Program-made: the position numbers and the translations under genes | NCBI GenBank assembly: GCA_022572185.1 | Contig: JACZWL010000035.1 | Location: 1 to 34,099, forward strand | Direction: 5' to 3' | Source of the DNA: Pseudomonadota bacterium | Lineage (GTDB): Bacteria > Pseudomonadota > Gammaproteobacteria > Steroidobacterales > Woeseiaceae | Length of the DNA: 34,099 bases | Notes under the pieces: model-generated | The model's input: the letters and a program-made list of their open reading frames with translations, nothing else | Databases searched by the model: none | Told to the model about the DNA's origin: nothing | In this document: one piece after another, positions 1 through 34,099 of the stretch | How the letters are laid out: every line of letters starts with the position of its first letter | Position numbering within the stretch: position 1 is the first letter of the stretch

Positions 1-240
1 AAATGGGACGATATTTTGCTCCACTGTAGCTTCGACTACATGAAAGCAAATGCGACCAAGAGCGTACCGTTGGGCGGTGCGTTCTGGGACGGTGGTGCGC
101 AGACGTTTATCCACAAGGGGACGAACGGCCGATGGCGCGACGTCTTAAACAATAACGAAGTTTCGAAATACGAGCAACGTGCCGAAAAGGAACTCGGCGA
201 AGAATGTGCCCACTGGCTCGCAACAGGCGAAGAAATATAG
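1..240 (+). CDS. Sulfotransferase family protein, C-terminal part (cut by window edge)
   Basis: This is the last 79 codons of a gene that begins before the window; the frame is open from base 1 to the TAG at 238-240. The end matches the C-terminus of PAPS-dependent (aryl/alcohol type) sulfotransferases. A 'SFDYMKAN' helix is followed by a 'FIHKGTNGRWRD' stretch, the family's 3'-phosphate-binding K-G-x-x-G-x-W segment. A 'YE..A.KELGEECAHWLATG' tail closes the domain. Such enzymes move sulfate from PAPS to a hydroxyl or amine of a small molecule in the cytoplasm. The catalytic His and the 5'-phosphosulfate loop lie outside the window, so activity and substrate cannot be judged. The next gene faces the other way. 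Confidence 0.85.
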   Translation, partial: KWDDILLHCSFDYMKANATKSVPLGGAFWDGGAQTFIHKGTNGRWRDVLNNNEVSKYEQRAEKELGEECAHWLATGEEI

Positions 241-426
241 TTTGATAGTGTGCAGCCAATGGCCGTTAGCTGCCCTTCGCGGCAGGGCATATCGGATTGA
301 TTGGGTGACCGGTTCCGGCGAGAGCGGCCTGTCAGATTTCGGTTGCTGAGAATTTTCGTTGAGCGTCGCCCTTGCGTCCATCGGTGACAAAGCATGGTGC
401 GTTGCACGAAATCTTTTTCATGATGT

Positions 427-615
427 TTACGCAGCGTCAAACCTGGCTTTGGCGTCTGCCATCCATTTCTCTCCTTCCTCTTTCGGTTTTCCTTCCATGG
501 CTTTCATCAAATCTGCATGGTCACTTACATAGTGTGCATGCATAGCTTCGAACCAAGCTTCAAAGTCTTCGCCTTGAGCTTCAAATTCACATGCGTCGCA
601 TTTAAGAGATTTCAT
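427..615 (-). CDS. Small C2H2 zinc-finger-like protein (DUF1059-like)
   Basis: A 62-residue protein is read from ATG at 613-615. It opens with 'MKSLKCDACEFEAQGEDF'. C6-x2-C9 and H28-x4-H33 form a plausible zinc-binding C2H2 arrangement. A charged helical tail rich in Lys/Glu follows. The open frame continues upstream to another ATG at 706-708, but the extra 31 residues are hydrophobic and do not resemble the family, so I chose the inner start. No strong Shine-Dalgarno is seen before either. Small proteins of this shape (DUF1059 and relatives) are widespread and of unknown function. It lies on the same strand as the cysteine-rich genes that follow. The family assignment is from memory of the pattern, not a search. 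Confidence 0.6.
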   Translation of the reverse strand: MKSLKCDACEFEAQGEDFEAWFEAMHAHYVSDHADLMKAMEGKPKEEGEKWMADAKARFDAA

Positions 616-805
616 AATATTTATAGTCACTGGCAATATATAGGATGATAGCATTTCAATAATTTGACCGTCTGCTCCCCCTGCGATGATGGTCCAGAGT
701 GAGTCCATGGCCGAAGCGGTCTCTACCTGTAATAGCAGCCTTTTGCGAGCCGACTGATCGGCCGGTGTTGGTGGAAGTGGTCATTGAGTTTTGATCGATT
801 CAGAC

Positions 806-1516
806 CTAGTCGTCAAGGTGAATGTTGACACGTCGGTTGCGTTTGCCTTTCTTTTCGACCTTGCCGATTCGCACCTGACCGACTTCGCCCGTTGATTTCA
901 GATGCGTGCCGCCGCAGGGCTGCAGGTCTACGCCTTCGATCTCGAGTAATCGTACTTTGCCGGCACCCTTGGGCGGTTGCACAGACATCGTGCGTACGAG
1001 ATCCGGTTGTGCCTCCAGTTCTTCATCGGTAATCCAGCGGCAACTGACCAAATGGTTTTCCTCGACCAGCGTCTTCAGCGCTCTGCCGACTTCTTCTTTG
1101 TCGATCGTGTCTTCCATATCGAAATCGAGACGACTCTTTTCAGCCGAGATATTGCCGCCGGTGACGCCGTATTTCAGTATGGAGCCCAACAGATGCAGCG
1201 CCGTGTGCATGCGCATGTGCCGGTAACGTCGGTCCCAGTCGATTGAAGCGCGCACCTGGCCGCCGGCCTGAGGCCGCGCAGCGTCTGCCGCGACGATATG
1301 CCTGATGGCGCCGCCATCGCCGTAACGCGTATCGATGACGGTCGCGCTGCCACCGTCCCAGTGAATCGTCCCGGTGTCGGCAGGCTGACCGCCGCCCATG
1401 GGATAGAAAACAGTTCGGTCGAGGACAATGGCATTGTCGTCAACGGTGACGACGACGGCGTCGCATTCCTTGAGATAGGAGTCTTCTCTGAACAGTTGTT
1501 CGGTCACCTTCGGCAC
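806..1516 (-). CDS. alaX: Alanyl-tRNA editing protein AlaX (AlaX-M type)
   Basis: A 236-residue free-standing homologue of the editing domain of alanyl-tRNA synthetase. It hydrolyses mischarged Ser- or Gly-tRNA(Ala) in the cytoplasm. It begins with the small β-barrel part seen in AlaX-M ('DRTVFYPMGGGQPADTG', near residues 33-49). The editing core follows, with the zinc ligands H104-x3-H108 ('HTALH') and C201-x3-H205 ('CGGTH'). These four residues are the family signature and all are present. A basic 'KKGKRNRR' tail near the C-terminus fits tRNA contact. The start is GTG at 1516, with a purine-rich GCGAGGA just upstream. A second GTG three codons in is an alternative. The gene is monocistronic or loosely grouped with its same-strand neighbours. 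Confidence 0.93.
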   Translation of the reverse strand: MPKVTEQLFREDSYLKECDAVVVTVDDNAIVLDRTVFYPMGGGQPADTGTIHWDGGSATVIDTRYGDGGAIRHIVAADAARPQAGGQVRASIDWDRRYRHMRMHTALHLLGSILKYGVTGGNISAEKSRLDFDMEDTIDKEEVGRALKTLVEENHLVSCRWITDEELEAQPDLVRTMSVQPPKGAGKVRLLEIEGVDLQPCGGTHLKSTGEVGQVRIGKVEKKGKRNRRVNIHLDD

Positions 1517-1623
1517 ATCCTCGCCGGCGCAGTCGCACGGGCCCCTAAAATAGCACCAAAGACATGCCGGGGCTTGAAATGTGAGACGGGATGCCCCGTC
1601 GATGCGGGGTCGAAAGCCTCAGA

Positions 1624-1938
1624 CTAGCCGGTTCTTACGGCGCCGCCGAATATCTTCGCATTCGGGCAAAACCCGCTATCGCCGTCAATATCTCCTGCAA
1701 GCCATCTTTCGCACAGGTCCTCGACCGGGCACCGTCGGCATCGGATTCGTACCTCATGTATGTCCACACCTGTCCGGGCATCAGACTGCGCGACCTTGTC
1801 GGGGTCCAGACCGAAGCTCACCATCATGCGACGCATGCGACTGAGCGAGTCAGCCGAGAGCTTGCTGCGAAACCACAGGATCAATGCCGCAGCGACAACA
1901 ACGAAAAGAATAGCGGTTCCCATATCAGATAATGTCAT
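1624..1938 (-). CDS. DUF6455 family protein, membrane-anchored, cysteine-rich
   Basis: A 104-residue protein. The first 30 residues hold one transmembrane helix ('AILFVVVAAALILWF'). A basic 'RMRRMMVSFGLDPDKV' segment follows, then a C-terminal cysteine module: C-x2-C-x5-C-x2-W-L, then 'GFCPNAKIF'. This order (RMM..GLDP, CRRC, C..WL, FCPNA) is the DUF6455 pattern, of unknown function. Four cysteines suggest a metal or redox site. The start at ATG 1938 is preferred over GTG 1944, because AGGAGA lies 7 nt before the ATG and would be too close to the GTG. The next gene on the same strand (1972-2336) carries a similar Cys-Trp-Leu motif. Confidence 0.8.
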   Translation of the reverse strand: MTLSDMGTAILFVVVAAALILWFRSKLSADSLSRMRRMMVSFGLDPDKVAQSDARTGVDIHEVRIRCRRCPVEDLCERWLAGDIDGDSGFCPNAKIFGGAVRTG

Positions 1939-1971
1939 GTTCACTTCTCCTGATCTTGAATCAGCCTGGAT

Positions 1972-2336
1972 TTATATTGTCCTTCGGACGTACTCATACG
2001 CCGTGTCACGAGCGTCCCTTACCCATTTGCAGGAGGCGCAGCTGCAGTCCTTGCCATCGTGCTTTGCCAGTCCGTTTTGGCCGCCGACGAAGTCGATGCC
2101 GAATATCAATGCGCAATACAGATACTCCATTTCCTTGTCCGCCAGGCCATTGAACTCATCCGTGGAATTAAGCCAGTCGCATTCGTGGTTTTTCGCGCAC
2201 TGACGACAGGTGGCGTCCAGGGTTCTAAAACACCACTGTGCGGACACTCGGATAGATCGACAGTGGCCATTGCGATCTGGCGGGGATGGGCAAGCAATTC
2301 GAGGATCCTTCGTCTCATGACCACCTGTCGGGACAT
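1972..2336 (-). pseudogene. Cysteine-motif protein gene with an apparent single-base frameshift
   Basis: Two overlapping frames together look like one gene. The start is convincing in one frame: ATG at 2334-2336 preceded by GGGAGG six bases away. It gives 'MSRQVVMRRRILELL', then 'VDLSECPHSG'. That frame then loses protein-like character. The downstream half is convincing in another frame: 'TCRQCAKNHECDWL', an acidic helix 'DKEMEYLYCALIFGIDFV', and 'CSCASCKWVRDA', ending at 1972. The second frame's only start (GTG 2343) falls inside the ribosome-binding site. The switch must lie near 2215-2240, beside runs TTTT and CCC. One missing base there would join the frames into about 120 residues. The cause is either a real inactivating deletion or a sequencing error. 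The function is unknown; the Cys-x2-Cys pairs suggest metal binding. Confidence 0.62.
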
Positions 2337-2486
2337 AATTCACCTCCCGGCAGCGATTTAGAGCTGCCGCCTTGCGTTTTTAGCACCGGGAGACGCATCG
2401 GGATATTGTGGAACTTACCTAGACAGGACAGAGATTGGTGGTACGAGTGGCATTGCAGCTGCATTTCGACAAGAATCAACGACGCA

Positions 2487-3941
2487 ATGAGGACTTTTCT
2501 CTCCAAAACAAAATTGATGTCCGCCAGGCAATGCATGAAGCGATTGCACCTGGAGATTCACCGGCCCGAGTTGAAAGTGATTTCCCCGGCGACCGAGGCT
2601 GCGTTCGAGACCGGGCACAGGGTGGGTGCGGTCGCACAGCAAATATATGGCACTGACGATGCGGTATTTATTCCCTACGAGGGCGGCTTAAGTCAGGCGC
2701 TGAAGAAAACTGTCCGTCTCGTTAAAGGCGGACCGAGATTTCCGATCTTCGAAGCCACGTTTCAGTATGACGGTGTGCTTGTGCGCGTTGATGCGCTGAT
2801 ACCGGATGGAGACGGTTGGCAAATTGTTGAAGTAAAAGCTTCAACGTCGGTTAAGGAAGAGCACTCGTTCGACTGTGCGGTGCAGAGCTGGGTCTTTCAG
2901 GGCATGGGGCACAAATTGAACGGCATCGCACTCGCGTATGTCGACAACAGCTTTGTTTACCGGGGCGACAACAACTACGAGGGGTTGCTGATCGAGGAAA
3001 ACATGGCGGACGACGTGGAGCAATTACTGCCGATCGTACCGGAATGGATACAAGAAGCGCGAGACACTGTGGCCGGAGCAGAACCCGCCATTGCCGTTGG
3101 TCAGCATTGTTTCGACCCCTATGAATGTCCGTTCGTGTCCCATTGCTGGCCCTCGGACAGCGACTACCCGGTGCAGGGCCTGGCAGGCAGCAAGGCAAAG
3201 CTCGCCGAATTCGTCTTGGAAGGATATCGGGACATTCGCGACGTGCCGGCAAGTCGCCTGACGGTGAAACAGCAGTGGATCCAGAAGGTCACGGCATCCG
3301 GTAAACCGGAACTGCTGGCGGGCGCGCGCAGATCGATGGCTGATCTGGCTTATCCGCGTTATTACCTCGATTTCGAAACCATCATGCCGCCTGTACCCAT
3401 CTGGGCGGACACCAGGCCCTACGAAACATTGCCGTTCCAGTGGTCCTGCCATGTCGAGTTGGCACCCGGAAAAATGGATCATGCCGAGTTTCTCGATCTG
3501 AGCGGCGATCCACCCATGCGGAGGCTCGCGGAATCCCTCGTCCGTGCGCTGGGCAGAGATGGGCCCATCCTGACGTATACGGCGTACGAGAAGCGCGTCA
3601 TCAATGGCCTGATTGAGCGCTTTCCGGATCTGCAGCGGCCACTGGCCGCGATCGTCGAGCGGCTCGTCGATCTGGCGCCGGTCGCACGGCAGTTCTACTA
3701 CCATCCGGACATGCACGGTTCCTGGTCACTAAAACACGTGCTGCCCACGATCGCTGCCGATATGCAGTACCAAGAATTAACAGGAATTCAAGAGGGTACA
3801 GCAGCTTCTGAAGGTTACTTAGAGGCTATTGATGCGAACACCACGGGCGAACGAAAAGCGGAGCTCAAAAAGCAACTGCTGCGGTACTGCAAGTTCGACA
3901 CCGAAGCACTCGTGAGGCTGGTGAAGTTCCTGGGACAGTAG
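2487..3941 (+). CDS. DUF2779 protein: Cas4-like nuclease fused to a DEDD-type exonuclease
   Basis: A 484-residue protein. The N-terminal half is a RecB/Cas4-like PD-(D/E)xK nuclease. It has 'FLSKTKLMSARQC' with C16, E89, D102 and E115-V-K117 as the active-site set, and C208, C214 and C220 ('CFDPYECPFVSHC') completing a likely four-cysteine Fe-S cluster. The C-terminal half is DUF2779, an RNase H-fold 3'-5' exonuclease. It starts with 'YYLDFETI' (D295, E297) and ends with an Asp in 'CKFDTEAL'. Both centres appear intact, so DNA processing is likely, though the cellular role is unknown. No cas gene or CRISPR lies nearby. The frame is open upstream to 2286, but that part looks non-coding, so ATG 2487 is chosen because the family begins 'FLSK'. 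It converges on the rhomboid gene. Confidence 0.88.
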   Translation: MRTFLSKTKLMSARQCMKRLHLEIHRPELKVISPATEAAFETGHRVGAVAQQIYGTDDAVFIPYEGGLSQALKKTVRLVKGGPRFPIFEATFQYDGVLVRVDALIPDGDGWQIVEVKASTSVKEEHSFDCAVQSWVFQGMGHKLNGIALAYVDNSFVYRGDNNYEGLLIEENMADDVEQLLPIVPEWIQEARDTVAGAEPAIAVGQHCFDPYECPFVSHCWPSDSDYPVQGLAGSKAKLAEFVLEGYRDIRDVPASRLTVKQQWIQKVTASGKPELLAGARRSMADLAYPRYYLDFETIMPPVPIWADTRPYETLPFQWSCHVELAPGKMDHAEFLDLSGDPPMRRLAESLVRALGRDGPILTYTAYEKRVINGLIERFPDLQRPLAAIVERLVDLAPVARQFYYHPDMHGSWSLKHVLPTIAADMQYQELTGIQEGTAASEGYLEAIDANTTGERKAELKKQLLRYCKFDTEALVRLVKFLGQ

Positions 3942-3997
3942 TCAGGCTTGAGCCGGATTACGCGCAGCGGCCTCGACGAAACCCTGCAGTGTCGCGA

Positions 3998-4945
3998 TCA
4001 AATAACCGGTGGTTGTCCGAGGGGCTTGACGAGCCCCAAGGCCTTTATTTCCCGGCGCCTGCTCCTCAAGAATATGGCGCCATAAAGATAACCGGCGGCG
4101 CCGCCGCTTACGTGTGCCATGACATCGACCACGCCGGTGTCCACATTCGCAAACAAGTGATAGATATCCCGACCGATGAACCAGACGGCCAGCGCCCAGG
4201 CAGGTACGGCAATCGATCCAAAGATGATAATGAACCAGTAATAACAGCGAATGCGGCCGGCCGGTAACAGAAAAGCATACAAACCCATCATCCCCATCAC
4301 TACCCCTGAAAGTCCCAGGGTCGAGTAATGCGCTCCGAGCAAGCCGGCCGCCATCGATGAGAACGCGGCGCCAAAAATCGATATCGCAATAATCACGGCA
4401 ATGAAGGAAAAACTGCCGATCAGTACTTCGATCGTCGTCGCGAACGCGAAGAAGAAAATCAGATTGAAGATAATGTGCGACCAGCTGCCATGTGTAAAAC
4501 TCGACGTGACCATCGCAATCGGGTTCCAGGAACCCGTGTAATAGGCAAATTTATTGTCGGGGTAGGTCGGCACGCTGTTCTGGTATAGCCGGTATTGTTC
4601 ATTCAGTTTATCGAGTACGTAAGCGCGAGAGTCCTCCGCGTTCAGTCCTGCAAGCGGCTTCATTTCATTTGTCATCTGCAGGATGGTCTCGGCCGGGTCC
4701 GGAGCCCTATCGATATCGATCAGGACGTCGAAGCACGGCGCGGCCGATTCCGGGCCTGCGATCCTGGCCAGGACCATTTCCGTAAGGCGTCCCTTCGGTT
4801 CCCCGCAAAACGAGCTAAACGCTGTCCTGTATTCCTCCCAGATGTTCATCTGGTGCATAAACACGGCAAGGCACAGGACACAGATGAGGACGGTCAGAAT
4901 CGGAAACCTGGGCAGGGGAAAGTCTGGCTTGACCGGAATAAACAA
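3998..4945 (-). CDS. Rhomboid family intramembrane serine protease
   Basis: A 315-residue polytopic membrane protein. The N-terminus ('MFIPVKPDFPLPRFP') is typical of rhomboids and leads into helix 1. A roughly 100-residue hydrophilic insert (about 35-135) follows. The catalytic core is next: H152, H157 and N161 ('HGSWSHIIFN'), nucleophile S213 in 'GLSG', and H278 in 'AHVSGGAAG'. All catalytic positions are kept, so the protein should cleave transmembrane substrates within the inner membrane. The start appears to be TTG at 4945; no in-frame ATG is close enough to keep the conserved N-terminus, and no clear Shine-Dalgarno is visible. The large loop between helices 1 and 2 is the usual place for such an insert. 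The gene converges with the DUF2779 gene and diverges from the methyltransferase gene. Confidence 0.9.
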   Translation of the reverse strand: MFIPVKPDFPLPRFPILTVLICVLCLAVFMHQMNIWEEYRTAFSSFCGEPKGRLTEMVLARIAGPESAAPCFDVLIDIDRAPDPAETILQMTNEMKPLAGLNAEDSRAYVLDKLNEQYRLYQNSVPTYPDNKFAYYTGSWNPIAMVTSSFTHGSWSHIIFNLIFFFAFATTIEVLIGSFSFIAVIIAISIFGAAFSSMAAGLLGAHYSTLGLSGVVMGMMGLYAFLLPAGRIRCYYWFIIIFGSIAVPAWALAVWFIGRDIYHLFANVDTGVVDVMAHVSGGAAGYLYGAIFLRSRRREIKALGLVKPLGQPPVI

Positions 4946-5062
4946 TAATCGTCAGCTATAGTGAGGGCAGAATTGCAGCAAGAATACACAGGTCATTGTA
5001 AAGCGCCATGGACAAGTGCATGGTTTGCTCCGCTGACCCCTGGTCGCGGGCAAGGGAATAAC

Positions 5063-5812
5063 ATGAATTCATGCCAGAAAATTTGCCAGGTCGGTGCCGG
5101 CGCGTTGCTGGCTTTGCTGCTGGGCCTTTCATGGACGAGCCGTGCGGATGAATCCAGCTTCGCAGCCGAGAGGTCCGACATGGTTGCCGAGGTCGAGTTG
5201 TATGCGCTCCTGGCGGGCGACACGATGGGCGAGGCTGTTGCCGAAAGTGTTCTAGCGTCTCTTGGCATCGTCGAGCGGCACGAGTTCGTGCCCGACACAC
5301 AAAAACGCTTTGCCTATGAGAACCGCCCCCTGCCAATCGGGCACGGCCAGACCATATCGCAACCCTACATCGTGGCGTTGATGACAAACCTGCTTGAGCC
5401 CGACAAGGACGACATCGTGCTGGAGATTGGCACCGGTTCGGGCTACCAGGCGGCCATTTTGTCGGGTCTCGTCAAGCAGGTTTACAGCATCGAGATCGTT
5501 CCGCCGCTGGCGCACGAGGCCGAAGCGCGGCTCGAACGTCTCGGTTACGACAATGTCACGACGCGTCTTGGTGACGGCTACTACGGCTGGGAAGAGCATG
5601 CGCCGTTCGATTCCATCGTCGTGACGGCAGCTGCGAGTCACGTACCGCCGCCGCTGGTCAAGCAACTGCGCCCGGGCGGGCGTATGGTCATCCCGGTCGG
5701 CGGCCGGTTCATGACGCAGCAACTGTTGCTGATCGAAAAGACCGAACAGGGTGAGGTCAAATCCTGGCAGATCGCGGCAGTCAGGTTTGTACCGCTGACG
5801 GGCGAGCACTAG
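5063..5812 (+). CDS. pcm: Protein-L-isoaspartate O-methyltransferase, exported form
   Basis: A 249-residue enzyme that methylates isoaspartyl residues using SAM, the first step in repairing aged proteins. A signal peptide covers about residues 1-28 (hydrophobic 'GALLALLLGL', then 'SRADE'), so this copy is probably periplasmic, unlike cytoplasmic Pcm. The substrate-binding signature 'RPLPIGHGQTISQP' spans 88-101 and SAM motif I 'EIGTGSGYQAA' spans 121-131. The later 'LRPGGRMVIPVG' is also canonical. AAGGGA sits about 6 nt before ATG 5063. The spermidine-synthase-like gene starts 10 bp after its stop, so the two form an operon. How SAM would be supplied in the periplasm is unclear. Confidence 0.92.
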   Translation: MNSCQKICQVGAGALLALLLGLSWTSRADESSFAAERSDMVAEVELYALLAGDTMGEAVAESVLASLGIVERHEFVPDTQKRFAYENRPLPIGHGQTISQPYIVALMTNLLEPDKDDIVLEIGTGSGYQAAILSGLVKQVYSIEIVPPLAHEAEARLERLGYDNVTTRLGDGYYGWEEHAPFDSIVVTAAASHVPPPLVKQLRPGGRMVIPVGGRFMTQQLLLIEKTEQGEVKSWQIAAVRFVPLTGEH

Positions 5813-5822
5813 GCGAGGATTC

Positions 5823-8246
5823 GTGACGCAGTTGCGCTTTGTACTGCTCGCGACCTTCCTGATCTCATCGGCCGCGATCGGCTACGAAATCCTGCTGATG
5901 CGCCTGCTGTCGATTGTGCAGTGGCATCACTTCGCCTACATGATCATCAGTCTGGCGCTCTTGGGTTATGGTGCGAGTGGTACTGTTATCGCGCTCGGCA
6001 GACGTGTTCTCGAGCCGCGATTCGCCCTGGTGTTTGCCACCAGCGGGCTTTTATTTAGCGTCACGATGGTTGCGTGTTTCGCGATCGGGCAACGCGTGCC
6101 ATTTAATGCACTGGAAATCGTCTGGAATCCACGGCAACTGATCTACCTGACTGGCATATATCTGGTGTTCTTCGTGCCGTTTTTCTTTGCGGCGAGCTGC
6201 GTCGGCCTGGCTTTGACCTGCCTGAAAGCCCATATCAGCCGCATCTACTTTTTTGATTTACTCGGCGCCGGAATCGGCGCCGCGATGATTGTTGTTGCGC
6301 TATTCCTGTTGTCGCCGCAAAACGCACTGAGGCTGCTGGCTGTCCTGGCCCTGTCGGCGTCGGTGCTGATGAGTCCGGCAGTCCCATTGCTAATACGAAA
6401 GCGCCTGATGCTTGCGCAGGGTGTCTGCGTGGCGGTCTTGCTGTTCGGTCTGCCGCAAGGCTGGCTTGACTTCCGGATATCTCCATTCAAGGGTCTTAGT
6501 CAGGCCCTGCAGGTCATCGACACGAAGGTATTGGCACAGTATTCGAACCCGCTGGGCCTCGTGACGGTAGTCGAAAGCCCGACCATTCCTTTTCGGGACG
6601 CGCCGGGGCTCAGCCTGAACACGCAATCGGAGCCGCCCGAACAGCTGGCGATTTTCACCGACGCCGACGCGATGAGTGTGATTACGCGTTACGACGGTAA
6701 TCTCGAATCACTGGCCTACATGGATGACGTGACCGCCGCGCTGCCATATCAGCTACTCGATGGTCCCAGAGTACTCATCCTCGGCGCGGGTGGTGGCACT
6801 GATGTGCTATCTGCCCTTTATCACGGTGCGCGTGAAATTGACGCCGTTGAACTCAATCCACTGATGCGGAAACTGGTCGGGGAAACCTACGCCGATTTTG
6901 CAGGGCATCTGTACGAAGATGACCGGGTTAATGTGCATGCCGGCGAGGCACGAGGCTTCGTCGCGCGCCAGTCGGGGCATTACGACCTCATCCAAATCGC
7001 ACTGCTGGATTCTTTTTCGGCCTCCGGGTCCGGTGTCCAGACGCTCAACGAAAGTTATCTCTACACTATCGAGGGCGTTGAGGAGTACCTGCGTCACCTG
7101 GAGCCTGGCGGCATGCTCGCCATTACGCGGTGGCTGCGGATACCGCCTCGCGATAGCCTGAAACTCTTTGCCACAGCTGTGGAGGCATTGAGGCGGACCG
7201 GGGTGGATGCGCCGGGTCGGCAGCTTGCGCTTATTCGCAGCTGGAATACGAGCACCCTGCTGGTCAGAAACGGGGAATTTACGGCACAGGAAATCGGTTC
7301 GATTCGCGAATTCTCCCGCTCACGTTCGTTCGACACCGCTTTTTATCCATCCATGCCAGCGGGCGAGGCAAACCGTTACAACATCCTTGCAGAACCATAC
7401 ATCTTCGAGGGCGCAACAGCTTTGTTAAGTGACCGGGCCGGTGTTTTCATCGAGCGCTACAAGTTCGACATCACGCCGGCGACCGATAATCGACCCTATT
7501 TCTTCCATTACTTCAAGTGGAGTTCTTTGCCTGAGACCTTTGCGCTGCGCAAACGCGGCGGTGCCGGACTGATTGAGTGGGGCTATTTGATTCTGATTGC
7601 GACGCTTGCGCAGGCGCTTGTCGCCGGTGTCGTTTTGATCCTCGTGCCATTGTTGCTCAGGAAACGCGATGCACAAGGCGGCAGGAGGGCACGCATGGGC
7701 AGCTACTTCTTTGTTCTGGGATTCGCGTTCATGTTTGTCGAAATGGCTTTCATTCAAAAATTCATCCTTTTCCTCAGTCATCCCCTGTACTCGGTCGCCG
7801 TCGTATTGAGCGGATTCCTTGTTTTCGCCGGCATGGGAAGTGGCTACTCGACACGGTTGGTGCAGCGCTTCGATGGTGGCAAATACTCCTCAGTCACTAT
7901 TGTCGTTGCCGCCATCAGCGGGATTACTCTTATATATGTGTTGCTCCTGCCGGAACTGTTCGCTCGCTTTGTCGGCCTGCCCGATGCGTTGAAAGTCAGC
8001 CTCGCACTGTTCCTGATCGCGCCGCTCGCTTTCTGTATGGGCATGCCATTTCCAATTGGGCTCAACAGGCTTGCGGAAGAAGCGGCAGACTTTATTCCCT
8101 GGGCATGGGGGCTTAACGGATTCGCGTCTGTCGTGAGCGTCTCCCTGGCGACGCTTCTGGCGATTGAATTTGGCTTTACGGCGGTAGTCCTGCTGGCGTT
8201 GGGGCTGTATATCTCGGCTGCTGCTCTTATCAAGAGCAAGCTTTGA
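5823..8246 (+). CDS. Membrane-embedded spermidine synthase-like protein
   Basis: An 807-residue protein with three parts. The N-terminal part has roughly six to eight transmembrane helices ('AAIGYEILLMRLLSIVQWHH' near residue 18 is typical). The central part is a Rossmann methyltransferase/aminopropyltransferase-like domain, with 'VLILGAGGGTDV' near residue 316, then 'DAVELNP' and 'YDLIQI'. A C-terminal membrane domain of about six helices follows. This is the layout of MFS-like membrane proteins fused to a spermidine/spermine synthase domain. The nucleotide-binding loop and acidic 'VELNP' are intact, so it probably binds SAM or decarboxylated SAM. The substrate is unknown. It starts at GTG 5823, behind GCGAGG. 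The 10-bp gap to the methyltransferase gene indicates cotranscription. Confidence 0.85.
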   Translation: MTQLRFVLLATFLISSAAIGYEILLMRLLSIVQWHHFAYMIISLALLGYGASGTVIALGRRVLEPRFALVFATSGLLFSVTMVACFAIGQRVPFNALEIVWNPRQLIYLTGIYLVFFVPFFFAASCVGLALTCLKAHISRIYFFDLLGAGIGAAMIVVALFLLSPQNALRLLAVLALSASVLMSPAVPLLIRKRLMLAQGVCVAVLLFGLPQGWLDFRISPFKGLSQALQVIDTKVLAQYSNPLGLVTVVESPTIPFRDAPGLSLNTQSEPPEQLAIFTDADAMSVITRYDGNLESLAYMDDVTAALPYQLLDGPRVLILGAGGGTDVLSALYHGAREIDAVELNPLMRKLVGETYADFAGHLYEDDRVNVHAGEARGFVARQSGHYDLIQIALLDSFSASGSGVQTLNESYLYTIEGVEEYLRHLEPGGMLAITRWLRIPPRDSLKLFATAVEALRRTGVDAPGRQLALIRSWNTSTLLVRNGEFTAQEIGSIREFSRSRSFDTAFYPSMPAGEANRYNILAEPYIFEGATALLSDRAGVFIERYKFDITPATDNRPYFFHYFKWSSLPETFALRKRGGAGLIEWGYLILIATLAQALVAGVVLILVPLLLRKRDAQGGRRARMGSYFFVLGFAFMFVEMAFIQKFILFLSHPLYSVAVVLSGFLVFAGMGSGYSTRLVQRFDGGKYSSVTIVVAAISGITLIYVLLLPELFARFVGLPDALKVSLALFLIAPLAFCMGMPFPIGLNRLAEEAADFIPWAWGLNGFASVVSVSLATLLAIEFGFTAVVLLALGLYISAAALIKSKL

Positions 8247-8463
8247 TCGGTGCAGGACACTCGCCCGGCCATGATTGTTGTCGTTTGTGCCGGCGGTGAC
8301 GAGGAATCTATCGTATCCCGCGCGCAGGTGGTCTGAGGGCAATCTTGCACTACAATCAAGGCGCCACGGCATCATGACGTGTGCCTGATGTCGAGGCCCG
8401 ACGGTAAGCTATCTTTCGTTTGTCGGGTTTGGAACCAACTCATCTCTTTGAGGGTAGCGGTGA

Positions 8464-10206
8464 ATGGAAATTCCGGGACCAAGACTAATAGTAATCGTAT
8501 TGTTATTTGCCGCGGCAAGCGGCTGCGGCGTCCGCGTTACCGGGGACGTGCCGGTCGAAATGCGTGACGGTGTCAATCTTGTGACGGATATCTATCTGCC
8601 GTCGGGCAGGGGTCCGTTTCCGGTTATCCTGACGCGACTGGCGAACGGTACGAAGACGGAGACTGCATTTCAGCCGGCCATCGGCCATTTCTTTGCCGAG
8701 AACGGCTTTGCTTATGTCGCGCAAAATGTGCGTGGGCGATTCGGTTCGGAGGGCACGTTCAGCGCCTACATGGATGGTCAGGAAATTTCGGACGCCTACG
8801 ACACGATCGACTGGATCGTATCTCAGGAATGGAGCAACGGCATTGTCGGTGTAATGGGCGAGTCCTATTACGGCTACACGACCCTCGCGGCCGCGGCCAG
8901 CGGACATTCGGCCATCAAAGCGATATCGCTCGCTAACATCACCCTGGCACGCGAGAAACAGGTGCTTGACGGCGCGTACCCCCTGCACGGCAGCGGTCTG
9001 TGGACCCTGAGGATGGATGAGGGCATGAATGGGCCGTACCAGGACACAGACCAGATCGATCTGTATCACCTGCCATTGATAACGACGGGCGAAGCGAATG
9101 GGCTGCGCGATGTGCTGTGGCGTGATCTCGTATCGGGATATCTCGCCAATCCCGGCGCCAGGCGCGCACAGGCATTGGAGGATTACGAGAAGGTCCGTGT
9201 TCCGGCCCTGCATTTCGGCGGTTGGTACGACACATTCACGCGCGGCACGATCGCCATCTGGGAGGGCGTCAAGCTCTACAGCGGTGATCAGGATGCCAGT
9301 GAGATGCAGTGGCTCGTCATGGGACCCTGGGACCATGAATCCATGTCCACACACCTGTCAGGCGCGGCGGCGCCGACTAAAATCGGCCGGCGTGATACTG
9401 GCAGCGCTGCCGTGTCGACGTACGGCGATACGCTGCTCGAGTTCTTCACTTTTTTCCTGAAGCGTGAGGACAATGGTTTCATCGACGTACCACGAGTGCA
9501 GTACTTCAATATCGGTGACAACGATTGGCGTTACGGTGAGCAGTGGCCGCCGGAAAAATCGAGACTGCGCTCTTTGTTTTTTCACAGTGCGGGAAATGCG
9601 GGGTCGGCAGATGACGGGCTGCTGGATTTCCTGCCACCCAGGAACGAACCGGCCGATTCCTATGCCTACGACCCGCGCGATCCGGTGTCGATTACCGCAG
9701 GCACCAATGTCTGGAGCCGTGCAGCCGGCCTGCCGGATCGCGCCATATTATCAGAGCGCGACGATGTACTGACCTACGAGACGCGCCCGTTGCTCGATGA
9801 TCTTGAGATTACGGGTGCGATTGCCGTCGAGCTTTACGCGTCTTCTTCCGCGCCGGACACGGATTTCACGGCAGCCCTGGTCGATGTCTATCCCGATGGT
9901 TACAGCCTGCTCATACAGGAAGGAATCCTGCGCGCGAGCTTCAGAGATAAGGATGTCAGTCCGTCACCAATCGAGCCGGGGGAGGTCTACACTTTGATGA
10001 TCGACCTTTGGTCCACCAGCTACACGGTGCCTGCCGGACATCAGCTCCGCGTGGAGATTTCATCGAGCAATTTCCCACGCTTCGCTCGTAACCTGAATAA
10101 CGGCGAGCCCTTCGGCACGAGCGATCGAATCGAAGTCGCTGATCAGACTGTTTATCACAGTAATATCTATCCATCACGACTCATATTGCCTGTCGTGATG
10201 AATTGA
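8464..10206 (+). CDS. CocE/NonD (S15) family hydrolase, lipoprotein
   Basis: A 580-residue α/β-hydrolase of the X-Pro dipeptidyl-peptidase/cocaine esterase family. A lipoprotein signal ends in 'AASGC' with C21 as the lipidation site, placing the enzyme in the periplasm or on the outer membrane. The catalytic triad is visible: S134 in 'GESYYG', D256 in 'GGWYDTF' and H291 in 'GPWDHES'. The C-terminal part from about 390 ('VWSRAAGLPDRAILSERDD') is the galactose-binding-like β-domain of the family. Members cleave peptides, esters or amides (for example β-lactam acyl groups), so the substrate is open. The surrounding M20, M19 and aminoacylase-like genes favour peptides. About 215 bp precede it, without a clear gene. 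Confidence 0.88.
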   Translation: MEIPGPRLIVIVLLFAAASGCGVRVTGDVPVEMRDGVNLVTDIYLPSGRGPFPVILTRLANGTKTETAFQPAIGHFFAENGFAYVAQNVRGRFGSEGTFSAYMDGQEISDAYDTIDWIVSQEWSNGIVGVMGESYYGYTTLAAAASGHSAIKAISLANITLAREKQVLDGAYPLHGSGLWTLRMDEGMNGPYQDTDQIDLYHLPLITTGEANGLRDVLWRDLVSGYLANPGARRAQALEDYEKVRVPALHFGGWYDTFTRGTIAIWEGVKLYSGDQDASEMQWLVMGPWDHESMSTHLSGAAAPTKIGRRDTGSAAVSTYGDTLLEFFTFFLKREDNGFIDVPRVQYFNIGDNDWRYGEQWPPEKSRLRSLFFHSAGNAGSADDGLLDFLPPRNEPADSYAYDPRDPVSITAGTNVWSRAAGLPDRAILSERDDVLTYETRPLLDDLEITGAIAVELYASSSAPDTDFTAALVDVYPDGYSLLIQEGILRASFRDKDVSPSPIEPGEVYTLMIDLWSTSYTVPAGHQLRVEISSSNFPRFARNLNNGEPFGTSDRIEVADQTVYHSNIYPSRLILPVVMN

Positions 10207-10331
10207 TGCAGCAGCAAACACGTGAAAAAATGACCGCAATGACAGGCAGATCATTAAAAACGGCAGTGCTCATTCCGTTCATGGCTGCTGCAACGGTAGG
10301 CGCACAGTGGCCGGGCAACGCGGGGGGTTGA
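10206..10331 (+). CDS. Possible small coupled ORF (41 aa)
   Basis: The ATG overlaps the stop of the S15 gene (TGATG), an arrangement often seen with translational coupling. The 41-residue product has a polar start, a short hydrophobic stretch ('TAVLIPFMAAATVGA') resembling a signal or single membrane segment, and ends nine bases before the next gene. There is no separate Shine-Dalgarno and I recognise no family. It could equally be chance in a 133-bp spacer. Confidence 0.3.
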   Translation: MQQQTREKMTAMTGRSLKTAVLIPFMAAATVGAQWPGNAGG

Positions 10332-10339
10332 GGCAGTAA

Positions 10340-10798
10340 ATGTCATTCGCGCTCAAAGCCTGGAACAATCTCAACGGTAACCTGGCGGGTCGCTGGCTTT
10401 TCTCCCGATTCGTCTGCTTCAAAGCGCCGTATTTCGCTTCGATATCCCCGCTGTTCGAGCGGCTGGAAGCAGGACTCGCGGAGGTCTCGCTGAGGAAAAG
10501 ACGCAAAGTCACCAACCACATCGGCACGGTGCACGCGATCGCCATGGCAAACTTGTGTGAGATTGCGGCAGGCACCATGATGGAAGCGTCGATTCCATCT
10601 TCGATGCGTTGGATACCGAGAGGGATGACGATTCAGTACCTGGCAAAAGCGGAAACCAATATCCGCGCCAAAGCGGTGCTGCCTGATCTTGAATACGGGG
10701 AAGCACAGGACGTGATCGTGCCGGTCACGGTGGTCGATACCGGCGGCACGGAAGTCGTCCATGCGGATATCACGATGTATGTTTCGCCGAAGCATTAA
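10340..10798 (+). CDS. DUF4442 hotdog-fold protein (thioesterase-like)
   Basis: A 152-residue protein. 'NHIGTVHAIAMANLCEIAAG' (about residues 55-74) is the central hotdog helix, followed by β-strands such as 'MTIQYLAKAETNIRAKA' and 'VIVPVTVVDTGGTEVVHADI'. This is the DUF4442 branch of the hotdog superfamily, related to PaaI/YiiD-like acyl-CoA thioesterases. It probably acts on an acyl-CoA in the cytoplasm, but no specific substrate can be named. GAGG sits 7 nt before ATG 10340. It follows the S15 gene closely and may be cotranscribed with it. Confidence 0.82.
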   Translation: MSFALKAWNNLNGNLAGRWLFSRFVCFKAPYFASISPLFERLEAGLAEVSLRKRRKVTNHIGTVHAIAMANLCEIAAGTMMEASIPSSMRWIPRGMTIQYLAKAETNIRAKAVLPDLEYGEAQDVIVPVTVVDTGGTEVVHADITMYVSPKH

Positions 10799-10959
10799 CG
10801 GCGATAAGCGTTTATTATTGGATAAATACCGAATGATGGAATCGTCTAATCCATATTCAGGAATTGAAACGGCATGAATTATGAGCGACTGGCCAAGGTC
10901 AGGAACAAGCACGCCCCGACCAATCTCATGCGTTTGCATGTGACTGACAGGCCTGCAGT

Positions 10960-11226
10960 ATGGTGATTGAACAGGAACTATCGCCTGAGGTTTTTCAGCT
11001 TCTGGCGGACGGACGCAAGATCGAGGCGATCAGACTGATCCGCGAGGAGACCGGACTGGGGCTCCGAGAGGCGAAAGAGCTGGCAGAGGCGCTTTTGGGT
11101 GAGCACGCATCCACGGAGATGGCAATTCCGGCAATAACAGAACAAGGCGGCGCGAGTGGCGTGATCGCGATAATAATCGCGGCCCTGATTGCCTACCTGG
11201 TATATGTATTTTTCCTAAGTGATTAA
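10960..11226 (+). CDS. Small membrane protein with a ribosomal L7/L12 C-terminal-like motif
   Basis: An 88-residue protein. Residues 17-45 ('RKIEAIRLIREETGLGLREA' and onward to 'LAEALL') resemble the L7/L12 C-terminal helix-loop-helix 'K..AIK.VRE.TGLGLKEAK..VE'. A C-terminal transmembrane helix follows ('GVIAIIIAALIAYLVYVFFL'). Such tail-anchored L7/L12-like proteins recur in proteobacteria without a known role. The motif may recruit a partner as it does translation factors on the ribosome, but that is inference. No strong Shine-Dalgarno is seen; the start is the only ATG that fits the motif. The DUF4389 gene follows 52 bp later. Confidence 0.75.
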   Translation: MVIEQELSPEVFQLLADGRKIEAIRLIREETGLGLREAKELAEALLGEHASTEMAIPAITEQGGASGVIAIIIAALIAYLVYVFFLSD

Positions 11227-11278
11227 ACGCTCGTAAAAGGAGTATTATTTTGGCCGGGATCTCAGCAACAGGGGAATC

Positions 11279-11635
11279 ATGATGAGTCAGGACGAAACAA
11301 CGCCGGATCAAGGCTCAGAAGACACTGGCGACGAAGGGCACAGGGATACCCGCCAACTGGAAGAGAACCTGAAAAGACGCTCCACCTGGGTACGGCTGTT
11401 GTTCATGATCATATTTATCGCGATCTATGGACTCACACGGGCTATTTTCGCCGCAGTGGTTGTTTTCCAGTTTTTCTTCGTACTCTTTACCGCTGAAACG
11501 AACAAGCGATTGACAGAGCTAGGGCAGTCGCTGGCGACCTACACCTATCAGATCATGCGCTACCTGTCGTTCAACTCAGAGGACAAACCGTTCCCGTTCA
11601 GCGCCGACTGGCCGACGGGGGCGCCAGGCGACTAG
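11279..11635 (+). CDS. DUF4389 family membrane protein
   Basis: A 118-residue protein. The N-terminal 30 residues are acidic and hydrophilic. Two hydrophobic stretches follow, 'WVRLLFMIIFIAIYGLTRAI' and 'FAAVVVFQFFFVLFT', then 'TNKRLTELGQSLATYTYQIM' and 'YLSFNSEDKPFPF'. That last block is the DUF4389 signature; the function is unknown. AGGGGAA precedes a double ATG (11279/11282), so either may be used. The stop codon TAG is made from the TA target and first G of the hairpin element that follows. Joining the flanks without the element would give TAA at the same place. Confidence 0.85.
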   Translation: MMSQDETTPDQGSEDTGDEGHRDTRQLEENLKRRSTWVRLLFMIIFIAIYGLTRAIFAAVVVFQFFFVLFTAETNKRLTELGQSLATYTYQIMRYLSFNSEDKPFPFSADWPTGAPGD

Positions 11636-11800
11636 CAGGATGTTGAAAAAGTCTTCCATGACTTTTTCAACGACGTGATCCGAAAAATGCGATTTTCGGA
11701 TCTCTCACATTTTCAATGGTTTATAGCCATCGAAAATGACGGTACATCCCTGTACCGGCTAACAGCCTGTAGAAAAACAGAGTTTTTCAACAGCCTGCTA
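11633..11800 (+). repeat. MITE-like element of tandem hairpins with terminal inverted repeats
   Basis: The ends form an inverted repeat: 11633-11650 against 11783-11800 match at 17 of 18 bases (core TGTTGAAAAA). TA dinucleotides bound both ends, as expected for an IS630/mariner-type target duplication. Inside are successive hairpins: 11642-11653/11660-11671 (12 bp, perfect); 11677-11686/11693-11702 (10 bp, perfect); 11708-11719/11727-11738 (11 of 12); 11740-11746/11751-11757 (7 bp, perfect); and 11767-11778/11782-11793 (11 of 12). There is no coding capacity. A non-autonomous element is the best reading. It may also act as a transcription terminator or RNA processing site for the DUF4389 gene. 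Confidence 0.75.
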
Positions 11801-11834
11801 AGGCCGACAAGACCGATAAAATAGTCATGATTTA

Positions 11835-11940
11835 TCATCCGGCCAGCTCGTGCAGGATGACCTGCCAGTGCTCGAGGGCACCGGAAAACGACTTCACAGG
11901 CACACGCTCATTCAGACCGTGCGCGAACTCGTCTTCCTCG
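11835..11940 (-). pseudogene. C-terminal remnant of an M20 metallopeptidase
   Basis: About 35 codons on the minus strand read 'EEDEFAHGLNERV', then 'SGALEHWQVILHELAG' and a stop at 11835-11837. This matches the C-terminus of M20-family peptidases, where a His-Gly/Ser-x-N/D-E-R segment carries the last metal ligand and is followed by a closing helix. No start or body of the enzyme is present upstream. It is separate from the full M20 gene at 12623, which is on the other strand. The assignment rests on a short stretch. Confidence 0.5.
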
Positions 11941-12045
11941 CATGTTTTTGTTCATTAACCCTGTACCTGGATGCTTCGATAGACAAACCAAACGAGCTAT
12001 TGTCGCCAAATCGGGTCGCCAGGCACAGTGGTATAGTTTCACGGC

Positions 12046-12477
12046 ATGGACTGTGAGCTTCTGAAAAGTAACTGGGCGCTGCTGGTAGCAGTCGGCATTG
12101 GCCTGATTATTGTCCTCGTTGTGTTATTACAGTTGATCAGGCGCTCAGCCTGGGGGCAGCTCCGTGAGACCCGGCGCACATTGGCAGAGGCACGGCAGGA
12201 CGAGGCAAGAACACTGCGGGCGATCGAGAAGGCCGAGCGAATCGCCAGACGGCTTCACGAGCAAGCAGAAACGACGAAACCGAGGCACGTGCAGGAGGCG
12301 AAAGAGGTGCTGGAGGACGCCAGGATGCTTGCGAAAATTGCAAACGACAAGGTCCTTGTCGCCGAAAATCACGTACGCCGTGTCATACTCGAAGAGTATC
12401 CACCGGTGCAGCAGGAGCGATTGAGAAAGAAGTATTTGCCGGAACAAGCGCCAGACAAAAGACCATTTTCCTTCTAA
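12046..12477 (+). CDS. Membrane-anchored coiled-coil protein, unknown
   Basis: A 143-residue protein. One N-terminal transmembrane helix (about 11-30, 'LLVAVGIGLIIVLVVLLQLI') is followed by a long charged helix (about 38-115) with repeated Ala/Glu/Arg/Lys and heptad-like spacing ('TLAEARQDEARTLRAIEKAE'), so a coiled coil is likely. The tail is basic and proline-containing. I recognise no family. The composition matches its neighbours and no competing frame is better, so it is probably a real gene. The ribosome-binding site before ATG 12046 is weak. Confidence 0.62.
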   Translation: MDCELLKSNWALLVAVGIGLIIVLVVLLQLIRRSAWGQLRETRRTLAEARQDEARTLRAIEKAERIARRLHEQAETTKPRHVQEAKEVLEDARMLAKIANDKVLVAENHVRRVILEEYPPVQQERLRKKYLPEQAPDKRPFSF

Positions 12478-12622
12478 TCGGATCTGCCTGTCCGGAACCG
12501 GGTCTCGCGGGTATATTGTGCGCTGGCAACTAATGAATAAAGACAAGAGCCAAGACATCAAGTATGAGCAGACAATTCCCGGTCGTCTCAACCGTCATTA
12601 TTGATAACCAGGAGAGAGCGCA

Positions 12623-14140
12623 ATGAGAGTGTCGGTTTTGCTTTCGGTGTTGCTCGGGGCTGCGTTGGCATTGCCAGCGGCTTTACCGGCCCAGGACCTG
12701 CGGCAGTCGGTGGAAACTTATGTTGGCGCGACTCAAAAGGAAATCCTCTCCAAGCTGATGGCAGCGCTGCGATTCCCGGCGGTTGCCGCCGACGAGGTCA
12801 ATATCCGGCGAAAAGCGCGTTATCTGCGCGACGAATTGGCGCAGCGGGGACTTATAAGTGAAATTCTAGAAACAAACGGTAACCCGCTGGTTTACGGTAA
12901 TTTATCGGTACCAGGAGCAAGCCGGACACTGCTTCTTTACTGCCATTACGACGGTCAGCCGGTCGATCCCGCCAAATGGCGGCAGGCCGATCCGTTTCAG
13001 CCTGTGATGATGGACGGCCAGCTGTCACACGATTCGCAGCTAATCGATTTTGAGTCCGCGGAATCCTTTGACGATGACTGGCGGATTTACGCGCGCTCGG
13101 CCTCCGACGACACCGCCCCGATCATCGGGCTGCTTACGGCGCTGGATGCGCTGAAAGCCGCCGGTATCCCCCTGAGTTCTAATATCAAAGTCATCCTGGA
13201 CGGCGAGGAGGAGGACGGGTCGCCGAGTCTTGTTGCCGCTATTGAAAGATATCGCGACAGGCTGGACGCCGACCTGTTACTGATTTTCGACGGGCCACTG
13301 CATCAGTCCGATCGACCGACGGTCGTTTTTGGTGCGCGGGGCATAATGGCGGTCGATCTGACGGTTTTTGGCCCGTGGGCTCCGTTACACAGCGGACATT
13401 ACGGCAACTGGGCGCCGAATCCGGCGATGCAACTGGCTCAGCTGCTGGCATCGATGAAGGATGCCGAAGGTCGTGTGCTCCTCGAGGGTTTCTATGACGG
13501 GATCGAGTTCACGCCTGACGATCAGCGGGTGCTGGACGCAGTCCCCGACAATCTCGAAAAGCTAAAGACCGTGCTGGGTTTTTCACAGCCCGACAGGGTT
13601 GGCAACTCCCTGCAGGAAGCCATTCAATATCCATCGCTGAACATTCGCGGCCTGGAAAGCGGCTGGGTCGGTGCCGAGGCCAGGACGATCGTTCCGGGTC
13701 GCGCGATTGCCGCGATCGATATTCGTCTCGTCAAAGAGACCAAGCCGGACGACATCTATGCAAAACTGATAACGCATATCGAAAGGCAGGGCTTTCACAT
13801 TGTTGCGGAAGATCCGGATGATGTGGTCCGTGCGGAACACGGGCGGATCGTAAAAGTGATCCGTCGCGGCAGCATGAATGCGTACCGAACCGATCTAAAC
13901 AACCCGCTCGCACGGCGAGTCGTGGCAGCGATAAATGCTGTCTGGGACGGGCCAATTGTACAAAAACGGACCAGTGGCGGGACCGTGCCGATCGCGCCGT
14001 TTATCGAGGCGCTTGATATTCCGGCTCTCGGCATACCGACCGTAAACTTCGACAACAATCAACACGGCCCTGACGAGAACGTGAGGCTGGGGCATTTCTT
14101 CGACAGCATCGTGACTTTCGCGGCGATATTCACGATGTGA
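12623..14140 (+). CDS. Exported M20 family metallopeptidase
   Basis: A 505-residue zinc exopeptidase. A Sec signal peptide covers about residues 1-23 (ends 'LPAAL.PAQ'). Metal and catalytic residues are in M20 order: H108-x-D110 ('YCHYDGQPVD'), D162/D163 ('SASDDTAP'), the catalytic Glu pair at about 195-196 ('DGEEEDGSP'), and a late His in 'NNQHGPDENVRLG'. The dimerisation domain sits in the middle ('LNIRGLESGW'). The family includes dipeptidases, carboxypeptidases and aminoacylases; the exact substrate is not visible. CAGGAGAG lies 7 nt before the ATG. A rho-independent terminator follows. Export fits the neighbouring peptide-hydrolysing lipoproteins. Confidence 0.9.
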   Translation: MRVSVLLSVLLGAALALPAALPAQDLRQSVETYVGATQKEILSKLMAALRFPAVAADEVNIRRKARYLRDELAQRGLISEILETNGNPLVYGNLSVPGASRTLLLYCHYDGQPVDPAKWRQADPFQPVMMDGQLSHDSQLIDFESAESFDDDWRIYARSASDDTAPIIGLLTALDALKAAGIPLSSNIKVILDGEEEDGSPSLVAAIERYRDRLDADLLLIFDGPLHQSDRPTVVFGARGIMAVDLTVFGPWAPLHSGHYGNWAPNPAMQLAQLLASMKDAEGRVLLEGFYDGIEFTPDDQRVLDAVPDNLEKLKTVLGFSQPDRVGNSLQEAIQYPSLNIRGLESGWVGAEARTIVPGRAIAAIDIRLVKETKPDDIYAKLITHIERQGFHIVAEDPDDVVRAEHGRIVKVIRRGSMNAYRTDLNNPLARRVVAAINAVWDGPIVQKRTSGGTVPIAPFIEALDIPALGIPTVNFDNNQHGPDENVRLGHFFDSIVTFAAIFTM

Positions 14141-14170
14141 CATTCTCTACGGTGGGTACGCTATAAGAAT

Positions 14171-14193
14171 ACCCGGTCAATGACCGGGTTTTT
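14171..14193 (+). terminator. Rho-independent terminator after the M20 gene
   Basis: ACCCGGT (14171-14177) and ACCGGGT (14183-14189) form a perfect 7-bp stem with a five-base loop, followed directly by TTTTT. It lies 30 bp after the M20 peptidase stop. Confidence 0.8.
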
Positions 14194-14275
14194 CCTGTCT
14201 GTAGGTACATATACGCATTTTCCGGGTCGGATCCATCCCTTAGAAAGGGCGCAAGATCTGTCACAGGAGAATTCG

Positions 14276-14377
14276 GTGGACCTTATATTTCTCGTTTCCA
14301 CTATTACGGGCGTGGCAGCAGCTGCGTCCATTACCTTGATCCTGCTGCTTATCGCAATGGGCAAGGTCGACGTCTAG
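14276..14377 (+). CDS. Small single-helix membrane protein (33 aa)
   Basis: GTG at 14276 follows ACAGGAG at a suitable distance. The product is almost entirely one hydrophobic helix ('VAAAASITLILLLIAM') ending in 'GKVDV'. It sits between the M20 terminator and the convergent aminoacylase-like gene. No family is recognised. The good ribosome-binding site and clean transmembrane pattern are the only support. Confidence 0.4.
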   Translation: MDLIFLVSTITGVAAAASITLILLLIAMGKVDV

Positions 14378-14388
14378 GTCTGCTGCCT

Positions 14389-16080
14389 TTACTCCGACCA
14401 GCCGGCCCAGCCGGGGCCGCGCACGACACGCCCCGGCGTAGCGCCGGTATGCTCGCCGTTTCTTAGTACCTGTTCGCCGTTCACGAAGACTTGCTCTATG
14501 CCGGTCGCATATTGATGCGGCTCCGGAAAAGTCGCGTGGTCCGATACTGTTGCCGGATCGAATACGACGACGTCAGCAAAGTAGCCCGCCGCAAGCCGGC
14601 CACGATCACGAATCTGAATGTTCCCGGCGGGGAGGGAGGTCATGCGACGAATAGCCTCCTCGAGCGGGATGATGCCTTCGTCCCGTGAATATTTTCCGAG
14701 TACGCGCGCAAAGGTGCCAAAAGCGCGCGGATGGTTGTTGGACAACAAAAACACGCCTTCCGTCGCCGAGGCTTCCTCGTCGGAGCCGAAACTGACCCAG
14801 GGCTGAGCCACCTTTTTCCTGACATTTTCTTCAGACATCATGAAATAGCTGACGTCGACCCGGCTGTTGTCAGCAATGACGAGGTCAATGGCGGTTTCGG
14901 CGGGGTCAGCGCCCCGATCCTCGGCAACCTGCTTGAGCGTTTTGCCGATCAGAGGCTTTAATTCATCAGTCTTGAATCCGAGCAATAGAATATTTTCGGG
15001 ACCGGCCTGGAGGTAGCGGTTTTCCCAGTCGACGTCGGGGCTGGTCATTTCGAAAACGACGCGTGCACGGACTGTCGGGTCTTTGAGGCGGGCCACCCAG
15101 GCATCGTGCCCGCCTTCCTGCACCCACAGTGGCATCGACGCGTTCAGCCCGGTGGCACTGGCCGGATAGGTATACATATCGGCGGTGATGTTTAAGCCTT
15201 CGGCACGCGCGGATTCGACCATGTCGAAGACGTGCTCGAGTTTGTGCCAGTTGGGCTTGCCCGATGCTTTCAGGTGATAGATCTCCGCCGGTACACCGGT
15301 CGCACGCGCTATATCGATCAGCTCCTGGACTCCTTTTTCCAGCCTGTCGCCCTCGGATCGGATGTGCGAGATGTACGCCCCGCCGAATTCCGCTGCGGCA
15401 CTGACGAGCGCGATGAGTTCGAAAGTATCCGCAAAGTTTGCGGGCGCGTAGATCAGCGAGGAGCCGACACCGAGCGCGCCTTCCCGCATCGCCGCCCGCA
15501 CCAGATCCTGCATGCGGGACAACTCTTCTGCAGTCGCTTTGCGGTTGTCGTAACCCACTTCGTGAATCCGCAAAGTGGTAGCGCCAACGTAGGACGCGAC
15601 ATTGGGGGAGATGCCCTTCGTCGTCAGGTAATCCATGTATTCGCCGAGCGTGGTCCACTCGATGTCATACTTGATATCCCCCTGGCGGGCGAGCGCATCG
15701 GCCTTCAAGCGCTCATTCCACGGGCCCATCGACCAGCCTTCACCCATGACCTCGAGCGTGACTCCCTGTTTCAGGTCACTCATGCCGCGACCGTCCTCAA
15801 TGAGTGATGCCGTTGCCCATGAAAGCATGTTGATGAAACCCGGTGAAACAGCCTTGCCGGAAGCATCGATTTCATCGGCCGCCGTCGCGCCGGCAAGATC
15901 GCCCACCGCGGCAATCCTGTCGCCGGAAATGGCGACATCGCCGACAAAAGGTTCGCCGCCAAGGCCGTCATAAACAGTACCGCCGCGGATGATGAGGTCG
16001 TAGGCGGGCGGCGCGGGAGTGCAGGCAGCAATCACGCAAGCAATTGCTGCGATAACAGAACATGTGTTGATTCGCTTCAT
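14389..16080 (-). CDS. N-acyl-D-amino-acid deacylase-like amidohydrolase, lipoprotein
   Basis: A 563-residue amidohydrolase of the D-aminoacylase group. A lipoprotein signal ends 'VIAAC' (C20), so it is exported. The N-terminal β-domain begins 'YDLIIRGGTVYDGLGGEPF'. Family landmarks are 'GALGVGSSLIYAPA', a metal His in 'YISHIRSEGDR', another in 'EIYHLKASGKPNW', the Asp in 'SFGSDEEA', and the C-terminal 'GRLAAGYFADVVVFDP'. Two usual ligands are absent. The HxH after 'PGFI' (residues 86 and 88) is Leu and Trp ('FINMLSWAT'), and the Cys of the usual 'GNCG' is missing ('GEGW'). It may therefore use one metal site or a different chemistry. It is the second gene of an operon, 31 bp after the M19 gene. 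N-acyl-D-amino acids or D-peptides are plausible substrates. Confidence 0.82.
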   Translation of the reverse strand: MKRINTCSVIAAIACVIAACTPAPPAYDLIIRGGTVYDGLGGEPFVGDVAISGDRIAAVGDLAGATAADEIDASGKAVSPGFINMLSWATASLIEDGRGMSDLKQGVTLEVMGEGWSMGPWNERLKADALARQGDIKYDIEWTTLGEYMDYLTTKGISPNVASYVGATTLRIHEVGYDNRKATAEELSRMQDLVRAAMREGALGVGSSLIYAPANFADTFELIALVSAAAEFGGAYISHIRSEGDRLEKGVQELIDIARATGVPAEIYHLKASGKPNWHKLEHVFDMVESARAEGLNITADMYTYPASATGLNASMPLWVQEGGHDAWVARLKDPTVRARVVFEMTSPDVDWENRYLQAGPENILLLGFKTDELKPLIGKTLKQVAEDRGADPAETAIDLVIADNSRVDVSYFMMSEENVRKKVAQPWVSFGSDEEASATEGVFLLSNNHPRAFGTFARVLGKYSRDEGIIPLEEAIRRMTSLPAGNIQIRDRGRLAAGYFADVVVFDPATVSDHATFPEPHQYATGIEQVFVNGEQVLRNGEHTGATPGRVVRGPGWAGWSE

Positions 16081-16111
16081 AATAAGAACCCGTCCTGCGG
16101 GCGATCAACGG

Positions 16112-17332
16112 TTACATAGGATGTTGTTCGGCGTACGCTTCGACCTCGGCCCACACACGCAGCAGATTCTCACCCAGAATCTTCCTGATATCATCTTCGC
16201 TGTAGTCCCGTTCCAGCAGGCCCTTGATCAGGTTCGGATAGCTGGATACATCCTTTAGCCCGATCGGCAGCGAATCGCCTACGCCTTCGTAATCCGAACC
16301 GATGCCAAGGTGGTCAATACCGACCAGTGCAACGACGTGATCGAAGTGATCGAGCGTTTCCCCGAGCGTGGCGTAAGGGAAGGGACCGTTGTCCCGGGCA
16401 TAAAGATCGTCGAAAGCTGATTGAAGCTCGTCGTTCTTTTCGAATTCGCTTTCTTCGATGTACGCATCGTATGCGTCCATTCTGCTCAGCGTGTACTCGT
16501 TCGCTTCCCTCGTGATGAACGCCGAGCCAAAGTTGATCATCACGACGCCACCGCTCTCGGCGACTCGTTTGATCATGTCATCGCTTATATTGCGCTCCCA
16601 ATCGGGCGTGAAATACCTGGCCGACGAGTGTGAGGCAATAACAGGCGCCCGCGCAACCTCCATGACATCCCAGAATGCGGCATCAGACACATGGCTGATA
16701 TCGACCATGATGCCAACGCGATTCATTTCACCTACAACTTCGACGCCGAAGTCGCTGAGACCGTCCCACTGCTTGTTGTCGTCATATGACGAGTCAGAAA
16801 TCTGATTTGAAAGACCGTGCGTAAGCGTGACGTAGCGTATGCCGCGATCATGGAAGTACTGCACCATTTCCAGGTCATTGCCGATTGGCGATCCATTCTC
16901 CAGGCCCATTGGCAAAGAAATTACGCCGGCTTCAAAATGTCGTCTGACGTCGGCGACAGAAAAGGGGATGGCAAACTTGTCGGGTGAGTCATCGACAATC
17001 CGGTTGACGAGTCCAATCAGCTTGTCTGCCACCTCCCGCGCGGCCTCAGTCTCATTTTCCGCCGGGACGAAGATCGACATAAACGGTGCGTTCAGCCCGC
17101 CTGCAACAGCACGAAGATAGTCGAAGTCACCGTCTGGCGTCGACAAGGAAATGTCATCCCACTTTTTGTTCAGGCGATATGGCAGGTCGACATGGCCGTC
17201 GACGATGATGGATGTTCTAGCCAGGTCTTTTGCTTTCTCTGTCAGATCGACAGGTACCTGTGTCTTTTCAGACGGGCCGCACGCGATCGCCAGCATAGCC
17301 ATCGTTGCTGCCACAAAAAGTCGTAAAGTCAT
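16112..17332 (-). CDS. Membrane dipeptidase (M19, renal dipeptidase family), lipoprotein
   Basis: A 406-residue zinc dipeptidase. The lipoprotein signal ends 'LAIAC' (C18). Family signatures appear in order: 'IIVDGHVDLPYRL' (first His-x-Asp ligands), 'LPMGLENGSPIG' (bridging Glu), 'RYVTLTHGLSN', 'GIMVDISHVSD' (His ligand), 'PVIASHSSARYF' (His ligand), and 'LGIGSDYEG' near the C-terminus (catalytic Asp). M19 enzymes cleave dipeptides, including those with a C-terminal D-residue. This suits the D-aminoacylase-like gene 31 bp downstream in the same operon. GGGGG precedes the ATG at 17332 and a TATAAT box lies about 55 bp upstream. Confidence 0.92.
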   Translation of the reverse strand: MTLRLFVAATMAMLAIACGPSEKTQVPVDLTEKAKDLARTSIIVDGHVDLPYRLNKKWDDISLSTPDGDFDYLRAVAGGLNAPFMSIFVPAENETEAAREVADKLIGLVNRIVDDSPDKFAIPFSVADVRRHFEAGVISLPMGLENGSPIGNDLEMVQYFHDRGIRYVTLTHGLSNQISDSSYDDNKQWDGLSDFGVEVVGEMNRVGIMVDISHVSDAAFWDVMEVARAPVIASHSSARYFTPDWERNISDDMIKRVAESGGVVMINFGSAFITREANEYTLSRMDAYDAYIEESEFEKNDELQSAFDDLYARDNGPFPYATLGETLDHFDHVVALVGIDHLGIGSDYEGVGDSLPIGLKDVSSYPNLIKGLLERDYSEDDIRKILGENLLRVWAEVEAYAEQHPM

Positions 17333-17386
17333 TTTTACCCCCTGTACAAGTATCGGGTTTCAGTCACGCGTAATCGCAGACGTCGG

Positions 17387-17392
17387 ATTATA
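17387..17392 (-). promoter_or_regulatory. Candidate -10 box for the M19/aminoacylase operon
   Basis: On the minus strand this is TATAAT, in the context TCGTATAATCC, about 55 nt before the M19 start. No good -35 hexamer is visible at 16-18 nt, so the assignment rests on the -10 box alone. Confidence 0.35.
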
Positions 17393-17437
17393 CGAGAAGC
17401 GTCAGGATCACGGGGCCGGATGCGGCCCGGCCACAGC

Positions 17438-17647
17438 TTATTCCGAGAGTCCGACTTTTTGCAGCAATGAGATAAATCGTGGATCGTCCCGCATGCAGTC
17501 ATAGTCGGGATTGATATTCATGCTCAGAACGCTCCGGGAGCCGGATAGTTCCTCCAATGCGATATCCAGGGCTTCGAGCGTGCTTTCTCTGTCACCAATG
17601 AAGGCGCAGACCTGTGCCAGGTTTTCAGATCCCAATTCGAGGCGGGG
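17438..17647 (-). pseudogene. C-terminal remnant of a TPR-type protein
   Basis: Seventy codons encode 'LAQVCAFIGDRESTLEAL', then 'NPDYDCMRDDPRFISLLQ' and 'KVGLSE'. This is the end pattern of long TPR proteins linked to FlgO-like or kinase domains, as in the full gene at 19783-22005 ('DPYLDSIRKRPEF'). An in-frame TGA at 17648-17650 closes the frame upstream, and no start with a ribosome-binding site is present. It looks like the leftover 3' end of a deleted gene. Confidence 0.55.
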
Positions 17648-17755
17648 TCACCAGTTTTCTAATAGGCTGGCTTGCCCTTGCATAGCAGCGTTTACAGCGT
17701 GGCCGAAGCCTACCATACAGTGAAATCTCTGAGGCCATTGCCTGGGTAACGGTTG

Positions 17756-17761
17756 TATAAT
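17756..17761 (+). promoter_or_regulatory. Candidate -10 box upstream of the two-module lipoprotein
   Basis: TATAAT in the context TTGTATAATTGAG lies 48 nt before ATG 17809. The same TTGTATAAT string occurs upstream of the cytochrome gene. A weak hairpin (GGCCCG/CGGGCC, 17771-17788) lies in the presumed leader. No good -35 is visible. Confidence 0.42.
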
Positions 17762-17808
17762 TGAGCCAAAGGCCCGTCGAACCGGGCCCCAAATTCGGGG
17801 AATTCAAA

Positions 17809-18867
17809 ATGAATAAGAAATGGCATGCGCTTGCAGCATTGCTCGCGCCATTCATGTTAATCGTCGCCTGCAGCCAGCAGGACGCCGGGGCACCGGTCGT
17901 GGAGGAAGCAGCACCACCGGCGGCCGATGACCACGCAAAAGAAGCGATGATTGCCGAAGCACTGTCGGCAGCGCCGGCGTCCATGGCGTCCAGCGCAGCG
18001 GTCGCGGACTGGGAAGGCAATGTGCTTAAAGAAGGTACGGGTCCCTATACCTGTCTGCCGACGCCAGCAGGATTCGAGGCCGGTACGAGCCCGATGTGCA
18101 TGGACGAGCCCTGGATGGCCTGGGCCGATGCCTGGGGCGACAAGACGGACTTTACGATTGATCGCGTTGGCATCTCATACATGCTGGCCGGTGACAGTGG
18201 GGCGAGCAATATCGATCCTTATGCAACGGGGAAAACAGAGGACAACGAGTGGGTGGTTGAAGGACCGCACCTGATGATTATCGTTCCGGATAATTCATTG
18301 CTTGCCGGTTTACCGACGGACCCGGATAACGGTGGTCCCTATGTGATGTGGAAGGACACGCCGTACGCACACGTGATGGTACCGGTTGATATCGCCGCGG
18401 CAGGTGCTGTTGAAAGCCCGCTGGATGATGCACTGTCGGCCGCGAACTCAAATATAGCGGCCGATGCCAGGGTCGTCGATTGGGAGGGAAATGTTCTGCG
18501 AGAAGGTAGCGGCGCGTACACCTGCTTTCCGACTCCACCGCTATTTGCCGACGGCCGGGCACCGATGTGCATGGATGCGCCGTGGATGGCCTGGGCTAAG
18601 GCCTGGCAGAACAAGACGGATGTGCTTATCGACGACATCGGCATCTCATACATGCTGGCAGGTGATGAGGGCGGGAGCAATATCGATCCCTACGGGAGCG
18701 AACCAACCGATGACAACGAGTGGGTAGTTTCAGGACCACACCTGATGATTATCGTTCCGGATAATTCAATGCTTGCCGATTTGCCGACGGACCCGGACAA
18801 CGGTGGCCCTTACGTGATGTGGAGAGACACGCCTTACGCACACGTGATGGTTCCCGTCGGGGACTAA
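17809..18867 (+). CDS. Lipoprotein made of two tandem near-identical modules
   Basis: A 352-residue protein. The lipobox is 'LIVAC' with C21. After an Ala/Pro linker (22-50), two modules of about 143 residues follow (51-193 and 208-350). Each contains 'DWEGNVL(K/R)EG', 'YTC(L/F)PTP', 'PMCMD.PWMAWA.AW', 'GISYMLAGD', 'SNIDPY', 'PHLMIIVPDNS', 'LPTDPDNGGPYVMW' and 'TPYAHVMVPV'. Each has one Cys pair (82/97 and 239/254), suggesting a disulfide per module. The modules are offset by exactly 471 nt and are close even in DNA, so the duplication is fairly recent. The function is unknown; no catalytic motif is recognised. ATG 17809, behind GGGGAA, gives the signal peptide directly. A cytochrome c lipoprotein gene lies downstream. 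Confidence 0.85.
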   Translation: MNKKWHALAALLAPFMLIVACSQQDAGAPVVEEAAPPAADDHAKEAMIAEALSAAPASMASSAAVADWEGNVLKEGTGPYTCLPTPAGFEAGTSPMCMDEPWMAWADAWGDKTDFTIDRVGISYMLAGDSGASNIDPYATGKTEDNEWVVEGPHLMIIVPDNSLLAGLPTDPDNGGPYVMWKDTPYAHVMVPVDIAAAGAVESPLDDALSAANSNIAADARVVDWEGNVLREGSGAYTCFPTPPLFADGRAPMCMDAPWMAWAKAWQNKTDVLIDDIGISYMLAGDEGGSNIDPYGSEPTDDNEWVVSGPHLMIIVPDNSMLADLPTDPDNGGPYVMWRDTPYAHVMVPVGD

Positions 18868-19061
18868 AATTCTGCGAGCTTGCCGACATCCACCGATCCC
18901 GTGATGTCGTCGATAATGTTGATGCTGGCTGCGTTGATCGTGAAGGCTGCGATTACGGATCGTAGATCGATTCGTTCCTCGGGAATGAATGGCACATCCG
19001 TGTCTCCAAGAGAACTCATCCGGGTCACGGCTGTTTCAATTTGTTCGAACGGCTTAGCTTG
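18864..19061 (-). pseudogene. C-terminal remnant of a YtcJ-like amidohydrolase
   Basis: About 65 codons on the minus strand read 'KPFEQIETAVTRMSSLGD', 'FIPEERIDLRSVIAAFTINA', and 'DDITGSVDVGKLAEF', then stop. This is the C-terminal block of YtcJ-type (amidohydrolase 3) proteins, where '..EERLDL..AI.AYT.NGA' is followed by 'TGSIE.GK.ADL.VLD'. The usual final strand and tail are missing. An in-frame TAA at 19062-19064 closes the frame upstream, so the catalytic domain is absent. The last bases overlap the stop of the lipoprotein gene on the other strand, suggesting a deletion joined the two. Confidence 0.65.
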
Positions 19062-19084
19062 TTATTTTAAAGATATTGTATAAT
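19059..19084 (+). promoter_or_regulatory. Candidate promoter upstream of the cytochrome gene
   Basis: A TATAAT box (19079-19084) preceded by TTG lies in an AT-rich patch. TTGTTA at 19059-19064 could be the -35, but the 14-nt spacer is short. Transcription from here would give a leader of about 230 nt before the cytochrome start. Confidence 0.4.
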
Positions 19085-19103
19085 CAATAGGTTATAAACA
19101 AAT

Positions 19104-19208
19104 CTCAGGTAGATGCTTCAGTATGAGCATCGATGGATATGGCAATCTGGCGAAAAATGGTGGCAACGGAAACAGGGCAACCCTCTTCGGGCAACCTTAA
19201 TGCCTGAG
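19104..19208 (+). promoter_or_regulatory. Candidate structured leader or small RNA with a 14-nt periodic GGCAAC repeat
   Basis: CTCAGG (19104-19109) pairs perfectly with CCTGAG (19203-19208), enclosing the region. Inside is a hairpin GATGCT/AGCATC (19112-19117/19126-19131). GGCAAC occurs three times at exactly 14-nt spacing (19162, 19176, 19190). It follows a TATAAT box and precedes the cytochrome gene by about 110 nt. I cannot match it to a known riboswitch. The rest of the 454-bp gap holds the YtcJ-like remnant and a short palindrome CCGGT/ACCGG near 19254-19266. Confidence 0.3.
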
Positions 19209-19321
19209 TGATTAGGTTTTTGCCACAGTTTTGTAGGGTTTTTCCCTGATCCCCGGTCAGACCGGCCTGTGTTATGTGTGGATCACCGGAATTTCCGGCG
19301 CACAAATGCAATGGACTGGTC

Positions 19322-19774
19322 ATGAAACAGATAATTGTAATTGCAACACTTGCTGCAAGCTTGCTGGCAATGGGTGGATGCGGCGCTGATCGCATGTCTG
19401 AGAAAGGTTTCAGCCTTCCTGAAGGGGATACAGAGCAGGGCAGGGACGCATTTCTCTATATGCATTGCCACGAGTGCCACACAATCGCCGGTGTTGATCT
19501 GCCACGCCTCGAGTTGGCCGATCCGCCATACGTCGAGCTCGGCGGCACCGTCTCGAAGGTAAAGACTTACGGCGAACTGGTGACGGCGATCATCAACCCG
19601 TCTCACACACTGGCGAAGGGATATCCGATTGATGAAATATCGAACGGTGAAAAGTCGAAGATGCCCATATATAACGGCTTTATGACTGTTCAGGAGCTCA
19701 TCGATATCGTCATGTTCCTGCAGCCGTACTACGATGTTTTTGTGCCGCAATACGAGTACCGCGCCTTTCCGTAG
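19322..19774 (+). CDS. Cytochrome c lipoprotein (single heme)
   Basis: A 150-residue protein. The lipobox is 'LAMGGC' with C20, anchoring it to a membrane facing the periplasm. One heme-binding site C49-H-E-C52-H53 is followed by 'TIAGVDLP', and a likely axial Met lies in 'SKMPIYNGFMT', as in class I cytochromes c. The closing helix 'VQELIDIVMFLQPYYD' also fits. It probably carries electrons between periplasmic partners; no oxidase or dehydrogenase subunit lies next to it, so the partner is unknown. ATG 19322 is chosen because it starts the signal peptide. It converges with the TPR gene, 8 bp away. Confidence 0.88.
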   Translation: MKQIIVIATLAASLLAMGGCGADRMSEKGFSLPEGDTEQGRDAFLYMHCHECHTIAGVDLPRLELADPPYVELGGTVSKVKTYGELVTAIINPSHTLAKGYPIDEISNGEKSKMPIYNGFMTVQELIDIVMFLQPYYDVFVPQYEYRAFP

Positions 19775-19782
19775 AGCGTCTG

Positions 19783-22005
19783 TCAGCCGCTGTCTGCGAT
19801 CGCCCTGAGGTCATCCCAGTTGCCGCTGGCCTCGGTCAGCGTGACTCTTTCCTGCATCAACATGACTGCATCGTCAATTTCACTGGCCATGGCCTGAAAT
19901 TCCGGTCGCTTACGAATCGAGTCGAGGTAGGGGTCGAGCGACAATATCCAGCCATTGGTATACGCAGTGCCGCGAAAACCTTCATCGATTGCTTCCCGCA
20001 ACGCCGTGAGCGCCTCAAATGATTTCCCCTGCAGTGCCAGGATTTGCACGTCGCGGATGCCATGTCCCGCAAGACCAACGCGAGGCAGACCGTGTACGAC
20101 CGGCAATGCTCTGGCGAGGAGGGAGTCCGCACGCCGTTTTTCGCCCTGTTTCTGCAGGATGAACGCGTACCGGATGATGTCGGCGATGTTAAAACGATCT
20201 ACCTGCGGATCGGCATCAGCGGCGAAGTCCGGATTACCACGTTCGGTGTATTGGCGGGCCTTTTCGTAATCTCCGGCAAGCACGGCGCACCCGGCAATCA
20301 AGCCGAATATGAATTGCCGGGGATTATCGGAGCTCGCAACAATGTCTTCGAAAGCCGCAGCCGCGGCCGAAAAGTCACCATCCAGCATTTTGTCAATGCC
20401 GTCTCCAAGCTCGTACAGTGGATGGTCAACCGGAATATCCGCAAGAACGTTCCGGGCTTGGTCGTAGTCGCCAAATTCAACGTACGAAACAATCAGGATC
20501 GCCCCGGCCAGGGGATCAGTGCTCAACTCCTGCCCCCGCACCCCCCAGGCGATGGCCTCGTCCAGTCGACCAAGACCCTGCAGATGTTGAGACAAGCCCA
20601 GATATGCAGTCGGCCATTCAGGATGGATATGGACTGCCTTGACGTACAGATCGAGAGCGTCGTCATTTCGATTCATTTGGGCATAAAGACCGGGCAGGTT
20701 CGAGTAGGGAATTCGTCCCAAAGGATCCACTCGAAGCGCTTGATGATAAAGCTCGATCGCCTCGTCCAATCTCTGCTGATCCCTCCGGACCGCGGCAAAC
20801 CACATATATGCCCGCGGGTGATTCGGATTGAGCTCGATTGCTCGTAGATAGGCGGTTTCGGCTTCTTCCAATTCCGGGCCCGTTCGGGTTTCTCCCCATA
20901 TCTGGTGCTTGAGAAGGCCAAGCGAGGCGTAGGCGTCGGCGAGGTCAGGGTCGAGGGACAGCGCCGTGTCGAGCGCAGGCTCGGCCACCGCAAGCATCTC
21001 CTCCCGCGGTATCGCTGTATGGTTGTTAAACAGCAAGAGAACGCTGTCGGCGAGACCCGCATAAGCTTCTGCGTAATCCGGGTCGAGTTCCGTAGCCTTC
21101 TCGAACTGCTCGCGGGCCTGCAATAGCGTCTCCAGGCGTCGTTTGTACAAGTTGGCGCGACCTTGCATGGCCAGGCTGTATGCGGCCATGTTTTCTGTCG
21201 GCACATTCGCGAGGCGAGTGTGTTCTTTGGTGGTGAGGGTGGCTCTTAACGCACCGGTAATCGCCTCGGAGATTTCACTTTGGATCGCAAATATGTTCTG
21301 CACGCTGAACTGCCGGTCATAGGTCTTCGCCCAGAGATGCTCGTCGGTTGCCGCGTCGATGAGCTGCGCATTGATTCGCACGTTGTCGCCAACCCGTTGC
21401 ACGGCGCCTTCCAGCACTGTTCCGACGCCGAGCTCCAGCGCGATTTGTCGGAGATTCTTTGTAGTATTGCGATACTCCATCACCGACGTACGCGAGATCA
21501 CCTTCAGGGCGCCGATATTCGCCAGCCGCGTCACCAGATCATCATGAATGCCATCGGCAAACAGTTCGTTTTCGGGGTCTGTGCTGCGGCTAGTGAACGG
21601 CAGAACGGCGATTGACAGACGATTGACCGTCGCTGCCGGCGTCAGGTCCGAATCCCGCATGCCGGTGACGTTCAGGGTGACGGAAATACCGAGCGCAATG
21701 ATCAACAGCCCGATGATGGCGAAATCCATCGTTCGGCCCGTTCGGGCGGTGACTGACTCTGAGCGGTCGACATTTTTTTCGAGTTTCACACCTTCGGGTG
21801 TCATCTCGAACACCCAGGCCAGTACCAGGGAGGCCAGAAAACCGACCAGGACAATGAGGACATAGAGCTGAAACGCCGATTCCGATGCGCCGAAAGTCGG
21901 CAGCAAAACCGAGCCCGCCTCAATGATGATCCAGGCAACGACCGCGTAAGCTGCAGCGACCCGCAATACGTTGCGGCGCTTGAGTTCTGCGAAGAATGAG
22001 GTCAT
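19783..22005 (-). CDS. Membrane protein with FlgO-like domain and TPR repeats
   Basis: A 740-residue protein. It starts 'MTSFFAELKRRNVLRVAAAY', the usual N-terminus of this family. Two transmembrane helices follow ('YAVVAWIIIEAGSVLL' and 'LYVLIVLVGFLASLVLAWVF'), with a third near residue 100 ('AIIGLLIIALGISVTL'). A FlgO-like/adenylate-cyclase-associated domain comes next ('SIAVLPFTSRSTDPENELFA', 'VGTVLEGAVQRVGDNVRI'). About ten TPR-like helical pairs then run to the end ('ATELDPDYAEAYAGLADS', 'AIELNPNHPRAYMWFAAV'). No cyclase, kinase or DNA-binding head is present, so this is the headless version; it probably scaffolds protein contacts. ATG 22005 is preferred over 22020 because the conserved family start begins there. 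Confidence 0.87.
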   Translation of the reverse strand: MTSFFAELKRRNVLRVAAAYAVVAWIIIEAGSVLLPTFGASESAFQLYVLIVLVGFLASLVLAWVFEMTPEGVKLEKNVDRSESVTARTGRTMDFAIIGLLIIALGISVTLNVTGMRDSDLTPAATVNRLSIAVLPFTSRSTDPENELFADGIHDDLVTRLANIGALKVISRTSVMEYRNTTKNLRQIALELGVGTVLEGAVQRVGDNVRINAQLIDAATDEHLWAKTYDRQFSVQNIFAIQSEISEAITGALRATLTTKEHTRLANVPTENMAAYSLAMQGRANLYKRRLETLLQAREQFEKATELDPDYAEAYAGLADSVLLLFNNHTAIPREEMLAVAEPALDTALSLDPDLADAYASLGLLKHQIWGETRTGPELEEAETAYLRAIELNPNHPRAYMWFAAVRRDQQRLDEAIELYHQALRVDPLGRIPYSNLPGLYAQMNRNDDALDLYVKAVHIHPEWPTAYLGLSQHLQGLGRLDEAIAWGVRGQELSTDPLAGAILIVSYVEFGDYDQARNVLADIPVDHPLYELGDGIDKMLDGDFSAAAAAFEDIVASSDNPRQFIFGLIAGCAVLAGDYEKARQYTERGNPDFAADADPQVDRFNIADIIRYAFILQKQGEKRRADSLLARALPVVHGLPRVGLAGHGIRDVQILALQGKSFEALTALREAIDEGFRGTAYTNGWILSLDPYLDSIRKRPEFQAMASEIDDAVMLMQERVTLTEASGNWDDLRAIADSG

Positions 22006-22266
22006 GGGCGCGATTATCACCTACAAGCGGCATAGATGCAGCAAGTACCTTAGAGCAGAGGAGGATCAATTAGTTTCGCAAAACGTACGCCGATGCCTGC
22101 CGCATTGTTACCATCAGATGCAAGTGGAGGCGGTTCTGATCGAAGAACACCCGAAACCAAAAGGAGAGCCGGTGCTCCGGGGCCTGATAATGCTGCTGCC
22201 GGGCCGTAGTGTATTCGCGATTCCGGCACTTCTCACAGACACGCGTCATCGCGTCACAAGCGGATA

Positions 22267-23010
22267 ATGAGTTTGCTCGATCATATTTTTGTTCTTGTTT
22301 TCGCCGTGATCTATCCGATTGCAGGATTTATCGGATTCCGCCGCCTGCTCACGAAAATTGCTGCAGGCATGCCCGTGAACAGGAATCATCTTTACCTGAA
22401 CACGATCACCTGGCATTGGATCCTTTTTGCGCTGGCGCTGATTGCCTGGGCAAATTCTGGTCGCCCATGGGGCGACCTGGGATTCAATTTCGAGTTGAAT
22501 GTCCGCTTCCTTATTGCCGCCGCATTGACCATTGCGGGAATCGCGTTTCTCATTGCCCAGGTACGCAGGGTCGCCGGCGCGCCGCGACAGGATCTGGATC
22601 GCGTGAAATCCGGGTTCGGCGCCCTGTTCCTGCTGGTGCCGCGCAACGGTAGTGAAATGGCGCGCTTCAATGTTCTGTCGGTGACCGCGGGTATCGTTGA
22701 GGAAACACTGTGGCGCGGATTCCTGATCTGGTATCTGGGCCAGTTCATGCCGGTCTGGGCAGCCGCAATCATCAGTGCCATCAGCTTCGGCGTTGCCCAC
22801 GGGTATCAGGGATTGGCAAACATACCGCGTGTCACACTGGTCGGCGCGGTATTCGCAAGCCTGTTTGTGCTGACCGGGTCGCTCTGGTTGCCAATCATCC
22901 TCCACGCGGCGGTGGATCTCCTGCAAGGACGCCTGGCCTACGACGTGTTAAGGCGCATCGGCACAGAAGGCGGCAACTCAGGAGACGCGGAAGCGCAGAG
23001 GGCCTCATAA
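22267..23010 (+). CDS. CPBP (Abi/Rce1-like) family intramembrane glutamic protease
   Basis: A 247-residue polytopic membrane protein. The CPBP motifs are complete: E145-E146-x3-R150 ('EETLWRG'), F174-x3-H178 ('SFGVAHG') and H213-x3-D217 ('HAAVD'). These form the catalytic Glu/His site of Rce1-type intramembrane proteases, which process prenylated or peptide substrates. The bacterial roles include peptide maturation and self-immunity to bacteriocins; no bacteriocin gene is seen here. The 246 bp before it (22021-22266) show no gene. It converges on the decarboxylase gene with 10 bp between the stops. Confidence 0.9.
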   Translation: MSLLDHIFVLVFAVIYPIAGFIGFRRLLTKIAAGMPVNRNHLYLNTITWHWILFALALIAWANSGRPWGDLGFNFELNVRFLIAAALTIAGIAFLIAQVRRVAGAPRQDLDRVKSGFGALFLLVPRNGSEMARFNVLSVTAGIVEETLWRGFLIWYLGQFMPVWAAAIISAISFGVAHGYQGLANIPRVTLVGAVFASLFVLTGSLWLPIILHAAVDLLQGRLAYDVLRRIGTEGGNSGDAEAQRAS

Positions 23011-23020
23011 GTTTTCTGCG

Positions 23021-24505
23021 CTACGACAATAATTCCTGGCCGATTTCTTTCACAGCGTTCACAAGCGCTTCAAAGTCCGATCTTCGGCTCCTGTGATTGC
23101 AGATCGCAACACGGATGGAGAATCGTCCGCGGAGTTCGGTGGATGATGGCGCCGCGATACCGCGTTCCTGCAACCGCATCAAAATCTCAGCATTCAAGCC
23201 ATTGAGTTGCTCGTCGTCAAATCCATTTGCAATGAAGCGGAAATTCACGATGTTCATTGCGGTCGGCGCCAGCAGCTCGAGGTCGGGCTCATCCTCGACC
23301 AGCGAGGTCAGATATCGCGCTTGCCGTATGTTCTGTTCTATTTGCTGCCCGTAACGTTCCACACCTTCGGTTCTCAAGCCCATCCACGCACGCAGCGCCT
23401 TGAAGGAGCGAGAGAGCTGGACGCCATACTCGGAAAAATTAATCGGCCCGGATGCAAGGCCCCGATCGAAATTACGAAGGTAGGCCGGAATAACAGAAAA
23501 GGTGTCTTTGTGGGACTCCTGGGCCCGCACGAGCACACAGCCGCAGTCGTATTGCACGTATAACCACTTGTGCAGATCGAAAGCGAGTGAATCGACACGC
23601 TCGAGTCCGTCGACGAGTGACGCTGACGATGCTGACAGTTTCGCGAAGGCGCCAAAAGCTGCATCCGCGTGCACCCACAGGTTTTCCTGCAGCGCGAGAT
23701 CGACCAGCACGTTGATAGGGTCGACTGCGCCGGTGTTCACCGTGCCGGCATTGGCAATGATGCAGGCAGGCAAATGGCCTGCCGTACGATCGCTCGCAAT
23801 CGCGTGATGGAGTTCATCGATGTCGATCGTATAATCATCACGCACGGGGACGATGTGCAGAGATGCCGAACCCAGGCCGATGAGTTCGATCGCCTTGCGC
23901 ACGGACGAGTGAGTCTCCGACGATGCATAGTAAATGAGGCGCGGATGTTCACTGACGTTAACGCCGCTGTCACGCACGTCGTAAGGTGCCATGTGGGTGC
24001 GCGCAACTGCAAGGCCGACGAGATTGGCCATCGAACCGCCGCTAACCAGCAAGCCGCTGGCATCCGCCGGATAGCCGAGCATGGTTTTTAGCCAGTTCAG
24101 CAGCTGAATTTCGACATGCGTTGAAGCAACCTCGTCGAAACCGAGGCCGGCTGCGTTCATTGCCGACATCACCAGATCGGCAAGCAACTGTGTCGGTGTG
24201 CCCGTACCACCGACCCAGCTCCAGAAACGCGGATGAATGTTACCCGTGGGGTAGGGGAGTATGTGGTCACGCACCTCGTCATACACTTGTTCGCGAGGCG
24301 ACGGCTCAAGCGGCAGGGGCTCGCTAAACAAGTCGCGCGCTGCCTGCGGCAGCGGTTGCCAGACCGGCCGCTCCCGAACGGTCTTCAGGTATTCGATGAC
24401 ATCGTCGAAGGCCCGGTGTCCCAGGGCCCGTAGTTCTTCCCAGTCGTCAGGATCCAGCGACTTCTCGGCCTGTTCGTCAAGTTGGTCAGCAGGTTTGGCG
24501 CTCAC
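23021..24505 (-). CDS. PLP-dependent group II (aromatic-L-amino-acid type) decarboxylase
   Basis: A 494-residue enzyme. The PLP lysine is K313 in 'FDLHKWLY', with H199 in 'SETHSS' stacking on the cofactor and D281 in 'VHADAAFG' pairing with its ring nitrogen. 'HPRFWSWVGGTGTPTQLLAD' and 'EVASTHVEIQLLNWLK' are typical of the aromatic amino acid/glutamate/tyrosine decarboxylase group. The reaction is removal of the α-carboxylate to give an amine and CO2 in the cytoplasm. The exact amino acid (Trp, Tyr, Phe, DOPA or another) cannot be read by eye. Its start lies 245 bp from the divergent RND operon, so the two may share a control region. Confidence 0.9.
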   Translation of the reverse strand: MSAKPADQLDEQAEKSLDPDDWEELRALGHRAFDDVIEYLKTVRERPVWQPLPQAARDLFSEPLPLEPSPREQVYDEVRDHILPYPTGNIHPRFWSWVGGTGTPTQLLADLVMSAMNAAGLGFDEVASTHVEIQLLNWLKTMLGYPADASGLLVSGGSMANLVGLAVARTHMAPYDVRDSGVNVSEHPRLIYYASSETHSSVRKAIELIGLGSASLHIVPVRDDYTIDIDELHHAIASDRTAGHLPACIIANAGTVNTGAVDPINVLVDLALQENLWVHADAAFGAFAKLSASSASLVDGLERVDSLAFDLHKWLYVQYDCGCVLVRAQESHKDTFSVIPAYLRNFDRGLASGPINFSEYGVQLSRSFKALRAWMGLRTEGVERYGQQIEQNIRQARYLTSLVEDEPDLELLAPTAMNIVNFRFIANGFDDEQLNGLNAEILMRLQERGIAAPSSTELRGRFSIRVAICNHRSRRSDFEALVNAVKEIGQELLS

Positions 24506-24750
24506 AGCATTACCTCGATTTTTTCATTCAATGTCGATTGAAGGTCCCAGTATCCAGCGAAAATGCCGGCTGACAATACACAATTGCAGCTTTCCGTATG
24601 GTAAACACTTTTCGTCGTGTCAAGACGTAGTGCACGCATCGTGCCGTTGGATTCTGGCCGATTTCGAACCCCCATTGATTGTATAGTTGTGCGCAAGAAA
24701 GTAACAAATTGCCCTCCTACGAATGTCTATCAAACCAATCGGAGACGCCA

Positions 24751-27117
24751 GTGTCTTTGCATGATCGAACCAACAAATTTCACTCACTTGTCACCAAAAC
24801 AATCGCACTCTTTTATTTCGCATTACTACCGTCTCTCGGTCTTGCGCAGCAACACATTGACGTTGCGCTGGTCATTGACGGCACACCCGATCGGCTCGAA
24901 GCGCGAAATGCGGTCTACGTCAACGAACTGCTTGCGCTGACGAGCGGCGAATTCGATGTACGAATTCGCGAGTTTTCCGGCGATTGGAGCATCGACAGTA
25001 TCGATCAGGCGCTGGACCGCGCCTATGCGGACCCGCAGATCGACATGGTGCTTGTGACAGGCTATACGGGCAACCAGGTTGCGGCAGGACGCGGCGACTT
25101 CCCGAAACCGACATTCCTGCCCGTCATGCTGGATGTCGGCGTGCTTCCGTCTCAGGCTGTGGACGGGAAGTCGGGCATCAGGAACCTGAATTACCTGACG
25201 CTGTATACCCATTTCGGGGATGACTTGGACACCATGAGCCGCATGGTGAGCTATCGCAACCTGGTGGTACTAATGGGCGAGGAACTCGCATCAGTTATCC
25301 CGCAACTTCGGGAAGAGGCTAACGTGATAAGTCGTGAGCGGGGCATCGAATTTACGCTCGTTACACACGACGGCGTCGACCACAATTTGATGGCAAAGAT
25401 CCCTCCCGGGACGGATGCGATTTTTGTCACCCCTCTGTCCAGATTGCCGCCGGCTGATTTTCAAAATCTGGTCTCAGCGATCAATGCCGCCGGCATTCCC
25501 AGCTACAGCTTTGTCGGTGTCCAGGATGTGCAACACGGCATTCTTGTTACCAATTCTGCGCGCAGCAATACTGACAAAATCGCTCGGCTGAATGCATTGA
25601 ACATGCAAGCGGTGATGATTGGCGAACGAACTGAGGATCAGCCAATTACGTTTGAAGACAAGAAAGAACTGACCATCAACATGGCGACGGCGAGACAAAT
25701 TCAGCTATCGCCAAGTTTCGATGTACTGGGGCCTGCTACGCTGCTGAACCGGCAGGCTGCGGTCAGCGGCAAGATCTACGGCCTGGTCGAAATTGCACGT
25801 GAAGCCATGGCTAGCAATCAGGATTTACTGGCAGAGCAATTCGGCGTTCAGGCAGGCGCCGAGGAAATTGCCCGTGCGCGTTCTATTTTATTGCCAAAAT
25901 TGGATGCAGGTGCCAGTTATGTGGCGCGCAAGGAATCGCCCGCAGTCTCGTTCGGTCTTTTTGCACAGCGGAGTACGGACGTATCATTAAATCTGCGTCA
26001 ACTCATTTATTCGGACTCGGTCAGCGCAAACCTGACGATTCAAAGGAGCATTCAAAAGGCACGGGAAGAGAGTTTACGCGAGCTTCGGCTGGACATCATT
26101 CAGGCGGCGGCTACATCTTACTACAGTGTCCTGGCGGCAAAGTCGCAACTGACCGTTCAGGAAAACAACCTGCATGTGAGTAGAACCAGCCTTGAACTGG
26201 CGAGAGACCGCGTACGCCTGGGTTCCTCGACACGGGCCGACGTATATCGATGGGAAGCGGAGGTTGCGCGGGCCCAGATTCTGGTGTTGGACGCTCGTGC
26301 GGTTGTCGACCAATCGTGGGATACCTTGAGCCGGCTGCTGCACAGACCACAAGGCCAGCGTATCGCATTGCGACCGGCGAATTTTGACGACCCGTTCGTA
26401 TTCACACAAAAGGAACTCGACACACTGATTAATAATCGTGCCGACTATGAACGTTTCACCCGATACCTGATCGACCAAGGTATGCGCCAGGCGCCAGAGC
26501 TTATGCAACTGGACGCGCAGATCGAGGCAAAACGGCGAGAGCAACTGAGTCAGCAGCGTGCCTACTGGCTGCCGGAGTTCAGTCTGCAGGGTGCGTATGA
26601 CAAAAATATTTCGCAGTCAGGCACCGGCGCCGGGCCGATATCCGGCGAGGATCTGAGTGACTGGAATATCGGCGTGCAGGCGACGCTGCCGCTGTTTACA
26701 GGCGGTCTGCGCAGAGCCAATCTCTCGCGGGCTAACCTGGAACTCATGCAACTCGAGGCGCTTCGCTCATCGATTGCCGAACGCGTTGAGGAAAAGATAC
26801 GCCGCCAAATGCATCTCGTTCAGGCTGCCTATGCCCGGATCGATCTCACTCTTGCTGCTGCAGAAGCATCGCGCAAAAATTTCGACCTGGTTTCAGATGC
26901 GTATGGGCGAGGCGCTGTATCGTATATTGACTTACTCGACGGGCAGGGTGCGAGTTTGACGGCAAACGCAGCCCAGTCCGATTCGCTTTACAACTTCTTA
27001 ATTACGATAATGTCAGTGCAGCGCGCGGTCGGTCAGTTCGACTTTCTGCTACCGGCAGACGAACGCAATGCGATCGCCGATGAAATTCGACGATACCTGA
27101 CAAGTGGCAAAAACTGA
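24751..27117 (+). CDS. TolC-family outer membrane factor with N-terminal ABC-substrate-binding-like domain
   Basis: A 788-residue protein. The start is GTG 24751 with GGAG six bases upstream, giving a signal peptide (1-32, ends 'LGLAQQ'). Residues about 35-330 resemble the ABC_sub_bind fold: 'IDVALVIDGTPD', 'DMVLVTGYTGNQVAAG', 'RNLVVLMGEELAS', 'TDAIFVTPLSRLP', 'IPSYSFVGVQDVQHGILVT'. From about 365 on it is a TolC/OEP protein with long helical repeats, 'LDIIQAAATSYYSVLAAKSQ', 'VRLGSSTRADVYRWEAEV', 'LPLFTGGLRRANLSRANLEL' and 'AYGRGAVSYIDLLDGQG'. The OEP half is full length, so this is a true fusion. It is the first gene of the pump operon. The N-terminal domain may sense or deliver a ligand at the periplasmic entrance (inference). 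Confidence 0.88.
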   Translation: MSLHDRTNKFHSLVTKTIALFYFALLPSLGLAQQHIDVALVIDGTPDRLEARNAVYVNELLALTSGEFDVRIREFSGDWSIDSIDQALDRAYADPQIDMVLVTGYTGNQVAAGRGDFPKPTFLPVMLDVGVLPSQAVDGKSGIRNLNYLTLYTHFGDDLDTMSRMVSYRNLVVLMGEELASVIPQLREEANVISRERGIEFTLVTHDGVDHNLMAKIPPGTDAIFVTPLSRLPPADFQNLVSAINAAGIPSYSFVGVQDVQHGILVTNSARSNTDKIARLNALNMQAVMIGERTEDQPITFEDKKELTINMATARQIQLSPSFDVLGPATLLNRQAAVSGKIYGLVEIAREAMASNQDLLAEQFGVQAGAEEIARARSILLPKLDAGASYVARKESPAVSFGLFAQRSTDVSLNLRQLIYSDSVSANLTIQRSIQKAREESLRELRLDIIQAAATSYYSVLAAKSQLTVQENNLHVSRTSLELARDRVRLGSSTRADVYRWEAEVARAQILVLDARAVVDQSWDTLSRLLHRPQGQRIALRPANFDDPFVFTQKELDTLINNRADYERFTRYLIDQGMRQAPELMQLDAQIEAKRREQLSQQRAYWLPEFSLQGAYDKNISQSGTGAGPISGEDLSDWNIGVQATLPLFTGGLRRANLSRANLELMQLEALRSSIAERVEEKIRRQMHLVQAAYARIDLTLAAAEASRKNFDLVSDAYGRGAVSYIDLLDGQGASLTANAAQSDSLYNFLITIMSVQRAVGQFDFLLPADERNAIADEIRRYLTSGKN

Positions 27118-27118
27118 G

Positions 27119-28234
27119 ATGCCGAAACTAATAAAACGCAGGATACCGCAACAGACACTGGCGGCATTGGTCGTGTCGATACCACTTTTATTGCTCACTG
27201 CGTGTGACCGGGCAACCCCCCCCGAGGAACCGCGTTTGCGCCCGGTGCGTTTCATGTTGGTCAGTGACGATAGTGGCGCCCGCGAGCGCAGTTTCTCCGG
27301 CATATCGAAGTCAACCAGGGAATCGCGATTGAGTTTCAAGGTCTCGGGCACGGTAACGGACGTACCGGCGCAGGTCGGGCAACGATTGAATGCCGGTGAT
27401 CTGATTGCGCGGCTCGATGCGGCCAGTTTTTCCCTGCAGGTACAGCAGGCGCAGGCGAGCCTCGTCGAGGCACAGGCGAATGCGCGTAATGCGATCGCAA
27501 TTTATGACCGCACAAAAGGTCTTTATGCCAACGATAACGCGTCACGAAATGATCTTGACGCGGCAAGGGCACAGGCCGAATCGGTGCGGGCACAGGTAAG
27601 ATCCGCGACAAAGGCGCTGGAAATAGCTCGGCTCAATGAGTCCTATACAATATTGCGGGCAGATACGGATTGTTCGATTGCCTCGATTGACATCGAAGTC
27701 AACGAGAATGTTACGGCGGGGCGGCAGGTGGCTGCCGTCAGTTGCGGTGACGAGTTCGAGGTTGAGATCGACGTACCTGAAAGCCTGATCGCGAGCATCG
27801 ATGAATACATGCCCGTACAGATTACGTTTGGCGCAATTCCGGATACGGTATTTGCCGGCGAAGTGAGCGAGGTCGCCGTTGCGTCGGTTGGCAATACAGC
27901 AACATTTCCTGTCGTTGCCAAAATTATCGGGAGTCATCCGTCGCTGCGCTCCGGCCTCGCTGCCGATGTCACTTTCCGATTCGACACGCTGGCTGCCAGC
28001 GGTGGTGTCGTGTTGCCCGTTGCAGCCGTGATCCGTGACCCGTCCGGGACCTTCGTCTATATAGTGGACCCGACTGAAGTCCCGGGGCAGGCGATTGTCA
28101 GCCGAAGGCCCGTAACGCTCGGTGAATTGACACAGTCCGGCATCGAAGTCTTGACTGGACTGTCGGCCGGCGATCGCGTCGTGACAGCCGGGATATCGGT
28201 CATTCGCGACGGCCAGCGCGTTCTGATTCCCTGA
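27119..28234 (+). CDS. RND efflux pump periplasmic adaptor (membrane fusion protein)
   Basis: A 371-residue lipoprotein. The lipobox is 'LLLLTAC' with C29. The adaptor domains are in order: 'SRLSFKVSGTVTDVPAQVGQ' (barrel-sandwich half), 'GDLIARLDAASFSLQVQQAQ' leading to the α-hairpin (about 100-165), the second lipoyl half 'ADTDCSIASIDIEVNENVTA', a β-barrel, and a membrane-proximal domain ending 'LSAGDRVVTAGISVIRDGQR'. It links the inner-membrane permease to the outer-membrane factor. Its ATG is one base after the OMF stop, indicating coupled expression; a GTG at 27104 is an alternative. The permease gene follows 27 bp later. Confidence 0.92.
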   Translation: MPKLIKRRIPQQTLAALVVSIPLLLLTACDRATPPEEPRLRPVRFMLVSDDSGARERSFSGISKSTRESRLSFKVSGTVTDVPAQVGQRLNAGDLIARLDAASFSLQVQQAQASLVEAQANARNAIAIYDRTKGLYANDNASRNDLDAARAQAESVRAQVRSATKALEIARLNESYTILRADTDCSIASIDIEVNENVTAGRQVAAVSCGDEFEVEIDVPESLIASIDEYMPVQITFGAIPDTVFAGEVSEVAVASVGNTATFPVVAKIIGSHPSLRSGLAADVTFRFDTLAASGGVVLPVAAVIRDPSGTFVYIVDPTEVPGQAIVSRRPVTLGELTQSGIEVLTGLSAGDRVVTAGISVIRDGQRVLIP

Positions 28235-28261
28235 GGCATTGATGGTGACGGACAGCCAGTC

Positions 28262-31200
28262 ATGGACCTGACACGTGCGGCAATTGAAGGAAACCGGATA
28301 ACTATTACGGTTGTTGCGCTGTTAATCATCGCCGGCGTCCTTGCTTTTCAGTCAATTCCCAAGGCGCAGGATCCAGGCTTCATCATCCGGACAGTCCTTA
28401 TTACCACTCAGTTCCCGGGCGCCAGTCCTGAGCGCGTAGAACACCTCGTTACTGACAAGATCGAGAAGAAGGCACAGGAAATGCCTGAGGTCGACAACAT
28501 TGTCAGTGAATCGAGGACAGGCATTTCGATTGTCACTGTCAATTTCAAGGAAAGTTACAAGATCATGCGGCCGATCTTCGACGACTTGCGCAGGAAGATT
28601 GATACCGTGGTCCCGGATCTGCCGCAAGGCAGCCGCCTGCCCGAGATCAACGACGAGTTTGGCGATGTATTTGGCAGTGTATATACGCTGACAGGCGACG
28701 GATTCACCTATGCCGAATTAAAAAATGTTGCGGACGAATTGCGTGACGTGCTGCTTAAGGAACCCGATATTGCGAAAGTCGATATTCACGGGGCGCAGCA
28801 GGAAGTTATTTTTGTCGAATACAATAACGCGAGGTTGTCCGAGATCGGCCTTTCGCCGCAACAGTTGTCGGCATCGCTGGCCAGCATGAACATACTCTCG
28901 TCCGGCGGCAACATTGTTAGCGGCCGGGAGCGAATCACGCTCGAACCAACCGGTAATTATGAATCTCTCGATGACCTGAGGCGCACCGTCCTCGAACTGC
29001 CGGGCGGGGCGCTCGTTTATCTCGAAGACATTGTCGATATCTATCGCGGCTACAAAGACCCGCCAAAAAGCATCGCCCGGATCAATGGCCAGCCGGCCCT
29101 GGCCCTGGCCGTGTCCATGCGGGAGGGTGGCGATATCCTCAAACTCGGCGAGCGCCTGCGGGTTCTGATGCCTGAGTTAATTGCGCGATATCCCTGGGGA
29201 ATCAAGCTGGAGACGGTCTGGTTTCAGGCGGATCTGGTCGAAGCTAATATTAATAATTTTTCGAGAAGCCTGTTACAAGCCATTGTAATAGTTATAGTAG
29301 TGGTCATTGGCTTCCTGGGGATCAGGACGGGTCTGGTCGTGGGTGCCCTGGTCCCGGCAACCATGATATCGACCTTCTTCGCAATGCAGGTCTTCGATAT
29401 CACGGTGAATCGGATCTCGCTGGCTGCGCTGATTATCTCATTGGGTCTGCTGGTAGATAACGCGATCGTTATCGTGGAGTCTATTCTGGTCAAACGGGAG
29501 CGGGGCATCGGCCCGATCGACGCGGCTGTCCAGGCCGGACGTGAGCTGCGCACGCCGTTGCTCGTCTCATCACTGACAACCGCCGTCGCATTCATGCCGA
29601 TTGCGATGGCCAAGTCGGCGGTCGGCGAATACACGTCCGATATTTTTTATGTCGTCAGTCTCGCATTGCTGATTTCCTGGTTGCTCGCGATGACCTTCAT
29701 CCCGATGCTGTCAACCGTCGCGTTGCACTGCAGCTCGGAACCTGTTCCAGCCGGTCAGGCCTTCGACGGTCGTTGGTATCGCATCTACCGGCGCCTGTTA
29801 GGCGTCTCATTACGGTGTCCGTATCGTTTTATCGGTCTGGTTATTCTGTTTTTTGCCATGGCAATTGTCGGCATGGGCATGGTCCGCCAGGAATTCATCG
29901 CGCCGTCCGAGGATCCGGTATTTACCGCAAAGCTCGAGATGCCACTTGGCACTTCGATAGAAGCCAGTCAGCAGATTATCGCCGACGTGGACGAGTTCGT
30001 TCGCAAGACGTATTACGCGCCGCAGACTGGCAAGCCGGTTGTAAAAAACTGGCTCACGTTCATTGGCGAGGGCGGTCCCCGGTTTCAGCTGAGCCTCAAT
30101 CCACCGAATCCGAATCCCGCAAATACATTTGTGATCGTCAACACAAGCTCAGGGGACAGAGTGGACGAAGTGATCAGCGGCATCGAAGCGTATGTTCGCG
30201 AGACACATCCGGATCTCGCGGCGCAGGTCAAGCGCCTGGAAAACGGACCGCCCGTTGACTACCCGATCATCGTTCGATTATCCGGCCAGAATATTGACAC
30301 GCTCTACAACATGGCTGACGAGGTTACGGAATTTCTCTACGACAACCCGGCCATTAGGGATGTCAAGAACACGTGGGGCCTGCAGACCAAGAAGCTCCTG
30401 GTGCGGGTCAACCAGGAACTTGCCAGGCGGTCGGGAGTGACGAGCGAGGACGTCGCTTACTCCCTCAAAGCCGGATTGACCGGCATCGATCTGACTCAGT
30501 ACCGCGAGGGCGACGAATTGATTCCCGTGACTTTGAGGACAGTCGCTGCCGATCGTCAGGACTTCAGCAAGCTTGACGGACTTAGCGTTTATTCCCACGG
30601 AACCGGCCGGTTCGTACCACTGAAACAGGTTGCCGACGTCGAGCTGACCTTCGAATCCGGCGTTATCGAGCGCCGGGACCGCGAACGTACGCTGTCACTT
30701 AACGTGCAGCTTGCAAGCGGCGCTACTGCGACGGAAGTTGTCAGTACTCTGGTGCCGTGGCTTGAGCAGGCTCAGCTCAATTGGCCGCGAGGACACAAAT
30801 TCGAGATAGGCGGTGAAACGGAAGAGTCAGGCGATGCCAACGCATCGATTGCGGCAGAGTTGCCGATCGCCGGCATGATTATCCTGCTGTTGCTTGTCAG
30901 CCAGTTTAATTCCCTGCGCCGGCCGCTCATCATTCTCATGACAATCCCGCTTGGCCTGATCGGCGTGACTTTCGGGCTGTTGGTCACCAATACACCATTC
31001 GGGTTCTTTACGATCCTCGGGCTCATCGCCCTGTCCGGCATCATCATCAATAACGCGATCGTATTACTGGATCGTATCGCCATTGAAATTGAGGAATTTC
31101 ACCGGAAACCCGCGGAGGCGATATTTGAGGCGGCGCAACAACGCCTCAGACCGATCCTGCTCACCACAGCGACCACGGTGCTGGGTATGATGCCTTTATT

Positions 31201-31345
31201 GTGGGGTGGTACGGCGATGTTCGTGCCGATGGCGATCACGATCATGTTCGGGCTCGCTTTCGCCACGGCCCTGACACTGCTCGTCGTGCCGGTGCTGTAT
31301 TCCCTGTTTTTCCGTGTCTCCTTTACCGGCCATAATGCGGTGTGA
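28262..31345 (+). CDS. RND family efflux permease (AcrB/MexB-like)
   Basis: A 1027-residue inner-membrane proton antiporter. The two-fold RND layout is clear. Helix 1 ('ITITVVALLIIAGVLAFQSI') is followed by a large periplasmic loop with 'PGASPERVEHLVTDKIE'. A block of helices holds 'AALIISLGLLVDNAIVIVES' near residue 400. A second loop starts after 'FAMAIVGMGMVRQEFIAPSE', and the last helices include 'IALSGIIINNAIVLLDR' and 'TTATTVLGMMPLLWGG'. The proton-relay pair usually Asp-Asp is Asp-Asn here ('VDNAIV'), as in many related permeases. The sequence is intact. With its two upstream partners it should export an amphiphilic compound; the substrate is unknown. Confidence 0.93.
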   Translation: MDLTRAAIEGNRITITVVALLIIAGVLAFQSIPKAQDPGFIIRTVLITTQFPGASPERVEHLVTDKIEKKAQEMPEVDNIVSESRTGISIVTVNFKESYKIMRPIFDDLRRKIDTVVPDLPQGSRLPEINDEFGDVFGSVYTLTGDGFTYAELKNVADELRDVLLKEPDIAKVDIHGAQQEVIFVEYNNARLSEIGLSPQQLSASLASMNILSSGGNIVSGRERITLEPTGNYESLDDLRRTVLELPGGALVYLEDIVDIYRGYKDPPKSIARINGQPALALAVSMREGGDILKLGERLRVLMPELIARYPWGIKLETVWFQADLVEANINNFSRSLLQAIVIVIVVVIGFLGIRTGLVVGALVPATMISTFFAMQVFDITVNRISLAALIISLGLLVDNAIVIVESILVKRERGIGPIDAAVQAGRELRTPLLVSSLTTAVAFMPIAMAKSAVGEYTSDIFYVVSLALLISWLLAMTFIPMLSTVALHCSSEPVPAGQAFDGRWYRIYRRLLGVSLRCPYRFIGLVILFFAMAIVGMGMVRQEFIAPSEDPVFTAKLEMPLGTSIEASQQIIADVDEFVRKTYYAPQTGKPVVKNWLTFIGEGGPRFQLSLNPPNPNPANTFVIVNTSSGDRVDEVISGIEAYVRETHPDLAAQVKRLENGPPVDYPIIVRLSGQNIDTLYNMADEVTEFLYDNPAIRDVKNTWGLQTKKLLVRVNQELARRSGVTSEDVAYSLKAGLTGIDLTQYREGDELIPVTLRTVAADRQDFSKLDGLSVYSHGTGRFVPLKQVADVELTFESGVIERRDRERTLSLNVQLASGATATEVVSTLVPWLEQAQLNWPRGHKFEIGGETEESGDANASIAAELPIAGMIILLLLVSQFNSLRRPLIILMTIPLGLIGVTFGLLVTNTPFGFFTILGLIALSGIIINNAIVLLDRIAIEIEEFHRKPAEAIFEAAQQRLRPILLTTATTVLGMMPLLWGGTAMFVPMAITIMFGLAFATALTLLVVPVLYSLFFRVSFTGHNAV

Positions 31346-31369
31346 TGGCCACCCGACTGGTGATCTCTG

Positions 31370-31852
31370 ATGATTATTGAAATCTTGTTTGCTGCAGCTG
31401 TGGTATCAGCTGCAATTGATCCGGTTCGACAGGATGTCGTCTGTGCGGAAGTCGGTTTTAGCCGATCTGTCGAGAATCGCGATTTCGAGGCGTTCATCGC
31501 CTTTCTCGATCCGGAGGCACGATTTGTAACCGGACAGGTATCCCGTGGGCCTGAGGAGATAGGCCAGGGATGGGCCGGCTTCTTTGCACCGGACGGAGAG
31601 CTGATACGCTGGCGTCCTGCAATCGTAGAGGTCGTTGCCAACGGCACGCTCGCAATCAGCCGCGGGCCTTATCGCGTGACGACAATTGGAGACACGGGGG
31701 AGCCCGAGCACGTTTGGGGAACGTTCAACTCGACCTGGCGACTGAGCGCGAACGGCGCATGGAAAGTCCTGTTTGATGCCGGCGGTGATCATGGCAAGAC
31801 CCCGACGGCCGAGGACATTGAAATCCTTAATACAGAGCCAGAATGCCCCTGA
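31370..31852 (+). CDS. Exported SnoaL-like/DUF4440-type protein
   Basis: A 160-residue protein. The N-terminus is hydrophobic ('MIIEILFAAAVVSAAIDP'), a likely signal peptide. The rest follows the NTF2-like α+β pattern: 'CAEVGFSRSVENRDFEAFIA', 'FLDPEARFVTGQVSRGPEEI', 'GFFAPDGELIRWRPA', 'GTLAISRGPYRVTT', 'HVWGTFNSTWRLSANGAWKV', 'LFDAGGD'. Proteins like this bind small molecules or act as isomerases; no catalytic residue can be named. It begins 24 bp after the RND permease and may belong to that operon. The remaining 137 bp before the MITE show nothing else. Confidence 0.78.
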   Translation: MIIEILFAAAVVSAAIDPVRQDVVCAEVGFSRSVENRDFEAFIAFLDPEARFVTGQVSRGPEEIGQGWAGFFAPDGELIRWRPAIVEVVANGTLAISRGPYRVTTIGDTGEPEHVWGTFNSTWRLSANGAWKVLFDAGGDHGKTPTAEDIEILNTEPECP

Positions 31853-31989
31853 TTCCCCACAGAATTTAGCTGGGCAACTAACGATCTGCGCATACATGCT
31901 GCACCGTAAAGTTACTTGCTGTATTGGCCACCACCTGATCAGGCAAACACCGTCAGACAAGTTCGGGACTGATTAACCGCTGTACACTT

Positions 31990-32207
31990 TATTCTGTTGA
32001 AAAACTCTGTTTTCGAGGTCGATGAAAAGACCGCAGCTCCTCAGACGCATTTTCATTTTTTTCATATGAGGGGGCATTAAATGCAGACGAAAATTCGCCA
32101 TGCGACTTCTGCTGAAACCATGCGCGAAAACGATGTTGGATTTTCGAAGTAATTGGCATTCAGTGGAAAATTGGCGTCTTCAAGTTTTGAAGTTTTTCAA
32201 CAGAATA
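31990..32207 (+). mobile_element. MITE with 17-bp perfect terminal inverted repeats and 5-bp target duplication
   Basis: The ends 31990-32006 and 32191-32207 are exact inverted repeats (TATTCTGTTGAAAAACT). The flanks repeat CACTT directly (31985-31989 and 32208-32212), a 5-bp target duplication. The 218-bp interior has no transposase. A 23-codon ORF (ATG 32081, preceded by GAGGGGG, stop 32150-32152) may be the relic of a transposase start. The TGTTGAAAAA core is shared with the element at 11633-11800. It is non-autonomous and would need an outside transposase. Confidence 0.82.
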
Positions 32208-32267
32208 CACTTGGGAGCGGCCAGTCTGGTGAGAGACTTTGAACCGGCAGGAAGCGACCCAAGCGGA

Positions 32268-32375
32268 CATCGCGAGCAGCTGGCCCGCTATCGCGGCGAG
32301 ACCGAGACAGGCCTCATGAAGGCCATCAAGGCGGCCCTGGAGCCGAAAAACATCATAAATCCCGCTAAGGTAATT
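32268..32375 (+). pseudogene. C-terminal remnant of an FAD-linked oxidase (GlcD/lactate dehydrogenase type)
   Basis: About 36 codons read 'HREQLARYRGETETGLMKAI', then 'KAALEPKNIINPAKVI'. This is the terminal helix and 'P..I.NP.K' motif of FAD-binding_4/FAD-oxidase_C enzymes such as GlcD. Sequence upstream does not continue the family, and the frame runs on past the usual end point into unrelated residues until 32438. The MITE lies just before it. It is the leftover end of a deleted gene. Confidence 0.6.
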
Positions 32376-32474
32376 TGCCGACCAGTTCCCATTGTCTGCC
32401 ACGTTATTCGGGCACACTTGGCCAATGTAAGTGCTTGATTTGAGGTAGGGCGGCCAAACGACTGGGTACCGGGC

Positions 32475-33833
32475 ATGAACGCCAATTCTGACAACCTGAA
32501 GCGACCCTATGCGGAGGATTTCTCGGAACTCGAGACCCGGCTGCGAAGCCAGGTCGATGACGAGACCGTGTTGGCGGAAATTCACGTCGCGTTGAGAGGG
32601 CTGCTGTCGAATAACGGTGACAGCGAGTCACGCATCCGCGAGATTCTGCAAAAGCGTTACGATGCGGGCGACCTGCGTCCCGAGAGTCTCGAGCTGGTGC
32701 AGAAAATGCTCGACCGGATACGGTCCAAAGGCGCCTCGACCTTGCCGGTTGACAGTGAACCGGCCCCGAAGGAAGAAGTGCCGTACGTTGCTACCATGGT
32801 AATTGGCGACGAGGCTCCGCAGACCGCTACAATCGTTATTGCCGACGAAGCGCCCGCCGAAAAAAAAGCAACGGCCAGGCAGATTCAGGTTGGCTCGGTT
32901 CTGCGTGACCGATTCCTGCTGCAACGGCAAGTACTCGGCGGCGGCACGGGTGTGGTTTACAAAGCACTCGATCAGCGGCTTGCGGAAGCCGGCGAGGCAG
33001 ATACTCACGTCGCAATCAAAGTGCTGCCCTCAGAGTTATCGCGCAATGCAAATGCGCTTCGGGCACTGCAACAGGAGGTTGCAAAAGGGCGGTGCCTGGC
33101 ACACCCGAACATCGTGCGCTTCATCGACCTCGACCGCGAAGACGATTTGTACTTTATTGTCATGGAGTGGCTCGAGGGCAAATCGCTGGCATCCATTCTG
33201 GATGCATCCGGCAGCAAGAAGATCGATCTCGAAACGACGCTGGATATTATAAAGCAGGTAAGCCTTGCACTCGACTACGCCCATCAGCGTGGTGTTGTTC
33301 ACGGCGACATTAATCCAGGCAACGTCAGGATCACACCGGACGGTGCGGTGAAATTATTTGACTTTGGCATTGCGCGAATACTGCAGAAAGAGCAGGACGC
33401 CCAACCCGATTTTGACCCGCGCGAGCTCGGTTCGAAGTCGCCGGAATATTCGAGCATGCAGGTATTAACCGGTGAAGATCCTGTCCCTGCTGACGATGTA
33501 TTTTCGCTTGGCTGCCTGATGTATCGACTGGTCGCCGGGTATCGTGTCTTTGGTCCCAGGAGTGCGGCGGAGGCCGCGTCGGAGGGAATGGAACCGCAAC
33601 AACCTCCGGGTTTGAGTGACTCTCAGTGGCTGGCGCTCAAGAAGGCGTTGGCCTATTCGCGGGTCCCCCGATTTTCGTCACCCGCGGAGTTTTTGGCCGC
33701 ATTTGGTGAATTGCCGAAATCGCAACCGGTGCGACCGGCACCACCGGCGGAACCGGCGCCCTGGCGGACTGGGTCCCGAAGGAGGATGCCTTTGTCTGGC
33801 GCCGCCTACGGGAGGCCGGCGCCATCTTGCTAG
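32475..33833 (+). CDS. Serine/threonine protein kinase, C-terminus replaced
   Basis: 452 codons. The N-terminal helical region (1-90) leads to a linker with two similar acidic stretches ('[10 protein letters not shown]', '[10 protein letters not shown]'), then a Hanks-type kinase domain (about 146-410). Visible are the glycine loop 'GGGTGVVY' (155-162), K182 in 'VAIKVL', E201, the catalytic loop 'HGDINPGN' (H276, D278, N283) with Gly replacing the Arg of HRD, and 'DFG' at D296. Catalysis should be possible; Gly in HRD suggests no activation-loop phosphorylation control. After the Pro/Ala linker near residue 428 the protein becomes meaningless, because the DNA switches to an amidase gene read in another frame. 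The expected membrane helix and sensor part are absent. The gene is either truncated by rearrangement or an assembly join. Confidence 0.8.
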
Positions 33834-34099
33834 GGAAGATGAACATGCATGAGATGGCGGCAGGGTCCACCAACCTTAACCCCTTCTACGGAGCCTGCCG
33901 GAACCCCTGGAATCCTGAGCGAATTACGGGAGGCTCCAGCGGCGGTAGTGGAGCCGGCGTGGCCGGTCACCTCTGTTTTGCCTCTATTGGGAGCGACACC
34001 GGAGGTTCTATCCGCATGCCCGCCTCTCTGTGCGGCACTGTGGGCCTCAAGCCCACCTTCGGACTGGTCAGCACTCGAGGTGCTCTCTACCTGGCGTGG
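33761..34099 (+). CDS. Amidase signature family protein, internal fragment (runs off the window)
   Basis: The frame beginning near 33761 reads '[20 protein letters not shown]', '[18 protein letters not shown]', '[11 protein letters not shown]', '[16 protein letters not shown]', '[15 protein letters not shown]' and '[16 protein letters not shown]'. This is the core of the amidase signature family (GatA, fatty-acid amide hydrolases and others), including the Ser-cis-Ser-Lys region's 'GGSSGGS' and the nucleophile in 'GSDTGGSIR'. No start codon, ribosome-binding site or N-terminal third (with the catalytic Lys) precedes it; the upstream DNA belongs to the kinase gene. Codons here favour C-ending forms more than the neighbours. 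It continues past the window end. Confidence 0.85.

Follow-up and report, generated by a model that had tools for sequence, protein, structure and literature searches.

The window, that is, the whole stretch of 34,099 bp that was analysed, is the complete contig C40 of the host genome G000, an assembly of 99 contigs with a completeness of 96.08% and a contamination of 0.46%, in which no SSU rRNA (16S) was found. Towards its right end, which is also the contig end, a Ser/Thr kinase gene gives way to an amidase-signature gene. An abrupt switch from the kinase to the middle of an amidase in another reading frame had been proposed in the original prediction and was borne out, with a PF00069 match on one side, a PF01425 match on the other and the two in different frames. 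The join lies about 350 bp before the window end, close to the approximately 340 bp that had been estimated. The features of this region are listed below; G027 is a genome of another genus of the host family, and its contig C63 carries the kinase orthologue.

32475..33748, + strand: Ser/Thr kinase, N-terminal part and kinase domain (PF00069, homology to G027:C63), belonging to the lineage of this genome and ending inside an Ala/Pro-rich linker
33732..33748, + strand: junction zone, a 17-base stretch with an exact copy in the G027 kinase linker
33740..34099, + strand: probable foreign tail, an internal amidase-signature fragment (PF01425) that lacks a start, an end and the Lys conserved upstream
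33749..33833, + strand: out-of-frame run-on of the kinase ORF (32475..33833) into the tail, terminating in a stop

The kinase and its junction with the amidase

The kinase ORF starts with an ATG at 32475 and matches the Pfam profile PF00069 with an E value of 8.6e-35. Its translation shares 79% amino acid identity over 427 aa with G027:C63, 61% with a paralogue of 776 aa on contig C77 of the same genome and at most 62% with other family members among the matches listed; kinase matches were present in 54 of the 60 genomes searched, the own genome included. At the DNA level, window positions 32271-33748 align to G027:C63 15523-17010 with 83.6% identity. The closer relationship to a gene from another genus than to the own paralogue suggests a lateral transfer of the kinase. 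In the catalytic loop (window 33300-33323) the C40 kinase reads HGDINPGN and the C77 paralogue HADVKPGN, while the G027 orthologue, with HGDVNPGN, has the same change from Lys to Asn. Lys is the usual residue at this position, and the activity of the C40 kinase may be altered by the replacement.

In the homologues compared, a linker, a hydrophobic segment (recognized by eye) and an extended C-terminal region come after the kinase domain. The best-matching homologues are ORFs of approximately 740-980 aa, with the exception of the G027 ORF, which has 539 aa and reaches the end of its contig. In C77 and in the genomes G021 and G012, one ORF extends across both the kinase and the C-terminal region. 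Strong kinase-domain matches in G000 were confined to the truncated gene on C40 (936 bits) and the complete gene on C77 (509 bits), the rest scoring below 90 bits among the matches listed.

The DNA homology with the G027 orthologue stops at 33748 and the amidase homology starts with the codon at 33740, which places the join within 33740-33748. A break thus exists as predicted, but it sits slightly to the left of the suggested interval 33755-33765. Past the join, the kinase frame runs through about 27 nonsense codons to a stop that ends the ORF at 33833, and this out-of-frame run-on is a product of the join. The amidase frame is open from 33722 to the window end without a start. The prediction that the amidase lacks a start and the kinase an end was correct for the amidase; for the kinase it is correct only in the sense that the stop reached by its frame is not a proper end.

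The longest word common to the junction and the G027 linker comprises 17 bases (33732-33748), and its last 9 bases double as the first amidase codons (Thr-Thr-Gly). When 200 random 62-base stretches of the window, unmatched in composition, were compared with the G027 linker, the longest shared words had a mean of 7.0 and a maximum of 11 bases. On the amidase side an exact source of the 17-base word was not found; the longest match to the SAR202 bacterium OSU_TB53, described below, was 10 bases.

A fitting C-terminal half on contig C58 and the conserved gene order

The original prediction had proposed to look for the full kinase elsewhere, and a fitting C-terminal half is present on contig C58, right from base 1. 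When G000 was searched with the C-terminal region of the G021 homologue, matches were confined to C77 and to C58, where the half is truncated and the match starts at base 292. C58 is open in the linker frame from its first base; a hydrophobic segment, again judged by eye, comes next, and then a Calx-beta domain (PF03160, with an E value of 2.7e-17). The kinase domain is on C40 and the Calx-beta domain on C58. The linker at C58:1-159 consists of 4.4 near-identical copies of a 36-base tandem repeat, and the linkers of G027 and of the paralogue C77 differ from it. By this comparison the Ala/Pro-rich kinase linker is a fast-changing segment.

Both sides of the apparently split gene are bridged by G027:C63, which carries the counterparts of the C40 kinase and of the C58 half in one piece. 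C58 120-337 aligns to G027:C63 17002-17219, directly adjoining the part matched by the window; this match lies partly within repeats, where its register is uncertain, and extends into unique sequence. Of the four loci compared, only G027:C63 matched the initial 700 bases of C58 in its DNA, and C77, G021 and G012 gave no match there. The protein identity of C58 amounts to 45% with G027 (132 residues) and to 57% with C77 (264 residues), most of the latter match being located in the C-terminal region that is absent from the G027 contig. The C40 copy resembles the Ser/Thr kinase of C77, with its putative C-terminal Calx-beta region, in its N-terminal region and kinase domain (61%) and, on C58, in its C-terminal part, but differs in being apparently split, with the kinase domain on C40 and the C-terminal half on C58.

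In C77, G021 and G012 the genes are arranged in the order PLP-dependent enzyme, FAD-linked oxidase, kinase and IlvD-type dehydratase; the gene families were assigned by Pfam on the C77 genes and, for the oxidase, on the window remnant. Just before the kinase, C40 contains a 3' remnant of the oxidase gene that is 78% identical to the oxidase of G027 and covers its residues 478-514. Directly after the kinase part, C58 contains the start of an IlvD-type dehydratase gene, likewise as a remnant. Because these neighbours match the conserved gene order, a single locus appears to have been cut in two at the end of C40 and the start of C58. From the gene order, the G027 bridge and the tally of kinase halves in the genome, we infer that the C58 half belongs to the same gene as the C40 kinase, and C58 probably follows C40.

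The kinase locus would span window positions 32271-33748 and G000:C58:1-1937. Relative to G021, about 775 bp are missing from the dehydratase remnant. Judged by its truncated neighbours, the C40/C58 locus seems to be a duplicate of the conserved C77 locus that is in decay. Just before the oxidase remnant, window positions 31977-32220 hold a 244-bp segment with imperfect terminal inverted repeats of 30 nt that are 80% complementary. This segment is like a MITE or a transposon remnant; it is present as one copy only, with no further copies found in this genome. No inverted repeats were found at the right-hand side of the C58 remnant.

Affiliation and composition of the amidase tail

The tail matches PF01425 with an E value of 9.7e-49 at profile positions 64-179 of 445. 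It shares this profile match and the Gly/Ser-rich stretch with the amidase-signature enzymes, but differs from them as a fragment without start and end and without the upstream Lys; it is not a complete amidase but an internal fragment only. This Lys, kept in 94 of 94 amidase homologues, is absent before 33740 because the amidase homology begins downstream of it, and the same holds for a Gly that 82 of the 94 share. In amidase-signature enzymes this Lys is catalytic.

The nearest relative of the tail was found in the SAR202 bacterium OSU_TB53 (Chloroflexota), with 78% amino acid identity, or 80% when counted from 33740, and the next relative reached 64% (best 80 of 185 relatives in named genomes). 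Matches occurred in 95 of 100 genomes from the SAR202 side, OSU_TB53 included, with the same best and next values of 78% and 64% among the matches listed. In the host family, 99 of 100 genomes besides G000 matched the tail, with at most 57% identity among the matches listed. The comparison of both sides by taxonomy, which had been recommended with the original prediction, separates a kinase with 79% identity to a member of the same family from a tail with its closest affinity to SAR202. The tail paired with the SAR202 protein (support 100/99) in a 95-row tree. The wider position was weakly resolved, and the pair stood apart from most other Chloroflexota rows. The amidase on contig C14 of G000 and three same-family amidases paired with a Neptuniibacter protein in the same tree (100/88), no more than a hint at the host's taxonomy. 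A comparison of the RND protein with plasmids was uninformative in this respect, as the 20 hits listed had 35-37% identity and mixed origins.

G000 contains four other amidase-signature genes, which are 42-53% identical to the tail. A search with the full SAR202 protein did not find the rest of the tail amidase in this 96% complete genome, but only the window fragment and the four paralogues. A DNA search with the tail in 60 genomes, the own included, gave matches in 6, and the other five were short and weak (best 44.6 bits). A plasmid and a viral source of the tail were rejected: of 6 PLSDB records none covered 80% of the query, and 12 viral stretches matched a pattern, none of them encoding a relative.

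The overall GC content of the tail (0.640) is an unusual outlier against the window mean of 0.558 (SD 0.035); only 0.15% of the 342-base stretches of the window (step 50) reach it. The predicted shift in codon usage is present but weak, with a third-position GC of 0.73 for the tail against 0.63 for the kinase. Stretches of 360 bases attain 0.71 within the kinase and 0.75 within the RND gene, and third-position GC is not decisive as evidence for a foreign tail. Taken by its sequence affinities, the tail most likely has a foreign origin. Its nearest relative found is a protein of SAR202-type Chloroflexota, but the phylum of the donor is not certain, since the pair stands apart from most other Chloroflexota rows and amidase genes move between lineages.

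Origin of the junction

The kinase-amidase junction is very probably an assembly chimera at the contig end. The real kinase would continue from the Ala/Pro-rich repeat linker through the hydrophobic segment into the Calx-beta domain, and this continuation would have been assembled as the start of C58. The assembler was presumably unable to pass the repeat of the linker, of which a short GC-rich word appears to resemble the codons of the amidase motif Thr-Thr-Gly-Gly-Thr-Gly. The contig would then have been extended by about 350 bp with the amidase gene of another community member. The exact mechanism of the join, as well as the absence of the join from any cell, is what we infer from the sequences. 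Several observations speak against a chimera. C40 and C58 do not overlap, with 10 bases as the longest junction word common to both contigs; the match of C58 to G027 is of uncertain register within the repeats and reaches only 45% protein identity over the 132 residues; the 17-base word has no exact source on the amidase side; the tail groups apart from most other Chloroflexota; and in a genome that is 96% complete, the failure to find the rest of the amidase is no proof.

The original prediction had left the choice between assembly and recombination as the process that joined unrelated DNA in a GC-rich repeat, and the joining itself was supported by the C58 half, the G027 bridge and the SAR202 affinity of the tail. 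Real recombination, either in the organism as such or in a subpopulation, by which foreign amidase DNA replaced the C-terminal half of the kinase at a repeat hotspot, would agree with the position of the breakpoint within the repetitive linker. It would also agree with the state of the locus, an already decaying second copy with truncated neighbours, where rearrangement occurs. Such an event is improbable considering the fitting open C-terminal half at the start of C58, which is followed by the remnant of the expected neighbour, the failure to find the remainder of the amidase in a 96% complete genome and the location of the break only about 350 bp from the contig end. The specific form of this event, an illegitimate recombination in the linker with a SAR202-like donor that would leave part of the population with a kinase devoid of the Calx-beta part, is equally improbable. 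A chimera is favoured over recombination because the C-terminal half is found on C58, G027 bridges both parts and the amidase is nearest to SAR202.

A programmed frameshift or a true kinase-amidase fusion protein would account for two frames that are each open on their own side of the junction. In G027, C77, G021 and G012, however, the linker leads to the kinase's own continuation and not to an amidase, and the missing N-terminal part of the amidase, which includes the Lys conserved in all homologues, effectively rules this explanation out. A misjoin within the same genome, with a host amidase whose other parts were left unassembled or unbinned, could appeal to the family's presence in the host and to the assembly completeness of 96%, but it is highly unlikely with no orphan half of the tail amidase found in G000, four host amidases just 42-53% identical and 100 same-family genomes at no more than 57% among the matches listed.

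The GUNC paper (PMC8201837) describes how misassembly builds chimeric contigs out of fragments that stem from several sources, and it considers misassemblies to be relatively rare compared with mis-binning. The chimeric contigs of metagenome-assembled genomes treated there resemble the end of C40 in that fragments of different sources lie in one contig; here the join is located inside one gene, at a repeat and at the contig end, and the part that looks foreign is a piece of a single gene of about 350 bases. At this size, the C40 tail would be expected to escape methods that rely on many genes for each contig. The junction illustrates how a linker rich in repeats can seed a chimeric contig tail that is probably below the reach of whole-bin contamination checks. 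In practice, the last approximately 350 bases of C40 should be trimmed or flagged. For the biology of the organism the kinase-amidase join has little significance, and an annotation of the kinase as a truncated or fusion gene should be avoided.
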